Assembly (NCBI GenBank): GCA_002753395.1
Contig: PEAB01000006.1
Span: forward strand, 1-64,000
From: Nitrospirae bacterium MYbinv3
GTDB lineage: Bacteria > Nitrospirota > Thermodesulfovibrionia > Thermodesulfovibrionales > Magnetobacteriaceae
DNA length: 64,000 nt
Direction of reading: 5' to 3'
In this document: positions 1-64,000 of the stretch, in pieces
How the letters are laid out: every line of letters begins with the position of its first letter
How positions within the stretch are numbered: position 1 is the stretch's first letter
Notes under the pieces: generated by a model
What the model saw: only the letters and a program-made list of their open reading frames with translations
What the model was told of the DNA's origin: nothing
Databases searched by the model: none
Translations under genes and position numbers: made by a program

Positions 1-33
1 TGCGTCTATTTCTACTTGATACTGTGGTTGCAT
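1..33 (-). CDS. 5' end of a gene leaving the window (partial)
   Basis: An ATG on the minus strand at 33 is preceded by a good ribosome binding site (GGAGGC, plus-strand 39-44). It opens the peptide MQPQYQVEIDA, which continues beyond the left edge. Only eleven residues are visible, so no product can be named. It lies 24 bp downstream of the broken universal stress gene on the same strand and may have been co-transcribed with it. Confidence 0.55.
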   Translation of the reverse strand, partial: MQPQYQVEIDA

Positions 34-57
34 AACGTGCCTCCTTTTTATTTATTA

Positions 58-701
58 TTACACATTATACAACCAATTGTCTACCATATATCTTATATTG
101 TGTCGTTGTAGGGCTAGACAAACCACCGTAAAGGTTTTCAAAAGAGGTGAGCGCTTGCATATGTTTATAGCATCATGTGAGGCAACGGAGTTGTAATCTG
201 AACCGTTTACGACCAACATAACGCTCTTGCCTTTTATCTCACTGTCTTGTGGTACCATAAGGACCTTGCACTTAGCCTTGTCTATGACCTCAGATGAGAC
301 GCTGCCCATTATGAGCCTCTTTATCCCCATAAACGCCCTTCTGCCCATGACTATAAGGTCGATATTGTTTTCCTGTGCCTCATCTAATATGACATCGCTT
401 GCATTGGGATTGTTGGATATGGAGACGTCACACTTGACATTCTCCATCGTGCAGGCATCTATGACTTCATCCAAGTGTTGCTCTGATATCCTTTTCAAGC
501 TGCTCCATATACATGAGGTCGTGCAGTCTGCCTCCCTCTGGTGAGTGTACTACGCTGAAGGTGTTGACATGAAGCGCTGAAAACCTAGTCCCCCACGCCT
601 TAGCCAGCGCAATACCCTCCCTAATTGCCCCCCCTGCTGAAGACAGATGCATCTGTTGCTACCAGTATACCTCGATAACTTCCTAATGGATGGATGTCCA
701 T
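58..701 (-). pseudogene. Broken tandem universal stress protein (UspA) gene
   Basis: Three reading-frame segments on the minus strand together resemble the intact tandem UspA protein next door. The first begins at an ATG near 701 and carries RGILVATDASVFSRG, matching the paralogue's ATP-loop start. A run of seven G (628-634 on the plus strand, as C) then shifts the frame into GAIREGIALAKAW. A second shift near 480-498 moves into the frame with DLIVMGRRAFMGIKRLIMGS, the G-x2-G-x9-G(S/T) type nucleotide loop. The second UspA domain starts (SVMLVVNGSDY) but loses similarity and stops early at 58. Two frameshifts plus a truncated 3' half argue for a real pseudogene, though the homopolymer shift alone could be an assembly error. 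Confidence 0.75.
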
Positions 702-926
702 ACATAAACAGCATATAGCGTATCTTCTTTATATTCCATGGTAACTATCCCAAGCAAAGGAAGAAGGAGGACGGCTCCGCCCCCTCCCTCAGACCTCACC
801 CGCAAGGGGGCCAGCCCCCTTGACCCATTCCTGCTCAAGCTTGAACTGTGGTGCAACTATATGTGCACAGTCTACCTTAACTATCACAAGAATTTACTGT
901 GCTCTTTTAAGGAGATACCATATAGC
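702..926. repeat. Intergenic repeat mosaic between the two Usp genes
   Basis: About 719-748 matches the left end of the family C element (GTATCTTCTTTATATTCCATGG). It breaks off into about 755-842, a reverse-oriented copy of the G-rich core shared by families A and B (CCCGCAAGGGGGCCAGCCCCCTTGACCC, in parts). Neither piece has both ends. The rest shows no gene. The mosaic looks like successive insertion and deletion in this gap. Confidence 0.6.
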
Positions 927-1778
927 CTATATCTTACAAACAAGAACTGACCCCTGTGACAGAGCAACCACCCTTTCAGCCACACTTCCCATCAAGAGCC
1001 TTTCAATGCCAGTCCTTCCGTGCGAACCCATAATGGTGATATCCGTGCCAGACTCCATCGAGGCGTTGACTATGGCCTTATATGGATCGCCAACTAGCGG
1101 CAGTGTTTCAACTTTAACCCCCCGTTTGTCTGCGTTTGCCTTTACCGCGTCGAGGTGTTTTTGTGCCTCTGGTATCTTATCCTTTGATGACACCACAGAG
1201 ACAGCCAAGAAGTTTTTCACAAAAGGGCATCTGCTTGCCATATTGATTGCTTCCTGCTCGGCTGCATCACTGTACTTGGAGCCATCGGTTGCAAGCATAA
1301 TGTTTTCGCCTTTTATCTCAGTATCTTTGGGCACTACGAGTATTTTACACGGTGCGTAAGCTATGGTCTTAGCCGTCTGACTCCCAAGTACGAGCTTTTT
1401 AAGACCCGTATTGCCCCTTCTGCCCATTACTATGACGTCGGCTCTTTGCTTGACAGCCTCTTCTACTACACTCTCGTAAGCCTGTATTGACCTTCTGACT
1501 ACGATATCACACTCCACATTATCCTCAGAGGCCATCTCTCTTATATCGTCGAAGTGTTTTCTAGCAGTCTGCTCCATCTTCTCTACGTAACTGCTGCCCT
1601 CGGTCTCAAACTCAGGGTTGTATTCCAATACCCGTAGCACCGTTAGTACAGTCTTGCAAGCCCTTGCAAAGTTAATGGCCTCTTTGATTGCCCCGCGACT
1701 GTACTCCGAGCCGTCTGTGGCTAAGAGTATCGACTTCAGGTCTCCCATCAAGTTCATTCTATACTTGTCATTTACCAT
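927..1778 (-). CDS. Universal stress protein, two tandem UspA domains
   Basis: A 283-residue cytoplasmic protein made of two UspA domains. Domain 1 (about 12-150) begins KSILLATDGSEYS and ends with a nucleotide-binding loop, VMGRRGNTGLKKLVLGS. Domain 2 (about 155-283) begins NIMLATDGSKYS and ends IMGSHGRTGIERLLMGSVA. Both loops keep the G-x2-G-x9-G(S/T) pattern of ATP-binding Usp proteins. The ATG at 1778 has AGGAGG upstream. It follows the small membrane protein gene by only 2 bp, so it is probably the third gene of a TSUP-DUF1634-Usp unit. The role in stress endurance is by family; what it senses here is unknown. Confidence 0.9.
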   Translation of the reverse strand: MVNDKYRMNLMGDLKSILLATDGSEYSRGAIKEAINFARACKTVLTVLRVLEYNPEFETEGSSYVEKMEQTARKHFDDIREMASEDNVECDIVVRRSIQAYESVVEEAVKQRADVIVMGRRGNTGLKKLVLGSQTAKTIAYAPCKILVVPKDTEIKGENIMLATDGSKYSDAAEQEAINMASRCPFVKNFLAVSVVSSKDKIPEAQKHLDAVKANADKRGVKVETLPLVGDPYKAIVNASMESGTDITIMGSHGRTGIERLLMGSVAERVVALSQGSVLVCKI

Positions 1779-1780
1779 GA

Positions 1781-2197
1781 TTAGTGTCCTCCTGTTCTGA
1801 ATACACCTGATGCCGCAAGTATCAATACCAAAACCTCAATAAGAACAATTACCCCATATATGGGGTCTTTTTTTCTAAAGAAGATCGGTATGATAGACAA
1901 TAAACATACGATGGTTACACCGCCTAAAAAGGCTATCCCTACGAAGTTGAGAAAATCACCCTTGTTAAGTAAATGTATCCATGCCCAACCTGCATGTATA
2001 CCGGTTTTTTCAAGATAATCATGTACGGGCAGACTCCACAACTTTGGCAGATCATCTACAGGTACAAATGGTGAGAAAATACCAGTTATATAAACCAAAA
2101 AAGAAATAAACAATATTACAATGCCAACTTTCATTCCTATGTCGAGGAGTTTGGCATATCTCAATTGTTCTTCCGTAGCAGCCTGTTTTTTTTCCAA
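1781..2197 (-). CDS. DUF1634-like small membrane protein
   Basis: A 138-residue protein with a charged N-terminus (MEKKQAATEEQLRYAKLLDIG) and three predicted membrane helices: about 22-44 (VGIVILFISFLVYITGIF), 84-106 (NFVGIAFLGGVTIVCLL) and 115-133 (YGVIVLIEVLVLILAASG). An extracytoplasmic loop contains WSLPVHDYLEKTGIHAGWAW. Proteins of this type (DUF1634) often sit beside TSUP transporters, and here the gene lies between a TSUP gene and a Usp gene on the same strand. The family assignment is from memory of pattern and context, not from a search. The function is unknown; an accessory role for the transporter is the simplest inference. Confidence 0.65.
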   Translation of the reverse strand: MEKKQAATEEQLRYAKLLDIGMKVGIVILFISFLVYITGIFSPFVPVDDLPKLWSLPVHDYLEKTGIHAGWAWIHLLNKGDFLNFVGIAFLGGVTIVCLLSIIPIFFRKKDPIYGVIVLIEVLVLILAASGVFRTGGH

Positions 2198-2244
2198 CTT
2201 CTTTGTCCTCCTTATATTTATTTAGCTTTTCGTATTAATTGTCG

Positions 2245-3207
2245 TTATTTCCATATACCCAACCCCTTAAGAAGGGCACGCAGGCCTGCAAAGAAAAGCA
2301 AGAATATGACTATATACCGTATAGCAGCGGGTTTTGTCTTTGTCAGTATCTTTACACCAACCATTGAACCTAACATAACACCAAGTATCGATGGCACTAC
2401 CATCATAGGTATAACAGCGCCGTTATTAATGTATATCCAAGCGGCAGAGGTATCGGTTATTGATAAGAGAAACTTACTTGATGAGACCGCTACCTTTAGA
2501 GGCGCACCTAATAACAGGTTCAAAACTGGTACATTTGCCCAGCCGGCGCCAATGCCAAACATACCGGCCATTATGCCAATGAGCACAAAGAGGGCTAATC
2601 CCAGGGGAGTCCTGTGTATCTTCCAGTTAATATCCTGTCCCGTCGAGACCTCGTGATAGATCCCGTTTATCCGTAATGCAGTGGACAGGGCGTCGGCCTC
2701 TTTCACCTCTGGAAACTCAGCCTTCTTTGCCTTAAGTATTATTACAACGATTCCCAATATGCAGACGCCTAAAGCTGTCTGAATAACGTTTGCCGGCAAT
2801 GCTAGCCCAATCATCGCCCCTGCAATAGCACATGCCGACGCAATTACTCCCACAGGCAAGGAAAGCCTTAGATCAGCCATACCTTTTTTTAATAATCCAG
2901 GACCTGCTGCCAACGCCCCTGCCAATGCCACTATAAGACCAGTCCCCCTTACAAAATCAAGGTTGAAGGGGAAAAAGCCTCCCACAATGGGTACAAATAA
3001 AGTCCCTCCGCCTAAACCACCTAAAACAGCCACTATTCCCAATACAAACGTTAGTACAAACAACCCAAGCGGCCATAACCACCACGCAACCGTGCTTCCC
3101 TTCTCTATGACATCGCCCCCCGGAGGCCCAGCGAATGAAGTCGAGACAATACCTAACATTAAAGCACCAATTGCTAGTAGTAAAAACGCTTTCTTGACTA
3201 ATGACAT
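2245..3207 (-). CDS. TSUP family (TauE/SafE) membrane transporter
   Basis: A 320-residue integral membrane protein with a cleavable-looking N-terminal segment (MSLVKKAFLLLAIGALMLGIVSTSFA) followed by about eight membrane helices. Two half-repeats each hold a glycine-rich stretch typical of the TSUP/TauE-SafE family: GGLGGGTLFVPIVGGFFP near 65-82 and GIMAGMFGIGAGWANVPVLN near 215-235. Family members export or import sulfite, sulfoacetate, thiosulfate or other small anions across the inner membrane; the substrate here cannot be read from sequence. It is the first gene of the minus-strand unit with the DUF1634-like and Usp genes. Confidence 0.85.
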   Translation of the reverse strand: MSLVKKAFLLLAIGALMLGIVSTSFAGPPGGDVIEKGSTVAWWLWPLGLFVLTFVLGIVAVLGGLGGGTLFVPIVGGFFPFNLDFVRGTGLIVALAGALAAGPGLLKKGMADLRLSLPVGVIASACAIAGAMIGLALPANVIQTALGVCILGIVVIILKAKKAEFPEVKEADALSTALRINGIYHEVSTGQDINWKIHRTPLGLALFVLIGIMAGMFGIGAGWANVPVLNLLLGAPLKVAVSSSKFLLSITDTSAAWIYINNGAVIPMMVVPSILGVMLGSMVGVKILTKTKPAAIRYIVIFLLFFAGLRALLKGLGIWK

Positions 3208-3271
3208 ACTCTGTTAACCTCCGTTTGTTTTCAATAACGATTAACTCGTCTATAAACGTTAATTGTAACAT

Positions 3272-3779
3272 AGCGTATCATAAATAATCTACAAGTACAT
3301 AATAGACACATAGCTATATAAAGGCTGACATTGTGATATGTTACATATGATACATAGGCAGCATTATTTTGTCGTATATACTTACCTCTGCAGGACTACC
3401 CAAAGATTAAAGGATTTACAGGAAATTATACTCTTGCACTTTTTTGTAAACCAGCATTTTATGTAGCTCTTGAAAATAGATTCCCACTTTCGCGGGAATG
3501 ACAGCAAATAGCGTTTTCGGCTGTTCTATGCCTGCCCCTGACCTAAACAGGGGTCATTCCTGCGAAAGCAGGAATCCAGAAAGTACAAAACTACAGCAGG
3601 AAAGAGATTTTAATTAATCCTGGTAATCCCTTAATCCGTTAAATCGTGGTTCAGACATGTTTTATTGTAACCAGATGGAACTTGTCATGCTCTTGGGGTA
3701 TATTTCATCCAAGTAACAACATTATAAGAGGCGGATATGTCATAGAGATAAATAAGGAATAGGGAGGTGTGTGAGGAAA
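3272..3779. repeat. Intergenic region with REP-like hairpins and a family D repeat
   Basis: No gene is seen in this 508-bp gap. At about 3478-3580 there are two hairpins, ATTCCCACTTTCGCGGGAAT and ATTCCTGCGAAAGCAGGAAT, separated by a third short one (GCCCCTGACCTAAACAGGGG). These are the hairpins found inside family C elements, here without the family C ends. At about 3603-3658 is a reverse copy of family D (core AATCCGTTAAATCGTGGTTC), also seen near 15830, 36510 and 61740. Confidence 0.7.
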
Positions 3780-4634
3780 TCATTGCATGAGGCTTTTGAG
3801 TATCTCTTTCGTGTGGTTAAACACGATGAAGTGGCCGCCGTTGTCAATCATATGTCCCTGGCAGTTTGGGAAGGTTTTTATAAGGTCTCTAGCCATCTGC
3901 GGGGGGACGATGGAGTCCTCAAGACCGTGCCAAAGTAAGACCGGCACCTTTATGTCCTTGGGGCTAAACCCCCACGGTTGAGACAGTATCTCTATATCCT
4001 GAGCGTAGCCGTTGGCGCCGCCTCGGATCGACTCTGACAGGTCAGCCATCATCATAGACCGTATGTCGGGACGGTTTAGGACTTCTTTATCGGCCTTGGG
4101 TAAGCTTAAAAGAAAGTTTTCAAGTATACCTTCTACATAAAAGCTCAACATGGGACCCATTAGAGAAAGTGCTCCACGAACAAGCCAGGGGGCGTACTTG
4201 GCCGCAGAAAACGCGCAGCCAGCGGTTAGATTCACATCCATCGGATTGCCGGAGATATCACCAAGGCTGCTTACCAAGGCAATTGCACTGAGACGTTGAG
4301 GATATGCGTGTGCGCAGGCTAGGGCATAGGGACCGCCACCAGATATCCCGATTATTGCAAAACGCTCAATATCAAGTACCTGTGCAACATCCAACACGTC
4401 CTGGGGCCAGTCATTCAATGTCCTGCCCGGCATATCGGTTGAGAGCCCATAGCCAGGTCTTTCCAACGTTATGAGCCTGATATCAGCAGTCTTAAGCAGA
4501 TCTATATCTGGGGGATGCTGGAAACGCGACCCTGGTATGCCATGAAAGAAAAACACCGGTTTACCATGAGGCTTCCCATAGTGCCTGAAACCAATGTCTC
4601 TTCCATCTCTCAACTTAATTAGTGCATTATTCAT
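3780..4634 (-). CDS. Alpha/beta hydrolase
   Basis: A 284-residue alpha/beta-hydrolase-fold enzyme. The oxyanion segment FFFHGIPGSRF is near 28-38. The nucleophile elbow GISGGGPYA is near 97-105, with the catalytic serine in the G-x-S-x-G pattern. The acid is probably in LLWHGLEDSIVPP near 233-245 and the base histidine in NGGHFIVF near 265-272. The complete triad suggests an active esterase, lipase or lactonase-type enzyme; the substrate is not predictable. No signal peptide is seen. It stands alone between repeats, so context gives no help. Confidence 0.85.
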   Translation of the reverse strand: MNNALIKLRDGRDIGFRHYGKPHGKPVFFFHGIPGSRFQHPPDIDLLKTADIRLITLERPGYGLSTDMPGRTLNDWPQDVLDVAQVLDIERFAIIGISGGGPYALACAHAYPQRLSAIALVSSLGDISGNPMDVNLTAGCAFSAAKYAPWLVRGALSLMGPMLSFYVEGILENFLLSLPKADKEVLNRPDIRSMMMADLSESIRGGANGYAQDIEILSQPWGFSPKDIKVPVLLWHGLEDSIVPPQMARDLIKTFPNCQGHMIDNGGHFIVFNHTKEILKSLMQ

Positions 4635-4873
4635 ATTCTAATATATATAAAAAGCATTAAGTACGGAATTTAAGCATAACCAATAACAACCTTACGGTAA
4701 TATGAAGATTCCCCTGTGTGCATAAGAAAACTGCTAACGTAGGAAAACACAACGCACTACTTTCTATTACTCTAGCTATTACTTTGGACGACGATTCTAT
4801 TCCTAACTGTTTGATAAAGACTAAACACCTTGTCCTGACAAAAACAGTTCAAGGCATATAGAAGGTAAAGGGT
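4635..4873. other. Intergenic region, little recognised
   Basis: No gene is seen. GTGTGCATAAGAAA at about 4718-4731 resembles the family A terminal repeat and may be a solo end. The rest shows nothing recognisable. Confidence 0.4.
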
Positions 4874-5788
4874 CTAAATATACGTAAGCCAGGAGCTGTA
4901 CTTATCAACCAATCCGTGGACGGTGTCAAAGAATATCTTTTGAAGCTGCTGCGTCACTTTGCCAGGTTTCCCGATGCCTATTGTGCGGTTATCAACCTCC
5001 CTGATAGGTGTAATCTCGGCAGCCGTGCCACTAAAAAAAGCCTCGTCGGAGATATAGAGCTCATCTCTCGTAAAGCGTCTCTCTTCTAATTGTATGCCTT
5101 CATCTTTGGCGATCTTCATTATGCTATCTCTGGTGATACCCTCAAGTATTGATGTTAGCGGCGTCGTCTTGATACTCGCATTTCGTACTATAAAGATGTT
5201 TTCTCCTGCACCCTCTGAGACGTACCCCTCGGTATCAAGTAACAGGGCCTCATCAAACCCTAGACCTATCGCCTCTCTCTTGGCCAGTTGTGAGTTTACG
5301 TAATAACCGCTGACCTTACCGCGAGACATGTTTGAGTTAACATGGTTCCTTATAAAAGATGACGTCTTCACCCTGATACCATTTTTAACGCCGTCCTCAC
5401 CGAGATATGACCCCCACTCCCAGGCCGATACAGACACATTTATAGGGTTCCCTTTTGCATAAAGCCCCATTGCTCCATAGCCTATATACACAAACGGTCT
5501 GATGTAGCACTCCTGAAGCCCGTTTACTCTTACACAATCTACTATGGCCTTTTCAACGTCTTGCTTAGAAAACGGTATCTCCATTTGAAATATATACGCT
5601 GAGTCAAAAAGCCTGTGCACATGTTCGCGTAACCTAAAGATCGCCGGTCCCTTTGGTGTCTTATAACAACGGATACCTTCAAACACGCCTAGCCCATATT
5701 GCAACGTGTGTGTCAACACATGCACCTTGGCATCGTCCCAATCTACCAGTTCACCATCCATCCATATCTTTTCAGTCTTGTTTACCAT
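4874..5788 (-). CDS. ilvE: Branched-chain-amino-acid aminotransferase
   Basis: A class IV PLP aminotransferase that reversibly transfers an amino group between glutamate and the 2-oxo acids of valine, leucine and isoleucine. Visible signatures are LQYGLGVFEGIRCY near the N-terminus, the PLP-lysine region SRGKVSGYYVNSQLAKREA, and the family signature EGAGENIFIV with LTSILEGITRDSIM. Starting at MVNKTEKIW gives 304 residues, the usual IlvE length. An in-frame ATG lies three codons upstream (5797) and the frame stays open to 5890, but the extra 5' stretch reads into repeat-like sequence and lacks family similarity. No strong ribosome binding site separates the two ATGs. Confidence 0.93.
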   Translation of the reverse strand: MVNKTEKIWMDGELVDWDDAKVHVLTHTLQYGLGVFEGIRCYKTPKGPAIFRLREHVHRLFDSAYIFQMEIPFSKQDVEKAIVDCVRVNGLQECYIRPFVYIGYGAMGLYAKGNPINVSVSAWEWGSYLGEDGVKNGIRVKTSSFIRNHVNSNMSRGKVSGYYVNSQLAKREAIGLGFDEALLLDTEGYVSEGAGENIFIVRNASIKTTPLTSILEGITRDSIMKIAKDEGIQLEERRFTRDELYISDEAFFSGTAAEITPIREVDNRTIGIGKPGKVTQQLQKIFFDTVHGLVDKYSSWLTYI

Positions 5789-5865
5789 ATGCTTCATATT
5801 AAAGCATTTATTTGTTTTAAATGTCAAGTGGCCAGAGCACCTGCAGGCACCTGAATGCACAAGAA

Positions 5866-6080
5866 ATTCATGGGGATAAGAAATATACATAAAGGGGTCA
5901 ATGGGACTGGTCCCCTTGTGGGAGGGTCTAGGGAGGCAGGATTGATAAAGCCGCTTCCTACGGTCACTAGGCCTCCTTATTTATTTTCACTGCTGTTAAG
6001 TTAACAGCAGTATGGCTCACCCCTTCCCTTGCGGAGGGGTCTTAAGTAGGGGTGCGAACCCTGTGTCAGTAGGCAAAGCC
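5866..6080. repeat. Family A/B core fragment with a near-perfect palindrome
   Basis: About 5866-5985 contains a degenerate family A copy: a GCACAAGAAATTCATGGGG-like end, then GGGGTCAATGGGACTGGTCCCCTTG and the arm with GAAGCGGC-type sequence also seen near 38700 and 55580. At 5989-6011 there is a perfect palindrome with 11-bp arms (ACTGCTGTTAA) around one G. Its arms resemble the ends of family B, so it may be two family B ends fused by deletion. More core-like sequence (CCCTTGCGGAGGGGTCT) follows to about 6065. Confidence 0.6.
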
Positions 6081-6263
6081 CTCCGTTCTAAATACATACG
6101 GGTGAACTATGATGACAATGTCAGTCGTGGGCAACTTAAGATGTTAGCTGGGTTCATAATTTCTTCAAATTCTTTGTGTATCATTCTAGTATAATATGCA
6201 ATACGATTATGCTAAAAAGTTTCTCACGTAGTGGGACTATATTTAACAAGGAGGGCAGTTGTT

Positions 6264-6653
6264 GTGAAAAATGTTGTTTTAGGTATTGTGTTGGTGCTGC
6301 TAGTGGCAGGGACTGGGTTTGCCAAGAACCTTGAGGTTGAAAAAAAGGCAGGCGATTATACACTCAAGATAACGATGGATAATAACCCGCCAATCGTTGG
6401 AGACAATAACATTACCGTCGAGGTAAAGGACTCCACAGGTAAATCTGTTACTGATGCCAAGGTAATGATTGACTACTCCATGCCTGCCATGCCGGGTATG
6501 CCTGCAATGAACTACAAGACAGACGCCAAATATGACGCTGGTACGTACAAGGCCGTTATGACACTCTCGATGGCTGGCTCATGGAATATCTCGGTTAAGG
6601 TTGCTCATAGCCATAAGAGGGTAAAGGCCAAGATTAATGTTGATGCCAAGTAG
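6264..6653 (+). CDS. Exported YtkA-like domain protein of the efflux operon
   Basis: A small exported protein of 129 residues. The GTG at 6264 is chosen because AAGGAGG lies at 6248-6254 and the product then begins with a clear signal peptide (VKNVVLGIVLVLLVAGTGFAKN). The mature part is a single beta-sandwich-like domain, with KITMDNNPPIVGDNNITVEVKD and a methionine-rich loop (MPAMPGMPAM), resembling the YtkA/FixH-type domain often found beside copper and heavy-metal efflux genes. The methionine-rich loop could bind copper(I) or silver, which is inference. It overlaps the start of the TolC-family gene, so translation is probably coupled. Confidence 0.75.
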   Translation: MKNVVLGIVLVLLVAGTGFAKNLEVEKKAGDYTLKITMDNNPPIVGDNNITVEVKDSTGKSVTDAKVMIDYSMPAMPGMPAMNYKTDAKYDAGTYKAVMTLSMAGSWNISVKVAHSHKRVKAKINVDAK

Positions 6654-7911
6654 GCATAGTCTTCTTGTGTGGATTATGATGACAGGGCTTCTTCTGCTTG
6701 CCATGCCGCTGTATGGGGAGGATTTGACGATGGATTCACTTATAAGAGAGGCCCTGCAAAACAATCACGACGTGCTCATGGCAGAGTCAAAGGTGTACAC
6801 CTCAACTTTTAGAACGCCTCAGGCATCAACCCTGCCTGACCCAATGGTCATGTTTGGATATCAGAACGAGGGCTGGGACCGATACTCCTACGGACAGATG
6901 AGTGGGGCACAGTGGATGTTTTCGGTATCACAGATGTTTCCATTCCCCGGCAAACTCGAACTAAAGGAGCAGATGACCATCAAAGACACGGAGGTGCTTC
7001 AGTCCGTAGTGCGCAGCGTCAGGTTAAAGACCGTCGCCAAGGTAAAGGAACTCTATTACGACCTGTTTCTTACCTACAAGAACATTGGTCTTATTCAGGA
7101 CAAGATAACCCTGTTTTCCAGGATAGAGGATGCAGCGCTGTCGCGGTACTCATCGGGTATGGGACTGCAGGTAGATGTGCTAATGGCACAGACGGAGAAA
7201 TACATGCTCATCGAAAAGCAAGAGATGGAAAGACAGAAGATTCACGCCATCGAGGGGATGCTCAACTCAACGCTTGGACGACAGGAAATAAACACGCCAA
7301 TTGCCAGACCTCGTAATATTAATTACAGCACATACCCCTGGTCAATGGATGAGGTAATCAAGACGGCCATTGAGACCTCGCCTGATATCATGTCAAAGAC
7401 TAAAGAGACAGAGGCAGCAAAGGTCAAGGTCGCTATGGCCCAGAGGGAATACTACCCAGATATCAACGTAAATGCCTCAGTAGCAAAAAGGGGCGGAGAG
7501 TTTAAGGACATGTGGAGCCTTACGGCCACGGTCAATGTCCCAATCTTTTACAAGACAAAGCAGAGGATGGCCGTATCGGAGGCAAACTCAGCGCTCTCAG
7601 AGGTACAACACGACATAGATGCCTTAAAAGCCATGATTGCTTCTACTATCAGGGAGAACTACTCCATGCTCAAGACTGCCGAGAAGCTGATACAGCTTTA
7701 CAAAAATGCACTGATACCACGCACCTACCAAGACTTTGAACTAGCCCTCAACGGATACGTAACTGGAAAGATTGAGGCCATGACCGTGGTTACGCGTCTT
7801 AAAGCCCTCTTAGATTATGATATCCTGTACTGGCGGCAGTTTGTAGAGCGTGAAAAGGCAATAGCCAGACTTGAGGCCATTGCACCATCTGCAGGAGGTC
7901 AAGACGGATGA
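6637..7911 (+). CDS. TolC family outer membrane efflux protein
   Basis: A 424-residue TolC-family protein that would form the outer membrane channel of a tripartite efflux system. A signal peptide (LLVWIMMTGLLLLAMPLYGED) is followed by two repeated long-helix regions, about 30-220 and 225-420. Typical residues include LPDPMVMFGYQNE, the FSVSQMFPFPGKLELK strand, YYDLFLTYKNI, and in the second repeat YYPDINVNASVAKRGGEF and NVPIFYKTKQRMAVSEA. The family is closest in feel to CusC-like heavy-metal channels. The start overlaps the preceding gene by 17 bp (a second ATG lies at 6643), and the stop overlaps the adaptor gene by 4 bp. Confidence 0.88.
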   Translation: MLMPSRHSLLVWIMMTGLLLLAMPLYGEDLTMDSLIREALQNNHDVLMAESKVYTSTFRTPQASTLPDPMVMFGYQNEGWDRYSYGQMSGAQWMFSVSQMFPFPGKLELKEQMTIKDTEVLQSVVRSVRLKTVAKVKELYYDLFLTYKNIGLIQDKITLFSRIEDAALSRYSSGMGLQVDVLMAQTEKYMLIEKQEMERQKIHAIEGMLNSTLGRQEINTPIARPRNINYSTYPWSMDEVIKTAIETSPDIMSKTKETEAAKVKVAMAQREYYPDINVNASVAKRGGEFKDMWSLTATVNVPIFYKTKQRMAVSEANSALSEVQHDIDALKAMIASTIRENYSMLKTAEKLIQLYKNALIPRTYQDFELALNGYVTGKIEAMTVVTRLKALLDYDILYWRQFVEREKAIARLEAIAPSAGGQDG

Positions 7912-9137
7912 TAAAGGGCATAAGGGTTTTAATCTTATTGGTCATTTTTGCAGCATTATCAGAAATTGCAGTTTTATTTGATAATTCACCAGTTCAATGT
8001 GCTGAGAAGCCACAAAAGGCTGCCAGACAAAATGATGTCCACAAGACGGATGATCAGACTGACACCAATACAGACAAAGAACCACCTGTCGTTGAGATAA
8101 CGGACGACAAACGGCAATTGATCGGCGTCAGGACGGTGGAGGTTGCCGTTAAACCGTTTCAGCGCACCATCAGAACAGTTGGACGCATAGAGTATGACGA
8201 AAGGCGTACAGCGACCGTAAACACAAAGATAGATGGTTGGATAGAGCGGCTATACGTGGATTACACCGGCCGGTATGTCAAGAAAGGCGAACCAATGGCT
8301 GATATCTACAGCCCTGAGCTTATCGCTACACAAAGGGAGTTCATAAACCTTGTGAAGTGGGCAAGGGGGTCTAAGTCATACGTTGAGCAGAACGTGCAGG
8401 ATTCAGGTGAACAGGACTGGTCTGCTGCCAACCCTTATGCCGACATGCTTAAAAGGGATGCAGCTACCATAGTGGATGCGGCCAGGCAGAGGTTAAAACT
8501 GTGGGACATAACGGATGAGCAGATCAAAAGGATAGAAGAAAGCGGGCAGGTAATACGGACGTTGACCATCTACTGTCCTGTCAGCGGCTATGTGGTGGAG
8601 AAAAAGGCATTATCGGGGATGCGTATTATGCCTGGTGAAAAGCTCTTTGACTTGGCTGACCTCTCATCTATTTGGGTGATGGCGGACATCTACGAATACG
8701 AGTTGCCAGTGATAAGGATTGGGCAGGTGGCTGAGATAAGCCTCAGTTATTTTGCCGGTAAGAAGTTTACATCAAAGATAGACTATATATATCCCGTGCT
8801 TTCTGGTGAGAGGCGTACCGCCAGGGTGAGGTTTACAGTCCCCAATCCAGCGGGTGAGCTTAAGCCACAGATGTTTACAAATGTGGAGATAAAGATAGAC
8901 CTGGGGCAGCGTCTGGTCGTCCCTGAGGAGGCAGTCATAGACACAGGCACAAGGCAGGTGGTCTACGTGGACAAGGGGGAAGGGAACTTTGAACTAAGGC
9001 TCGTGCAGCTCGGTCTAAGGGCAGAGGGGATGGTAGAGGTTATAAAAGGCCTTAAACCCAAAGAACGTGTGGCATCCTCCGCTGCATTCCTTATAGATTC
9101 CGAGGCACAGCTTAAAGGCGTAACACCCAAAAAATAG
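7908..9137 (+). CDS. Efflux periplasmic adaptor (CusB-like membrane fusion protein)
   Basis: A 409-residue adaptor that would bridge an inner membrane RND pump and the TolC-type channel. The N-terminal hydrophobic segment is followed by a charged linker rich in K, D and T, then VVEITDDKRQLIGVRTVEV. The lipoyl/barrel-sandwich halves are at RTVGRIEYDERRTATVNTKI...IYSPELIATQREF and VIRTLTIYCPVSGYVVEKKA, with the beta-barrel domain and membrane-proximal domain after (DLADLSSIWVMADIYEYELP; LVVPEEAVIDTGTRQVVYVD). This order is that of CusB-type heavy-metal adaptors. Translation is coupled to the TolC gene by an ATGA overlap. The expected RND pump gene does not follow: a repeat and a convergent kinase gene come next. 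Confidence 0.88.
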   Translation: MIKGIRVLILLVIFAALSEIAVLFDNSPVQCAEKPQKAARQNDVHKTDDQTDTNTDKEPPVVEITDDKRQLIGVRTVEVAVKPFQRTIRTVGRIEYDERRTATVNTKIDGWIERLYVDYTGRYVKKGEPMADIYSPELIATQREFINLVKWARGSKSYVEQNVQDSGEQDWSAANPYADMLKRDAATIVDAARQRLKLWDITDEQIKRIEESGQVIRTLTIYCPVSGYVVEKKALSGMRIMPGEKLFDLADLSSIWVMADIYEYELPVIRIGQVAEISLSYFAGKKFTSKIDYIYPVLSGERRTARVRFTVPNPAGELKPQMFTNVEIKIDLGQRLVVPEEAVIDTGTRQVVYVDKGEGNFELRLVQLGLRAEGMVEVIKGLKPKERVASSAAFLIDSEAQLKGVTPKK

Positions 9138-9288
9138 AGTGGGGGGCAACTGAGGATGTAAAAAAAGAAGGAGGGCTTTGCCTCTGCCGCAGGGGTTCGC
9201 AACCCCCTCCATAGACCCACCCACAAGCGCTACGCTCACTGATCAGTCCGCTTGACCTCGTAGTGAATGCTAAAGAATGGAGGCCACC
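9138..9288. repeat. Repeat between efflux operon and kinase genes
   Basis: A reverse-oriented, diverged copy of the family A/B G-rich core (GGAGGGCTTTGCC..., AGACCCACCCACAAG..., CAGTCCGCTTGACC) fills most of this gap between convergent genes. It includes a small hairpin, AGGGGTTCGCAACCCC, at about 9191-9206. It sits exactly where the pump gene of the efflux operon would be expected. Confidence 0.6.
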
Positions 9289-12200
9289 TTATATCTCTAT
9301 CCTAAATTCTGCACCACCATTCGTGTTACTAACCGTGAGTCTCCACCCCATATTGTTTTCAATTATAGTTTTGGACATGTATAGTCCTATACCGGTGCCT
9401 TTATCTGATGTCTTGGTTGTGAAATAAGGGTCAAATATCTTGTCAATGATATCTTTAGGTATACCACCGCCAGTATCACCTATGGAGACTGCTAACTTAC
9501 CATCAGTCTTTAAAAGGTTAATATCGATTCTGTCTTCTGCCCTATTTTCACTTAAACCTTTTTCACGTCTTGAAATTATTGCATCCCTTGAGTTGTTAAT
9601 TAGATTGAGGACAACCTGCTTAAATTCGTTTGGATACCCCAATACGGTAAGGTTCACTTCCTCTGTAGGGAGCAGGTTAAGCGCTATACCATTCTTCTTA
9701 AATAATGGTGAAAACATGTTGATTATATCTTCTATTGCCTTTTTTAAGTCAAACATCGATTTCTCTTTAGAAGGCCTGAGAAAGTCACGGAAGTCATCTA
9801 TAGTCTTGGCCATGAACTGGATCTGCTGCATTATCTTTTGTTCAGATTTATTCATATATTCTTTGTCTAACTCGCCAAATGAATATGCATCAGCCAGGTC
9901 TTGAACAATCAGTGAGATAACATTTAGCGGTTGTTTCCACTGGTGTGCTATGGAGCTAATCATCTCGCCCATAGCCGCCATCTTGGATTGCTGGATTAGG
10001 AGCTGCTCTTGCTCGCTTCGCCTTTTCGTTTCATCTACTACCTTCTGCTCAAGATTCCTGTTAAACTCCAGGATATCCGCCTCCGCCCTCTTTCTGTCCA
10101 CCGCCATTGCATAGATAGAAGCGAGGCGTTGTATTATGTTTAGATCATCTTCTGTGTAATCTCTTTCTGCATTGGCTATGGCAATCTGTCCAATTAAAAC
10201 ATCACCTATTACGGCAGGCACTGCTAAGAAACGTTCTATAGGGATATGTCCTTCCGGGATACATCCTTTATACGAAGGATGTTCTGCGGGGGAGTTTGTA
10301 TAAAACCCCTGTCTAGTATTCAATACGTGACCCCACAATGCGTTATAGCCATCCGGTCCCTTTGGAAAGGACAACCTCCGAGATTTTGGGTCCACTGTGC
10401 ACTGTCCACCTTCAGTTATCTCACTAACTTTTAGGATTACGGCGTCATGTGTATAACGGTCTATCTCCAGGACAAATCCATACTTACTGCCGGTAAGCAT
10501 TAATGCCTGCCGGTAAACGATTTCAGCAATATCTATTATATCCTTATCAGTAGATAAAAACACCTCAGAAACCTCTGCAAGTGCAGACCTAAACTGTAAT
10601 TCTCTCTGAAGCATATTTTGTATGTGTTTCAGCTCTGTGATGTCATGAAATATTGCAACCTTTGATATTGAGCCATCTTTATTTTTTATTGGCGTATCAT
10701 AACGATGATATGTATTATTGTTCTTATCATAATGCCACTCCCAGTGAATCGTTTTTCCAGAAAGGACATCCTTGAGCTTACACCATGTGCACACCTCTTT
10801 TCTGTCGTATATGTATTCAAAGCATTTCCGATTATTTATCTGACCTAAATCCTTTTGTATCATTTGGTTTATATACTCAATGTTGTAATGTTTATTAACG
10901 ATATAAACGCCGTCTTCCATTTTTTCCATGAGAGATATTAATTTATCTCTTTCTACTTTAATCTCCAGCTCCATTCTTTTTCGATCAACGGCTATTGCAT
11001 ATATATCAGCGAGACGTTTTATAGTGTTTAGGTCTTCATCCGTGTAATCTCTATCGGCATTGGCCAGGGCAATCTGTCCAATTAAGACATCGCCTATTAT
11101 GGCAGGAACCGCTAAGAAACGTTCTATAGGGATATGTCCTTCCGGGGTACATCCTTTATAAGAGGGATGTTCTGCGGGTGAGTTTGTATAAAATGCCTCT
11201 TTTGTGTTTAAGTTATAACCCCACAATGCGTTGTAACCATCCGGTCCTTTGGGAAATATCACTCTCTTAGAGCTCGGATCCACCCTGCATTGTTCATCTC
11301 TTATCATGTCGCTAAATGTATGACATACGAGTTCATTTGTGGCAATATCTATCTCTCCAACATATCCATGCAGACTACCTGTAAGTTTTGTCGTCTGACT
11401 ATGAACTATTCTGGCAATATCTATGATATCTGAGCTATGTGATAACAGTGCCTCTGAGACCTCCGCAAATGCCGACTTAAATTGTAACTCTCTATTAAGC
11501 GTATTTTGTATGTCTTTCTGTTCAGTAATATCATAGAATATCTCAAACTTTGATATTGAGTCATCCTTGTTTCTTATTGGTGTATCAAAAAGTTTATATG
11601 TCCGCTTATTTTTAAAAGAATACCACTCCCAGTAAACACTCTTACCTGAAAATACATCTTTGTTTTTGCACCATGGACATGACTCTGTCCTATTATGAAA
11701 ATACTCAAAGCACTTACGACCTTTTGTTGTACCAAATTCCCTTTCTATTATAGGGTTTATATATTCAATGTCGTGGGTTTTGTTCACGATATAGATACCA
11801 GCATCTATCGTTTCCACTATAGACATTAATTTATCTCTCTCTACCTTGATCTCATCTTCCATATCCTTACGTTGTGTAATATCTTGAAGTAAGGCTATGA
11901 AGTAATCTACCTTACTGTTGTCACTGCGCTTGCAATTTACCCATAGTGTTGTGTACATAACACTACCGTCTTTACGAATGAATCGCTTCTCTAAACTATA
12001 CCCATCCATTTCCCCGTTAATAACCTGATTAAATTGTCTTACATCAGCCTCTAAGTCATCTGGATGCGTCATCTCAGTCCACGTCATTTGAGCCAACTCT
12101 TGCCTCGAATACCCCATAATCTTGCATATCTCATCATTTACCTCAATCCAGCCCTTCTCTGGTGACGTTATCGCAACCCCAATCGTGCTGAACTCAAAAG

Positions 12201-13230
12201 CACTGCGAAAGCGCTTTTCATTCTCTATTAATTCACTTTCTAACTTTTTACGCTTCGTGATGTCTTCAAATATTGCAATAAAATACCCCTTTTCTGGGCT
12301 ATAAACGTTTATGTAGAACCAAACTTGTAATTGCCTGATATTGATCTCAAATGTCTCTCCGATTCCAGTCAAGGCAACCCTTCCGTATATATCAAACAAT
12401 TCAGGGTAGTCATCTCTTATGCCAGGAATTAACGTCGTAACAGGTTTATTGAGAACATCTTCTTTTTTTAAACCAGTAATTTTTTCAAAAGACTTATTGA
12501 TATCTAAGTAGATATAATCTAAAGGTTTATTATCATTATCAAATATCATCCTACAATATGCAAAACCATTGAGTATATTCTCGTCAATAATGAATTGTAA
12601 CGGTTTAGTAATGCTGCTAACTATCTTTATTGTGCCCCATATTGCCAATACTAACCCTATGACTAAGCCTCCAAAGACAAGATTTCTGCTTGTCTTATAT
12701 ATCCTACTTGCCTTACTATGTTCTTTACTTGCAATCTTTAACTGTAAGTGTTCTAATTCATTTAACTTGTTAGTAACAGGATCAATAGAGGGGGAGAGCT
12801 CTTTTATTGAATACTCTATGATAGCATTCCTATCTTCTCTTCTTAGTATATCACCTAATTTTTCAACTGATGTGTTTGCCCTCAGTAACAATGGTTCGAT
12901 TTCTGAGATGAGTTTCTTTTCTTCTGAGTCAAGTATTGTCTCGTTATAAGACTTCCATCTCTCTCTTATTGATCGTACAGCGTTATCAACTTTCTCCCTT
13001 CCATCTGCCCAGGTTAAGCTTCCATTACGTACTTTGTGTGTAGTATCTACGATGTTAACTGCATACATATCAGATATTATCTTTATATCTTTTAGCGGCA
13101 CAACACGATCGTAGTAAACTGTCTCAAGGCTGTCCTTAGTAGATTTCATTCCACTTATACCAAATACACTCATAGCAGTTAGTAGAAGTGACATGAATGT
13201 CAATAAAGACAGAAGGTTTCTTCTATTCAT
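9289..13230 (-). CDS. Large membrane-bound PAS/GAF sensor histidine kinase
   Basis: A 1313-residue histidine kinase. A membrane helix at about 6-27, a four-helix-bundle periplasmic sensor at about 30-180 and a second helix at about 185-205 are followed by PAS domains near 220-335 and 340-455. Then come two tandem PAS-GAF units: PAS about 465-570 with GAF 590-750, and PAS about 765-870 with GAF 890-1050. The PAS in each unit has a cysteine set (RKCFEYFHNRTESCPWCKNK and RKCFEYIYDRKEVCTWCKLK). The kinase core has the H-box MISSIAHQWKQPLNV near 1090, an N-box NLINNSRDAI, and G-boxes GDTGGGIP and GTGIGLYMSKTI. It is the last gene of a minus-strand operon with a response regulator and another kinase. 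Confidence 0.9.
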   Translation of the reverse strand: MNRRNLLSLLTFMSLLLTAMSVFGISGMKSTKDSLETVYYDRVVPLKDIKIISDMYAVNIVDTTHKVRNGSLTWADGREKVDNAVRSIRERWKSYNETILDSEEKKLISEIEPLLLRANTSVEKLGDILRREDRNAIIEYSIKELSPSIDPVTNKLNELEHLQLKIASKEHSKASRIYKTSRNLVFGGLVIGLVLAIWGTIKIVSSITKPLQFIIDENILNGFAYCRMIFDNDNKPLDYIYLDINKSFEKITGLKKEDVLNKPVTTLIPGIRDDYPELFDIYGRVALTGIGETFEINIRQLQVWFYINVYSPEKGYFIAIFEDITKRKKLESELIENEKRFRSAFEFSTIGVAITSPEKGWIEVNDEICKIMGYSRQELAQMTWTEMTHPDDLEADVRQFNQVINGEMDGYSLEKRFIRKDGSVMYTTLWVNCKRSDNSKVDYFIALLQDITQRKDMEDEIKVERDKLMSIVETIDAGIYIVNKTHDIEYINPIIEREFGTTKGRKCFEYFHNRTESCPWCKNKDVFSGKSVYWEWYSFKNKRTYKLFDTPIRNKDDSISKFEIFYDITEQKDIQNTLNRELQFKSAFAEVSEALLSHSSDIIDIARIVHSQTTKLTGSLHGYVGEIDIATNELVCHTFSDMIRDEQCRVDPSSKRVIFPKGPDGYNALWGYNLNTKEAFYTNSPAEHPSYKGCTPEGHIPIERFLAVPAIIGDVLIGQIALANADRDYTDEDLNTIKRLADIYAIAVDRKRMELEIKVERDKLISLMEKMEDGVYIVNKHYNIEYINQMIQKDLGQINNRKCFEYIYDRKEVCTWCKLKDVLSGKTIHWEWHYDKNNNTYHRYDTPIKNKDGSISKVAIFHDITELKHIQNMLQRELQFRSALAEVSEVFLSTDKDIIDIAEIVYRQALMLTGSKYGFVLEIDRYTHDAVILKVSEITEGGQCTVDPKSRRLSFPKGPDGYNALWGHVLNTRQGFYTNSPAEHPSYKGCIPEGHIPIERFLAVPAVIGDVLIGQIAIANAERDYTEDDLNIIQRLASIYAMAVDRKRAEADILEFNRNLEQKVVDETKRRSEQEQLLIQQSKMAAMGEMISSIAHQWKQPLNVISLIVQDLADAYSFGELDKEYMNKSEQKIMQQIQFMAKTIDDFRDFLRPSKEKSMFDLKKAIEDIINMFSPLFKKNGIALNLLPTEEVNLTVLGYPNEFKQVVLNLINNSRDAIISRREKGLSENRAEDRIDINLLKTDGKLAVSIGDTGGGIPKDIIDKIFDPYFTTKTSDKGTGIGLYMSKTIIENNMGWRLTVSNTNGGAEFRIEI

Positions 13231-13260
13231 AGCCGCCTACCTTATGTACCGACGTTCATC

Positions 13261-13641
13261 CTAAGCAGTAACCTCACCTATACAATGATAGATAGCATCC
13301 GTAAGTTTATCAACATCTATTGGCTTTATTAAATTGGCGCATACACCACGGCTCGTATGCTCATCATCGTTAAATGCCGTAGTAATAATAATAGGCTGGT
13401 CCTTATCTATCTCCAATATCTTCTCTATCATTGCGTTGCCGCTCATTATCGGCATTTCTATATCTGTTATTACTATGTCTGGATCATGCTCTATATAGAG
13501 ATCTAAGCCTTCTTTACCATGCTGTGCAAAATATGTTGCACCAAACCGCCTTCTTAGATATTTCCCAAGTCCGACTCTAAGGATATCATCATCCTCTACA
13601 TACAGGACGCTTAAACTCTTGAGTATCGTCTCATCTCTCAT
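13261..13641 (-). CDS. Single-domain response regulator
   Basis: A 126-residue CheY-type receiver without an output domain. The acidic pocket is in LYVEDDDILR, the phospho-acceptor aspartate is in DIVITDIEMPIMSG near residue 60, a threonine is in IIITTAF, and the lysine is in NLIKPIDVDKL. It overlaps the upstream kinase gene by 4 bp (ATGA) and is followed 30 bp later by the 1313-residue kinase, so it may pass phosphate between the two kinases or to a distant partner. The lack of an output domain suggests action by protein contact. Confidence 0.9.
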   Translation of the reverse strand: MRDETILKSLSVLYVEDDDILRVGLGKYLRRRFGATYFAQHGKEGLDLYIEHDPDIVITDIEMPIMSGNAMIEKILEIDKDQPIIITTAFNDDEHTSRGVCANLIKPIDVDKLTDAIYHCIGEVTA

Positions 13642-15746
13642 CTTTGTACCTCTATCTTAAACTCACAACCGTCATCAGTGTTTCTAACGATTATTGAACC
13701 ATTCATGTTCTTCTCTACCATAACCTTGGAGATATACAATCCAAGACCAGTCCCTCTTCTCTTGCTTTTGGTGGTAAAATACGGGTCAAATATCTTTCCT
13801 AAAATATCATCTGGTATACCGCCGCCATTGTCCATAATGGTTAGTATAACATTGCCGGAGGCAGGATCTATGGATGATGCTATCTTTATAAGTCCGTTAT
13901 CAATCTTTCTGTTTTCAAATACATCCTTAATATTTGACACCAGATTTAGGATAACCTGTGAAAACTCCCTGGTATGGCCATATATCATTATACTGTCATC
14001 CATATCGTATGCTATAGAGATATTCCTGCTTTTGAGATAACCCATCATAAGAGATAATGTATTATGTACGGTATCAGAAAGATTAAAATACGCCTTTTCT
14101 CCATCACGTCCATAGAAGTTCTTGAAATCGTCTAATGTCTTTGATAAGTAATCAAGTTCCTTAAATGTGGTATCTATAGAGTTTTCCAAGTACTTGTCAT
14201 CTAGTTCTTTACAGTTATAGGCATCCTTTAAGTCCTGAATTATCACACCTATTGCACATAGCGGCTGTCTCCACTGGTGGGCAATATTGACTAGAAGCTC
14301 GCCTATAGCTATGTGACGTGATTGTTCATACATCAACTGGTCTTTTAGCCTATTCTTTTGAACCTCCTCTGCTACTCTTTTCTGGAGATTATAATTTAAC
14401 TCGTTGAGTTCTCTCTCTATGGTCTTTCTATCTGTAATATCACGCATAAAGGAAAACATAATTTCTTTGTCCTTGATATAATTTACACTGACCTCAACAT
14501 CAATGATCCTGCCGTCTTTGGTCCTTTGCTTGGTTTCAAACCTATCACCGCCGGTATCGATAATTCGTTGTATGTGTATTTTTGCTTCTTCCTGACTTTC
14601 TATTGCATCTATATCCGATACACTCATCTTTAATGCCTCCTCTCTGCTGTAACCTGTCATCTTGCAGAAGGAGTCATTTACATCTAATAACCTTCCTTTA
14701 GGATCCACTACTATGAAGGAATCAATGGATGTACGAAGGATCATCTTGTTCTGGGCCTCCAGTTCCCTATGCTTTGTAACATCTCGACCAATAGCATACG
14801 TTATACCCTCATCAGAGATAGGAGAGGCTGCCCACTCTATATACTTGTACGACCCATCCTTACAAAGATAACGATTGGCAAAGTGTGTTAATGCCATTCC
14901 CTGAGATAGTCTTATCATCTCTTTAATTGACGCATCACGGTCATCTGGATGTATAAACTCTATAAACGGTCTGGATAAAAGCTCCTCTTTAGTAAATCCA
15001 AGAATCTTTTCAAAAGCTGGATTAATCTTTTTAAAATAATAACTCAAATCAGCAATACAGATTATGTCTAAAGAAAGGTTAAAAATATCCGTGAGCTCTT
15101 TCTCAATCTTAGTCCGCTCCTCCACCTCTGTTTGAAGTTTAGCGGTACGTTCTTGGACTAATACCTCAAGGTGCTCCTTGTATTCTATTAGTTCTTCTTC
15201 AGCCTGACGCCTTAAGAACGTACTAACAAACGTTCTGGAGGCTGTCAGAATATGATTTCTAACTGCGTTAAATACATATTCTGGTCTGGGCATATATTCC
15301 TTTGCAATCTTAGATAATTCTTGGGATGATACCTTGAACTTATCGGCTATCTCTCTAATCTTGGTCTCATCTGTTGGAGGATTTGAGATACCTGCGTTAT
15401 TTGAACCGAATACTATATCTTCCACAATTATTGGGGCAGCATATATGACAATCCCTCCAGAGCATTCCATCTCACAAGGTTTTTTGTCTTTGATGCTCTT
15501 AAGGCTTATTGCCCAACAATCCTCATGACATATCCACTTACCAGATTTCATAGCTTCTGCTTCAGAGACATTGCCACATAGTTTTTTAGAAGCCTGATTA
15601 AGAAAATCGCACCACCTCGAAGTGAATAGGCTTGCAGCATAATTCCCATCTACCTCATATATCGCAGCAGATGTCTCTATGTATTGTAAATACGATTCCT
15701 GTATGTCAAGTAATGTGTCAGCACCTATAATTTGTTTTAAACTCAT
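13638..15746 (-). CDS. PocR-PAS sensor histidine kinase
   Basis: A 702-residue, apparently soluble histidine kinase. Residues about 1-180 look like a PocR-type sensory domain, with a cysteine-rich stretch (ICHEDCWAIS, KPCEMECSGG, then IVIYAAPIIVEDIVFG). A coiled coil at about 180-215 leads to PAS domains near 215-335 and 340-455, a short coiled coil, and a kinase core with H-box LLVNIAHQWRQPLCAIG near 490, N-box NLVSNIKDVF, and G-boxes MDNGGGIPDD and GTGLGLYISKVM. PocR domains are thought to bind small organic ligands such as hydrocarbon derivatives; the ligand here is unknown. It is first in the three-gene operon with the response regulator and the 1313-residue kinase. Confidence 0.88.
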   Translation of the reverse strand: MSLKQIIGADTLLDIQESYLQYIETSAAIYEVDGNYAASLFTSRWCDFLNQASKKLCGNVSEAEAMKSGKWICHEDCWAISLKSIKDKKPCEMECSGGIVIYAAPIIVEDIVFGSNNAGISNPPTDETKIREIADKFKVSSQELSKIAKEYMPRPEYVFNAVRNHILTASRTFVSTFLRRQAEEELIEYKEHLEVLVQERTAKLQTEVEERTKIEKELTDIFNLSLDIICIADLSYYFKKINPAFEKILGFTKEELLSRPFIEFIHPDDRDASIKEMIRLSQGMALTHFANRYLCKDGSYKYIEWAASPISDEGITYAIGRDVTKHRELEAQNKMILRTSIDSFIVVDPKGRLLDVNDSFCKMTGYSREEALKMSVSDIDAIESQEEAKIHIQRIIDTGGDRFETKQRTKDGRIIDVEVSVNYIKDKEIMFSFMRDITDRKTIERELNELNYNLQKRVAEEVQKNRLKDQLMYEQSRHIAIGELLVNIAHQWRQPLCAIGVIIQDLKDAYNCKELDDKYLENSIDTTFKELDYLSKTLDDFKNFYGRDGEKAYFNLSDTVHNTLSLMMGYLKSRNISIAYDMDDSIMIYGHTREFSQVILNLVSNIKDVFENRKIDNGLIKIASSIDPASGNVILTIMDNGGGIPDDILGKIFDPYFTTKSKRRGTGLGLYISKVMVEKNMNGSIIVRNTDDGCEFKIEVQR

Positions 15747-16361
15747 ACCTCATTCCTAATGATACAGACTAATCCCTCTCTTCTATTTTGACAATGCCAT
15801 ATTCCGTATGTTTGCAATGAAGATGCCTGTACCACGATTTAACGGATTTAAGGATTGTTAGGATTATGTTATCCCTTTTTCCTATAAATCCTTTCATCCG
15901 TGTAATCATAGTTCAGACAATCTCTGTGTTTACTTAAATCCGAGATTGTCAAGTTATACATATTAAGATTAATCAAGAACATAAACAGCGCACTCTCTAT
16001 TATAAACTTAGTCTGCAAAAAAAAAACACAAGAACAAAAATACTGGTGCATAACAAAAACAAGGGGAGCAAGTATATTTACGGGGTCAAGGGGACTGCCT
16101 AGCAACCGTAGGGAGCGGACAGATCAATGTGCGTAGCGCTTGCGAGGGGGTCTGAGGGGTAATGCTGTTGACTTAAGCATTAATATGTATGCACATGGGC
16201 GACATTTTAAGCAGCCATGCCTGACATTTACAGGGTCAAGGGAACAAGTTCCCTTGTGGGAGGGTCTAAGGGAGGGCAAAGCCCTCCTTTTTTCATCTTC
16301 ACAACCTTAGTCAACAGCATTAGGTCTGAGGGGGAAGAGCTCCCCCTTCTCATTCTCTGAG
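15747..16361. repeat. Intergenic repeat cluster: families D, A/B core and a full family B copy
   Basis: No gene is seen in 615 bp. About 15828-15925 is a family D pair (CCACGATTTAACGGATTTAAGG... and ...AATCATAGTTCAGACAATC, inverted ends). About 16025-16150 is a degenerate family A piece (GGTGCATAACAAAAA, then GGGGTCAAGGGGACTGCC). Inside that piece's GGTCTGAGGGG motif lies a complete family B element at 16160-16322, annotated separately. Confidence 0.75.
16160..16322 (+). mobile_element. Family B MITE-like element, complete, with 11-bp duplication
   Basis: The element is 163 bp and begins TAATGCTGTTGACTTAAG; it ends with the near-inverted CTTAGTCAACAGCATTA. It is flanked on both sides by GGTCTGAGGGG (16149-16159 and 16323-16333), an 11-bp direct repeat that reads as a target-site duplication. 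The interior holds the palindrome AAGGGAACAAGTTCCCTT and a hairpin GGAGGGCAAAGCCCTCC followed by six T (16271-16293), which has the form of an intrinsic terminator for plus-strand transcripts. No coding capacity is present, so any transposase must act in trans. Confidence 0.8.
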
Positions 16362-16946
16362 CTATATTACGGTATAGTAAGCGCCTTTACAACACGCCAC
16401 ACAAAAGATGCTGCCATCGTCCATACACTCCCGACCATCTTGGACGTGTTCGCCGCATCGGCTGCATACGACGCGCCTCAGTGGTCGCCCTGGCATATCA
16501 TCTTGCCTGATGCCTACAGAGACCTCCGTCCAGCTAAACAACTCCTCATCAGCCATCACCTTATAGGCCTCGCACTGGGCCTGCATCTGGTCTTCGATAT
16601 GCGGGAAGCGGTTCTTGGCAATCTGTCGAGCCTCTTCAAGGGCCACTATCCTGAGGGCATAGTTCGTCTTGAGGTTTAAAAACGTGGCCGCCATCTTACC
16701 GTAATCAACGTACTTCAATGTCCTGTGCCCCAGAGTACACCCAGTTACGGATGAAATTGCGTCAGTGGCACACCTGTCTATCTCCACGTAGACGATCAAG
16801 TCCTTCCTCTGCCTACCCCTTGGGTCATCTATGCCAATCTTGGTAAGCCCAAGTATGGACATCCTCACCCCAAGCACCTGACCTGGGCATAAATGCCCGT
16901 GTACTCTAGCCGAGTCAGCCAACAAATGTTCAAAATTATAAGCCAT
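16362..16946 (-). CDS. FmdE family protein with C-terminal zinc ribbon
   Basis: A 194-residue FmdE-type protein, named after the E subunit of molybdenum formylmethanofuran dehydrogenase. The hallmark HGHLCPGQVLGVRM lies near 16-29, followed by EIDRCATDAISSVTGCTLGHRTLKYVDYGKMAATF, which holds the conserved cysteines and histidine. The C-terminus is a two-CxxC zinc ribbon (CSRCGEH ... CVACCKG). Bacterial FmdE proteins usually occur without methanogenesis genes; roles in molybdenum or tungsten enzyme maturation have been proposed but are not settled. No formylmethanofuran dehydrogenase gene is nearby. Confidence 0.87.
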   Translation of the reverse strand: MAYNFEHLLADSARVHGHLCPGQVLGVRMSILGLTKIGIDDPRGRQRKDLIVYVEIDRCATDAISSVTGCTLGHRTLKYVDYGKMAATFLNLKTNYALRIVALEEARQIAKNRFPHIEDQMQAQCEAYKVMADEELFSWTEVSVGIRQDDMPGRPLRRVVCSRCGEHVQDGRECMDDGSIFCVACCKGAYYTVI

Positions 16947-17062
16947 ACACTCTATCCTTAATTCTTTCCAGTTCCCTTAGACTAATCTATACAGAATAAT
17001 AGATGTGTCAAGCGAAAAAGAGCAGGGTACCAAACGACCGTCTTGTGCCTTAAGATGACGGC

Positions 17063-17974
17063 TTACCTAAGTATATCAACGAGAGTCGCTCTCAATTCGT
17101 CTGGCGTACCTGACCTCTTTATTAAAACCTTTAATTGATTTAGCCTCTCAATCTCATGGATGTTTCTAACCATATCCATAAGTTCCAGGCCTTTAGAGCC
17201 GTATTTAATCTCAAGCGCCATCTCTATCCCCTCGATCAACCCCTTACGCTGTCCCTCGATCAACCCCTTCTTCTGTCCCTCGATCAACCCCTTCTTCTGT
17301 CCCTCGATCAACCCCTTCTTCTGTCCCTCGATCAACCCCTCACGCTTACCATCTAAAAACATCTCGCTCTCCCTGATGTCAAACGTTATCGGCATGTTGT
17401 CAACCTCCTTTTTAACTTTATTATACAACTTTTTTAAGTTAGACAGATATAGCAGCTTTAGGCAATAGTCTTTAGCGTCTTTTGGCGATAAGACTGAAAG
17501 CCTATCCACAATAGTTTTGATAGCGCCGTCTACATCGTCTGTCTTACACAAGATTGCGAGTACAAGGTCCTCAGGCCTATCGCTTTGCAGTAATTGGCAA
17601 CAGTCGACTTCCTTAACATCAATAACCCTGTATGAATAGTTTACGTCCCTGTTACATAGTCTATTTACGGTGGTTACCTCTTTGTCGCCTATGTATAACA
17701 GCGTCTGTAGTGGTAATTTGTTAAACTGCCTATTGATGAGGGCGCTGTACTCATACATTCGCTTCGTAATAGACTTGTCATCGGTTGATTGTATCTCTAT
17801 GTGCACGATATTACCGTCCTCGACCTCAACCAACAAGTCGGGCTGCCTAACCTGTACATCAGGGAGCTGTATATCCAGAAACCTTCCGGTTTCATAACCT
17901 GTAAGTATCTTTAAAAACTTTGGTGGTACATCCTTGATAATGTCCTTAAGTAACACGTCATAAATCTGGTGCAT
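17063..17974 (-). CDS. Rpn family PD-(D/E)XK nuclease with tandem GLIEGQKK repeats
   Basis: A 303-residue Rpn-type (recombination-promoting nuclease / putative transposase, YhgA-like) protein. The nuclease core occupies about 1-110, with RQPDLLVEVEDGNIVHIEIQS carrying the D and E-x-Q residues of the PD-(D/E)XK site. A helical middle follows. Residues about 210-250 are an eight-residue unit, GLIEGQKK, repeated about five times, encoded by a 24-bp DNA tandem repeat. The C-terminal LEIKYGSKGLELM segment is typical of the family. Rpn proteins are abundant in repeat-rich genomes; in E. coli homologues cut DNA and raise RecA-independent recombination. Whether this one is active is untested. Confidence 0.88.
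   Translation of the reverse strand: MHQIYDVLLKDIIKDVPPKFLKILTGYETGRFLDIQLPDVQVRQPDLLVEVEDGNIVHIEIQSTDDKSITKRMYEYSALINRQFNKLPLQTLLYIGDKEVTTVNRLCNRDVNYSYRVIDVKEVDCCQLLQSDRPEDLVLAILCKTDDVDGAIKTIVDRLSVLSPKDAKDYCLKLLYLSNLKKLYNKVKKEVDNMPITFDIRESEMFLDGKREGLIEGQKKGLIEGQKKGLIEGQKKGLIEGQRKGLIEGIEMALEIKYGSKGLELMDMVRNIHEIERLNQLKVLIKRSGTPDELRATLVDILR
17218..17346. repeat. 24-bp tandem repeat inside the Rpn gene
   Basis: The unit CTGTCCCTCGATCAACCCCT plus TCTT is repeated nearly exactly about four to five times, with slightly diverged outer copies. It is in frame (eight codons) and encodes GLIEGQKK on the minus strand. Copy-number change would lengthen or shorten the linker without breaking the frame. 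Confidence 0.9.
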
Positions 17975-18225
17975 TATAATACCTCAATAGCTTATTAAGT
18001 ACCTGTCCCTACTATTAATTATACTAAATTAAATGGTAATAGTTCAGTATACGATAGAAACATTGTGGATAAACATGCGATATAATGGGGTCAAGGGGAC
18101 CAGCTCCATTGCCCCCTATACTCAACCCTATTTAGTGAACGATACGTAAGCTGACACTCCTACAGGGTCACGATCGTGACTAATACCTGTGTTAATTGAA
18201 AATATTGAACCGTAAGCTGACACTC
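17975..18225. repeat. Repeats between Rpn and mutS2, with a duplicated mutS2 tail
   Basis: About 18040-18112 is a family E end (TTCAGTATACGATAGAAAC...) running into GGGGTCAAGGGGACCAGCTCC. At 18145-18180 is an exact 36-bp copy of 18211-18246, which spans the stop codon and last codons of mutS2. The repeat contains the perfect 14-bp palindrome GTCACGATCGTGAC. The 30 bp between the two copies are unrelated. Confidence 0.85.
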
Positions 18226-20646
18226 CTACAGGGTCACGATCGTGACGGCCTCGCCGCCTTCATCGTTGTTGCCTTTCCGGTAGCTCTTGACCAGAGGGTG
18301 GTCCTTCAGATACTCACGGATGGCGCCGGCTAAACGACCGGTACTCACCCCATGTATGATCTTCACACGGTCAAGGTCGTTGACGGCTGCGTCGTTGAGA
18401 TAACGCTCAAGGATCGACAGCGCAGGGTCTACACGCTGACCGATCAGGTTTAGTTCACGGGGCATCTCAAGCGACCTGTCGATATCGGCCCCATTGCGCC
18501 TGCCATACACGGCGTCCGAGGAGACGTCCGAGCTAAACGGCTTGCCCTCACACTCTAAAAGCTCGCTAAAGGGTACCTCGACCTCCCGCCCATTTATCAA
18601 TACGGTACAGCGAGCCTTGCGCTCATTGACCAACAGTATAACTCCCTCGACATCAAAGCCCCTCAACAAAACCCGCTGTCCCTGCAGCGGCTTGGGGACA
18701 TCTCTTTGCTTCTCTTTTTGAAGAGACTTCCTCTGGTCCCGCAGCCTGGCAATCCGCTTGTCGATGTTGACGACCATGCCCTTAACCCTTAGCGTGTCTG
18801 ATTTTTGCAGGATTTTCAGGATCTCCTTGGCCTCCTCCCGCAACCCCTCAAGTATCTCTTCCGCCTTCTTGTACGTATTGTTGAGCGCCTCCTCGTTTTC
18901 ATTGCGGGTCTTTTCAAGTTCCCCTACGAGGTCGTCCCTGAGCTTCATCGCATCTTGTTTGATCTCCTCTGCCTCAACCAGGGTTTTCTTGTTCTCCTTG
19001 AGCATCCGTTTGAGGTCTGTGATAAGGTACTCCATCTTCCTGTCGGAGTCAGTCATGAAATCCCTGGCCTGCTGTATGAGCGACTCAGGCAGCCCGCAGT
19101 GGGCAGCTATCTCAAAGGCATGCGAGCGCCCAAACTCGCCTGTCGTCAGCTTGTAGGTCGGCTTGAACGCCCTGACCTCACCCTCTCTGACCGCCTCTAT
19201 TTCCATTGAACCAAAGGTGATGTTGTCCTCCGAGTAGGCAAAGAGCTTGAGCAGGCTTAAATGGGTTGTTATGACACACAACGCCCCCCTGTCCGTGAGA
19301 GTTTTGAGGATCGAACAGCCCAGCGCCCCACCCTCATCAGGGTCAGTGCCAGCACCTAATTCGTCAAAGAGTACTAGAGAGTCCCCGTCGCTCTTTCTCA
19401 TGATATCAGCGATGTGATACATGTGAGCTGAGAACGTGGAGAGATTCTCCTCAATGGACTGATCATCGCCGATGTCCACAAATATCTTTTTGACAAACGG
19501 TATCGTCGTCCCAGAAGCCGCAGGGACGTGCATCCCCGACAGCGCCATAAGATGCAGCACCCCGATAGTCTTCAGGGCAACGGTCTTACCCCCTGCATTT
19601 GAACCGGTTATGATCATCGAGTTGTGTTTATTGCCTAATTCAAAATCAAGTGACACAATATCGGTCTCATGGTTGGTCTTCTTCAGGCGCTTCCAGAGTA
19701 ACGGATGACGGCCCTTGTTAATCCTGATAAACTGTTGTTCGTTGATCTCCGGCGGCGTCATCCTCATTGAGTCGGAGAAGACCGCAATGGCAATAACGGC
19801 GTCAAGATGCACCACGCTGGAGCAGTCTTTCTCTATCTCATTCAGATGTTGTCTGACTTGGGAGCAGAGATGCTTAAGCACCTTGAACTCCTCTATCTTT
19901 TCCTCTGCCCTGAGCGACTCTATTTCATTGCCGAGCTGTTGGCTCTCGTACGGTTCGATAAAGAGGGTCTCACCCGTCTTTGATATGTCGTGCACCACGC
20001 CGTGTAGCTGTCCCCTGGAATCCTTCTTAAGCGGGAGGACCCACCGGCCATTACGCTCGGTTATGAAGCTGTCCTGGATGTGCGGTGCCAGTTCCTTGCG
20101 CTTTAAGATACGCTCCAGGATGGTCTTAACCCTGTTTGCGTACGAGACGAGCCTTCGTCTGACTGCGGCAAGCTCTGGTGAGGCATCGTCTGTGATGCGG
20201 CCATCCACGTCGATGGACTTCTCAATGGTGCGTCTTAACTGCGGGTGTGTTGTCAGGTCTTTGGCTATCAGCATGATCATAGGATATTCCCGCTCGGTGT
20301 GCAGCCGTCTGAGGTTGATTGCCGAGTCAAACAACGGCAGTAACTGACGCAACTGTAGCGGTTCAATTATGGCGTCATCGGGTTTGAGCTTGATGAAGTG
20401 GCCAATAAGGTCTTCAAATGGCTCTATACCAGGCTGCTTTCTCTGAGAGAGCAGCCTGCGCCACTCAGAGATGAATCTGATATAAAGGTTTACCTCACCG
20501 ATATCGTTTATCGGTCTTATACGGTTTACAAGCGCCTTCCCCCCAGCCGTTACAGCAAAAGCCGCAGCCATCTCAAGCACCTTGCCAAACTCCAATACCC
20601 TTATCGTACTCTCTTCAATACAATAATCATCCACTACATCTTCCAT
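18226..20646 (-). CDS. mutS2: MutS2 family protein
   Basis: An 806-residue MutS2. The clamp/lever region (about 1-300) is followed by the ABC-type ATPase, with Walker A ITGSNAGGKTVALKT near 350, Walker B/signature SLVLFDELGAGTDPDEGGA near 430, and the H-loop ITTHLSLLK. A long coiled coil (about 530-650) leads to a KOW-like segment and a C-terminal Smr domain with ELNLIGQRVDPAL and KIIHGVSTGRLAGAIREYL. MutS2 proteins act in recombination control and, in some bacteria, on collided ribosomes. The gene is complete and its last 20 bp lie in a 36-bp direct repeat. Genes on both sides are unrelated. Confidence 0.95.
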   Translation of the reverse strand: MEDVVDDYCIEESTIRVLEFGKVLEMAAAFAVTAGGKALVNRIRPINDIGEVNLYIRFISEWRRLLSQRKQPGIEPFEDLIGHFIKLKPDDAIIEPLQLRQLLPLFDSAINLRRLHTEREYPMIMLIAKDLTTHPQLRRTIEKSIDVDGRITDDASPELAAVRRRLVSYANRVKTILERILKRKELAPHIQDSFITERNGRWVLPLKKDSRGQLHGVVHDISKTGETLFIEPYESQQLGNEIESLRAEEKIEEFKVLKHLCSQVRQHLNEIEKDCSSVVHLDAVIAIAVFSDSMRMTPPEINEQQFIRINKGRHPLLWKRLKKTNHETDIVSLDFELGNKHNSMIITGSNAGGKTVALKTIGVLHLMALSGMHVPAASGTTIPFVKKIFVDIGDDQSIEENLSTFSAHMYHIADIMRKSDGDSLVLFDELGAGTDPDEGGALGCSILKTLTDRGALCVITTHLSLLKLFAYSEDNITFGSMEIEAVREGEVRAFKPTYKLTTGEFGRSHAFEIAAHCGLPESLIQQARDFMTDSDRKMEYLITDLKRMLKENKKTLVEAEEIKQDAMKLRDDLVGELEKTRNENEEALNNTYKKAEEILEGLREEAKEILKILQKSDTLRVKGMVVNIDKRIARLRDQRKSLQKEKQRDVPKPLQGQRVLLRGFDVEGVILLVNERKARCTVLINGREVEVPFSELLECEGKPFSSDVSSDAVYGRRNGADIDRSLEMPRELNLIGQRVDPALSILERYLNDAAVNDLDRVKIIHGVSTGRLAGAIREYLKDHPLVKSYRKGNNDEGGEAVTIVTL

Positions 20647-20707
20647 ATCCCCTTGACCCCGTTAAAATATATCTTTGTTCCCATTAATCTCTTTTGCACC
20701 CTGTACT
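20647..20707. repeat. Family A right-end fragment
   Basis: ATCCCCTTGACCCCGTTAAAATATATC followed by TTTTGCACCC matches the right half of family A with a degenerate end. It sits between the divergent mutS2 and lipoprotein genes. Confidence 0.55.
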
Positions 20708-20795
20708 TACAAAAATGACAAATTTGTTTTCACTTATGATATATTATTATATACCTTATGATGGTAAAAATTATATACGGGGTTGCTATAATATT

Positions 20796-21014
20796 ATGAG
20801 AATGTTAGTGCTTGCATTGGCGTTATTAATGGTTACGTTGCTGCCATCTTGTGTTGGCAAGAAGGCTCAGGAGTTGTTTGAGACGGCTCAGTTTGAAGAG
20901 AAGCAGAACAATCAGGAGCATGCACGGCAGTTGTACGAAGAGATAGCAGTGAAGTTCCCTGATTCCGAGTATGCCAAGAAGGCAAAAGAGAGACTGGCAG
21001 AGATTAAAAAGTAG
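20796..21014 (+). CDS. Small TPR-type lipoprotein
   Basis: A 72-residue protein starting at MRMLVLALALLMVTLLPSCVG, a short lipoprotein signal with lipobox LPSC. The mature part is one tetratricopeptide-like helical hairpin: AQELFETAQFEEKQNNQEHARQLYEEIAVKFPDSEYAKKAKERLAEI, similar to single repeats of YfiO/BamD or YbgF-type proteins. It is likely anchored in the outer or inner membrane and acts by protein contact. An upstream in-frame ATG at 20694 would add 34 residues that destroy the signal peptide, so it is not used here. Confidence 0.75.
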   Translation: MRMLVLALALLMVTLLPSCVGKKAQELFETAQFEEKQNNQEHARQLYEEIAVKFPDSEYAKKAKERLAEIKK

Positions 21015-21072
21015 GTGGTCCTGCAGAGGTAGTGATATTCAATCCCACTCCCTTGATGGAAGGGGTGAGAGG

Positions 21073-21236
21073 TAATGCTGTTGACTTAAGGTTGTGAAGA
21101 TGAAAAAAGGAGGGCTTTGCCCTCCCTTAGACCCTCCCACAAGGGAACTTGTTCCCTTGACCCTGTAAATGTCAGGAGTGGCTGCTTAAAATATCGCCCA
21201 TGTGCATACATATTAATGCTTAAGTCAACAGCATTA
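21073..21236 (-). mobile_element. Family B MITE-like element, complete, inverted
   Basis: The element is 164 bp and is a near-copy, in the opposite orientation, of the element at 16160-16322. It has the same ends (TAATGCTGTTGACTTAAG and CTTAAGTCAACAGCATTA). Flanking 11-mers GGGGTGAGAGG (left) and GGGGTGAGGGG (right) match at 10 of 11 positions, as expected for a slightly aged target-site duplication. Confidence 0.78.
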
Positions 21237-21331
21237 GGGGTGAGGGGAGGGTGTTAAGTTTACTGTCACCACTACTTGTGCAGGACTACCAAAAAGTAAG
21301 ATTGGGCTGGAGGGATGCAATAGAATCGGTT

Positions 21332-21748
21332 ATGAAGACGTATCGTAAGGAGCTATGGTATGAGGTACCGACGCGGCGAGCCTTTAAGAACATCACACCG
21401 GATGTGGAGAGGTGTTTGGCTGAAAGCGGTATTAAGGAGGGGCTGGTGCTTGTAAACGCTATGCACATAACGGCCTCGGTGTTTATCAACGACGATGAGG
21501 GAGGGTTACACAGTGACTACGACAAGTGGTTAGAGAAGCTCGCCCCGCACGAGCCTGTGTCGCAGTATCGTCATAACGTTGGTGAGGACAACGCCGATGC
21601 ACACATGAAGCGTCAGATAATGGGCAGAGAGGTGGTAGTGGCAGTGACGGAAGGCAAGCTGGACTTTGGTACGTGGGAGCAGATATTTTATGGTGAGTTT
21701 GATGGACGGCGCAGAAAGCGTGTACTTGTAAAGATAATAGGGCAGTAG
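21332..21748 (+). CDS. YjbQ family protein (UPF0047)
   Basis: Starting at [18 protein letters not shown] gives 138 residues, the usual length for the YjbQ/UPF0047 family. The frame is open from 21251, but that stretch is repeat-flanking sequence. Conserved features are the ITPDVERCL helix, [15 protein letters not shown], the [13 protein letters not shown] segment, [38 protein letters not shown], and the C-terminal [11 protein letters not shown]. Conserved histidines and glutamates form a probable metal site. Some members have weak thiamine-phosphate synthase activity; the physiological role is unclear. coaE follows after 12 bp, so the two are probably co-transcribed. Confidence 0.9.
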
Positions 21749-21760
21749 TTCAAGTTTAGG

Positions 21761-22345
21761 GTGCTTGTAGGTTTAACTGGCAATTTTGGCTCTGGAAAGA
21801 GCGCGGTCCTGTCAGAGTTCGATGCAATCGGTGCTGTTACCGTTAGTGCAGACGGTATAGTTCACAGGCTATTAAAAAGCGACAAGATTAAAGGGATGCT
21901 TGTGGCTGTGACTGGAGATATAATCATCCATGATGGTGAACAAAAAGGTGAGATAGACAAGCGCAAGATGGCCGATATCGTCTTTTCAGATAGTGAGATA
22001 AGGGCAAAGGTTGAGGCGATCATACACCCCCAAGTGATTAAAGAGATCAAGGCACTTGCTGAACTCAACAGGACAACGAGCGTGGTAGCAGAGATCCCCC
22101 TTCTCTTTGAGGGCGGTTTCGATAAGCTCATGGACAAAACGGTTACGGTAACTGGCACAAGAGGGGTGGTAATCGAGAGGCTTCTTAAAAAGGGCTATTC
22201 TCAAGAGGAGATAGATCGTAGATTGGCAGCCCAAATGCCTGACAGTGAAAAGGTGCGGATGTCAGACTATGTTATAGATAACTCTTCAACGTTGGAAGAC
22301 ACTCGGCGTCAGGTTAAGGTCATCTATGAGAAGCTGGCAGCTTAG
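21761..22345 (+). CDS. coaE: Dephospho-CoA kinase
   Basis: A 194-residue P-loop kinase for the last step of coenzyme A synthesis (ATP + dephospho-CoA). The P-loop GLTGNFGSGKSAV is at residues 4-16, the substrate-facing DGIVH near 31, the lid motif TSVVAEIPLLFEGGFDKLMD near 105, and the C-terminal arginine helix RLAAQMPDSEKVRMSDYVIDNSS. The start is a GTG whose reading begins MLVGLTG; no strong ribosome binding site precedes it, and coupling to yjbQ may help. Confidence 0.93.
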   Translation: MLVGLTGNFGSGKSAVLSEFDAIGAVTVSADGIVHRLLKSDKIKGMLVAVTGDIIIHDGEQKGEIDKRKMADIVFSDSEIRAKVEAIIHPQVIKEIKALAELNRTTSVVAEIPLLFEGGFDKLMDKTVTVTGTRGVVIERLLKKGYSQEEIDRRLAAQMPDSEKVRMSDYVIDNSSTLEDTRRQVKVIYEKLAA

Positions 22346-22428
22346 AGTGTTGCACCCACCCCTTAGGGAAGGGTAAGAATTATGAATACTAAACTAACTC
22401 TTTATGTAGATAATCAGGAGGCTAATGA

Positions 22429-22761
22429 ATGGAGATCGATATAAGCATTGACAAGGAATCGATGGCGTTGGATGTTAATAACCCTTATGATTTTGATGTT
22501 ACAAAGGCAAAAAATGGTATAGTTGACTTTGCAAAAAGGCACGGGGCTGATATAGAAGGGTTAAACATCGATTATCTTTTATCAAGGATGATAAGAGGTG
22601 TAGCAGGCTGCGAACACGGCTGCCCTGCCGATGCCAAGAGCCTTGTAAATAGTGGCGTTGGGTCATTTAAGCTGAATTATATAGACGGCGGCATACTGTC
22701 AGCTCGATGTGCCTTAAGTGACAACAGAAAGATAGAGATAAAGGTCTTTCCAGGCTTTTAG
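22429..22761 (+). CDS. Conserved-looking 110-aa protein with a CEHGCPAD motif
   Basis: The product is not recognised. The ATG has AGGAGG nicely placed, and the stop is 3 bp before the rlmB start, so it is a real, co-transcribed gene. The protein has an acidic N-terminus (MEIDISIDKESMALDVNNP), a helix (DFDVTKAKNGIVDFAKRHG), then LLSRMIRGVAGCEHGCPADAKSLVNSG and a beta-rich tail (GSFKLNYIDGGILSARCAL). Two cysteines and a histidine in C-E-H-G-C could bind metal or form a redox pair; a third cysteine lies near 95. No signal peptide or membrane helix is present. Confidence 0.75.
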   Translation: MEIDISIDKESMALDVNNPYDFDVTKAKNGIVDFAKRHGADIEGLNIDYLLSRMIRGVAGCEHGCPADAKSLVNSGVGSFKLNYIDGGILSARCALSDNRKIEIKVFPGF

Positions 22762-22764
22762 CCA

Positions 22765-23541
22765 ATGGGCGGTAAGTGGATATACGGTATAAATCCTGTA
22801 ACAGAGGCCGTTAAATCGGAGATAAAGCCAAAGACTGTATTTATCATAGACGGCAGTAAGACCGACAGGGTAAGAAGGCTAGTCGAGTTGGCCCGTCTGA
22901 GCGGGTGTCACGTTAGAACGGTAGAGAAGGGCTTTTTTGGCCGCTTTGGGGCGGCACTTCATCAGGGTGTATGTGCCGTCATCGAGCAAAAGGTCTTTGA
23001 GGACGTCCATGACATCTTAGAACGCGTATCGGTTCAGAAGGAGCCTGCCCTGTTTGTCATCCTTGACGGCATCACTGACCCTGGCAACTTCGGGGCCATA
23101 CTGCGGAGTGCCGAGGCAGCAGGCGTCAATGCGGTGGTATATCAGACCCATCGAGCGGCAGGAGTAACCCCAACTGTGGTGAAGACCTCGTCGGGGGCAA
23201 GCGAATACGTCCCCCTGTGCCTTGTGCCAAACATAAAGCACGTCATGAGCACCCTCAGCAACAACGCTGTTTTAATATGCGGCGCAGATTCACACACCGG
23301 TACCCCCCTCTGGGATGTCGACCTAAGCGGACCGGTGGCCTTTGTCTTTGGTTCAGAGGGCGAGGGACTCAAACGGACAGTCAAAGAGCACTGCGATCAA
23401 CTAGTCAAACTCCCGCTTTATGGCAAGATAGACTCGTTAAACGTCTCCGTAGCCGCCGGTATCTTCTTGTTTGAGTGCAAACGGCAGCGCCTTGCTAAAA
23501 TACAAAACAACCCTAAACTTAATAGTTCAGTATACGATTGA
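22765..23541 (+). CDS. rlmB: 23S rRNA 2'-O-methyltransferase RlmB / SpoU family
   Basis: A 258-residue SPOUT methyltransferase, most like RlmB, which methylates the ribose of G2251 in 23S rRNA. The substrate-binding N-terminal domain starts WIYGINPVTEAVKSE. The SpoU motifs are present: ITDPGNFGAILRSAEAAGV near 108, VFGSEGEGLKRTV near 192, and LPLYGKIDSLNVSVAAGIFLFE near 214, which forms the trefoil knot. The last eleven residues (NNPKLNSSVYD) and the stop codon are encoded by a family E repeat end, so the natural C-terminus has been replaced or extended by repeat DNA. Confidence 0.9.
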   Translation: MGGKWIYGINPVTEAVKSEIKPKTVFIIDGSKTDRVRRLVELARLSGCHVRTVEKGFFGRFGAALHQGVCAVIEQKVFEDVHDILERVSVQKEPALFVILDGITDPGNFGAILRSAEAAGVNAVVYQTHRAAGVTPTVVKTSSGASEYVPLCLVPNIKHVMSTLSNNAVLICGADSHTGTPLWDVDLSGPVAFVFGSEGEGLKRTVKEHCDQLVKLPLYGKIDSLNVSVAAGIFLFECKRQRLAKIQNNPKLNSSVYD

Positions 23542-23600
23542 AACTTTGTGTATAAAATGCGAAATAATGGGGTCAAGCGTTTAGGTAGTTGCCCCATGCT
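23516..23600. repeat. Family E end running into the rlmB and gtrA 3' ends
   Basis: AATAGTTCAGTATACGATTGAAAC to GGGGTCAAGCG matches 18040-18090 and, inverted, 38770-38835. It supplies the rlmB stop codon on the plus strand and the last codons of the convergent GtrA gene on the minus strand. Confidence 0.7.
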
Positions 23601-24039
23601 TAAAAACCCACAGTTTGTAGCCAATGAAATTCCATATCAACCCTGATGCAGTTCCACAAAGGGCCCCTACGTTTACCATTACCTGGGAGTTGATGTTAGC
23701 GTAACGTCCTGCCAAAGTTACGACAAGTGTTGCCACCATAACATTTATAGTCATACCAACGGAGCTGATAATAAAGAACTGCACGAGTTTCTTCTTGTCT
23801 TTATCTGTCGACTTGTCATGAAAGGTGAAACGCTTATTAAAATAGTAACTGAAAAACACGGCAGTCATAAACGAAACCCCCTTCTGTAAGGCAAACGGCA
23901 GTCCGTGTTTAAGCCCAGTAAGAAGAGTCTCAACGTTCATGACAAGGAGATCAACGAGGGTGTTTAACATCCCTATGAGTGCAAACGTTAAAAACTGCCT
24001 AACAGGTAGGTCTCTCAAGCCTCTGACTGCAAGGTACAT
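23581..24039 (-). CDS. GtrA family membrane protein
   Basis: A 152-residue protein with four membrane helices (about 18-36, 48-66, 88-108, 122-142) and the family signatures QFLTFALIGMLNTLVDLLV and FFSYYFNKRFTFHDK, with NFIGYKLWVFKHG at the end. GtrA proteins act with polyprenyl-phosphate sugar transferases, probably as flippases for lipid-linked sugars, in cell-surface glycan synthesis. No glycosyltransferase partner is visible nearby. The start overlaps the end of pdxA by 25 bp on the same strand, which suggests coupling. Confidence 0.88.
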   Translation of the reverse strand: MYLAVRGLRDLPVRQFLTFALIGMLNTLVDLLVMNVETLLTGLKHGLPFALQKGVSFMTAVFFSYYFNKRFTFHDKSTDKDKKKLVQFFIISSVGMTINVMVATLVVTLAGRYANINSQVMVNVGALCGTASGLIWNFIGYKLWVFKHGATT

Positions 24040-25010
24040 ATAGCGTCTAGCTCTGAGGCCATTCGTATTGCCTCAACCATGCTCCTGTGGTCTGCGATGC
24101 CCTTCCATGCTATGTCGTAGGCGGTACCGTGGTCTGGGGAGGTGCGCACAAAAGGCAGACCGATTGTCATATTGACGCCTGTGTCAAAGGCAATCATCTT
24201 GAGGGGTATCAGTCCCTGGTCGTGATACATGCACACGACGATATCGATTTCACCCTTGTAGGCCTTGACAAAGATGGTGTCCGGGGGGTAAGGGCCGCTA
24301 ACAGCAATGTTCTGCGCCTGCCCCTCCTTGATTGCCGGAAGGATGACCCTGGCCTCCTCGTCTCCGAAGATGCCGGCCTCACCAGCGTGAGGATTTAGAC
24401 CAGCGACCGCAATTCGTGGCGTGGCAATATTGAGCATCTTGGCTGCCCTCGCAGCCATCCTGATCGTCTTTAAGACCTTCTGAGTGGTTATCAGCGAAGG
24501 GACGTCCTTGAGCGGGACGTGGATTGTAACAAGTATGACACGTAACGGACCGCCACAGAGCATCATCGCATAGTCGCTGGTACCAGTCAGATGTGCTAAT
24601 AACTCTGTGTGACCGTTAAAGTCAACGCCAGCGAGTTTTATCGCCTCTTTGGATATTGGAGCTGTAACCAGTGCATGGGCGTCGTTTTTCAATAGCATCT
24701 CAACGGCCTTTTTGATGTACGCAATGCTTGCCCTGCCACCTTGTGCAGTTGGTTCAGATTCAACGCCTATCAAAACCTCATTAAGTGAGATGACGTTTAT
24801 GACGCCAGCCCTAAAGTCTGCATCGGTTACTGATTTGATCTCGTTGAGCGGCTGTTTAAGCTCAAGAATATTTAGTGCCCTTCTTAAGACGGTTGTGTCG
24901 CCTATAAACACAATATGTTGGTCTTGAAGCTGTACATAAGCTTTAACGGCTACCTCTGGTCCAACACCACCAGGATCCCCCATTGATATAAGAACAATTC
25001 TATCTTTCAT
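24015..25010 (-). CDS. pdxA: 4-hydroxythreonine-4-phosphate dehydrogenase
   Basis: A 331-residue PdxA, which oxidises 4-phosphohydroxy-threonine for pyridoxal phosphate synthesis (DXP-dependent route). Signatures are ISMGDPGGVGPEV at the start, the metal-site histidines in NGHTELLAHLTG, MYHDQGLIPLK and TSPDHGTAYDIA, and ALVTAPISKEA near 120. The length matches the family. The ATG begins MKDRIVLIS. The downstream gtrA start lies inside the end of this gene. Confidence 0.95.
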   Translation of the reverse strand: MKDRIVLISMGDPGGVGPEVAVKAYVQLQDQHIVFIGDTTVLRRALNILELKQPLNEIKSVTDADFRAGVINVISLNEVLIGVESEPTAQGGRASIAYIKKAVEMLLKNDAHALVTAPISKEAIKLAGVDFNGHTELLAHLTGTSDYAMMLCGGPLRVILVTIHVPLKDVPSLITTQKVLKTIRMAARAAKMLNIATPRIAVAGLNPHAGEAGIFGDEEARVILPAIKEGQAQNIAVSGPYPPDTIFVKAYKGEIDIVVCMYHDQGLIPLKMIAFDTGVNMTIGLPFVRTSPDHGTAYDIAWKGIADHRSMVEAIRMASELDAICTLQSEA

Positions 25011-25086
25011 ACTCCAACACTAAGCATTAAAAAGTAATCACCCCCTTTAACCCCATTGAATCCCACCTTTATGGAAGTGCTTGGGG

Positions 25087-25208
25087 TAATGCTGTTGACT
25101 TAAATGAATAAGGAGGGCTTTGCCCTCCCTAGACCCTCACACAAGGGGACCTGACCCCTTGACCCCATTAAAATATATCTTTGTTCCCATTAATAATATT
25201 ATGCACCC
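25087..25208. repeat. Chimeric repeat: family B left end, family A right end
   Basis: The left end is the family B terminus (TAATGCTGTTGACTTAA). The interior is the shared core (GGAGGGCTTTGCCCTCC, ACAAGGGGACCTGACCCCTTGACCCC). The right end is the family A terminus (...TTATGCACCC), which abuts the stop codon of the next gene. No flanking duplication is visible. This indicates recombination between family A and B copies through their shared core. Confidence 0.7.
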
Positions 25209-26465
25209 TTAATCTTTACACCTGTTTAGTTCTATAACAAAGACACAGCCATCGTCTATGTTTTTGGCATATAGTTTACCATCCATATTATTTTCAATTA
25301 TAATTTTTGACATATAAAGCCCTATGCCGGTACCTTTTTGTGCGTCCTTTGTGGTGAAGTAGGGTTCAAACACCCTGTTTAAAATATCCGCTTTTATACC
25401 TCCACCGTTATCCTTTATTGATACATTAATCCTATCATCTTGTTCAGATATCTCGATGTTGATCTGCCCCAGCCCATTAGAGAATTCGCTTTTTTCAACC
25501 CTTTCAATGATGGCGTCTCTTGAGTTGTTTACAACGTTTAGTATTACCTGTTTGAATTCATTGGGATAACCGTAGACGCAGAATATATCGTTTGTGTTAT
25601 GAGCACAGAGTATTTGAACTGCAATGTTGTTGTTTTTTAGTTGGGCTGAGAATAAAGACAAAGTCTCTTCTACTGCCTCTTTGGCGTTGAATCTCACTTT
25701 TTCCTTATTTGTTCTGTAAAAATTCCTGAAATCGTCTATAGTTTTAGACATAAAACCTATAAGTTGTCCCGATTCCTCTACAACCCTGTTTAGATAAAAT
25801 TGATCGAGTTCACCGTATTCTCCGGCGTCTTTTATGTCGTCAAACAGGAGACCTAGACCGGTTAGCGGGGTTCGCCACTGATGAGCGATTGCGCCAATCA
25901 TCTCTCCCATAGCCGCCATCTTTGATTGTTGTATAAGGAGCTCCTCGTGTCGTCTCCTCTTTTCAATCTCTTGGACAACGATAGCCTCGAGGTTTTGATT
26001 GAATTCTTTGAGCTTCATCTCGGCCTCTTTTCTCATCTTAATCTCTTCCAATGCCTGATCGCGCAGGGTCTTGTATTCCTGTATGCGTATGGTTAAGTCG
26101 GAGACATCTGCTATGACAAACAACGCAAAAAACCCGTTCCCCTCTGTAGCAGGCATGGCGGTAACAGTTGTGTGTTGTATGCGGAGTTGTTTGTTCAACC
26201 CCCATGAAGGTATTATGTGCTTGTGAAGTTGAGCGGAGAATATGGTGGGCGGGCCGCCCTCAAAGATTGGTTTAATGCGGGACAAGTACCTAGGTTCTCT
26301 AAGGTGGCTATAATGCTCTCCTATGTTTGTTCCCACTATCTGTTCTCTTGGGATGTTAGTCCAGTTTTCAATACATCTGTTCCAGAACATCACGGTTAAA
26401 TCGTCTTGCAAGACGAATATACCCATAGGAACGTTATCGAGAACCTTAAATGTTTCGCTGCACAT
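25209..26465 (-). CDS. PAS-domain histidine kinase
   Basis: A 418-residue soluble kinase. A PAS domain (about 5-135; VPMGIFVLQDDLTVMFWNRCIENW) is followed by a coiled coil, then the H-box MIGAIAHQWRTPLTGLG near 190, N-box NVVNNSRDAI, and G-boxes KDNGGGIKAD and GTGIGLYMSKII. The kinase core is closely similar to the C-terminus of the 1313-residue kinase at 9.3-13.2 kb (the same QSKMAAMGEMI lead-in and FDPYFTTK/FEPYFTTK G-box), so they are paralogues. It is the last gene of the response regulator, cheC and kinase operon. Confidence 0.9.
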   Translation of the reverse strand: MCSETFKVLDNVPMGIFVLQDDLTVMFWNRCIENWTNIPREQIVGTNIGEHYSHLREPRYLSRIKPIFEGGPPTIFSAQLHKHIIPSWGLNKQLRIQHTTVTAMPATEGNGFFALFVIADVSDLTIRIQEYKTLRDQALEEIKMRKEAEMKLKEFNQNLEAIVVQEIEKRRRHEELLIQQSKMAAMGEMIGAIAHQWRTPLTGLGLLFDDIKDAGEYGELDQFYLNRVVEESGQLIGFMSKTIDDFRNFYRTNKEKVRFNAKEAVEETLSLFSAQLKNNNIAVQILCAHNTNDIFCVYGYPNEFKQVILNVVNNSRDAIIERVEKSEFSNGLGQINIEISEQDDRINVSIKDNGGGIKADILNRVFEPYFTTKDAQKGTGIGLYMSKIIIENNMDGKLYAKNIDDGCVFVIELNRCKD

Positions 26466-26484
26466 CTGTGATCTCTAATGGCCG

Positions 26485-27093
26485 TTATTGTGTTATGTCT
26501 AAAGAGGAATTGAGTTCGCTGATTAAACTCTCAAACGAGCCTACTTCAAAGACTAAGATTATATCTCCCTCTATCAATTGTGTCTCTATCCTAAAACGTG
26601 TACGTGCCAACAAGATTATTGGTTGCTCTGTGGTATCATAGGGTGTTATGAAGTTGTGTACATTGCTGTCCTGATAGATTGGTATTGAGTACTCAACGTG
26701 TTTCATGAGGATGTTTGCTAGTGAGCCCATCACACCGTTTAGGACAATATTGCCGACCTCGGTCAGGGTTCCTATCTTGATGGCATCCATATCCGCTTCC
26801 ATATTCAAGTCCCCGATGAGGAGACCGATAAGATTTGCGGCGCTGTCTGGAGGAAATATCAGAGAGGCAATGCCTGAAAACGGCCCGCGAAACCCCATTC
26901 TAACGATAGAGGCGCTCTTGCCAAATAATCCTTCCAACTCTTGCTTTATATTCGATCTTGTTATAAGCCTGATTGATGGAACCTGCAGAGATACATGAGC
27001 CATCAGCATTTCGTTAAGTACACCGGCTGCTCTTCCCACACCTATGTTTATAAGCTCCGTAAGGGCGTCGACTTGAAATGTGTTTAGTACCAC
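26485..27093 (-). CDS. CheC-type phosphatase of response regulators
   Basis: A 202-residue CheC-family protein that would remove phosphate from a CheY-like receiver. Two active-site helices are visible with the family spacing: D-x3-E-x2-N-x22-P in DALTELINIG...LQVP (first residues) and a second E-x2-N-x22-P in TEVGNIVLNG...YSIP near 95-120. The GTG start follows the receiver's stop codon directly, with AGGA just upstream, so the proteins are made together. Position between a receiver gene and a kinase gene suggests a closed phosphorylation-dephosphorylation circuit outside a chemotaxis cluster. Confidence 0.87.
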   Translation of the reverse strand: MVLNTFQVDALTELINIGVGRAAGVLNEMLMAHVSLQVPSIRLITRSNIKQELEGLFGKSASIVRMGFRGPFSGIASLIFPPDSAANLIGLLIGDLNMEADMDAIKIGTLTEVGNIVLNGVMGSLANILMKHVEYSIPIYQDSNVHNFITPYDTTEQPIILLARTRFRIETQLIEGDIILVFEVGSFESLISELNSSLDITQ

Positions 27094-27468
27094 TTAGTCC
27101 TGCTTTTCTTTTTGAGAGATTAATTCTTTGATAGCCGCAAGAAGGGTATCTTTTTTAGGAGGTTTGTTTAGGATCATGGCAGCGCCAAGCTCAAGACACT
27201 TATCCCTGGTGCTTGTCTGTATGTCGGCGGTGAGCACTATTACCGGTATCTCTTTGACCCTCTCACCCATTGCCTCAAGGACGTTAAAGCCATCCATGTC
27301 AGGCATCAACAGGTCTAGGCACATACAGTCTGGTTTCTTCTCTGTGATGATCTGCAGTGCGCCTGTACCACTAGATGCCTCCAGTATCTCGTAACCTCCA
27401 GATTTGACAATATTCGTGATGTTCATCCTTAGCAGCAATGAATCATCCACTATTAGAACGATAGCCAC
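27094..27468 (-). CDS. CheY-like response regulator
   Basis: A 124-residue single receiver domain. The acidic pair is in VDDSLLLR, the phospho-acceptor aspartate is in CMCLDLLMPDMDG near residue 53, a threonine is in PVIVLTADIQT, and the lysine is in MILNKPPKKDTL. There is no output domain. It is the first gene of the operon with cheC and the PAS kinase, which identifies its likely phosphatase and kinase. Confidence 0.92.
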   Translation of the reverse strand: MAIVLIVDDSLLLRMNITNIVKSGGYEILEASSGTGALQIITEKKPDCMCLDLLMPDMDGFNVLEAMGERVKEIPVIVLTADIQTSTRDKCLELGAAMILNKPPKKDTLLAAIKELISQKEKQD

Positions 27469-27585
27469 CTTTTATCCACCTCACTTAAGAATATTTCTCT
27501 CTTCACGTGCTGTTGATTCTACACTATGAAGCTGTTGATAGTCAAATCCGAGGCAGCAGGCTATCAGAGTCAGGATGCTTCTTGA

Positions 27586-30138
27586 TTACTCGCCGGTTGA
27601 GCCGGCGCTTACTGTATGGCTCTTTGTCCCTTCTGATTCAATCTGGTCTAATGGCCTATTTGGCAGTGAATTTAGATGCTTATTAACTATATAAAGCGTC
27701 TCCTGATCTGGTACATTAAACTCGAGTTTCTGGATATGCTGTTTGATCTCTGCCTCTCTCTCATCCAATATCTCCATAAGATCCTTATATGTTTGTTTGT
27801 CAATTTCTTTATTCTTAAGTTGAGAATACAGAGTATCTCTTTCTTTAAAGATATTCTCCAAATTTTTTTGGCTATTTTCCAGATAAGTTTGGATGAACTT
27901 AACGGAGTGGTCATATAGTATTTCATCACGAGCCTTGAGTTGTTTTATTTGCCGTTGACGGCTTTCCACAGCAAAGGTTATCTCGTCCTCATTAGCTCGT
28001 TTTCGAGCTTTTCCTTCTACTATTTCGTCATGTCTCTTGACATGGATCGATACCTCACTTAACTCAATACCTACGTCTTTTTTCTTCTCAATGTATTTTT
28101 TTGCAATTTCCATACATTCACTATCAATAGATTCAGTACTGGCTGAGGATGTCCTTTCCATGTATCTTTTTATCCCCTCTATTACGTTGTCTTTTAATAG
28201 TTTTTCTTCCTGTTCAACGTTGACTGACTTAGGAGATTTAACAACAACCTTTATGTTTCCCCATAAACCATACGTTTCTCTATTAGCCGAAAAGATATCA
28301 ATTGGTTTATCATCAGTGGCTAACTCTATAGTTAAGGACTCTTTAGCTTCTATAATGCTTATAAAGCGATGGAGGAGTCTAGCAGAATACGTTTCAAAGA
28401 CAGGAGACTGATCAATCCATTCTATAAAGGTGCTGAATGGTAAGTTCTCGAAATTCTCCGAGGTTCTTGCCTTCATCGACAGATAAGCATAAAGGTCTGT
28501 TATAAAATCATTTTCATTGAATGGCTTTTCGTTGAGAGCCTCTATTACGACCTGCCCCCTTATCTCATAATCCGCTGCAACTGGCAAAGTGACAATGACT
28601 TCTATAGGGATCGTAAGCTCCCTGACATAGTCCTCTATAGCTGGCAGTTCAACTGTGAATATGGTAGCATCAAGGTCTCCAATATTTCCCACTTTTAGTA
28701 TGATATCTTGAACCTTGACAGGGGTTATGCTACCTTCAACTTCTTGTACAGTTTTATATAGCTCGGATTCTATACGGGCGCGAATCTGTTGTAAAGTAGG
28801 CTCATCGTCTCTGCTGCCTCTACAATGCACAGTTGCCTGCTTAAGAACATAAGTATGACCTGTCTTGGTCTTTAAGGGAGAGATACCTTCTCTTGCGATA
28901 TTTATAGTGATATATCGAGTGACGTCTTTAACCTCAACGTATGCCTTATCAACAATAATCCCAAAGAGAACACCCTTACCTGCCCTTTCTATGATCTTCT
29001 CACAAGAATCCTGCTGCGGGTAAACCGTGAGATTGCGAAACTCTTTTCTTAACTCGTCGGTGAGGTGGGATTTAAGCTGTTCCTCGACATAAGGTATATC
29101 CTTAATCACACGACAGTTAACCTTAGCTCGCAGCTCATAGACAAATCCTTCCTTATTACGTGTTGTAGTTTGAAAAGTAATCTCTTTGTCCCTATATATT
29201 ATCTTAGGGCTTACGGGGACTTGAACTGAGTCGATTAAAGCCTGACAGTCTATAAGATTTGGGGTTTGTAATACAACATCTCTTATCTGTTCTACTTGAA
29301 TGAGGACATCATGCCTTTTTGCAGAGAACCTCAGATGTTCAATTATAAGTTGACGCAGTCTCTTAATGTTATCATCAAGAGCGTTTCCACTTCTGCCTCT
29401 TACCTCTACGATGACCCTATACCTCTCATCTCTCGATGTGTCAAGTTCAATCCCTTGTATATCCAGAGAGTCTTGGCCCATTTGTTGTTTTTGAACGGAG
29501 TCTTTAATAATCCTAATACTATCGTAGTTTGATTGCTCTGGCGTCGACACATCTGAGTGTTTAATGTCTCTTAAGGCCCTGGTAGCGTTACCGTTTTTCA
29601 CGATTAGTGTATTTACTGGTTTTAGTTTTATCTCATCACTGTGGAGCCAGAATATAAATTGGGTTGACTCGTCAGTGATATCCAAGTCAATGACCTCTGT
29701 GACTCTTATTGGTATTCTGCCCTGAGTATCTGACATAAGCATTTGTACACAGCGCTGTGGAACTATATCTGATAAGGCTTGGAAATCCGGTATGAAATCG
29801 GACTTTTTTCTCTCTATGAAGGCTCGAAGCGGGTCTTCTCCAAGGTGTATCCGTTTAGCAAGATCAGCCGTGTCTCTACAATGACAAGCTAATTTAAACC
29901 TAACATGGTACGTCAAGCCAACTTTATCTTTGGTCTTTATCTCAAATGGTATGATGACAGGCTTTTTAGTAACACTATAACCGGGATTTCTCTTAAAGAG
30001 AGGTAAACTGTCTCCTTCTGTGAATACTCTAGCGGAAAGTGCATGAGATGGTCCACTTACCTCTACGATGTCAAGATCCGGATATTGTTTCCAATCTGTA
30101 TCGAAGATCATACGCATATGTCTTGTAAGATTTTCCAT
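27586..30138 (-). CDS. SPFH-like multi-repeat protein of the TIR locus
   Basis: An 850-residue protein not recognised as a named family. It contains at least three alpha/beta units with the rhythm of SPFH/band-7 domains: a strand pair 'TKD-x-YxV', a strand ending in C(R)-x-D, a long amphipathic helix, then a strand 'GI-V-V-EV-D'. Unit 1 is about 60-170 (TKDKVGLTYHVRFKLACHCRD), unit 2 about 315-425 (VYELRAKVNCRVIKD ... LFGIIVDKAYVEVKDVTRY), and unit 3 about 425-520 (TKTGHTYVLKQATVHCRGS). The C-terminal 180 residues are coiled coil (RQRQIKQLKARDEILYDHS) ending in QETLYIVNKHL. No membrane helix or signal is seen. It is the last gene of the four-gene TIR locus. The SPFH resemblance is by eye and needs a profile search. 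Confidence 0.7.
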   Translation of the reverse strand: MENLTRHMRMIFDTDWKQYPDLDIVEVSGPSHALSARVFTEGDSLPLFKRNPGYSVTKKPVIIPFEIKTKDKVGLTYHVRFKLACHCRDTADLAKRIHLGEDPLRAFIERKKSDFIPDFQALSDIVPQRCVQMLMSDTQGRIPIRVTEVIDLDITDESTQFIFWLHSDEIKLKPVNTLIVKNGNATRALRDIKHSDVSTPEQSNYDSIRIIKDSVQKQQMGQDSLDIQGIELDTSRDERYRVIVEVRGRSGNALDDNIKRLRQLIIEHLRFSAKRHDVLIQVEQIRDVVLQTPNLIDCQALIDSVQVPVSPKIIYRDKEITFQTTTRNKEGFVYELRAKVNCRVIKDIPYVEEQLKSHLTDELRKEFRNLTVYPQQDSCEKIIERAGKGVLFGIIVDKAYVEVKDVTRYITINIAREGISPLKTKTGHTYVLKQATVHCRGSRDDEPTLQQIRARIESELYKTVQEVEGSITPVKVQDIILKVGNIGDLDATIFTVELPAIEDYVRELTIPIEVIVTLPVAADYEIRGQVVIEALNEKPFNENDFITDLYAYLSMKARTSENFENLPFSTFIEWIDQSPVFETYSARLLHRFISIIEAKESLTIELATDDKPIDIFSANRETYGLWGNIKVVVKSPKSVNVEQEEKLLKDNVIEGIKRYMERTSSASTESIDSECMEIAKKYIEKKKDVGIELSEVSIHVKRHDEIVEGKARKRANEDEITFAVESRQRQIKQLKARDEILYDHSVKFIQTYLENSQKNLENIFKERDTLYSQLKNKEIDKQTYKDLMEILDEREAEIKQHIQKLEFNVPDQETLYIVNKHLNSLPNRPLDQIESEGTKSHTVSAGSTGE

Positions 30139-30170
30139 AATGAATCCTCCTGTATATTAATGTTTATGTT

Positions 30171-30337
30171 GTATCCTCTTTATAATTCATGGTAATTATG
30201 CTTTTAAGCTTTTTGGATTCCTGCTTACGCAGGAATGACGTATTTGGAAAACACCTATTACTGTCATTCCCACAGAAGTGGGAATCCGTGTTCTGAAAGC
30301 ATAAGAATACATTTACCATGTTTTTTTAAGATGATAC
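30171..30337 (-). mobile_element. Family C MITE-like element, complete, with perfect 8-bp duplication
   Basis: The element is 167 bp and runs from GTATCCTCTTTATAATTCATGG to CCATGTTTTTTTAAGATGATAC. It is flanked by TTTATGTT on both sides (30163-30170 and 30338-30345). Inside are two REP-like hairpins, ATTCCTGCTTACGCAGGAAT and ATTCCCACAGAAGTGGGAAT. It lies between two genes of the TIR locus; without it and one duplication copy the genes would be 38 bp apart. Confidence 0.85.
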
Positions 30338-30351
30338 TTTATGTTCTTGTT

Positions 30352-32292
30352 TTATAAACGCAGGCGACAACTCTTAGCTGACGTACCTCCTGCCTTTATC
30401 CTCTTCTCTACTACATTAAAGACCTCTTTTCTAACGTCTGCAATAGGTGCCTGCTTCCACGGTTCTATCAATGCCCAGAAGAGTTGTTGAAAGTCAGACG
30501 TCTTTGCTGCTTGACCGGTTTGGATTGTTGAAACCCTTATTCTCCTTGTTTGTATCTTCTCAGCGGCTTGTTTATCCTTGCTGCAGGCGCTAAGTTCCTC
30601 GTAAACCGATATCAGCAGATCCTCCACTATAATACGCACCATTGGCTCATAAGTCTTCTTATCGTCTTTCCTTAAAAAGGCGTCAAGCCAGGCGCCTAGT
30701 AACTCTACGTTAGCATGACTAATGAGTATGTCAACTATATCAGAAGGAGAACGAATGATAGTGACAAGAACAACGATGATTGCCATCTTTACATCCTCCT
30801 GAAGACTTTGGGTGAAATTCATCCAAAGCGCCTCTAAACTCTTACTCTCAAAGTTCTTCTCTTTACCTATCTCAAGTTTTCCGTATTTAGATAGCTCTGT
30901 TATAACACGAGAGATAAGTACATCAAGTGTTTTAATAAACAGCGTTATCTGTACCTTTCTCAATTCCGGGTCTTCTTCCTCCTTAATCCACTGACTGAGC
31001 GCCATTAACACGTTACGGTAAAAGCCGTCTAGACCAAGAGCAACGAGTGAATAGACAACGGCATCTAAAACGAACCCTACATCGTTTTGCTTGTTTTCAC
31101 TCACTTTTCTTTTGAGGGTATGTCTTATTACATCCAAGGCAAGTTCTATCTTCACGCTGCCAATCTCCTTACACACAGAGGCCGCTGCCCACTGAAAGTT
31201 TGAGTTATTGCTGTCAATCAATCCTTTTAGAAAATTAGAAACGTTATCAGGAGAAAGGCCTGTCTCCAAGGCTCTGCTCAACAAATAGCCAATTGTAGCC
31301 CTAATATGCGGAAAATCGCTATTTGCCCAATATTGCTTTATATAATCGTAGATCTTTGATGTGCCAAGCTGTATAAATCCCCCTATTGCATAACCAATCT
31401 GTTGACGTTCATACAACCTCAGACTTGTCCTGCCAGCAACAAGCTCAAACAACGCTTTAATCACCTGCAACAGTATTATATCCCTATATTGTCGTCTAAT
31501 GAAGCCCTCCATGTCTGGCATGTTATTAAACCGAATAACTTCCACATGCTCTCCAGCCACTTCTACAGAAGAATAATGGGCATCTAATCTTTCAAGTATC
31601 CCACCAAGCCTTTCGTCAAATATAGACTGTCGCGGCAGGACCTCAGATTTAACAGAGTCTCTGTTAGCCTCGGTGTTCTTAACAGAGTTACGCTCTGCTT
31701 TTTGTTGTGCCACGGTAGGAACGTTGCCTATCCTTTCTACAACCTCGTTAAATATCTCCTCAAGCCTTGACCATTCCATCTGAGGAAACATAACTACGAG
31801 GATAGCAAAAATCTTGTCTCTATCGAATGCCTCCCTCATACGGTTACTAATACCAGTAGTATCCCTTGATTCAGAGGTGTTTTTTGTTTTTAACTCTGCT
31901 TCTTCCTCCAGATTTCTTATCTTGGCATCAAGTTCATTGAGTTCTTTAGTGTAAAGGTCTATATTCAATTTGCATCGCTCAAAATCCTCAAGATTTCTAG
32001 CTATATCAGTAGCTTTATATACATTCATCCAGTGTTTTATTCGATCTTCTATCAATGCCCTCATCCTCTTGTGTTCCCCTACTCCTGCATTGGGCGAGCT
32101 AAATATACGTCTTCCAATGTCCTGGCGTTCCTCATGTTGCGGTTTGCTGCTGTCAAAGGGTTTTGGTTTCTGAGCATCTTCAGCCCCCTCAGGGGGTTGA
32201 GATACCTGTGGCTGATCGTTGACAGTGGTGTCTTGAGGGCTGTGATTAATCTCGTTTTGTCCTTGAGGGATGTTGTCTTGTTCTGTTGACAT
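30352..32292 (-). CDS. Helical-repeat protein with a segment shared with the TIR protein
   Basis: A 646-residue protein of unknown family. The first 65 residues are low-complexity (P, Q, E rich). Residues about 73-130 form a helical/coiled segment that aligns without gaps with the C-terminus of the neighbouring TIR protein (shared pattern RI-x-H-x3-V ... KL-x-I-x2-Y-x-KEL-x2-L). Residues about 260-600 are a chain of helices of HEAT/ARM type (LLQVIKALFELVAGRTSLRLYERQ, DFPHIRATIGYLLSRALETG, NSNFQWAAASVCKEIGSV, DVGFVLDAVVYSLVALGLDG), consistent with a scaffold. No catalytic motif or membrane helix is visible. It starts 9 bp after the TIR gene. Confidence 0.72.
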   Translation of the reverse strand: MSTEQDNIPQGQNEINHSPQDTTVNDQPQVSQPPEGAEDAQKPKPFDSSKPQHEERQDIGRRIFSSPNAGVGEHKRMRALIEDRIKHWMNVYKATDIARNLEDFERCKLNIDLYTKELNELDAKIRNLEEEAELKTKNTSESRDTTGISNRMREAFDRDKIFAILVVMFPQMEWSRLEEIFNEVVERIGNVPTVAQQKAERNSVKNTEANRDSVKSEVLPRQSIFDERLGGILERLDAHYSSVEVAGEHVEVIRFNNMPDMEGFIRRQYRDIILLQVIKALFELVAGRTSLRLYERQQIGYAIGGFIQLGTSKIYDYIKQYWANSDFPHIRATIGYLLSRALETGLSPDNVSNFLKGLIDSNNSNFQWAAASVCKEIGSVKIELALDVIRHTLKRKVSENKQNDVGFVLDAVVYSLVALGLDGFYRNVLMALSQWIKEEEDPELRKVQITLFIKTLDVLISRVITELSKYGKLEIGKEKNFESKSLEALWMNFTQSLQEDVKMAIIVVLVTIIRSPSDIVDILISHANVELLGAWLDAFLRKDDKKTYEPMVRIIVEDLLISVYEELSACSKDKQAAEKIQTRRIRVSTIQTGQAAKTSDFQQLFWALIEPWKQAPIADVRKEVFNVVEKRIKAGGTSAKSCRLRL

Positions 32293-32301
32293 AACGCCTC
32301 C

Positions 32302-33063
32302 TTAGATTAATCTTTGTTCTAATTGTTCAAGTTCTTTTAAATAAATCTCAATCCTTAGCTTTATCTCTTCATATCTATCAGGAGCAAACAAGGGATCTAC
32401 AGTATTGATGACCTTAGTAAAGTGTTCGATTCGACCTGATATGTGTTGAATCTGCATTGAGGTAATGTTACGTCTGAGGGCAGTAGACGGGTGTTTTTCT
32501 ATATCATGCAATTTCTCAACGAGACGCTCCCTGCTTTCCACAGCGCTGATTTTTTTAGGCAATCCCTTGATCGCATTCCTTATCCCTCTGGCGACATCGC
32601 TCAGAGCCTCGTCTATGTTGGACCAGCTTTTAACAGCTCTACTATTTGAGGGCAGAGATTGAAGTTTACCAAATGGAGCGCTATGCCAGTCTGTATCACA
32701 TATGATAATTGGAATTACAAAACACTCGTTGAGATCATAACGCCTCATTGCTCGTTTCATCTCTATATCATAACAGTAGTCGGATGCTATAAAGTCAGGA
32801 GTAACAAGCAGTAAAACGATACTGGCAGTCTCTAAATGGGAGTCTATAACTTTTTCCCACTCTTGCCCAGGTAGTATCTTTCTACCGTGCCAGATCCTTA
32901 CGATACCCTCTCGCTGCATGAACATCAGGTGTTGTTCAAGTTTTACTCTAACTTCCTCATCATTGAAAGAGTAGGATATAAATACTTCAACGGGCCAATC
33001 ATGCTTTAGGTTGTGCCCCTTGTTGCCATTTTCCTGGTCGTTATATGACATACACACCTCCAT
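32302..33063 (-). CDS. TIR domain protein with C-terminal adaptor helix
   Basis: A 253-residue protein. The TIR domain spans about 22-165: strand A VEVFISYSFNDEEVR, the BB-loop region IVRIWHGRKILPGQEWEKVID, ASIVLLLVTPDFIASDYCYDIEMKRAM with the glutamate at the position of the TIR NADase catalytic residue, and FVIPIIICDTDWHSAPF. Residues about 205-253 form a helical segment (RIEHFTKVINTV ... EEIKLRIEIYLKELEQLEQRL) that matches the N-terminal region of the helical-repeat protein encoded next. Bacterial TIR domains either degrade NAD or make cyclic ADP-ribose signals in defence, or act as interaction modules; which applies here is open. It lies 14 bp after the zinc-ribbon membrane protein gene. 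Confidence 0.88.
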   Translation of the reverse strand: MEVCMSYNDQENGNKGHNLKHDWPVEVFISYSFNDEEVRVKLEQHLMFMQREGIVRIWHGRKILPGQEWEKVIDSHLETASIVLLLVTPDFIASDYCYDIEMKRAMRRYDLNECFVIPIIICDTDWHSAPFGKLQSLPSNSRAVKSWSNIDEALSDVARGIRNAIKGLPKKISAVESRERLVEKLHDIEKHPSTALRRNITSMQIQHISGRIEHFTKVINTVDPLFAPDRYEEIKLRIEIYLKELEQLEQRLI

Positions 33064-33077
33064 GAGTTAATATTGAG

Positions 33078-33959
33078 TTATCTATCGTTAATAGGATAGA
33101 CACTGGCAATCCTCCAGTCACCTTCCTCCTTCTCTAATTTAAAACAAACTGTTAAGGACTCCGTAACATCATGATTTCTATAGATATTGTGTTCAATAAA
33201 AAACAACGCTGTTCCGTCAGATAATTTGAACAAACCGATTGCATTTATAGAATAGTCTGAGATCTCGCCTGCTATTTCTGAAAGAGAATTAGATAAATGT
33301 TTCGTTCTATCTCTGCGTACGTGAGTGTTTATAGCCATACGCACATTTTTACTCTTTAAGGCGTTAAAATAACTTGTTATCACTGATGTGATGTTTTCTT
33401 TTTCTTTTTTTGAATTTTCTTCTGCTTCTTGTATCTTCTGTAACTCACCTTTTAGTAATTCATTTTCATCAGTAAGTCTTATGTTATATTGTACTTTGTC
33501 ATCAAGCTGTCTTAGTATATCAGCATATTGAGGCTCCTTCTGCTCTTTTTCCTTTCTTAGACTGATAAGCTCTATGGCTTGTCTTTCTATAAACTCGTTT
33601 GCAATCTTAAGTTCTTCCTTCTTCTTTAAATTAAGTCTAATTGTTGTAAACAGCACAATTAATAAGATAACAATCAAAGCTATACGTTCAGTATTTAAAA
33701 ATAACCTTATAGATTTTTTGGGTTTTTTCACGTCTCCATAGACAGGTACATAATCTAAAGTCTCTGATTGACCGCAATGACGCTGCCCTATAGTCACCCA
33801 ACTATCATATATAAATCCTAACTCACATACTGCGCAAAATACGACCTTATCACCTGGTTCTAAAGGCTCATGTGTAACAGGATCCAAATATCCTTTCTGT
33901 AAATAACTTCTATGTGCTTTCTTATCCAGTGTATGTATGTTCACCTTAATATCTGCCAT
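33078..33959 (-). CDS. Zinc-ribbon / membrane helix / coiled-coil / NTF2-like protein
   Basis: A 293-residue protein, first gene of the TIR locus, with AAGGAGA upstream of its ATG. Residues about 25-70 form a probable metal-binding knuckle (DPVTHEPLEPGDKVVFCAVC, then DSWVTIGQRHCGQSETL), similar in spirit to the RING/zinc-ribbon modules found in bacterial signalling and conflict proteins. A single membrane helix follows (about 92-110, ALIVILLIVLFTTIRL), then a long coiled coil (about 112-190). The C-terminal 100 residues resemble an NTF2/SnoaL-like fold (ITSVITSYFNALKSKNVRMAINTHV ... CFKLEKEEGDWRIASVYPI). It probably anchors the complex at the inner membrane. No family name can be given. Confidence 0.72.
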   Translation of the reverse strand: MADIKVNIHTLDKKAHRSYLQKGYLDPVTHEPLEPGDKVVFCAVCELGFIYDSWVTIGQRHCGQSETLDYVPVYGDVKKPKKSIRLFLNTERIALIVILLIVLFTTIRLNLKKKEELKIANEFIERQAIELISLRKEKEQKEPQYADILRQLDDKVQYNIRLTDENELLKGELQKIQEAEENSKKEKENITSVITSYFNALKSKNVRMAINTHVRRDRTKHLSNSLSEIAGEISDYSINAIGLFKLSDGTALFFIEHNIYRNHDVTESLTVCFKLEKEEGDWRIASVYPINDR

Positions 33960-34312
33960 AAAAAGTTTATCTCCTTAAAACAAAAATCGATTATTCTTCG
34001 AACAGAGATACGGTGTGATACCCAAACCGAGGTAAAATGCTGGATTAAATACGTTAAAAACCCTTAATATTATTAGATTTTGATTGTAACACAAAAGGCA
34101 AAACATTTCAAGAAAAATCGAGGGCGCATAAGAAATTTATGGGAACAAAAACATATTTTAACGGGGTCAAGGGGACTGGTCCCCTTGCGGAGGGGTCTGA
34201 GGGGAGGCAGAGCCTCCCCTTCTTTGACAAAGCGCCCAGCAGAAATAATGAGTTGCAAATTGATCGCAAATGTTATATGATATACCTAAATTTTAGAAAT
34301 ATAGGAGTGTAA
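33960..34312. repeat. Divergent intergenic region with a one-ended family A copy
   Basis: The gap separates the divergent TIR locus and lysA and must hold both promoters; none is obvious. At 34121-34225 is a family A copy with a left end GGGCGCATAAGAA and the palindrome AAGGGGACTGGTCCCCTT, but no right end. The lysA ribosome binding site (TAGGAG) lies near 34300. Confidence 0.65.
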
Positions 34313-35578
34313 GTGCATTATTTTACATATAAAAATAGCCTTTTGTATGCAGAAGAAGTGCCGGTATCAACACTCGTTGAAACTTACGGTACGCCACTTT
34401 ACGTTTATAGTTACAACACACTGTTGAGGCATTTTAAGGCCTACGACGAATCGTTTAAGGACTACCCTCATCTTGTTTGCTTTGCACTAAAGGCTAACTC
34501 CAACGGCGCTATACTTAGGATATTTGGGGAGATGGGCGGAGGGGCAGACATTGTATCAGGCGGTGAGCTATACAGGGCCAGAAAGGCGGGCATCCCACCT
34601 GAGCGTATCGTCTACGCCGGCGTCGGTAAGAAAGACGATGAGATACGGTATGCTCTGTCTGAGGGAATCCTGATGTTCAACGTCGAATCGGAACAGGAGC
34701 TTGCCAATATTGACAGGATAGCCGGTGAGCTTGGAAAGAAGGCTCCAGTAGCGTTGCGGGTTAATCCAGATATAGACCCAGGCACTCATCCATACATATC
34801 AACAGGTCTAAAGCAAAACAAGTTTGGTATCCCCTTTGAGCACGCCCTTGAATCGTATAAGCAGGCCAATAAGCTGAAAAACATCTCAGTGGTAGGTATC
34901 CATAAGCACATAGGTTCGCAGATAATCAGCTTGGCGCCGTTTCTGGATTCACTCAATCGCCTCGTTTCCCTTATAGACTCCCTTAAGGAAGAGGGCATAG
35001 GGGTTAAGTATCTGGATATTGGCGGTGGCCTAGGGATACAGTACCTCGATGAGATTCCGCCGCATCCATCAGAGCTTGCAGAAAAAATTATGCCCATTCT
35101 AAATGGTAGAGATATAACGGTAGTAATGGAGCCTGGCAGGACGCTGGTTGGAAACGCTGGTATCCTCCTTACAAAGGTTCTGTATATCAAGAAAGGGCAT
35201 GACCGGGACTTCATAATCGTAGATGCCGGCATGAACGATCTGGCAAGACCAGCCATGTACGGGGCATACCATCACATCATGCCTGTGTACAAGCGCAAAC
35301 GTAAGCAAGTCTTTGCTGATGTGGTTGGGCCTATCTGTGAGTCGGGTGATTTCCTAGGTAAAGACAGGGAGATTCAGGCCCTGGCGCTGGGTGAATATGC
35401 TGCCATTATGAGCGCTGGAGCCTACGGGTACTCGATGAGCTCTAACTACAACAGCAGACCCAGGGCTGCCGAGGTCCTCGTAAAAGGCTCCGAACACTAC
35501 ATTGTGAGGGAACGAGAATCTTTTGATGACCTGTTAAGACACGAAATCATACCGGATTTTCTCAACGGATCTAAATGA
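34313..35578 (+). CDS. lysA: Diaminopimelate decarboxylase
   Basis: A 421-residue PLP enzyme of fold type III that decarboxylates meso-diaminopimelate to lysine. The PLP lysine is in HLVCFALKANSNGAILR near 60. Also present are HKHIGSQI near 200, the glycine loop YLDIGGGLGIQY near 240, EPGRTLVGNAG near 280, the active-site cysteine in GPICESGDFLG near 345, and the C-terminal GAYGYSMSSNYNSRPRAAEVLV. The start is GTG with TAGGAG upstream. It overlaps dapF by 4 bp (ATGA). Confidence 0.95.
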   Translation: MHYFTYKNSLLYAEEVPVSTLVETYGTPLYVYSYNTLLRHFKAYDESFKDYPHLVCFALKANSNGAILRIFGEMGGGADIVSGGELYRARKAGIPPERIVYAGVGKKDDEIRYALSEGILMFNVESEQELANIDRIAGELGKKAPVALRVNPDIDPGTHPYISTGLKQNKFGIPFEHALESYKQANKLKNISVVGIHKHIGSQIISLAPFLDSLNRLVSLIDSLKEEGIGVKYLDIGGGLGIQYLDEIPPHPSELAEKIMPILNGRDITVVMEPGRTLVGNAGILLTKVLYIKKGHDRDFIIVDAGMNDLARPAMYGAYHHIMPVYKRKRKQVFADVVGPICESGDFLGKDREIQALALGEYAAIMSAGAYGYSMSSNYNSRPRAAEVLVKGSEHYIVRERESFDDLLRHEIIPDFLNGSK

Positions 35579-36429
35579 AGATGGACTTTGTAAAGATGCA
35601 CGGGCTTGGCAATGATTTTATCCTTGTGGACTGTGTGAGGCAGCCTCATTTGCAGGCCATTACTGGTAAACGGTGGCAGACTATGGCCCCAGGGTTATGT
35701 GACAGGCGTTTTGGAATTGGGGCTGACCAGATGCTCTTACTCCTGCCCTCAATGGCAATAACAGACGTTTGTGACCTTCAGATGAGGATATTCAATGCAG
35801 ACGGCTCTGAGGTAGAGATGTGCGGTAACGGTATCAGGGCGCTGGCAAAATATATTTGGGATGAGGGCCTATCGGATAATGACACCTTGTCTATACAGAC
35901 GCTTGCCGGTGTGATAAGACCTCAGCGAACAGGGGAGCTTATATGTGTAGATATGGGTGTCCCCAACTTTGAACCGGACTCCATAGCAGTAAAGGCTTCT
36001 GGCGGTGTGATCGATTACCTGTTGGAGGTCAAGGACAGGGTGTTTGAGATTAACCATGTCTCAATGGGCAACCCCCACACAGTGATCCTAACCCAGGACG
36101 TTGATGACTTTCCTGTGACAGAGTATGGCCCGTTGATTGAAAACCACAAGCTTTTTCCAAAGAGGACTAACGTTGAGTTCATAGAGGTAGTCAACCGTGG
36201 AGAGGTAAAGGTCCGCGTATGGGAGCGAGGCGCTGGCGAGACCCTTGCGTGCGGCACCGGGGCCTGCGCCGTGGCCGTTATAACCAGCATCAAGGGGCTT
36301 ACAGAGAGGTCTGTTGCCATACACTTAAGGGGTGGCCAGCTTCATATCGATTGGGGTGCTGATTCACACGTCTACATGACCGGCCCAGCCACTAAAGTCT
36401 TTGCAGGCTCGATAGAAGTTAATTCGTAA
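35575..36429 (+). CDS. dapF: Diaminopimelate epimerase
   Basis: A 284-residue epimerase that converts LL- to meso-diaminopimelate, the substrate of the upstream lysA product and a peptidoglycan precursor. Both catalytic cysteines are in place: EMCGNGIRALAKY near 82 and TLACGTGACAVAV near 223. FVKMHGLGNDFILVD opens the protein, and VSMGNPHTVIL and ERGAGETLACG are also typical. Gene overlap with lysA indicates translational coupling. Confidence 0.95.
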   Translation: MKMDFVKMHGLGNDFILVDCVRQPHLQAITGKRWQTMAPGLCDRRFGIGADQMLLLLPSMAITDVCDLQMRIFNADGSEVEMCGNGIRALAKYIWDEGLSDNDTLSIQTLAGVIRPQRTGELICVDMGVPNFEPDSIAVKASGGVIDYLLEVKDRVFEINHVSMGNPHTVILTQDVDDFPVTEYGPLIENHKLFPKRTNVEFIEVVNRGEVKVRVWERGAGETLACGTGACAVAVITSIKGLTERSVAIHLRGGQLHIDWGADSHVYMTGPATKVFAGSIEVNS

Positions 36430-36960
36430 TAGACTCTAAAAGAGAGTTCCCTTGCCAATATAGATTAGTAAGGACTCCCTCTAATTCCATATGGTTGCAA
36501 TAAAATGTCTGAACCACGATTTAACGGATTAAGGGATTACCATGATTAATTAGAATCTTGTATCTTCTTTATATTTCATGTCAATTATGCTTTTTAGCTT
36601 TTTGGATACCTGCTTACCCCTGTTCAAGCCAGGGGCAGGCTGTGGAATGACATACTTGTAAAACACCTATTACTGCCATTCCCACGAAAGTGGGAATCCA
36701 TGTCCTGAAACCATAAAATCAATTTACCATGTTTTTTTAAGAAGATACTAAAATCTCTTCCTGTAAATCCTTTAATCTGTGTAATCCTAGTTCAGACAAT
36801 CCCTATTTTATTTAAATCTGACTCAACTATAACTCACAATCTCCGGCAATCTGCACCCACTAAACATTTATGCACGCCAGAAGTATTTTCCTATAATAGG
36901 CAAAATATTCCTCATTGTTCCATTAACCACAACACGTGTTGATAGCGGTCCCCAATATGT
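36430..36960. repeat. Intergenic region with a family C element nested in family D
   Basis: Family D sequence at about 36508-36559 (TCTGAACCACGATTTAACGG...) is interrupted by a family C element (36560-36748, annotated separately) and resumes at about 36750-36800 (TAAATCCTTTAATCTGTG...AGTTCAGACAATC). From 36800 to 36960 no feature is recognised. Confidence 0.75.
36560..36748 (-). mobile_element. Family C MITE-like element nested in a family D repeat
   Basis: The element is 189 bp and runs from GTATCTTCTTTATATTTCATG to CCATGTTTTTTTAAGAAGATAC, with the inverted ends GTATCTTCTT. The second internal hairpin is ATTCCCACGAAAGTGGGAAT. The first has been altered by an extra stretch containing CCCCTGTTCAAGCCAGGGG. 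Flanks TAGAATCTT and TAAAATCTC match at 7 of 9, a possible aged duplication. Confidence 0.75.
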
Positions 36961-36968
36961 TTAGCCCT

Positions 36969-36984
36969 TGGCATGGTAACTGCA
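36969..36984 (+). promoter_or_regulatory. Sigma-54 (RpoN) type promoter of motAB
   Basis: TGGCATGGTAACTGCA agrees with the consensus TGGCACRNNNNTTGCW at all but two defined positions. The invariant GG and GC doublets are at the exact -24/-12 spacing. It lies 51 bp upstream of the motA start on the coding strand. Flagellar genes are often RpoN-dependent, which makes the match credible. Confidence 0.65.
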
Positions 36985-37035
36985 AGCATAAAGTAGGCTA
37001 AATACATAATTTAATTATATTAGGGAGGTACAAAG

Positions 37036-37842
37036 ATGAAAGCAGCAAGGTTATTGACAGGAGTTTTGATGGTAGCGATACTGACGGTAGTGTTGGTTTC
37101 GCTGTTTAAGGGCATGGGGTTAAACATGTTACTCAACGTCGACGCATTCGTGATTGTTATTGGTGGCACGTTTGTTGGCACTCTAATAGGGTTTCCGATG
37201 CGGAGGATTAAATCAACGGCGGTTAATGTGATTAACTCATTTATGGAAAAAAGCGACAAGGACTACATCATAAGGGAGATCCAGGAGTGTGCGCTTATAA
37301 ACCGTGACTCTGGCTTACGTATTCTTGAGGATAAGGTTATAGAGATCAAGGACGATTTCTTGAGGTTAGGTATGAACCTAGTAGTAAACAGCTATAGCGA
37401 CAATGCCATCAGAGATATAATGGAACGGGAGATGACCAATAAACTGTTGAACTTTAGCTCTAGTCAAAACGTTCTAAAGACCATAGCCTCTTTAACACCG
37501 TCTTTAGGTCTGGCAGGTACAGTAATAAGCCTTATTAAGATGTTTAAGAGCATGAACTCAGTTGAGGCCCTAGCCCCTATGATGGCCGTTGCATTGATGT
37601 CGACGTTTTATGGAGTAATTGCTGCAAACCTTATTGCAATACCGCTTTGTGCAAAGCTCAAGGAAAAGTCAATAACGACTGAGGCCAATCTGTCGTTGAT
37701 CATTGCCGGTACTATATGTGTCAATAACCTGGAGCATCCCACAAAGATAGAAGAAAAGTTAAGACAGTATGACGACGCTGAAGAGACCATAGGCTTTAAG
37801 GGTGAATTAAGGACGGCTCCGGCAAGTGGTTATCTAAGGTAA
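37036..37842 (+). CDS. motA: Flagellar motor stator protein MotA
   Basis: A 268-residue MotA/TolQ/ExbB proton-channel family protein, paired with MotB to form the stator that turns ion flow into flagellar torque. Membrane helices lie at about 8-26 and 32-52 (VDAFVIVIGGTFVGTLIGFP), then a cytoplasmic domain, then helices near 150-175 (LTPSLGLAGTVISLIKMF) and 182-205 (MAVALMSTFYGVIAANLIAIPL). The ATG has GGGAGG upstream. motB follows after 23 bp. No other flagellar gene is in the window. Confidence 0.9.
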   Translation: MKAARLLTGVLMVAILTVVLVSLFKGMGLNMLLNVDAFVIVIGGTFVGTLIGFPMRRIKSTAVNVINSFMEKSDKDYIIREIQECALINRDSGLRILEDKVIEIKDDFLRLGMNLVVNSYSDNAIRDIMEREMTNKLLNFSSSQNVLKTIASLTPSLGLAGTVISLIKMFKSMNSVEALAPMMAVALMSTFYGVIAANLIAIPLCAKLKEKSITTEANLSLIIAGTICVNNLEHPTKIEEKLRQYDDAEETIGFKGELRTAPASGYLR

Positions 37843-37865
37843 ACGGTCTTGAATAGACAATAAGG

Positions 37866-38666
37866 ATGGATGGGATGAAAAATAGAGACAACGAAAAGAA
37901 CGAAAATACAAAAGGCTCCATGAGAACGTACTACTCAAGGCTATTAGAAAGGTCAGGCTCTTCCTCGGAAGACAACCTTTGGCTCTTTACAATGACTGAC
38001 GTAATGTCGCTGCTGCTTGTGTGCTTTGTGATGTTTTTTATAATAACCAATAACAAGAACAAGGCCGCTGTGCAGCAGGAGACAAAGGCCCACAAGGCCG
38101 TTGTGGTTGAGACAAAGAAAGAGGCTATGGATAGAGATATTAGGGTTAAGGATGCTGTTCTTCCGGCAGAGGACGTAACAATCGATCTGAAGATGGACAT
38201 GCCTGTTGAAAAGACAGAGGTTGCAATAACCGGTGAGTTAGCCTCGCTCATCAGGGAACTCAATCTACAGGACGACGTTACCGTTGTGGCCATGAACAAG
38301 GACGTTGTGATAACAATGAAGGAAAAGGTCAGTTTTGACCCTGGCATGACCAAGGTTATTGCCACTTCAATGCCTATTCTGGATAACATAGCCGGTATTA
38401 TTAACAGGTATCCCAGGTTTATGGTTGAGATTGACGGGCACACTGATAACTTGCCAATAAACACCGTAATGTACCCCTCAAACTGGGAGCTGTCTGCGGC
38501 AAGGGCCACAAGCGTGCTTAAATACTTCGTAAACAAGCACGGTATAGAGTCTTCGAGGTTTTATGTAAAGGGTAATGCCGATAGTAGACCCCTAGTCGCC
38601 AATGACACCCCTGATCACAGGACACAAAACAGAAGAGTAGAGATCAGACTCAAAGAGATATCGTAA
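37866..38666 (+). CDS. motB: Flagellar motor stator protein MotB (OmpA domain)
   Basis: A 266-residue MotB. The single membrane helix (about 38-60) reads LWLFTMTDVMSLLLVCFVMFF, with the essential proton-carrying aspartate in MTDVMS. A periplasmic linker leads to an OmpA-type peptidoglycan-binding domain (about 150-266) with MVEIDGHTDNLPI, NWELSAARATSVLKYF and NRRVEIRL. A second in-frame ATG three codons downstream (37875) is equally possible. Both MotA and MotB have what is needed for a working stator. Confidence 0.92.
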   Translation: MDGMKNRDNEKNENTKGSMRTYYSRLLERSGSSSEDNLWLFTMTDVMSLLLVCFVMFFIITNNKNKAAVQQETKAHKAVVVETKKEAMDRDIRVKDAVLPAEDVTIDLKMDMPVEKTEVAITGELASLIRELNLQDDVTVVAMNKDVVITMKEKVSFDPGMTKVIATSMPILDNIAGIINRYPRFMVEIDGHTDNLPINTVMYPSNWELSAARATSVLKYFVNKHGIESSRFYVKGNADSRPLVANDTPDHRTQNRRVEIRLKEIS

Positions 38667-39002
38667 TAATATTTAAATTGATGTAAAAAATAGGGAGGCC
38701 TATCGACCATAGGAAGCGACTTTATCAATCCTGCCTTCCCCTTTACCAACCTACAAGGGGACTCGTCCCCTTGAACCCATTATATCGCATGTTTATACAC
38801 AATGTTTCGATCGTAACTGAAACTATTACAATTTTTTAAACCCTTGTTGACCACAAATATGATATAATCAGGATTAGAAACACTAAAAGCTATGGATAGT
38901 TAGTTGCTAGAAAGGAGATGTAAATAACATCCATAAGATGTTATATAACGGCATAGAACTATTGTATTGCTAATCATATGGACAGGGGAATGAGGTCTAA
39001 CG
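38667..39002. repeat. Repeat mosaic: core, 'GGAAGCG' arm and family E end
   Basis: About 38690-38745 holds the arm GGGAGGCCTATCGACCATAGGAAGCG, also seen near 5935, 43790 and 55575. About 38750-38785 is the core (ACAAGGGGACTCGTCCCCTTGAACCC). About 38786-38835 is an inverted family E end (ATCGCATGTTTATACACAATGTTTCGATCG). Nothing is recognised from 38840 to 39002 apart from the ribosome-binding region of the next gene. Confidence 0.65.
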
Positions 39003-39308
39003 ATGTCTAAGACGATTGAATTGTACAACAAGCTAAAGGACAGAATCGGTGAAGAAGGGACGGTGGCCATCATTGAGGCTTTTGACGAGGTGGTTGAAGG
39101 GGCTAAGTCTGAAGCAGTTACAAAAGACTATTTTGAAAGAAGCCTTACAGAGGAAATCGGTAAGCTCAATGCTCGCATCACGGACATTGAAAGCAGGATA
39201 CATGTGGAATTTGAAAGGTTTAAATCTGAAAACATCAAGTGGACTTTCCTGTTTTGGATAGGGCAGTTGGCTGCGATGGCCGCCTTGTTCAAGTTCTTTG
39301 GGAAATAA
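39003..39308 (+). CDS. Small coiled-coil protein with C-terminal membrane anchor
   Basis: A 101-residue protein resembling the DUF1640/CCDC90-like group: helical N-terminus (ELYNKLKDRIGEEGTVAIIEAFDEV), a coiled coil about 35-72 (SLTEEIGKLNARITDIESRIHVEFERFK) and a final membrane helix (IKWTFLFWIGQLAAMAALFKFF). Such proteins occur in many copies in repeat-rich bacterial genomes; the function is unknown. It stands between repeats and the GGDEF gene and is probably transcribed alone. Confidence 0.7.
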   Translation: MSKTIELYNKLKDRIGEEGTVAIIEAFDEVVEGAKSEAVTKDYFERSLTEEIGKLNARITDIESRIHVEFERFKSENIKWTFLFWIGQLAAMAALFKFFGK

Positions 39309-39404
39309 TGCTTAATAAACACACTATAATAATACTGTCCACAGCCTTTATTTTGGCTATAGTTGATCACAAGTATTTTTTGCCGTGAAGGTTCGTTATT
39401 ATAT

Positions 39405-41636
39405 ATGGAAAAAGTAGTTTTACTTGATAATATAATCAACTCTTCTATAGACATTGCAATCGCTGCCACCGATTTGCAGTTTGTTATTATCTACTGTAAT
39501 AAAGTAGGCAAGGAGCTCTTTGGGTATGGGGCAGACGAGATTGTTGGTAAAACAGTTATGGATATACATGCTAGCAGAGAGGTTGACCAGACATGGTTTG
39601 AAGCCGGGATAAAGGCTGTCAAGGCAGCTGGGTCTTTCACGTATGCCTATAAACAGGTACGAGGTAAGAAGATAAAGTATATAGAGTCTAAGATATCGGG
39701 CATATTGAACAATAACAATGAACTGATGGGTTATGTCATGGCATCTAAGGACGTAACCGAGGGCAGGATGGTAGAGCTGGCCTTACGTCGTCACGTAGAG
39801 ATAGACAGGCTCAAGGCCGAGATTTCGACTAAGTTCATAAGGGTAACAGCAAGTGAACTCTTTAACGAAATTGACATGACTATAGAACGGATGGGGAGAT
39901 TCCTTTCAGTTGATAGGAGCTGCGTGTTTATAAATGAAAATAAGAGTGGCGGAATATCATATATATACGAATGGTGTGCGCATGGTGTTAAACCCGGCCT
40001 TGAGTTTGTAAAAAAGATGACTCGCAAAAGATTTCCTTGGTTCATGGGGATGCTCAAAAAAGGTGAGTTGTTTTCGTTTAGCTCTATAAACCAGGTGTCT
40101 TCTGAGACGGAGAGGGCTGAACTAATGCTAATGAACGTTAAGTCGATGATAGTCATTCCGATGGTTTATGACCACGAGACTGCTGGTTTTTTGTGGTTTG
40201 TTACAACAAATGAAGAGCGTGCGTGGAGTGAAGAGGACATCATGCTTGTAAAAATGGCTGGAGACATTTTTGTCAACGCCCTTGTGAGAAACGAGACACA
40301 ACAACGCCTTGAACAGTTGGCACACTTTGACCCGCTGACTAATATCCCTAACCGCATGTTGTTTAACGACCGCCTGACTCAGGCCATGGAACAATCGCTA
40401 CGCAGCAATAGGAAACTAGCCCTATTGTTTCTTGACCTTGACAGGTTTAAGATGATAAACGACACATTAGGGCATGACGTTGGCGACCTGCTGCTTAAGG
40501 AGACGGCAGCGCGTCTTAACACATGCGTACGCAAGTCTGATACCGTTGCCCGCATGGGTGGGGATGAGTTTGCTGTTATAATTACAAATGTCGCTAGCAA
40601 CGTCTCGGTGGCCAACGTGGCAAAAAAGATAATTAATTCACTGTCCAGCCCGTTTTATCTGCATGGACACGAGTGTTCAATCGGTGTCAGCATTGGGATC
40701 AGCATGTTTCCATCAGACTCAAACGATACTGTAACGCTGCTTAAGTACGCTGACATAGCAATGTATCAGGTCAAATCACAGGGTAGAAACAGTTACCGGT
40801 TCTACTCCCCAAGTATGAACGAAAAGGCATTAAGACGGCTTAAGATAGAGACCCTTATGCGTAAGACCATTGACAGGAGCGGTTTTCAAGTGCTGTATCA
40901 ACCTCAGGTTGACATATACACGGGACAATTGAAGGGCATGGAAGGGATCTTAAGATGGCACACGTATGAGATGGGCGACATATCCCCCTCGGAGTTTATC
41001 CCCGTGGCCGAGGAGGCCGGTCTTATTATCCCTATCGGAGCCTGGATGCTCAAAGAGATCTGCCGGCAGAGTATGATATGGGTAGATGAGGGCTTTAACC
41101 ACCTGAACATGGCCGTAAAGATCCTGAGCAGCCAGTTTAAACACAAACAGTTGCAGGATATAATCAATACGATTATAAAAGAAACCGCCTTTAATCCTAT
41201 ATATCTAGAGCTCGAACTAACTGAAAGCACGTTGATGCAAGACATTGATGAGGCCGTTAAGGTGCTTTGGAATCTTAAGAGTGAGGGGTTTCATATAACC
41301 GTTGACAACTTCGGCACTGGACACTCTTGCCTGAGCTACATCAAGCTCTTTCCAATAGATACACTAAAAATAGACAAGGTGCTGATACACAGGATAGCCA
41401 CTGACGCAGATTACTCAGCAGTAGCACGGGCTATTATAGCCTTTGCCCACACCCTTGGTCTAAAGGTTATCGCTGACGGGGTAGAGACCTTGGACCAGCT
41501 CGAATTCCTCCGCTCTGTCAGCTGTAACGAGGTACAGGGGCCGCTGTTTAGCCCCCCAATGCCTGCTGAAGCCATAACTCAAATACTCATGGAGGAAAAG
41601 CACTTCAGCGTTTATAATAGAAAGGTATCATCTTAA
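39405..41636 (+). CDS. PAS-GAF-GGDEF protein with degenerate EAL domain
   Basis: Starting at MEKVVLLDNI gives 743 residues. Order: PAS about 5-115, GAF-like about 150-300, GGDEF about 305-475 and EAL about 480-735. The GGDEF site is intact (MGGDEFAV), so synthesis of cyclic di-GMP is expected. The EAL domain departs from active enzymes: EGI instead of EAL, AVKILSSQF where AVNLSxxQF carries a metal-binding asparagine, and VDNFGTG where DDFGTG carries the second aspartate. ELTES, KID and ADGVET are kept or near. It is more likely a cyclic di-GMP binding or regulatory domain than a phosphodiesterase. The last codons (VSS, stop) lie in a family C element end. Confidence 0.88.
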   Translation: MEKVVLLDNIINSSIDIAIAATDLQFVIIYCNKVGKELFGYGADEIVGKTVMDIHASREVDQTWFEAGIKAVKAAGSFTYAYKQVRGKKIKYIESKISGILNNNNELMGYVMASKDVTEGRMVELALRRHVEIDRLKAEISTKFIRVTASELFNEIDMTIERMGRFLSVDRSCVFINENKSGGISYIYEWCAHGVKPGLEFVKKMTRKRFPWFMGMLKKGELFSFSSINQVSSETERAELMLMNVKSMIVIPMVYDHETAGFLWFVTTNEERAWSEEDIMLVKMAGDIFVNALVRNETQQRLEQLAHFDPLTNIPNRMLFNDRLTQAMEQSLRSNRKLALLFLDLDRFKMINDTLGHDVGDLLLKETAARLNTCVRKSDTVARMGGDEFAVIITNVASNVSVANVAKKIINSLSSPFYLHGHECSIGVSIGISMFPSDSNDTVTLLKYADIAMYQVKSQGRNSYRFYSPSMNEKALRRLKIETLMRKTIDRSGFQVLYQPQVDIYTGQLKGMEGILRWHTYEMGDISPSEFIPVAEEAGLIIPIGAWMLKEICRQSMIWVDEGFNHLNMAVKILSSQFKHKQLQDIINTIIKETAFNPIYLELELTESTLMQDIDEAVKVLWNLKSEGFHITVDNFGTGHSCLSYIKLFPIDTLKIDKVLIHRIATDADYSAVARAIIAFAHTLGLKVIADGVETLDQLEFLRSVSCNEVQGPLFSPPMPAEAITQILMEEKHFSVYNRKVSS

Positions 41637-41791
41637 GAAAGCATGGTAAGTTTATTTTTATGGTTTCAAAACATGGATTCCCACTTTCGTGGGAATGAGT
41701 GTAATAGGTGTTTTCCAAGCATGTCATTCCTGTGTAAGTAGGAATACAGAAAGCTTAAAAGCATAATTACCATGAAATATAAAGAAGATAC
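41625..41791 (+). mobile_element. Family C MITE-like element overlapping a gene's stop codon
   Basis: The element is 167 bp, from GTATCATCTTAAG to ATATAAAGAAGATAC, in the opposite orientation to the copy at 30171. Internal hairpins are ATTCCCACTTTCGTGGGAAT and a decayed ATTCCTGTGTAAGTAGGAAT. Flanks ATAGAAAG and ATAAAAAG match at 7 of 8. Its first bases provide the final codons and stop of the GGDEF-EAL gene. Confidence 0.8.
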
Positions 41792-41816
41792 ATAAAAAGG
41801 TCATACAGTAAAACAA

Positions 41817-43781
41817 TTGGCTTCTGTGCACATATCAGCATCGCTTAAGGGACTTAACCAGATAAAAATAGAATATGTCCTGAAGGCTGTTACATACATA
41901 GTAGCCTTTCTTGCCTACCTGTCTGTCTGTAAGTATCTTGGAGTCTTGTACAATATCCTTTTTCTGTCCCTGACTGCCCTATCTATATACCTAGAATACA
42001 ACAAGAGTTACTTTGTCCCTCGATGGCTGGTTAATCTCTTGTCGGTGGCGGTGATATTTCTTTCCTTCTATCGCGTATATACTGAGGATCTCCTTGAACC
42101 TACGGTAGCAGCGCTGGCAGCACTGGCAGGGATTAAGTTCTTAGAGGAGAAAAAGTTCAGGGATTATATGCAGATATATATGATATGCGTGTTTCTGCTT
42201 GCCGGTTCTGCCCTGTTATCTATCGACTTTATCTTTATGGTGTTTTTTGTATTGATCTTTTTTCTTATCTCCATAGCTATCGTCCTCTTGACCTATCATA
42301 CGGAGTCTCCGTCGTTACAGTTAGACAAGGAATCACTTTATAAGATTATTACCAGTTCCCTGTTGATACCTTTGATGTCTATACCGCTTACGGTCTTGAT
42401 ATTCTTGATTCTGCCACGAACGAGTTTTCATTTCCTTGGTTTTCTAGGCAAGGCCTCCTCTGGCAGGGCAGGTTTTTCAGACAACGTCCTGCTTGGCGAC
42501 GTCTCAAACATACAGTTGGACTCAAGCATTATATTCAGGGCGCAGATGGATCGCATCAGCGACAACCAACTATACTGGCGCGGCATAGTGTTTGACGACT
42601 TTGACGGCGTTTCGTGGAAGTCAAAAGAGCTGGATCAAGTCTTTGACCTCAGAAACATGCACTTAAGGGGCAAGATGGTCAGGCAGACCATCTACCTCGA
42701 ACCATACGGCAACAAGTACCTCTTTACCCTCGATAAGCCTACCATCGTTTCGTATCGTAAGGTAGATCTTTACAAGAACTTCGTGGTAATGGCACATGAC
42801 GACATAAAGTCAAAGCTGCGCTATGATGTAGTATCCGTTTTGCCGGAGCGTCATAGTGGCACGGTAGAGGACGAATGGAAATACAAGAAACTGCCAGAGG
42901 GGTTGTCCCCAGATATAACTGCGTTGGCACAAACAATCACCACTGGTATGGAAAAGAGGGCGGCGATGGAGGCGCTTGTGCATTATCTACGAGATGGTGA
43001 TTACAAGTATTCCTTGGAAAAGCTGCCGCAGACATTAACTCCTTTAGTGGATTTTCTGTTTAAGCACAAATATGGTAACTGCGAGTATTTTGCCTCCGCC
43101 CTTGCCGTAATGCTTAGGGCAGCCGGTATCTCTGCCAACGTGGTAGGGGGTTACAAGGGTGGACTTTATAATGGCGCTGGGGGGTACTACATTGTGCTTC
43201 AGAAAAACGCCCATGTGTGGGTTGAAGCCTATCTAAGGGAGACTGGCTGGGTCAGGCTTGATGCTACACCCGGTGCGTCTTTTGACATGGCCAGAGACGA
43301 GAATAAGATGTTCTTAAATGCCAGGCTCTTTTTTGACACCCTTAACTACTATTGGAATTCTCTTGTTATTAACTACAACCTTGACAAGCAGTTGTCCTTG
43401 TTTCAGAAGTTACAGTATGGGATTAGGTTGAAGGGCATTAAGCTCTCGTTTCGCAGATGGAAGCCGGTAGTGGTTGTTGTTATTATTGTGATCATATCGG
43501 TTTTATTGTTGAGATTTTATCGTGTCGTGTTTAGGCGGCGGCCTGTAGAGGCCAGGTTAATAGAGCGTTTTAGCAAAATACTCAAGGGGTATGGTTATGA
43601 GCGGCTGTCTTTTCAGGGGCTTGAGGAGTTCGTTCAGACCATTAGGGAAGAGGAGTTGAGGAGATCGGCGAGGGCCTTCGTCTTAGAATTTGAGAAGCTA
43701 TACTACAAGGACAAGGTCTTCACGAAAGATAACATCAGACAACTAAAGGCACAGCTTTTGAGTGTAAGAAGGGAGCCCTAG
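41817..43781 (+). CDS. TgpA-type transmembrane transglutaminase-like protein
   Basis: A 654-residue membrane protein. Five or six membrane helices occupy about 20-205. A periplasmic part of about 210-530 contains the transglutaminase-like core with a catalytic triad: cysteine in YGNCEYFASALAVMLRAAGI near 423, histidine in NAHVWVEAYL near 463, and aspartate in VRLDATPG near 480. Another membrane helix lies near 550 (VVVVVIIVIISVLLL), followed by a DUF4129-like cytoplasmic tail. This is the TgpA (DUF3488-transglutaminase-DUF4129) architecture. The substrate is unknown. The start is uncertain: TTG at 41817 or GTG at 41826, neither with a clear ribosome binding site, because a family C element sits just upstream. 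Confidence 0.87.
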   Translation: MASVHISASLKGLNQIKIEYVLKAVTYIVAFLAYLSVCKYLGVLYNILFLSLTALSIYLEYNKSYFVPRWLVNLLSVAVIFLSFYRVYTEDLLEPTVAALAALAGIKFLEEKKFRDYMQIYMICVFLLAGSALLSIDFIFMVFFVLIFFLISIAIVLLTYHTESPSLQLDKESLYKIITSSLLIPLMSIPLTVLIFLILPRTSFHFLGFLGKASSGRAGFSDNVLLGDVSNIQLDSSIIFRAQMDRISDNQLYWRGIVFDDFDGVSWKSKELDQVFDLRNMHLRGKMVRQTIYLEPYGNKYLFTLDKPTIVSYRKVDLYKNFVVMAHDDIKSKLRYDVVSVLPERHSGTVEDEWKYKKLPEGLSPDITALAQTITTGMEKRAAMEALVHYLRDGDYKYSLEKLPQTLTPLVDFLFKHKYGNCEYFASALAVMLRAAGISANVVGGYKGGLYNGAGGYYIVLQKNAHVWVEAYLRETGWVRLDATPGASFDMARDENKMFLNARLFFDTLNYYWNSLVINYNLDKQLSLFQKLQYGIRLKGIKLSFRRWKPVVVVVIIVIISVLLLRFYRVVFRRRPVEARLIERFSKILKGYGYERLSFQGLEEFVQTIREEELRRSARAFVLEFEKLYYKDKVFTKDNIRQLKAQLLSVRREP

Positions 43782-43861
43782 GGAGGAGGGGTGCCCTACC
43801 GAATATAAGGAGTAGCTTTATAAGTTTTGTCCCTCCTTCAACTAAACCCAAAGTCCAAAAT
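43782..43861. repeat. Short repeat between convergent genes
   Basis: GGGAGGAGGGGTGCCCTACCG then AAGGAGTAGCTTTATAAG is a diverged form of the arm seen at 38690 and 55575. Confidence 0.5.
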
Positions 43862-44767
43862 CTAAAGTAATTTCTCAAGTGCCTTGATATCCTCAGCGTT
43901 TATCAATGCCTCGGTTATTGCATTGAGTCTTGATTCATCTTCGTGTCGATTGATCTTAGGCATGAGGGATAGGCCGTTAGCGCCAAACTTTGCCCTTAAT
44001 AAGACCTCAATCGTCTTGTGCATGCCCTCTACTCTGCCCTTATACACCCCTTCTTCTATACCCTTCAGTACCCCTTCTTCTCTGCCCTTCTGTACACCTT
44101 GCATAAACCTTATATCTGTTTCCAAATCATACATTATTGGCATTTGTTCTACCTCCTCTATTACGATCTTTTGCATGTCTCTCAGTTTTGAAAACACCTC
44201 TAACTGCCTTATGCCCTTGGATAATTCCAGTCCTTCAGTAACACTTTTCATGTACTCAAATAAGATCTCCCTTGCAAACGTACGCTCGTCGCGCTCCCCC
44301 TTGTTACACAATATCGAAAGGATAATCTCCTCAGGTACTCCAGAATATAGAAACTGCTCACACGCAACATCTCTCATATCGATAAGTTCATATCTGTATT
44401 GGATATCGGGCATGTCTAACATGCTTTTCATAGTCATCTTGTCCTTACCAATAAAGACAACGTACTGTTTAACTACCACCTCATGCAGCGTATAGATATG
44501 GACAAAGTATCGCAGCATCCTATTGATCATCTTTGCGTCATTGGTGCACTGCACCTCAGCATGTACAATGAAAGGGGCATCGTTGAAGTTTTCTATCTTG
44601 AGTATGAAATCTGCCTCTCTCTCGTCCGTCAACTGAGTCACAACGTTTAGTCTGCTAATCTTATCGGCCCTAATCCCCAAGACCTTCTCTATCAGAGGTC
44701 GTTCTATCTCCTCCATCAACTCCTTGATAATCTTATCGTAACTCCCTGGCCCTGTCGGCGTATCCAT
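43862..44767 (-). CDS. Rpn family PD-(D/E)XK nuclease
   Basis: A 301-residue Rpn-type protein. The nuclease core (about 20-130) shows EREADFILKIEN with the aspartate and FIVHAEVQCTND with E-x-Q. A helical middle follows. Then comes a variable glycine-glutamate linker (GVQKGREEGVLKGIEEGVYKGRVEGM, in parts), here without an exact DNA tandem repeat, and the typical C-terminal segment LLRAKFGANGLSLM. It shares the architecture of the Rpn protein at 17.0-18.0 kb but the sequences are well diverged, so they are distinct family members rather than recent copies. Confidence 0.87.
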   Translation of the reverse strand: MDTPTGPGSYDKIIKELMEEIERPLIEKVLGIRADKISRLNVVTQLTDEREADFILKIENFNDAPFIVHAEVQCTNDAKMINRMLRYFVHIYTLHEVVVKQYVVFIGKDKMTMKSMLDMPDIQYRYELIDMRDVACEQFLYSGVPEEIILSILCNKGERDERTFAREILFEYMKSVTEGLELSKGIRQLEVFSKLRDMQKIVIEEVEQMPIMYDLETDIRFMQGVQKGREEGVLKGIEEGVYKGRVEGMHKTIEVLLRAKFGANGLSLMPKINRHEDESRLNAITEALINAEDIKALEKLL

Positions 44768-44822
44768 CTTAACTATATAATACTATATAGCAGTCAATAA
44801 CTGAAAGCGTCGTCTTGAACTA

Positions 44823-44955
44823 GGGTGCATAAGAAAGTCGTGGGGTTTTTTGAATAGAATGGAGGGCTTTGCCCTCCCTCAGACCCACCCACAAGGGGAC
44901 CAGTCCCCTTGACCCCATTAATTTTTATTGTCCCCCATGAAATTCTTATGCACCC
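44823..44955 (+). mobile_element. Family A MITE-like element, complete, with perfect 9-bp duplication
   Basis: The element is 133 bp and begins GGGTGCATAAGAA and ends TTCTTATGCACCC, a perfect 13-bp inverted pair. It is flanked by CTTGAACTA at 44814-44822 and 44956-44964, a perfect 9-bp target-site duplication. The interior holds the hairpins GGAGGGCTTTGCCCTCC and AAGGGGACCAGTCCCCTT. It is non-coding. The copy at 63438-63570 is nearly identical in the opposite orientation. Confidence 0.9.
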
Positions 44956-45084
44956 CTTGAACTATGATTCATATGATGTTGATTAAAACATGCATCATTT
45001 AAAGGAAGACTTTACATTTTAGAGAAGCACCTAAAACATCAGGTCTTCTTAGATGAGACACTTGAGTTTGGTATATAAAAAAAA

Positions 45085-45180
45085 GTGACATATGACTTTA
45101 ACGGTGATGGCATGGCTGATCTCCTCGTTCAAAACAAATGGCTGAAAACGATATTTTGTGCCCTACGTCCGTGTTATTAA
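45085..45180 (+). pseudogene. Remnant of an FG-GAP / EF-hand-like repeat gene
   Basis: A short frame reads VTYDFNGDGMADLLVQNKW before running into a stop at 45178. DFNGDG-x-ADLL-x-QN is the calcium-loop core of FG-GAP/VCBS-type beta-propeller repeats, which normally occur in long surface proteins. Only one repeat survives, the upstream frame is closed by a TAA at 45076, and the end overlaps the proC stop region on the other strand. It is best read as a gene fragment. The rest of the 44965-45084 stretch shows no further recognisable coding. Confidence 0.55.
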
Positions 45181-45971
45181 CCGCTTAGTTTTTTTCCTAA
45201 CTCAATGCTTCTTTGATGGGCGGCGGTCAGGGTTTGTGTTACAATGTCTTTTGTATCTCTGTTGTTGAGGATATTAAGGCCCGCTTCTGTGGTTCCGCCG
45301 GGGGAGGCTACCATCTTTATGAGTTCTTGGGGGGTGATGCCGGTGCTTAGGAGTTTTGCCGTGCCGGTCATGGTTTGGATGGCCAGTATTGTGGCAATAT
45401 CCCTTGCTAGGCCAAGTTTTTCACCCGCCTCTATCATTGAATCTACGAAATGGGCGATGAATGCCGGGCCGCTGCCTGACAACGCTGTTACTGCATCCAT
45501 GAGGGTCTCTGGCAGGGTGAGGATTTTGCCGATAGAGGAGAGGATATCTTTTGCCCTGTTGATGGTATTATCACTGACGGTGTCTCTGGCTGACATCACG
45601 GACATACCTTCTTGTTCGAGGGCTGGGGTGTTAGGCATCACGCGGACGATGTTTTTAGTCCTGAAGACCTTCTCTAAGGTTGACAGGTTTATGCCCGCCA
45701 TGATGGAGATGACAGTCTTGTTAGTGAAATCTACGTCTTTTAACTCATCAGCGATTGCGGACAGGTTTTGTGGTTTAATGGCTATAACGACTACGTTGCA
45801 GCCGTTTGTGAGTTCTACGTTGTTGCTTGTTGTCTTGAGGTTGTAGAGCTGTTCAAGGTGTTGTCTTCTTTCCTGACGAGGTTCTGAGACTAAGATGTCC
45901 TTAATCCCCCTAGCCGCCATCCCTTTAATCATGGCCTCTGCCATGTTTCCTCCACCTATAAAGCCGATCAT
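45177..45971 (-). CDS. proC: Pyrroline-5-carboxylate reductase
   Basis: A 264-residue NAD(P)H enzyme for the last step of proline synthesis. The start is set at MIGFIGGGNMAEAMIKG, with AAGGAGGC 7 bp upstream (45979-45986). A longer frame to 46013 would add residues before the Rossmann loop. Other signatures are VIAIKPQNL, VVRVMPNTPALEQEGM (read as IVRVMPNTPA), and the C-terminal DAVTALSGSGPAF with MTGTAKLL and SPGGTTEAGL. Confidence 0.94.
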   Translation of the reverse strand: MIGFIGGGNMAEAMIKGMAARGIKDILVSEPRQERRQHLEQLYNLKTTSNNVELTNGCNVVVIAIKPQNLSAIADELKDVDFTNKTVISIMAGINLSTLEKVFRTKNIVRVMPNTPALEQEGMSVMSARDTVSDNTINRAKDILSSIGKILTLPETLMDAVTALSGSGPAFIAHFVDSMIEAGEKLGLARDIATILAIQTMTGTAKLLSTGITPQELIKMVASPGGTTEAGLNILNNRDTKDIVTQTLTAAHQRSIELGKKLSG

Positions 45972-46069
45972 TGCCGTTGCCTCCTTCGTTTTTAGATTCA
46001 AACAGGTTATCATGTAAGGGTAGAAAAATACAAGGGTATAATTAGAGACTCTTCTGTATATCCCCTAAC

Positions 46070-48046
46070 TTACTTCAGTGAGCAATTCAGCACGAAACTC
46101 ACGGCTGAACCGTCGGGATTAGAGGCTCGACTGTATTGCAGGTATGTCTTAAGGACACGCTTTACATATTTCCTTGTCTCGTCGTAGGGGATGTCCTCTA
46201 TGAATTCGTCTATGGCCTTGTACTTGCCGATTTTAAGCCACTTTTCAACTATCGACTCTCCCGCGTTGTAGGAGGCAAGGGCAGTTGGCACACAGCCAGA
46301 TTCCCCTATCAACTGAGTGAGATAATAGCTGCCGATGAGGATGTTTTTCCTTGTGTTAAAAATATCTCTCTTGTCGGCTATCCTTTCGCCAACCTTGCCA
46401 CTGTACTTGGCCGCAGTTGAGGGCATCAACTGCATAAGCCCTATAGCCCCAGCCGGAGAGAAGGCGTCATCCTGAAATCGGCTCTCCTCCCTGGTTAGCG
46501 ACAGAATCAGAAATGGATTAATGGCATACCTCTGTGAGGCCTCCTCAACAATGTCCCTATAGGCATATGGATACAGAAGCCTGTGCACCATCCGGCTATA
46601 GGGCAATTTGCCAGCAAGTAGCACCGAGTGACGATACATCTGAGCCTCGTTTAACATGATGCTTGCCTGCAACGTAACCTCGTTATCGTACTTAGCGGCA
46701 TTCCTAATTATATAAGTGCTTTCAGTCTTGATAGCCTCATCTATGTTAAGCTCAAGGAGTATAGCCAGACGCCTTAACTCCTCATGCTCTATACCGGTAA
46801 GTGAGGCTGGATTGTTGTGAAGACTAACATTGTGTTTGATCTCCATAGATTCTATAAGCGCGGGCTGCTTGCCAAGTTTGTAATAGGCCAAAAGTGTGTA
46901 GTAGTCCCCCTCTGCTGTGAGCTTATTGTACAGTGTAGAGGCGTCTCCCTTTTTGATTTCAAGCGTGCGTGCCATCCAGTAGAGATACCTCTGGTCGCTA
47001 TAGGTATCGTACAACGACTTAAACCGGTCGTACGCCTCATCATAACTATCTGTAAGGTAATAGGTCCAGGCAGTGTGCCACAATGCCTCTTCTTTTACGA
47101 AGCGGTTCTCTTTAAGCGAGTTAAATATCTTTAATGCCCTTGCTGTGTTTCCTATACGCCGGTAGTATAATCCCCTTATCAGAACCAGTTCTGCGGCCTT
47201 TTCGTCCTTGTTGGGATCTAGGATGTCCACCTTTGCGTTAAACTTATCGAACTGGCCGGACCTGTACAGACTGCGTGCCTCATAGTAGGTGTAGCCTAAC
47301 TTATGGAAAAGCTCAGCGGCCTCTTGATAACTCTTCTGTCGGAAAAGCGACATGGCTATGTTTTCTAATATCTCACCTTTAAGGGATTCTGGGGCCTTTT
47401 TTAGAGACTGTCGTAACAGGTCTTCAGCCTCTGGATAGTGGAACTTCTTCATCAAATTCTTTGCCCTTACAACAAGAGAGGCTGCATCAAGCCGGGCAGC
47501 ATCAATCTTCTGGCACGACTCCTCTGAGGCATAACCAGCGCTGAGACAGATCTTCCTATACTGTGTCTGAGCTTCCCCCTCTCTGGCATCTTCTGTAAGC
47601 AAATTGGCGTATAAAAGCCTGATCCTGTTGTCATCGGGGTATTTTTTAAGGTAATATTCGGTTAACGAGAGCGCCCTGTCAGGATGTATCTGCCTCTCGG
47701 TACCTATCTCCATCAATAGGACATCCTTGTACAACGGTGAGTTGGGATAAGACTCCTTAAGCTGTAAGAGGTCTTTAAGCGCCTTTTCCTTTTGTCCGGC
47801 CCCCTCATAACCCTTTGCCCGCCAAAACAGTGCGTAATCAGCTAAGAGGGCGGGACTGTCAAGAAATAAGGTCAAACGTTTGACAGCGGCATCATAATCC
47901 TTGCTGTCAAGGGCTGCCTTGCCAGCCTTTAGATGTCCGTAGACGTTGTCGAGTGCCTGCATCCGTTCAGGCACCAACAAAACAACCGTAATGATTAAAA
48001 AACTCAGGATAAGGAATCTAATCCTCCCAAAAGTGTTGTTTGTCAT
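46070..48046 (-). CDS. Soluble-type lytic transglycosylase with TPR-rich N-terminus
   Basis: A 658-residue exported protein of the Slt70 type. The N-terminal signal/anchor (about 9-27) is followed by about 450 residues of TPR-like helical repeats (YDAAVKRLTLFLDSP, YPEAEDLLRQSLKKAPESL, YQEAAELFHKLGYTYYEA). The C-terminal SLT domain has the catalytic glutamate in LSLTREESRFQDDAFSPAGAIGLMQLMPSTA (in parts) near 505-535, and ALASYNAGESIVEKW near 597. It cleaves peptidoglycan glycan strands with formation of 1,6-anhydro ends. mqnD lies 4 bp upstream in the same direction. Confidence 0.92.
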   Translation of the reverse strand: MTNNTFGRIRFLILSFLIITVVLLVPERMQALDNVYGHLKAGKAALDSKDYDAAVKRLTLFLDSPALLADYALFWRAKGYEGAGQKEKALKDLLQLKESYPNSPLYKDVLLMEIGTERQIHPDRALSLTEYYLKKYPDDNRIRLLYANLLTEDAREGEAQTQYRKICLSAGYASEESCQKIDAARLDAASLVVRAKNLMKKFHYPEAEDLLRQSLKKAPESLKGEILENIAMSLFRQKSYQEAAELFHKLGYTYYEARSLYRSGQFDKFNAKVDILDPNKDEKAAELVLIRGLYYRRIGNTARALKIFNSLKENRFVKEEALWHTAWTYYLTDSYDEAYDRFKSLYDTYSDQRYLYWMARTLEIKKGDASTLYNKLTAEGDYYTLLAYYKLGKQPALIESMEIKHNVSLHNNPASLTGIEHEELRRLAILLELNIDEAIKTESTYIIRNAAKYDNEVTLQASIMLNEAQMYRHSVLLAGKLPYSRMVHRLLYPYAYRDIVEEASQRYAINPFLILSLTREESRFQDDAFSPAGAIGLMQLMPSTAAKYSGKVGERIADKRDIFNTRKNILIGSYYLTQLIGESGCVPTALASYNAGESIVEKWLKIGKYKAIDEFIEDIPYDETRKYVKRVLKTYLQYSRASNPDGSAVSFVLNCSLK

Positions 48047-48050
48047 AAGA

Positions 48051-48866
48051 TTAAGATTTAAAAATCCCCCTTTTCTCTGCTAATTTAAACAGGGCATCAA
48101 CTGCCATCTCCCCCTCCTGCCCAAGCTCCAACGAAAAGTCGTTGACGTACAGGTCTATATGTCCCTTTATGCACAAGTTGGAGAGTTCCTGGCAATAGCC
48201 TTTTATGTACTCAAACGTCTCCTGCGGGTGGGCATGGGCATAGATGATCGACTCCCTTATCAGCTTACCGAGTCTTTGTGCAAAGGGCTTGTCTACAACA
48301 TCCTTTTTTGCCGCGATGCAGCCTAGCGGTATGGGCAGAGCGCTCGTCTTTTCCCACCACTGACCGAGGTCTTCCACTAGCGTTAGACCATGTTCGGCGT
48401 AGGTAAACCTGCTTTCGTGGATTATCAGACCGGCGTCCACCTGTCTGTCCTTAACGGCATCCATGATCGTGTGAAATGGCATAATCGCTATGTTTTGACT
48501 AAAGACAGGGTTGTATAACTGCAACAGCAGGTAGGCTGTAGTAAACCTTCCAGGTATGGCTATTCGCTTGCCTTGAAGGTCCTGCATAGAGGCCGGCTTG
48601 AGGCTTACAACCAGCGGGCCACAGCCTCTTCCCAGGGCTGCTCCGCTTGAAAGCAGGTTATATGTGTTTCTAAGAAGTCCATAGGCGTGGAAAGATACCT
48701 TTGTGACATCTAATTCGCCGTCGAGTGCCTTCTGGTTCAGTGCATCTATATCCAGTATTGTTGGTTGGAAGGTTAGACCTCCTGTGTCAATCCTTCCATG
48801 AACAAGGGCATAGAACATGTATGTGTCGTTAGGACAGGGAGAAAATCCTAGGCTAAGGTTATTCAT
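48051..48866 (-). CDS. mqnD: 1,4-dihydroxy-6-naphthoate synthase (menaquinone, futalosine route)
   Basis: A 271-residue MqnD, a periplasmic-binding-protein fold enzyme that converts cyclic de-hypoxanthine futalosine to 1,4-dihydroxy-6-naphthoate. The family hallmark GFSPCPNDTYMFYALVHG opens the protein; DVTKVSFHAYGLL, GRGCGPLVVS, IPGRFTTAYLLL and DAGLIIHESRFTY follow. Its presence implies menaquinone made by the futalosine pathway; other mqn genes are outside the window. It probably shares a transcript with the transglycosylase and the upstream HIT gene. Confidence 0.93.
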   Translation of the reverse strand: MNNLSLGFSPCPNDTYMFYALVHGRIDTGGLTFQPTILDIDALNQKALDGELDVTKVSFHAYGLLRNTYNLLSSGAALGRGCGPLVVSLKPASMQDLQGKRIAIPGRFTTAYLLLQLYNPVFSQNIAIMPFHTIMDAVKDRQVDAGLIIHESRFTYAEHGLTLVEDLGQWWEKTSALPIPLGCIAAKKDVVDKPFAQRLGKLIRESIIYAHAHPQETFEYIKGYCQELSNLCIKGHIDLYVNDFSLELGQEGEMAVDALFKLAEKRGIFKS

Positions 48867-48883
48867 CTGTAGGGACAGAGCCG

Positions 48884-49225
48884 TTATCCGGGTGGCCAGT
48901 GCATGGCTCTGCCGCCGATTACGTGCAGGTGTATATGATACACGCTCTGGCCTGCCTCACTGTTACAATTAATAACCATGCGAAACCCTCTTTGTGCGAT
49001 CCCGTTGTCTGTGGCTATCCGTCCTGCTATCTGAAACAGGTGACCAACGAGGGCATTGTCTTCCCCTGTAACTTCAAGGATCGTTGGTATATGCTTCTTA
49101 GGTATAACAAGCACATGCATTGGCGCCTGCGGGTTAAGGTCCTCAAACGCCACAGCCTGCGCATCTTCATAGACGATCTTCGCCGGTATCTCTTTGTTCG
49201 CTATCTTGCAAAATATACAATCCAT
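48884..49225 (-). CDS. HIT family protein (HinT-like)
   Basis: A 113-residue histidine-triad nucleotide-binding protein that hydrolyses phosphoramidates such as AMP-lysine. The triad is VYHIHLHVIGGRAMHWPPG at the C-terminus. DCIFCKIANKEIPAKIVYED opens the protein with the two cysteines of the HinT zinc site. Two adjacent ATGs exist (49228 and 49225); the second has the better spacing to AGGAGG. Confidence 0.92.
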   Translation of the reverse strand: MDCIFCKIANKEIPAKIVYEDAQAVAFEDLNPQAPMHVLVIPKKHIPTILEVTGEDNALVGHLFQIAGRIATDNGIAQRGFRMVINCNSEAGQSVYHIHLHVIGGRAMHWPPG

Positions 49226-49228
49226 CAT

Positions 49229-49657
49229 TGCCTCCTATTCGTAAATTATACAAATGACAACACCCCGTGGTCAAGTAGAGGTGCGGAGGGGGTATATTAA
49301 GGATTTCATGGGGAGTTTAACGGAGTCAAGGTGACAGATCCCCTTGCGGTGGGGTCTGAGGGGTAATGCTGTTGACTTAAGCATTCTTGATGTATAGCAA
49401 GTAACATCTTTAGCAGCCACGCCTGACATTTACGGGGTCAAGGGGACGAGTCCCCTTTTGGGAGGGTCTAGGGAGGGCAAAGCCCTCTCTATTTTTTTTG
49501 CATCTTTACATCCTTAAGTCAACAGCATTAGGTCTGAGGGGAGGGGTTGCGAACCCCTGCGACAGTGGGCAGAGCCTCCCCTTCTTTTAAAAAAACACGA
49601 CTTTCTTATGTACCCAGTTCTGAAGAGTAGTGGATCCCTCTTCTCTTTTTTATAGCG
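49229..49657. repeat. Intergenic repeat region with a full family B copy
   Basis: About 49310-49352 is a family A/B core start (GGAGTCAAGGTGACAGATCCCCTTG). The family B element at 49364-49530 interrupts its GGTCTGAGGGG motif. The interrupted core resumes at 49531 and ends at about 49613 with a family A terminus (TTCTTATGTACCC). Reading out the insert restores one family A-like unit. Confidence 0.75.
49364..49530 (+). mobile_element. Family B MITE-like element, complete, with perfect 11-bp duplication
   Basis: The element is 167 bp, with ends TAATGCTGTTGACTTAAG and CTTAAGTCAACAGCATTA (perfect 18-bp inverted pair). It is flanked by GGTCTGAGGGG at 49353-49363 and 49531-49541. The interior has AAGGGGACGAGTCCCCTT and GAGGGCAAAGCCCTC followed by a T-rich tract. 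Confidence 0.85.
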
Positions 49658-50305
49658 TTGTGGCATAATAAACGAGTGTCTAAAGGTGCACATATAGAGC
49701 AAGAGAGTTTTGACATCATAAAGGCTGGCTTGAAGAGAGCCTTCACGGAGGCTGAAACCGCTATCGTCCAGAGGGTCATACATGCCACAGGTGATTTTAG
49801 CTTTGAGGACAACATCAGGTTCCACCCCCAGGCCATCAAAGACGGCATAGAGGCAATACGTAATGGCAAAAGCATCCTTGTTGATGTACAAATGGTACAG
49901 TCGGGTATAAACAAGAAGCTACTTGCAGCCTTTGGCTGTAACGTGCTGTGCTATATCTCAGACCCAGACGTGGCTTCTGAGGCCGGCAGACTGTCCATGA
50001 CAAGGTCGGAGTGCGCCATGCTAAAGGCCTTTTCAGAGCCATATCCCACGGTCAACATAGGTATCGCGGCTATAGGCAACGCCCCAACGGCGCTGCTTAA
50101 ACTTATAGAGATCATCGACACGACACCAGCACCACCTGCGCTCGTCATCGGTGTACCGGTGGGTTTTGTAATGGCCGAGGAGTCCAAAAACCTTCTATTG
50201 GACATCCGGCATCCCTTTATCACATCTGTGGGCAAAAAGGGTGGAAGCAGTGTGGCGGTTGCCATGCTCAACGCCCTATTAAAACTGTCCCTTCAGAGCA
50301 TCTAA
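49658..50305 (+). CDS. cobH: Precorrin-8X methylmutase
   Basis: A 215-residue CobH/CbiC enzyme that moves a methyl group from C-11 to C-12 in corrin ring synthesis (cobalamin). Visible signatures: ESFDIIKAGL, the catalytic-histidine region QRVIHATGDFSFEDNIRF near 42, GKSILVDVQMVQSGI near 72, AAIGNAPTALLKLIEI near 145, and PALVIGVPVGFVMAEESK near 165. The start is a TTG or a GTG 18 bp downstream; neither has a good ribosome binding site, and repeats lie just upstream. No other cobalamin gene is in the window. Confidence 0.9.
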   Translation: MWHNKRVSKGAHIEQESFDIIKAGLKRAFTEAETAIVQRVIHATGDFSFEDNIRFHPQAIKDGIEAIRNGKSILVDVQMVQSGINKKLLAAFGCNVLCYISDPDVASEAGRLSMTRSECAMLKAFSEPYPTVNIGIAAIGNAPTALLKLIEIIDTTPAPPALVIGVPVGFVMAEESKNLLLDIRHPFITSVGKKGGSSVAVAMLNALLKLSLQSI

Positions 50306-50461
50306 CTGATTCTGGGCGCAAGGGAACTCGTCCCTTTGAGACAGGGGTGTCACACCCCCTTGACCCCGTAAATAATCTTAACTCCCCATGTTTTTCTTAT
50401 GCACCATCGATTCTTTTCTGATTGCAAGAAATCATCTTAATACGTTAGTATAATATCCGGT
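50306..50461. repeat. Family A copy, degenerate left end
   Basis: The core AAGGGAACTCGTCCCTTTGAG, then CCCCTTGACCCCGTAAATAATC, ends with TTCTTATGCACCA at 50394-50406. The left end is weak (GGGCGCAAG). Confidence 0.6.
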
Positions 50462-51661
50462 ATGACTAAGAGGCTGGATGATATAACTCCATTTATGGCG
50501 ATGGACATAGCGCGGCAGGCACGCCAGTTCCCTGACTCTATTCACATGGAGCTGGGTGAACCAGACCTCCCCCCCCCGCCCTCGGTAGTGGAGGGGGTAC
50601 AAAGGGCACTAACAGATATGCGTTATGCCTATACCCCTGCGCTTGGCCTTAAACAGCTGAGGGAGAGGATCGCCCAACACTACAAGTACAAATACGACGT
50701 GGACGTCTCACCATCCAGGGTGATAGTTACACCTGGGACATCAGGGGCATTTTTAGTAGCCCTCGGTGTTGTTTTGGACGCTGGGGATCAGCTCTGCCTG
50801 CCTGACCCGTCCTACCCGTGCTATAAGAATTTTGCGTCCTACTTGGATGTAAAACCAACATTCGTACCGGTAGACAAGGGTACCTCATTCGAGATCACAC
50901 CAGAGGCACTCAGTGGTCTAAGTACCATCAAGGCGCTGATAATATCCTCCCCGTCTAATCCCACGGGCAGACTCTACGATAAAGACAACCTCAAGGCGCT
51001 CATCGAGTACTGCGATGAACGGGCAATTGCCTTCATCTCTGACGAGATATATCACGGGTTGGTCTACTCGGCACAGGAGCACACAGCCCTTGAGTTTTCT
51101 GACAACGCAATTGTGATAAACGGTTTTTCAAAGTCGTTCTGTATGCCTGGCTTTAGGATCGGCTGGATGATCGTTCCTGAATCCTACGTGCGCAGGGCTG
51201 AGATTGTTATCAGCAACATCTTTATAGCAGCCAATACGCTGGCACAGTATGCAGCCTGCGAGGCCTTTGACTATGCACACCTGGCATACATCAATAGGAC
51301 ATTTGGCCAGAGGAGGGATTTCCTCTACTCAGGGCTCAAGACGCTCTTTGACCTGCCGGTGCTGCCCGATGGGGCGTTTTACGTCTGGGCCGACATCTCT
51401 AAATACAGCTCTGCCCTAAAAGCACTCACCGGAGGGGCTGCTGGCGCATTGGATGACTTACAGCCTCTGAGTGCAGCGTTTGCCAAGAAACTTATAGAGG
51501 AGAAACACGTGGCCGTTACGCCAGGGGTTGATTTTGGCTCTAACGCAACTCAACACCATGTACGGTTTACTTATACCTCATCCATCGAGGTACTACAAGA
51601 AGGGCTTGAGCGGTTAAAAGATTTCATTCGTGGACTTGTCCTGCAAGACCGCCGCAGATAA
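50462..51661 (+). CDS. Class I/II pyridoxal-phosphate aminotransferase
   Basis: A 399-residue fold type I aminotransferase, aspartate-aminotransferase-like. Landmarks: IHMELGEPDLPPPPSV near 27, YTPALGLKQLRERIA near 62, TPGTSGAFL, the asparagine in IISSPSNPTGRLYD near 165, ISDEIYHGLVY with aspartate and tyrosine, and the PLP lysine in INGFSKSFCMPGFRIGWM near 235. The C-terminal arginine region is HHVRFTYTSS. Substrate specificity (aspartate, aromatic or other) cannot be fixed from sequence. It stands upstream of rpsO-pnp, separated by about 110 bp. Confidence 0.9.
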   Translation: MTKRLDDITPFMAMDIARQARQFPDSIHMELGEPDLPPPPSVVEGVQRALTDMRYAYTPALGLKQLRERIAQHYKYKYDVDVSPSRVIVTPGTSGAFLVALGVVLDAGDQLCLPDPSYPCYKNFASYLDVKPTFVPVDKGTSFEITPEALSGLSTIKALIISSPSNPTGRLYDKDNLKALIEYCDERAIAFISDEIYHGLVYSAQEHTALEFSDNAIVINGFSKSFCMPGFRIGWMIVPESYVRRAEIVISNIFIAANTLAQYAACEAFDYAHLAYINRTFGQRRDFLYSGLKTLFDLPVLPDGAFYVWADISKYSSALKALTGGAAGALDDLQPLSAAFAKKLIEEKHVAVTPGVDFGSNATQHHVRFTYTSSIEVLQEGLERLKDFIRGLVLQDRRR

Positions 51662-51772
51662 ATATCTGTCCCTATGAAAAAATTATGTACACCCTGTTTA
51701 CACTTATATACATTATATGGTATTGTTAGGTGTATAGTAGTTTAAATCTTATATAAGGAAAGAGGTGATAAA

Positions 51773-52042
51773 GTGTCTCAAACCAAAGAGACTAAAAATA
51801 AATTAATTGTGGATTATAGAATTCATGAGAAAGATTCAGGTTCTCCAGAGGTGCAGGTTGCGCTTTTGAGTGATAGGATAAGTTATTTGTCAGATCATTT
51901 CAAGGTACATAAAAAAGACCACCACTCACGCAGAGGTCTTTTGAAGATTGTTGCAAGAAGGAGAAAGCTTCTTGAATACTTAAAGACCACAGATAGCGAC
52001 CGTTATAAAGTACTAATTGAGCGGCTGGGCATTAGAAAGTAG
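51773..52042 (+). CDS. rpsO: 30S ribosomal protein S15
   Basis: An 89-residue S15, the standard length. Signatures are [54 protein letters not shown] (in parts) and [12 protein letters not shown]. The start is GTG with AGAGGTG upstream. pnp follows after 9 bp, the classic rpsO-pnp order. Confidence 0.97.
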
Positions 52043-52051
52043 AGGTTTGTA

Positions 52052-54166
<2,115 letters not shown>

Positions 54167-54224
54167 AGGCCGCGCAGCTTGCAGCAGTATGAGACAATCA
54201 TATATCTGCTTAGCTGGCATTACC

Positions 54225-54251
54225 AAGGGATAAGTGTATTATCCCTTTTTT
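54225..54251 (+). terminator. Intrinsic terminator of rpsO-pnp
   Basis: A 9-bp perfect stem, AAGGGATAA / TTATCCCTT, with loop GTGTA and a following run of T. It lies 59 bp after the pnp stop codon. Confidence 0.85.
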
Positions 54252-54313
54252 ATTTGTTCTATACCGCCTTAATAAAAGTTCGATACTAAAGAGCGTGAAT
54301 TAAAGGAGCGATA

Positions 54314-55561
54314 ATGTACAGGAAAGAGTATTTGCAAAACGGCATACCGATGGTGATGGAGCAGGTCGCTGGAGTACGGTCTGTGGCTGCAGGCATATGG
54401 GTCAAGGTAGGAGGCCGGTATGAGAACCCACTCAGCAACGGGCTGTCACATTTTTTAGAACATATGTTTTTCAAGGGCACTAAGAGACGCTCCCAAAAAG
54501 ATATCGCTATAGAGATTGACTCCTTAGGCGGGGATATTAACGCCTTTACGTCGCGAGAGAACACCACATTTTACGTCAAACTCCTTAGGGACTATATCAA
54601 CGAGGGTGTGGACATACTATCAGATATATTTTTAAATTCCCTCTTAAACGAACAGGACATAGCAAAAGAGCAAGAGATCATAACAGAGGAGATAAGTATG
54701 CTTGAGGATACGCCAGATGACTACATACACGACCTCTTCTATCAGGACATCTGGGGCATGGACAGCCTCGGCCTGCCAATACTAGGCAGCGTGGAAAACG
54801 TTACCTCCTTTACTCGAAACAACCTACTAAGCCACATCGGCCAATACTACAACACACAGAACACGATTGTCTCCTGCTGCGGCAACATAGACTATGAAGA
54901 AATGTATCGTATGTTTAACAGCACACTCGGACAGATCCAAACCAAACAGCCCACTGCTGAGACTCTAAAGAGACCCTTATTTAACTACGGTACGCACGTC
55001 TATGAAAAGGACCACGCAGAGGTTCATATGTGTATCGGTACCGAGGGGATAAAACAGGACTCTGTTCAGCGTTATCCATTCCTCCTCTTAAACACTGTCT
55101 TTGGTTCAGGTATAAGTTCAAGGCTGTTTCAGGAGATCAGAGAAAACAGGGGCCTGGTCTACACTATATATTCTTATCTCTCTTCCTACCATGATACAGG
55201 TGTGTTTGGTGTATATGCCGCCTCAAGTAAGAAAAAATACATCGAGGTTATCGACGTCGTATTAAAGGAAATGAGCTCCATTAAAGACACCATTACTGAT
55301 ACTGAAGTTACAAGGGCCAAGAATCAGCTAAAAGGTAATCTGCTACTCAATTTGGAGTCATCCTCCTCAAGGATGCAAAATATAGCCAGACAAGAGATTT
55401 ATTACCAAAAATACTACACCCCAGAGGAGATCATACGAGGCATAGACGCCGTAAGACTCAAAGACGTACTCGACACCATAGACGCCTTCCTAAGCCCCAA
55501 TAAAAAAGCCATAACCGTACTTGGTCCCGCCAGTGAGAGTGAGTTGGCCGGTATAAAATAA
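54314..55561 (+). CDS. M16 family zinc peptidase (processing-peptidase-like)
   Basis: A 415-residue insulinase/M16 peptidase. The inverted zinc motif HxxEH is in GLSHFLEHMFFKGT near 42, with the downstream glutamate in EQEIITEEISMLEDTPDDYIHDLF near 115-137. The C-terminal half carries RLFQEIRENRGLVYTIYS near 273 with the substrate-binding R and Y. This is the single-chain bacterial form related to mitochondrial processing peptidase beta subunit and YmxG/PqqL-type proteins. No signal peptide is seen. The ATG has GGAGCG upstream. Confidence 0.92.
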   Translation: MYRKEYLQNGIPMVMEQVAGVRSVAAGIWVKVGGRYENPLSNGLSHFLEHMFFKGTKRRSQKDIAIEIDSLGGDINAFTSRENTTFYVKLLRDYINEGVDILSDIFLNSLLNEQDIAKEQEIITEEISMLEDTPDDYIHDLFYQDIWGMDSLGLPILGSVENVTSFTRNNLLSHIGQYYNTQNTIVSCCGNIDYEEMYRMFNSTLGQIQTKQPTAETLKRPLFNYGTHVYEKDHAEVHMCIGTEGIKQDSVQRYPFLLLNTVFGSGISSRLFQEIRENRGLVYTIYSYLSSYHDTGVFGVYAASSKKKYIEVIDVVLKEMSSIKDTITDTEVTRAKNQLKGNLLLNLESSSSRMQNIARQEIYYQKYYTPEEIIRGIDAVRLKDVLDTIDAFLSPNKKAITVLGPASESELAGIK

Positions 55562-55778
55562 AGAGAAAGAAGAAGGGAGGCCTAGCGACCGTAGGAAGCG
55601 GCTTTATAAATCCTGCCCTCCCTCAGACCTAATGCTGTTGACTTAAGGATGTAAAGATGCAAAAACATAGAGAGGGCTTTGCCCTCCCTAGACCCTCCCA
55701 CAAGGGGACTCGACCCCTTGACCCCGTAAATGTCGAGCTTGGTTGCTTAAGATGCTACTGCTGACAAAAATATTTCTC
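55562..55778. repeat. Repeat region with a one-ended family B copy
   Basis: About 55575-55629 holds the GGGAGGCCTAGCGACCGTAGGAAGCG arm and CTCCCTCAGACC. A family B left end starts at 55630 (TAATGCTGTTGACTTAAG) with core to about 55760, but the right end has decayed (GCTTAAGATGCTACTG). The base before the element is again the GGTCTGAG motif, here in reverse (CTCAGACC). Confidence 0.7.
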
Positions 55779-55807
55779 TTGACAAGTACGATTGTTTTAT
55801 GTATAAT
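55779..55807 (+). promoter_or_regulatory. Consensus sigma-70 promoter at the MltD-like gene
   Basis: A perfect -35 TTGACA (55779-55784), a 17-bp spacer and a perfect -10 TATAAT (55802-55807). The predicted transcript start, about 7 bp downstream, falls on the ATG at 55814. Confidence 0.75.
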
Positions 55808-55813
55808 TGCTTC

Positions 55814-57427
55814 ATGCAGATATTTCGATTCATAGTGCTATTAGCAGCAACGATGATACCGTTTAAGGCTCATGCCTTGTACTATAGTGCGGAAAAGAAG
55901 GAAGATAACAAGGTTACGACTAATATGGTATCCGATAAGATTCCCCACCGGACGATAAAAGAGAGTTCACCTATAACGCACCACAATAGCGGTGTTCAGA
56001 TAGAACATACAGGTCATTTACAGTCTGTCCCACAACCAAACAATAGTAATTATGACGTTGAAAAGTCCTTGAAGGGTAATAGTTTTCATACAAGGGATGG
56101 CTCATCTAAAGTTGAGTTGTTCGAAGAAGTATGGATGTCAATGATCAGGCGGTCAGGGGCAACTGAGGACATGTCGGTGCTGACACAAGCTCTACCCATT
56201 GTCGGCATCCCTGGACAAAGCAGCGCCGATATAAGTTTCACCACTAAAGGCGGAATAGCTGCAGAGCATAATCAACTTGATGGTAAGGCCAGGTCTGTGG
56301 TTGAAGGGTATCTAACGTATTTTTCAAAGAAACTAAAGACGAAGTTTAGTCAATGGCTGACACACGGCTCTAAATACGTACCGGCCATGAAGCAGGTATT
56401 AGAAGAGCATAACTTACCTGGGGATCTAATTTACCTGTCTATGATAGAGAGCGGTTTCAATCTGTTTGCACGATCGCCTTCTCATGCAGTTGGCCCTTGG
56501 CAGTTGATGGCGTCAACAGCGAAGAGACTGAACCTGCAGGTCAATTATTGGGTAGATGAGAGGATGGACCCTATAAAGTCAACAAGGGCAGCCTCAAGAT
56601 ATTTGAGGTTTCTCTTTGATAAGTTTGGCTCATGGGATCTAGCAATAGCGGCTTATAACGCTGGAGAAAACAACATTGAGAACGCTTTGAGAAAGACAAA
56701 TGCCACATCATTCTGGAAACTCTTTGCCAGCAGTCACCTAACGAACGAGACAAAACAGTTTGTACCAAAGTTCTTAGCAGCAAGCGAGATCGGTCAAAAG
56801 CCTGAAAAGTACGGTATAGACGATGTCACTACTCAAGCCCCTTTTACATTTGACGTGGTAGTTGTAGTGCCTCCGGCTACGCTTAGTTTCGTTGCTCAAT
56901 CAGCAGGCACTACGGTTGAAAAGATTCGCGAACTCAACCCTGAACTTAGACAGTGGTGCATCCCCCCGTATATGCAGAAATATCGCCTAAGGATACCGGC
57001 CGGTAAGAGGGACTCCTTCCTATATGCCTATAACGCCGCAAGTGTAGGTGAAAGATACCCTCTAGCCAGCTACACCACAAGATCAGGTGATACGCTTGCA
57101 TCAATAGCACGTAAATCAAGGGTACAACTCGATATACTGCGTGATCTAAACAAGCTGTCTTCTAATGGGGTGCTAACTCCAAATATGGTCATCTATATGC
57201 CACCAAACACAACTATAGTGAAGTCTAACGATGATCAAGCAAAAGACAACGTACGCCATAAAGGCAAAATACATGTAAAAAGCAAAACACGGTTAAAAGG
57301 TAAAATACATATCAATGCAAAAGAACAAAAGATGAAAGACAAAAGAGCAGTAAAAGCACATAACAACCACAAAAAAAGTATCGCCCATAACAAGCCATCA
57401 CACAGCCAAAATAAACGTAGTACCTAA
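55814..57427 (+). CDS. MltD-like lytic transglycosylase with LysM domains
   Basis: Starting at MQIFRFIVLLAATMIPFKAHA gives 537 residues with a clear signal peptide; an ATG five codons earlier (55799) overlaps the promoter -10 region and is unlikely. A variable linker (about 20-165) leads to the SLT domain (about 180-320): LPGDLIYLSMIESGFNLFARS with the catalytic glutamate, AVGPWQLMASTAKRLNL, and DLAIAAYNAGENNIENAL. Two LysM-like peptidoglycan-binding units follow (about 345-400 and 415-460, YTTRSGDTLASIARKSRV). The last 70 residues are rich in lysine, histidine and asparagine. This is the MltD layout. Confidence 0.9.
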   Translation: MQIFRFIVLLAATMIPFKAHALYYSAEKKEDNKVTTNMVSDKIPHRTIKESSPITHHNSGVQIEHTGHLQSVPQPNNSNYDVEKSLKGNSFHTRDGSSKVELFEEVWMSMIRRSGATEDMSVLTQALPIVGIPGQSSADISFTTKGGIAAEHNQLDGKARSVVEGYLTYFSKKLKTKFSQWLTHGSKYVPAMKQVLEEHNLPGDLIYLSMIESGFNLFARSPSHAVGPWQLMASTAKRLNLQVNYWVDERMDPIKSTRAASRYLRFLFDKFGSWDLAIAAYNAGENNIENALRKTNATSFWKLFASSHLTNETKQFVPKFLAASEIGQKPEKYGIDDVTTQAPFTFDVVVVVPPATLSFVAQSAGTTVEKIRELNPELRQWCIPPYMQKYRLRIPAGKRDSFLYAYNAASVGERYPLASYTTRSGDTLASIARKSRVQLDILRDLNKLSSNGVLTPNMVIYMPPNTTIVKSNDDQAKDNVRHKGKIHVKSKTRLKGKIHINAKEQKMKDKRAVKAHNNHKKSIAHNKPSHSQNKRST

Positions 57428-57530
57428 CGTCGTTGTAAGGGGTACACACACTTTATAGAGCATTCATAAGGGGTGTCTGTTGCATCAAATGCAGCAATGA
57501 TAGAAAAGAGGGGGGAGAAAGCTTTTACTA

Positions 57531-59102
57531 ATGAGTAGTGTTGCAGTGGTTGCTATCGCAGCTACACCAGTATTGAGTCCTTTTTTAATATTAGCTGCCG
57601 GTACAGGCACAGCCGCTGTTGCATCCCAAATTGCATTGAGACTCTATAACATTTACAAAGGTGCAAAGAAGGACTCTCAAAGAGCTGAGCTAGTTGCATC
57701 CATACGCGATAACATCAAAAACACAGTTAATGAGATTAGGTTAGAGATAGACAACCTCCATACTGAGGACAGAACCCGGCTGCTTGATAGATTAAGAAAT
57801 ATAGAGGACTTCGACCACAGACTTCAATATGCCAACACACAACAAAGTGTTCAAGAGGCTGTTATACGATTTGGTGATCAGTATTCAATCCTTAAGTCTG
57901 ACATTGAACTTATTAAGATTGAACAAGCGCAAACACAAAAAATCGTTCAAAAGTTAGTAGGGGAAATCACCTTGCAAATACTCACTATAAAGCAGTCAAT
58001 TGACCCAAGCTACACACCTGAAGATATTGATATTTTACAGATGGAACTTGAATCGGCTTTAAAGCTTGATACCCTTGACAGACAATTGCAATGGATCAGG
58101 GATATACAAGTGAGACTCTCCAATGTTATCACTACAGCAAGGATTCGACAAACCGCTGATAAGTCTCAACTGAAAGAAGAAAAATACCAAAGGGGCAGCC
58201 GCTTTGCTGATAGCCCTGACAAAAACACAAACAACCAAGTGGACGTAGAGGACATTTGGGGTGAGGAGGCACGTCAGTTCTACAGTCAGATAAAAGAGCT
58301 TGATGAGGAGTACTATCATAGGCTTACCCCGTTAATAAAAGAACTCAATTACAAACCTAATTCTCAGAGACTACAACTCATCGGAACCAGCATGAAGTTA
58401 TACTATGGACAAATAAAAGAGTTAACTGCAAACACAAACATCTTTAAGGATATGCTCAAGAAGCTCCTCCAACAAGCCTCAAAATACGAGGGATTTGCTG
58501 ATATCTCACCTAGCATAGAGTTGTTGTTTATGAACAGATATGTACGTAAGGATCAATACGACAGCTCCGTTGCGATATTATCAGAGTTCATTATAGACGC
58601 TGAAGAACGCATGGCAAAACAAAAGATTATCCTGCGCCTTAAGGAAAACATCGAATCTCTAGGATACCCCATATTAACCGATAAAGAGCCAGAAACATTA
58701 GACAACATAGTTTTGGCATCAGACCTGTTTTCAAGGATTGAGAGTGAACAGGTCGTTTATCTCGATACGCAATGGGAAGACTACAAGGTCTTATTGAGAT
58801 TAAACAATTACGGAGAGCTTACCACAAGGCTGATTAGAGTAGTAAAAACCCAGAAAGAAAGACAAAACCTCCCCACAAATCAAAGACAGAAGGATAGAGA
58901 GATTGCCATGAAATGGTGTGAGGTCTATGACAGATTCATAGAAAAACTAAGAGAGGACTATCCATCGCTTATACAAAAACTCAGAAAGGAACCACAGGAT
59001 GAAAATCTAACATACGTTGTCAACAAGGAACTACTACCTTCAGGAAGAACTAGCAAACAAAAAACGCAAGTACACTCAGAACTTGGAACACGACAAACCT
59101 GA
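57531..59102 (+). CDS. Coiled-coil protein paired with the Ser/Thr kinase
   Basis: A 523-residue protein of unknown family. The N-terminus is hydrophobic (about 3-35, VAVVAIAATPVLSPFLILAAGTGTAAVASQ), probably a membrane anchor. Long coiled coils follow (about 45-215), then a charged linker and a helical C-terminal half (about 240-500). The end reads LIQKLRKEPQDENLTYVVNKELL, which resembles the end of the 850-residue SPFH-like protein of the TIR locus. AGGGGGGAG precedes the ATG. Its last 86 bp overlap the kinase gene if that gene begins at its first possible start, so the two are co-expressed. Confidence 0.7.
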   Translation: MSSVAVVAIAATPVLSPFLILAAGTGTAAVASQIALRLYNIYKGAKKDSQRAELVASIRDNIKNTVNEIRLEIDNLHTEDRTRLLDRLRNIEDFDHRLQYANTQQSVQEAVIRFGDQYSILKSDIELIKIEQAQTQKIVQKLVGEITLQILTIKQSIDPSYTPEDIDILQMELESALKLDTLDRQLQWIRDIQVRLSNVITTARIRQTADKSQLKEEKYQRGSRFADSPDKNTNNQVDVEDIWGEEARQFYSQIKELDEEYYHRLTPLIKELNYKPNSQRLQLIGTSMKLYYGQIKELTANTNIFKDMLKKLLQQASKYEGFADISPSIELLFMNRYVRKDQYDSSVAILSEFIIDAEERMAKQKIILRLKENIESLGYPILTDKEPETLDNIVLASDLFSRIESEQVVYLDTQWEDYKVLLRLNNYGELTTRLIRVVKTQKERQNLPTNQRQKDREIAMKWCEVYDRFIEKLREDYPSLIQKLRKEPQDENLTYVVNKELLPSGRTSKQKTQVHSELGTRQT

Positions 59103-61722
59103 TAATCTACAATCCCCTGACGATGCCACTTTAGTAGAAGACGGCAAGACGTTACGTGAAGAACTAACGCTCGTTGAGCAGAAATCATCGGCTGCTCCCC
59201 TAGGAACTCTAACAAGCCCACTTCTTTTAAATAATTTCAAGGACTTCACCATAGTAAAAGAGTTTCCAGCCAAAGGCGCAGAGGCAGACATACACCTGAT
59301 CAAGCAAGGTACAAATGAATTTATCCTCAAGCTATACAGAAAGGGTCTGGCCCCAGGTATTGACGTCTTAAAGAAGGCCCAACACCTCAGCACAGCGTTT
59401 CCAGAACACATAATATCTATCAAAGACTACGGCCTAGACCAGAACTCTGGGAGATGGTACGAAATACAGGAGTATGCAAAGTATGGTTCTCTAAAGGATT
59501 ATTTTAAGAATAAACCTGACGAAAACTTACTGAGAGACATTATAGTTGAGATATCTGAGGCACTCAGGGCGCTTCACAATAATGATATAATACACCGCGA
59601 CTTAAAACCATCCAACATCCTGGTCAGAAGCATAGACCCTATTGTACTAGTGTTTACTGACTTTGGTGTCTCCTCATTGATTGAACACGACCATTCAAAG
59701 AAGTTCACGACCGTAAAGGGTACACCGATGTACTGGGCGCCTGAGGCATTTACCGGCGTTATTGGACCAAAGGCGGACTGGTGGTCGTTTGGCATGATCA
59801 TCCTTGAGTTGCTGCTTGGCAAACATCCCTTCAGCGCCCTTGATGTAAACGTAATAATGTACACGCTTGCCACTAACGGAGTGGTGATACCCAACAACAT
59901 ACCTCAAGGCTTTGACCTATTGCTGAGAGGTCTACTAACGCGTGAGCCAGATAAGCGATGGGGATATCAGCAGGTCAGATGTTGGCTGGATGGCCAACGA
60001 GACATCGCAGAGTTTTACTTCAGGCCACAGGAGGAAAAGCAAATCTATCAGGTTCCATTTTCCACTGATGACAGGAAGTTTTATTCTTTGCCAGAGCTAT
60101 TGGAGAGCTTTATAGAGAATGAGACCGCCTGGCAAGATGCCATTGTTTATATGCAGAGAAGGTATATCTCAAAATGGCTTTCTAAAAACGATCAGTACGG
60201 ACTTGCTCTGAGAATCGAAAAGATTTTTGAACGCTCAGACATAGACCCAGATCTTGCCCTTATGAAGGTAATCTACACGTTTAACAACACCTTGCCATTT
60301 GCTATTTACGGTAAACTAATAACACCACAAAACCTTTATATATATGCAGCAAGAGTAATTCAGGGAGTTGAAACCAACGCTGAACGGCTTGTGATTGACA
60401 GCCTCCTGTGTGGTAAATTGCTTGAGTACTACGCACTGTACGTCACCTGTACACAGAAAAATGATAACGCGATGTATCAACTCTTAGAAAATCTGACAAA
60501 GACCTTCTCAAAAGAGATCTCCTACGAAAACAAACTCCAGCAAGTATTGGTGCTTAACGTGCTCCTTGAGCCTGATAAATACATCATGCCAGCCAGCATA
60601 AAGCAGGACATGTTTAACAAGGTAGACTTCATTGATCTGCACAGAAACTGCTTTATAAAAAGGGATGAATATTCGGCTGTCGCTGACAATTTTATCTTAC
60701 CGGACGATATAAGACATGACATATTGAGCAACGAGTTTGAGAACTACAAGAGGGGTGTGCAAAAATTACGAGATCTACAAGATAATGAACTACTCATAAC
60801 CGCAGACTATTTTAAAGGGCTATTTGCAAAATATCTTATCCCGCAAGAGATAAACGAAGGCATACACGGTCATAGTGTTGCTCAATACACTGAAGCCATA
60901 CAACAACTTAACGAACTGCAAGAGCATATGCTGCTTTTAGATAAAGATGAGTACAGCGAGCTACAGAAGAAGTATGTTATCCCCGTTGAGATAAACGAGG
61001 GGATTATCAACATACAATCCGCTACCTTTAAGAAGGCCGTAAGTAATTTGAGAGATTTACAGAGAGACAATCTATTATTAACCCAGGCAGATATAAAAAA
61101 ACATGCAAACGAGCATCCAGAGATATTTGACTACATCGATGGTAAAACAGATCCCCCTGAGGAAGGCTATACCTTGCAGTTAAGGACAATAATAGCTAGA
61201 AACTGGATTAAGAGACTCACGAACAAAAACAATTACTTGCAAAGATACATAGCCCTGTCCAGATTCATCAAAGGTAACGTTGAAGTCTCAAGGATACCAC
61301 TACTAAAACGTCTGAGCAAAGAGCTCGATGAGGCGCTTAATTATATCACTCAGGATGACAACTACCTTTACGGTTCTACAAATCACCAATACATAGCGCT
61401 TAAAAAACTCAAGGCATATATAGAGAGTTTAGTCGAGGCGAGGGTCACTTGGGAGGGGTATGACAGAGTTATAACCGACGAACTATTTGACGAGATATCA
61501 AGTATGTCCAGGGCTATTGAAAGGAAGGCCGAACAGATAGGCAGAGGCAAGGGATTTTTCTGGAATATGGTAACTGAAGCAATCAAAGGTACATTGGATG
61601 AGAACACGTTTAATAATGTCTGCATCGATGTATACGTTAGACACCAGGCCAGGATAGACTATGTGCTTATCAAAACCACTTACAAACAGGAAGAACAGGA
61701 CAAGCATCTTTCAAACTCTTAG
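59017..61722 (+). CDS. Eukaryotic-like Ser/Thr protein kinase with 47-residue repeats
   Basis: A cytoplasmic kinase of up to 901 residues. The kinase domain spans about 75-330: ATP lysine in EFILKLYRKG, catalytic loop IIHRDLKPSNILV, DFG in VFTDFGVSS, activation segment with TPMYWAPEAFTG, and WWSFGMIILELLLGKHPF. All catalytic residues are present. A helical region follows; then three exact-length 47-residue repeats at about 550-690, beginning DEYSAVADNFILP, DYFKGLFAKYLIP and DEYSELQKKYVIP, each ending LQ-x3-LL. A helical C-terminus of about 200 residues completes it. The start is uncertain: TTG at 59017 (used here) or TTG at 59083; there is no ATG before the kinase domain and no good ribosome binding site. 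Confidence 0.87.
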   Translation: MSTRNYYLQEELANKKRKYTQNLEHDKPDNLQSPDDATLVEDGKTLREELTLVEQKSSAAPLGTLTSPLLLNNFKDFTIVKEFPAKGAEADIHLIKQGTNEFILKLYRKGLAPGIDVLKKAQHLSTAFPEHIISIKDYGLDQNSGRWYEIQEYAKYGSLKDYFKNKPDENLLRDIIVEISEALRALHNNDIIHRDLKPSNILVRSIDPIVLVFTDFGVSSLIEHDHSKKFTTVKGTPMYWAPEAFTGVIGPKADWWSFGMIILELLLGKHPFSALDVNVIMYTLATNGVVIPNNIPQGFDLLLRGLLTREPDKRWGYQQVRCWLDGQRDIAEFYFRPQEEKQIYQVPFSTDDRKFYSLPELLESFIENETAWQDAIVYMQRRYISKWLSKNDQYGLALRIEKIFERSDIDPDLALMKVIYTFNNTLPFAIYGKLITPQNLYIYAARVIQGVETNAERLVIDSLLCGKLLEYYALYVTCTQKNDNAMYQLLENLTKTFSKEISYENKLQQVLVLNVLLEPDKYIMPASIKQDMFNKVDFIDLHRNCFIKRDEYSAVADNFILPDDIRHDILSNEFENYKRGVQKLRDLQDNELLITADYFKGLFAKYLIPQEINEGIHGHSVAQYTEAIQQLNELQEHMLLLDKDEYSELQKKYVIPVEINEGIINIQSATFKKAVSNLRDLQRDNLLLTQADIKKHANEHPEIFDYIDGKTDPPEEGYTLQLRTIIARNWIKRLTNKNNYLQRYIALSRFIKGNVEVSRIPLLKRLSKELDEALNYITQDDNYLYGSTNHQYIALKKLKAYIESLVEARVTWEGYDRVITDELFDEISSMSRAIERKAEQIGRGKGFFWNMVTEAIKGTLDENTFNNVCIDVYVRHQARIDYVLIKTTYKQEEQDKHLSNS

Positions 61723-61763
61723 GGAGAGACTACTAATACAATTTAACGGATTAAGAGAAGTCT
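61723..61763. repeat. Family D fragment between convergent genes
   Basis: AATTTAACGGATTAAGAGAAG (in part) at about 61739-61758 matches the start of family D. Confidence 0.5.
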
Positions 61764-63392
61764 TTATCTCATGAATTGCCTTAGAGCCATCATAGCCTGA
61801 TTTTTAAGTGTCTTAACATATTTAAGCCGCTTGGGATCGAATGCCTTTGGATCAATATTTATCCAATCGCCATATATTAAGGCTATAGGCACCTTTTGCA
61901 TCGAAACGGGGATCATCATAAAGGCCTTTGGATTATAGACTGAGCGCAGCCATGGCGGCATTCGAGTTAGAACCTCGACGTCGTTTACATTGTTTATAAT
62001 AACTATAGAGTCATTATTTAGCGTTAGATTAAATACATCATTTAAGGATCTGTTGATTGGGAAACGAAACCCCTTAACTAGTCTTCCTATATCAGCTCCA
62101 AAGCCAAAACGTCCACTCATAAAAGGCTCTTTGGATTCTTTGATAGTTATGATAATTCGATTAAAACTCATTCCTCTGTAAAGGACCTCTAAAATCATAC
62201 GCAAAACGTCATTTAAAGATGTACTCTCAGCCAGGGTGTCGGATACTTCTACAATCCCTTTTGTAAGAATGGCCTCAGGTGTTATAGGTTCCTCGCTGTC
62301 CTCTCCTCTTTCCTTCTTGTTGTCAATTATCTGAATAGGGCCTTTCGATACAAAACTTGTTGGCTCAGGTTCCATCATATCCATGGTGAGTTCCAACATC
62401 TCTGTACTCTTATCAGCTTTCTTTGACTTGTCTTTGCCTGTCATAAAATAGCTTAGATGGTTCAGAAAGTGGCTCTGGTCCGATTTAAAATTGTAGTTTT
62501 CACAATAGACCATTAATTCTTCGTAGGCGATCTTAAGAACGTCTTGTATCATTGCCTCATCTGATTTGAAACAATCGTCAAAGTGACGTTTAAAGGCGGT
62601 TAAAGCCTTCTGCCAGTCATCCATGTTGAGTTGTGTGTTGTCCATTAATTCGCACAACTTACTTGAAAAAATAGACAGCGTTCTTATCATTTCCAAGTCG
62701 GTATTGGGCTTATTTAGCCTGTACAAAGGGGTTTTACGCATACAAGACACGATGTTATCTGAAAACTTCCAATGCTTGGCTATCTCCATACCTATAGTGT
62801 CGTATGACATCTTTAAGACATTAATAGCCATATCCTCTTCAGAAACCTTTTGAGCAGCAGCATACTCCTTTATCTTCTTTTGTTCCTCGGGCAGATAATA
62901 CCTAACCAGTAGCTTACCAAGGTCGTGAAACATAGAACATATGAAGGCTTCTTCTACCTCTTGAACGCCTAACCGCTTACCCATCTCCTTTGCTATTATA
63001 GAACACATAAACGAGGTCATATAGGACTCTCTGACGTCCATATCTATGGACTTGTCCTTAATCTTCTCAAAGCTCATAAGGGATAGTGCAGCATCTCTCA
63101 CCTGATGAAACCCCATTATTTGAACTGCACGGGAGATGGTGTTGATCTTGCTCGTGCCGTGATATTTGATATAATAGGGTGCGTTAACCATCTTGAGTAA
63201 CTTGTTGGACAAGGCTATGTCATCTAGGATAGTGTTTGTAAGATCAGTTATCGATGCCTCGCTGGTGGATGCCGTTTGCTTACTCACAAGGGATATCGTG
63301 CGCGTCATGGCCGGAAAATCCTTGTGCTTACTTATTGTCTCCAATAAACGCTTTAAAACTGGTATCTTTTTATCTTCAGCCACATCTACCAT
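61764..63392 (-). CDS. HDOD domain protein with C-terminal GAF domain
   Basis: A 542-residue signalling protein. The HDOD domain covers about 15-215: DLTNTILDDIALSNKLLKMVNAPYY near 47, ISRAVQIMGFHQVRDAALS near 85, and SMFHDLGKLLVRYYLP near 150, which keeps an HD pair that many HDOD proteins have lost. A linker with acidic and lysine-rich stretches follows (about 325-365). A GAF-like domain ends the protein (about 375-535, STSLNDVLRMILEVLYRGMSFNRIII). HDOD proteins commonly act in cyclic di-GMP, motility or stress signalling; the partner is unknown. A family A element lies 45 bp upstream of its start. Confidence 0.9.
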   Translation of the reverse strand: MVDVAEDKKIPVLKRLLETISKHKDFPAMTRTISLVSKQTASTSEASITDLTNTILDDIALSNKLLKMVNAPYYIKYHGTSKINTISRAVQIMGFHQVRDAALSLMSFEKIKDKSIDMDVRESYMTSFMCSIIAKEMGKRLGVQEVEEAFICSMFHDLGKLLVRYYLPEEQKKIKEYAAAQKVSEEDMAINVLKMSYDTIGMEIAKHWKFSDNIVSCMRKTPLYRLNKPNTDLEMIRTLSIFSSKLCELMDNTQLNMDDWQKALTAFKRHFDDCFKSDEAMIQDVLKIAYEELMVYCENYNFKSDQSHFLNHLSYFMTGKDKSKKADKSTEMLELTMDMMEPEPTSFVSKGPIQIIDNKKERGEDSEEPITPEAILTKGIVEVSDTLAESTSLNDVLRMILEVLYRGMSFNRIIITIKESKEPFMSGRFGFGADIGRLVKGFRFPINRSLNDVFNLTLNNDSIVIINNVNDVEVLTRMPPWLRSVYNPKAFMMIPVSMQKVPIALIYGDWINIDPKAFDPKRLKYVKTLKNQAMMALRQFMR

Positions 63393-63437
63393 ATATAATT
63401 ATAACATATTAGTTTTAAAAAAGACAATGTGTTTTTT

Positions 63438-63570
63438 GGGTGCATAAGAAACTTATGGGGGACAATAAAAATTAATGGGGTCAAGGGGTCTGGTCCCCTT
63501 GTGGGTGGGTCTGAGGGAGGGCAAAGCCCTCCATTCTATTCAAAAATCCCCACGACTTTCTTATGCACCC
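63438..63570 (-). mobile_element. Family A MITE-like element, complete, with 8-bp duplication
   Basis: The element is 133 bp, with ends GGGTGCATAAGAA and TTCTTATGCACCC (perfect 13-bp inverted pair). In reverse orientation it differs from the copy at 44823-44955 by only a handful of bases. Flanks TGTTTTTT at 63430-63437 and 63571-63578 are identical. The remaining intergenic sequence (63579-63716) shows only the promoter region of the next gene. Confidence 0.88.
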
Positions 63571-63716
63571 TGTTTTTTTTATAGCAGGCTTGGATTTAAT
63601 AAATACAAAACAATATTGTATTTTAGTGCTTCCAACGTGTATGCTACCCCTTGTGTAAGACAAATCCATCGTGCTATCATTATAATAATATATTAAAAGA
63701 GGTTGGGGCTATAGCA

Positions 63717-64000
63717 ATGTATGCGTCAGAAGAGAGAGTAGACAGGTTGGAGTGTCTCATCGCTGAGGCAGTCGAGCTTCACAAGGGATTGGTTGTTCGC
63801 TTTGAGGAGAGGGATCGGCAGCTCTCAGAACAAGTTTGTCAATACATAGAACAAGCACAACGGGATAGGGATGCTATAAGCAAGGCATTTGATAGGTCTG
63901 ATGCGCAGCTTGTGAAGACAGATGAACAGCTTGCAAGGCGGGAGAAGGAGACCGATAAATTAGACAAATTGGTTAAACAAACCACAGATGCTGTCAATAA
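63717..64000 (+). CDS. Coiled-coil protein, 3' end outside the window (partial)
   Basis: An ATG with AAGAGG about 15 bp upstream opens a frame that stays open to the window edge (94 complete codons). The visible part is almost entirely charged helix: MYASEERVDRLECLIAEAVE, then repeated EERDRQLSEQ and SDAQLVKTDEQLARREKET-type heptads. This is the look of the N-terminal coiled coil of DUF3782-like proteins, which often end in a PD-(D/E)XK nuclease-like domain; that part would lie beyond the edge. The assignment is tentative. Confidence 0.65.
   Translation, partial: MYASEERVDRLECLIAEAVELHKGLVVRFEERDRQLSEQVCQYIEQAQRDRDAISKAFDRSDAQLVKTDEQLARREKETDKLDKLVKQTTDAVN

What the first reader, a model, noticed from the sequence alone, without database searches (positions are those of the whole stretch)
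27586..33959. Four-gene TIR locus of unknown function
Seen: four minus-strand genes, spaced 14 bp, 9 bp and (without an inserted MITE) 38 bp, encode a zinc-ribbon/membrane/coiled-coil/NTF2-like protein, a TIR protein, a helical-repeat scaffold and an SPFH-like repeat protein. Known: bacterial TIR domains serve in antiphage and conflict systems, often as NADases or signal makers, and zinc-ribbon membrane anchors and helical scaffolds are frequent partners. Inference: the four form one membrane-attached signalling or defence complex. I do not recognise this combination as a named system.
Basis: partly seen in the sequence, partly recalled or inferred. Interest (0 to 1): 0.82.

Follow-up and report, generated by a model that had tools for sequence, protein, structure and literature searches.

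The report
TIR effector module tied to bacterial ubiquitin-like system
Four neighbouring bacterial genes look like an immune-type signalling complex: a TIR enzyme clipped to a helical scaffold by a shared small adaptor, with a membrane protein whose close relatives sit in bacterial ubiquitin-like tagging operons; bacteria may thus couple protein tagging to TIR signalling, though nothing has been tested in the laboratory.

Summary
The four genes are real, with the stated order and spacing. The 213-bp gap before the last gene holds a repeat element with at least 40 copies in this genome. (1) The TIR protein's C-terminal ~55 residues and the scaffold's N-terminal ~60 residues are the same small helical domain, in both genomes where they occur. 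This is the 'effector-associated domain' (EAD) logic, with an adaptor in no Pfam EAD family. (2) The 'zinc ribbon' is a one-zinc, RING/U-box-like domain ahead of a TM segment. Its closest relatives are membrane proteins inside E1-Ubl-E2-JAB operons in several phyla and in this same genome, where the Ubl ends in an exposed Gly. One Kordia relative is fused to a TIR. (3) The only other TIR-scaffold-repeat trio found (one of 396 same-phylum genomes) lies inside an E1/E2/RING/JAB cluster. The 850-aa protein's repeat unit is modelled with an SPFH-like fold (TM about 0.5 to stomatin). Best reading: a laterally acquired, membrane-anchored, EAD-type TIR effector complex that works with a ubiquitin-like conjugation system, probably in conflict or defence. 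NADase activity and defence are untested. New variant of a known kind.

The parts
33078..33959 (-). Gene 1 (293 aa): RING-like domain, TM, coiled coil, NTF2-like membrane protein
   Evidence: ORF; AlphaFold and Foldseek; relatives in E1/Ubl/E2/JAB loci
33750..33959 (-). RING/U-box-like one-zinc domain, residues 1-70 (CAVC and HC retained)
   Evidence: pLDDT about 90 over residues 10-70; iterated profile reaches Prok-RING fingers; Pfam Prok-RING_1 below cut-off on two relatives
33627..33683 (-). Transmembrane segment, residues 93-111
   Evidence: hydropathy 2.57; net charge +5 before and +1 after
33078..33392 (-). NTF2-like C-terminal domain, residues about 190-293, probably extracytoplasmic
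   Evidence: Foldseek: NTF2 probability about 0.99 but E 0.03-0.05, low-confidence model region
32302..33063 (-). Gene 2 (253 aa): TIR effector; E101 (codon 32761-32763) at the catalytic-Glu position by inspection
   Evidence: PF13676 E 4.2e-13; G009 relative 44% identical
32305..32481 (-). Adaptor domain, copy on the TIR C-terminus (residues 195-253)
30352..32292 (-). Gene 3 (646 aa): helical scaffold or core protein
   Evidence: ORF; G009 relative 38% identical; only weak HEAT hit
31897..32079 (-). Adaptor domain, copy on the scaffold N-terminus (residues 72-132)
30171..30337 (.). Inserted MITE-like repeat element between genes 3 and 4
   Evidence: at least 40 copies in the genome at 80-89% identity
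27586..30138 (-). Gene 4 (850 aa): SPFH-like repeat protein with C-terminal coiled coil
   Evidence: ORF; internal repeats; G009 relative 33% identical
28033..29970 (-). About six SPFH-like repeat units, residues 57-702
   Evidence: internal similarity
28879..29226 (-). SPFH-like repeat unit 3 (residues 305-420), the unit that was modelled
   Evidence: pLDDT 72.7, pTM 0.60; stomatin SPFH TM 0.51-0.55 at Foldseek ranks 45 and 50

Best explanation
The locus encodes an effector-associated-domain (EAD) type TIR signalling complex that belongs with a bacterial ubiquitin-like (Ubl) conjugation system. Shown by sequence: the TIR carries a C-terminal copy, and the helical scaffold an N-terminal copy, of one small adaptor domain; the membrane protein has a RING-like N-terminal domain of a family otherwise found in E1-Ubl-E2-JAB operons. 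Inferred: the adaptors pair homotypically and hold the TIR on the scaffold; the SPFH-repeat protein assembles at the membrane as a platform; the membrane protein places its variable outer domain (NTF2-like here; transglycosylase, SH3 or PPC in relatives) outside and its RING-like domain inside, so envelope stress or phage attack is relayed inward, with Ubl-E2 and/or the TIR complex recruited. Clustered TIR domains then cleave NAD+ or make an ADP-ribose signal, stopping growth or killing the infected cell.
For: Shared adaptor: cross-hits in both genomes, alignment A9, no other convincing copies in 19 family genomes, shuffle test. Trio order and strand conserved in G009, flanked by E1, RING, E2 and JAB genes on one side and AAA+phosphoesterase, VWA, JAB, E2 and E1 genes on the other. 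Own genome C91: E1, YukD-like Ubl ending ...TDAG, E2, E2-JAB and a RING-like-TM-transglycosylase protein. RING-like domain found in E1 loci of Thiomargarita, a cyanobacterium, Kordia, another Bacteroidetes and Saprospiraceae. Kordia L030: TIR fused to the RING-like domain; separate order TIR, helical core, repeat protein, with TIR and core sharing a 43-aa segment (E 4e-10). EAD11 on the L032 core protein, just below the Pfam cut-off. EAD principle and Ubl-EAD1 systems: Kaur et al. 2020, PMC7159879. Bacterial RINGs that keep only the central-hairpin and C-terminal Zn pairs: PMC11354881.
Against: Only two genomes hold the trio, so the neighbourhood evidence is n=2. No E1, E2, Ubl or JAB gene lies in the window locus itself; the link there is in trans plus one homologous domain. 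P850 and the repeat proteins of L028/L030 are not detectably homologous, nor are the scaffold and their core proteins. The RING-like assignment rests on iterated profiles in a small set and on Pfam hits below cut-off. No ATPase was found in the scaffold, whereas most published EAD cores are NTP-dependent. TIR activity is inferred from a conserved Glu only. No phage or defence-island context was seen.
Confidence: 0.5

Rival explanations
1. A free-standing TIR conflict complex (EAD type) with no functional tie to ubiquitin-like conjugation. The RING-like domain in gene 1 would be only a protein-interaction or membrane-anchor module, and the E1/E2 genes beside the G009 copy would be neighbours in a shared island.
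For: No Ubl enzymes in the window locus. TIR, scaffold and P850 contain no Ubl-pathway domain. Gene 1's RING-like domain has lost half of its zinc ligands. Unrelated conflict genes often cluster (established knowledge).
Against: Apart from the window locus, the RING-like family was found only in E1/Ubl/E2/JAB loci, though most loci searched were picked by their E1. Kordia fuses it to a TIR inside such a locus. The own genome carries both. G009 carries E1/E2/JAB genes on both sides of the trio.
Confidence: 0.3
2. A Thoeris-like system: the TIR makes a cyclic ADP-ribose signal for a separate effector, and the other three genes are sensors or regulators.
For: PADLOC ThsB model matches the TIR domain (1.5e-52 over residues 26-172).
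Against: No ThsA-like gene beside the locus or in the G009 neighbourhood. The ThsB match covers only the common TIR domain. The C-terminus is an adaptor shared with the scaffold.
Confidence: 0.08
3. A non-defence envelope or cell-biology complex: the SPFH-like platform and wall-sensing membrane protein organise membrane domains, with the TIR as a scaffold or NAD-linked signal in stress or development.
For: SPFH proteins organise membranes and regulate proteases (established knowledge). Outer domains of the RING-like relatives include SLT_2, SH3 and PPC. No phage genes nearby (one search gives ORFs only; neighbours read by eye).
Against: Patchy distribution (2 of 396 genomes) and a different neighbourhood in congeners suggest a laterally acquired accessory. 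TIR, caspase and EAD partners in related loci are typical of conflict systems.
Confidence: 0.12

Closest known systems
EAD-coupled NTP-dependent conflict systems (Kaur et al. 2020, PMC7159879), especially FtsH-ternary systems with Ubl ligases
   Same: Identical small adaptor on the effector and on an adjacent core protein; effector types such as TIR and caspase; accompanying helical proteins; Ubl conjugation enzymes nearby in G009
   Different: Adaptor not in any Pfam EAD family; no MoxR/vWA/STAND/GTPase core found in the window locus; SPFH-like repeat protein and RING-like-TM-NTF2 protein found in no family searched here; EAD1 not seen
Bacterial E1-E2-Ubl-JAB operons (Iyer et al. 2006 class 6, PMC1779556; Bil systems)
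   Same: The RING-like-TM protein family sits in such operons, including one on contig C91 of this genome; G009 carries the TIR trio beside E1/E2/RING/JAB genes
   Different: The window locus has none of the conjugation enzymes; adds TIR, scaffold and SPFH-like repeats; the C91 Ubl is a single YukD-like domain, not the double-domain BilA
Thoeris (ThsB TIR)
   Same: TIR domain matches the PADLOC ThsB model
   Different: No ThsA found beside it; different partners; TIR carries an adaptor
SPFH (stomatin, HflK/C) proteins
   Same: Modelled repeat unit has similar topology and TM about 0.5 to stomatin SPFH
   Different: About six tandem units; no Pfam match; no TM segment; eS1 ribosomal proteins match equally well or better
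RING/U-box E3 domains, Prok-RING_1
   Same: Central CxxC hairpin, W after the helix start, distal HC; profile bridge to Prok-RING fingers of E1 loci
   Different: Only one of two zinc sites kept; Pfam hits on relatives below cut-off, none on the window protein; E2 binding unknown

Membership tests
EAD-type conflict system | Same small non-enzymatic domain on effector and on adjacent core protein | tested here: met
EAD-type conflict system | Adaptor belongs to a described EAD family (Pfam) | tested here: not met
   no Pfam family at E up to 10 except an unrelated 0.16 match on one member
EAD-type conflict system | NTPase-containing core | tested here: inconclusive
   no NTPase domain in the window scaffold; G009 neighbour has an AAA match just below cut-off
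EAD-type conflict system | Homotypic adaptor binding | not testable with these tools
   needs binding assay
Bacterial Ubl conjugation operon | E1, E2, Ubl and JAB genes in the locus | tested here: not met
   absent from the window locus; present elsewhere in the same genome on C91 and beside the G009 copy
Thoeris | ThsB-like TIR protein | tested here: inconclusive
   PADLOC ThsB 1.5e-52, TIR part of the model only
Thoeris | ThsA partner gene | tested here: not met
   not among the neighbours in the window or G009; rest of genome not searched
TIR NADase | Catalytic Glu conserved | tested here: inconclusive
   E101 invariant in both copies and placed at the catalytic position from my knowledge of TIR NADases; no NADase structure was aligned (one search returns only Toll-like receptors)
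TIR NADase | NAD+ cleavage | not testable with these tools
   needs enzyme assay
RING E3 domain | Two zinc sites (eight ligands) | tested here: not met
   one site kept (CAVC, HC), the other replaced by DPVT and IYDSW
RING E3 domain | Homology to prokaryotic RING fingers | tested here: inconclusive
   iterated profile 1.5e-10 to L065; Pfam Prok-RING_1 0.0023 and 0.045 on relatives, below cut-off
SPFH family | SPFH fold | tested here: inconclusive
   modelled unit TM 0.51-0.55 to stomatin, but eS1 ranks first
SPFH family | Sequence match to an SPFH/Band 7 profile | tested here: not met
   no Pfam family

The most novel reading that the evidence does not exclude
Bacteria possess a ubiquitin-to-TIR immune axis: a membrane RING-like receptor and a Ubl conjugation system recruit a TIR-EAD/scaffold/SPFH-repeat assembly that clusters TIR domains and triggers NAD+-based signalling or cell death.
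Probability: 0.3. Interest if true: 0.85.

Novelty: new variant of a known kind. Interest (0 to 1): 0.64.

Why it matters
TIR signalling and ubiquitin tagging are tightly coupled in animal innate immunity. In bacteria both are known in phage defence; in the papers read here I found no description of them joined through one RING-like membrane protein and an adaptor-coupled TIR complex. If true, it gives a compact testable case of Ubl-controlled TIR signalling, a new adaptor family, a tandem SPFH-like scaffold, and a family of envelope receptors with a constant RING-like inner domain and swappable outer domains.

Tried and rejected
Single-protein genome scan with the scaffold found nothing; viral scans with A2 and A1 found nothing; plasmid tblastn of the scaffold and of the G009 P850 found nothing. 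Scaffold profile in 398 genomes of the Thiomargarita phylum and P850 profile in 50 E1-bearing genomes: none. Weak scaffold hits in G038, G065 and G103: the G103 one falls in a DnaA-like gene, so all were rejected as chance. hhalign of P850 to the L028/L030 repeat proteins and of the scaffold to their core proteins was not significant (the first attempt, used a wrong global option and is void). PDB sequence searches with A1, A2 and A11: no match. PHROGs: none. Thoeris rejected for lack of ThsA beside the locus. UQ_con search of the own genome was empty with no positive control, although C91 carries E2-like proteins recognisable by eye (no Pfam match). A tandem-unit alignment for folding failed because overlaps aligned to themselves.

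Full report
Observation. Searches confirm four co-directional minus-strand genes with gaps of 14, 9 and 213 bp. The 213-bp gap carries a ~167-bp element found at least 40 times in the genome at 80-89% identity. In two congeners lysA is flanked by different DNA on this side, and the locus is GC-poor (0.395 against 0.44-0.45), so it probably arrived by lateral transfer. The own genome has two other TIR genes.

The TIR-scaffold link. A profile built only from the scaffold (A2) also hits the C-terminus of the TIR protein in both genomes (E 1.6e-4 and 5.4e-5), and the TIR profile hits the scaffold N-terminus (1.6e-6). The four segments align over ~60 residues with a common core close to 'RIxHFxKVxNATDPxFNPERYEEIKLxIExYTKEL'. 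A search of the 19 family genomes with this domain finds these four copies at 8e-28 or better (they built the profile) and otherwise only matches near E 0.02-0.04. Against shuffled scaffolds the TIR segment scores 15.6 bits for the real scaffold versus 9.2 for the best shuffle. No Pfam EAD matches it. Kaur et al. (PMC7159879) describe effector-associated domains by this pattern and propose homotypic bridging; that step is inferred here.

The second locus. Among 149 relatives and 396 same-phylum genomes, only G009 has the scaffold at a credible score, and only G009 of the 149 relatives has P850. It encodes TIR, scaffold and P850 in the same order (44, 38 and 33% identity). Downstream lie E1 (ThiF), Prok-RING (just below cut-off), E2 and JAB; upstream lie a calcineurin phosphoesterase with an AAA match just below cut-off, VWA, JAB, E2 and E1 (the upstream E1 is assigned from its alignment).

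The membrane protein. Its N-terminal ~62 residues match a paralog in the same genome on contig C91, inside a locus with E1, YukD-like Ubl (ending ...TDAG), E2-like protein, E2-JAB fusion and a RING-like-TM-transglycosylase protein. A genome-collection scan with E1 gave 80 loci; the best five (51-65% identical E1, in Thiomargarita, a cyanobacterium and three Bacteroidota) all carry this domain. Iterating the profile reaches the Prok-RING fingers of Chloroflexi, Planctomycetes and other E1 loci, and two members match Prok-RING_1 below cut-off. The window copy keeps the central CxxC and a distal HC but has lost the first CxxC (DPVT) and the HxxC (IYDSW); bacterial RINGs with just these two retained pairs are described (PMC11354881). 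After the TM the domain varies: SLT_2 and PEGA, SH3_3, PPC (weak), or NTF2-like. Charge distribution favours the RING-like end inside. In Kordia (L030) a TIR is fused to this domain, and a separate TIR, helical core and repeat protein follow one another; TIR and core share a segment (E 4e-10) unrelated to the window adaptor. The same logic is therefore seen with different parts.

P850. Repeats of about 95 residues are detectable within the protein; six units can be laid out by eye and aligned. Unit 3 modelled with the other repeats as alignment gives a beta-beta-alpha-alpha-beta topology (pLDDT 72.7). Foldseek matches eS1 ribosomal proteins first, and stomatin SPFH and HflK/C at TM about 0.5. 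SPFH-like is therefore a fair label at fold level but not a proven membership.

Mechanism (inferred). Envelope or infection signal, then outer domain of gene 1, then RING-like inner face with Ubl-E2 and/or TIR complex, then adaptor-held TIR domains clustered on the scaffold and SPFH platform, then NAD+ cleavage or signal. Shown: domain anatomy, shared adaptor, genomic links. Not shown: catalysis, binding, conjugation, defence.

Limits.

Noticed in passing
L023 (own genome contig C91) 6277-13118: E1 / YukD-like Ubl / E2-like / E2-JAB fusion / RING-like-TM-transglycosylase locus in the same genome; the Ubl ends in an exposed ...TDAG, and close E1 relatives (up to 65% identity) lie in Thiomargarita and a cyanobacterium, which suggests lateral transfer.
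   Followed up: partly
L030 264-15094 (Kordia periserrulae): Caspase, TIR, helical core, repeat protein, DUF4407, TIR fused to the RING-like domain, then E1-Ubl-E2-JAB; TIR and core share a 43-aa segment, a different adaptor from that of the window.
   Followed up: partly
L028-L032 and L023: Family of membrane proteins with a constant RING-like inner domain and swappable outer domains (SLT_2, PEGA, SH3_3, PPC, NTF2-like).
   Followed up: partly
L028-L032 and L023, many proteins: Short K-(K/R)-F-x-(I/V) motifs recur at the ends of many proteins of these Ubl loci, as if a common docking peptide (seen by eye).
   Followed up: no
window 30171-30337: MITE-like repeat with at least 40 copies in the genome at 80-89% identity, inserted between genes 3 and 4; a further copy at window 41622-41792.
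   Followed up: yes
window 34160-34225 and 25116-25168: Short GC-rich repeat that also occurs in a congener (L124 6317-6383 and 7488-7545).
   Followed up: no
L025 and L013 (G009 contig C64): Large Ubl cluster with two E1, at least three JAB and two E2 genes, RING, VWA and FHA-like proteins, and a vWA protein ending in a RING-like finger.
   Followed up: partly
L014 3540-4436 (own genome contig C10): Another TIR protein, apparently fused to a DUF1566/Lcl-like domain (read by eye), beside a transposase-like nuclease gene.
   Followed up: no
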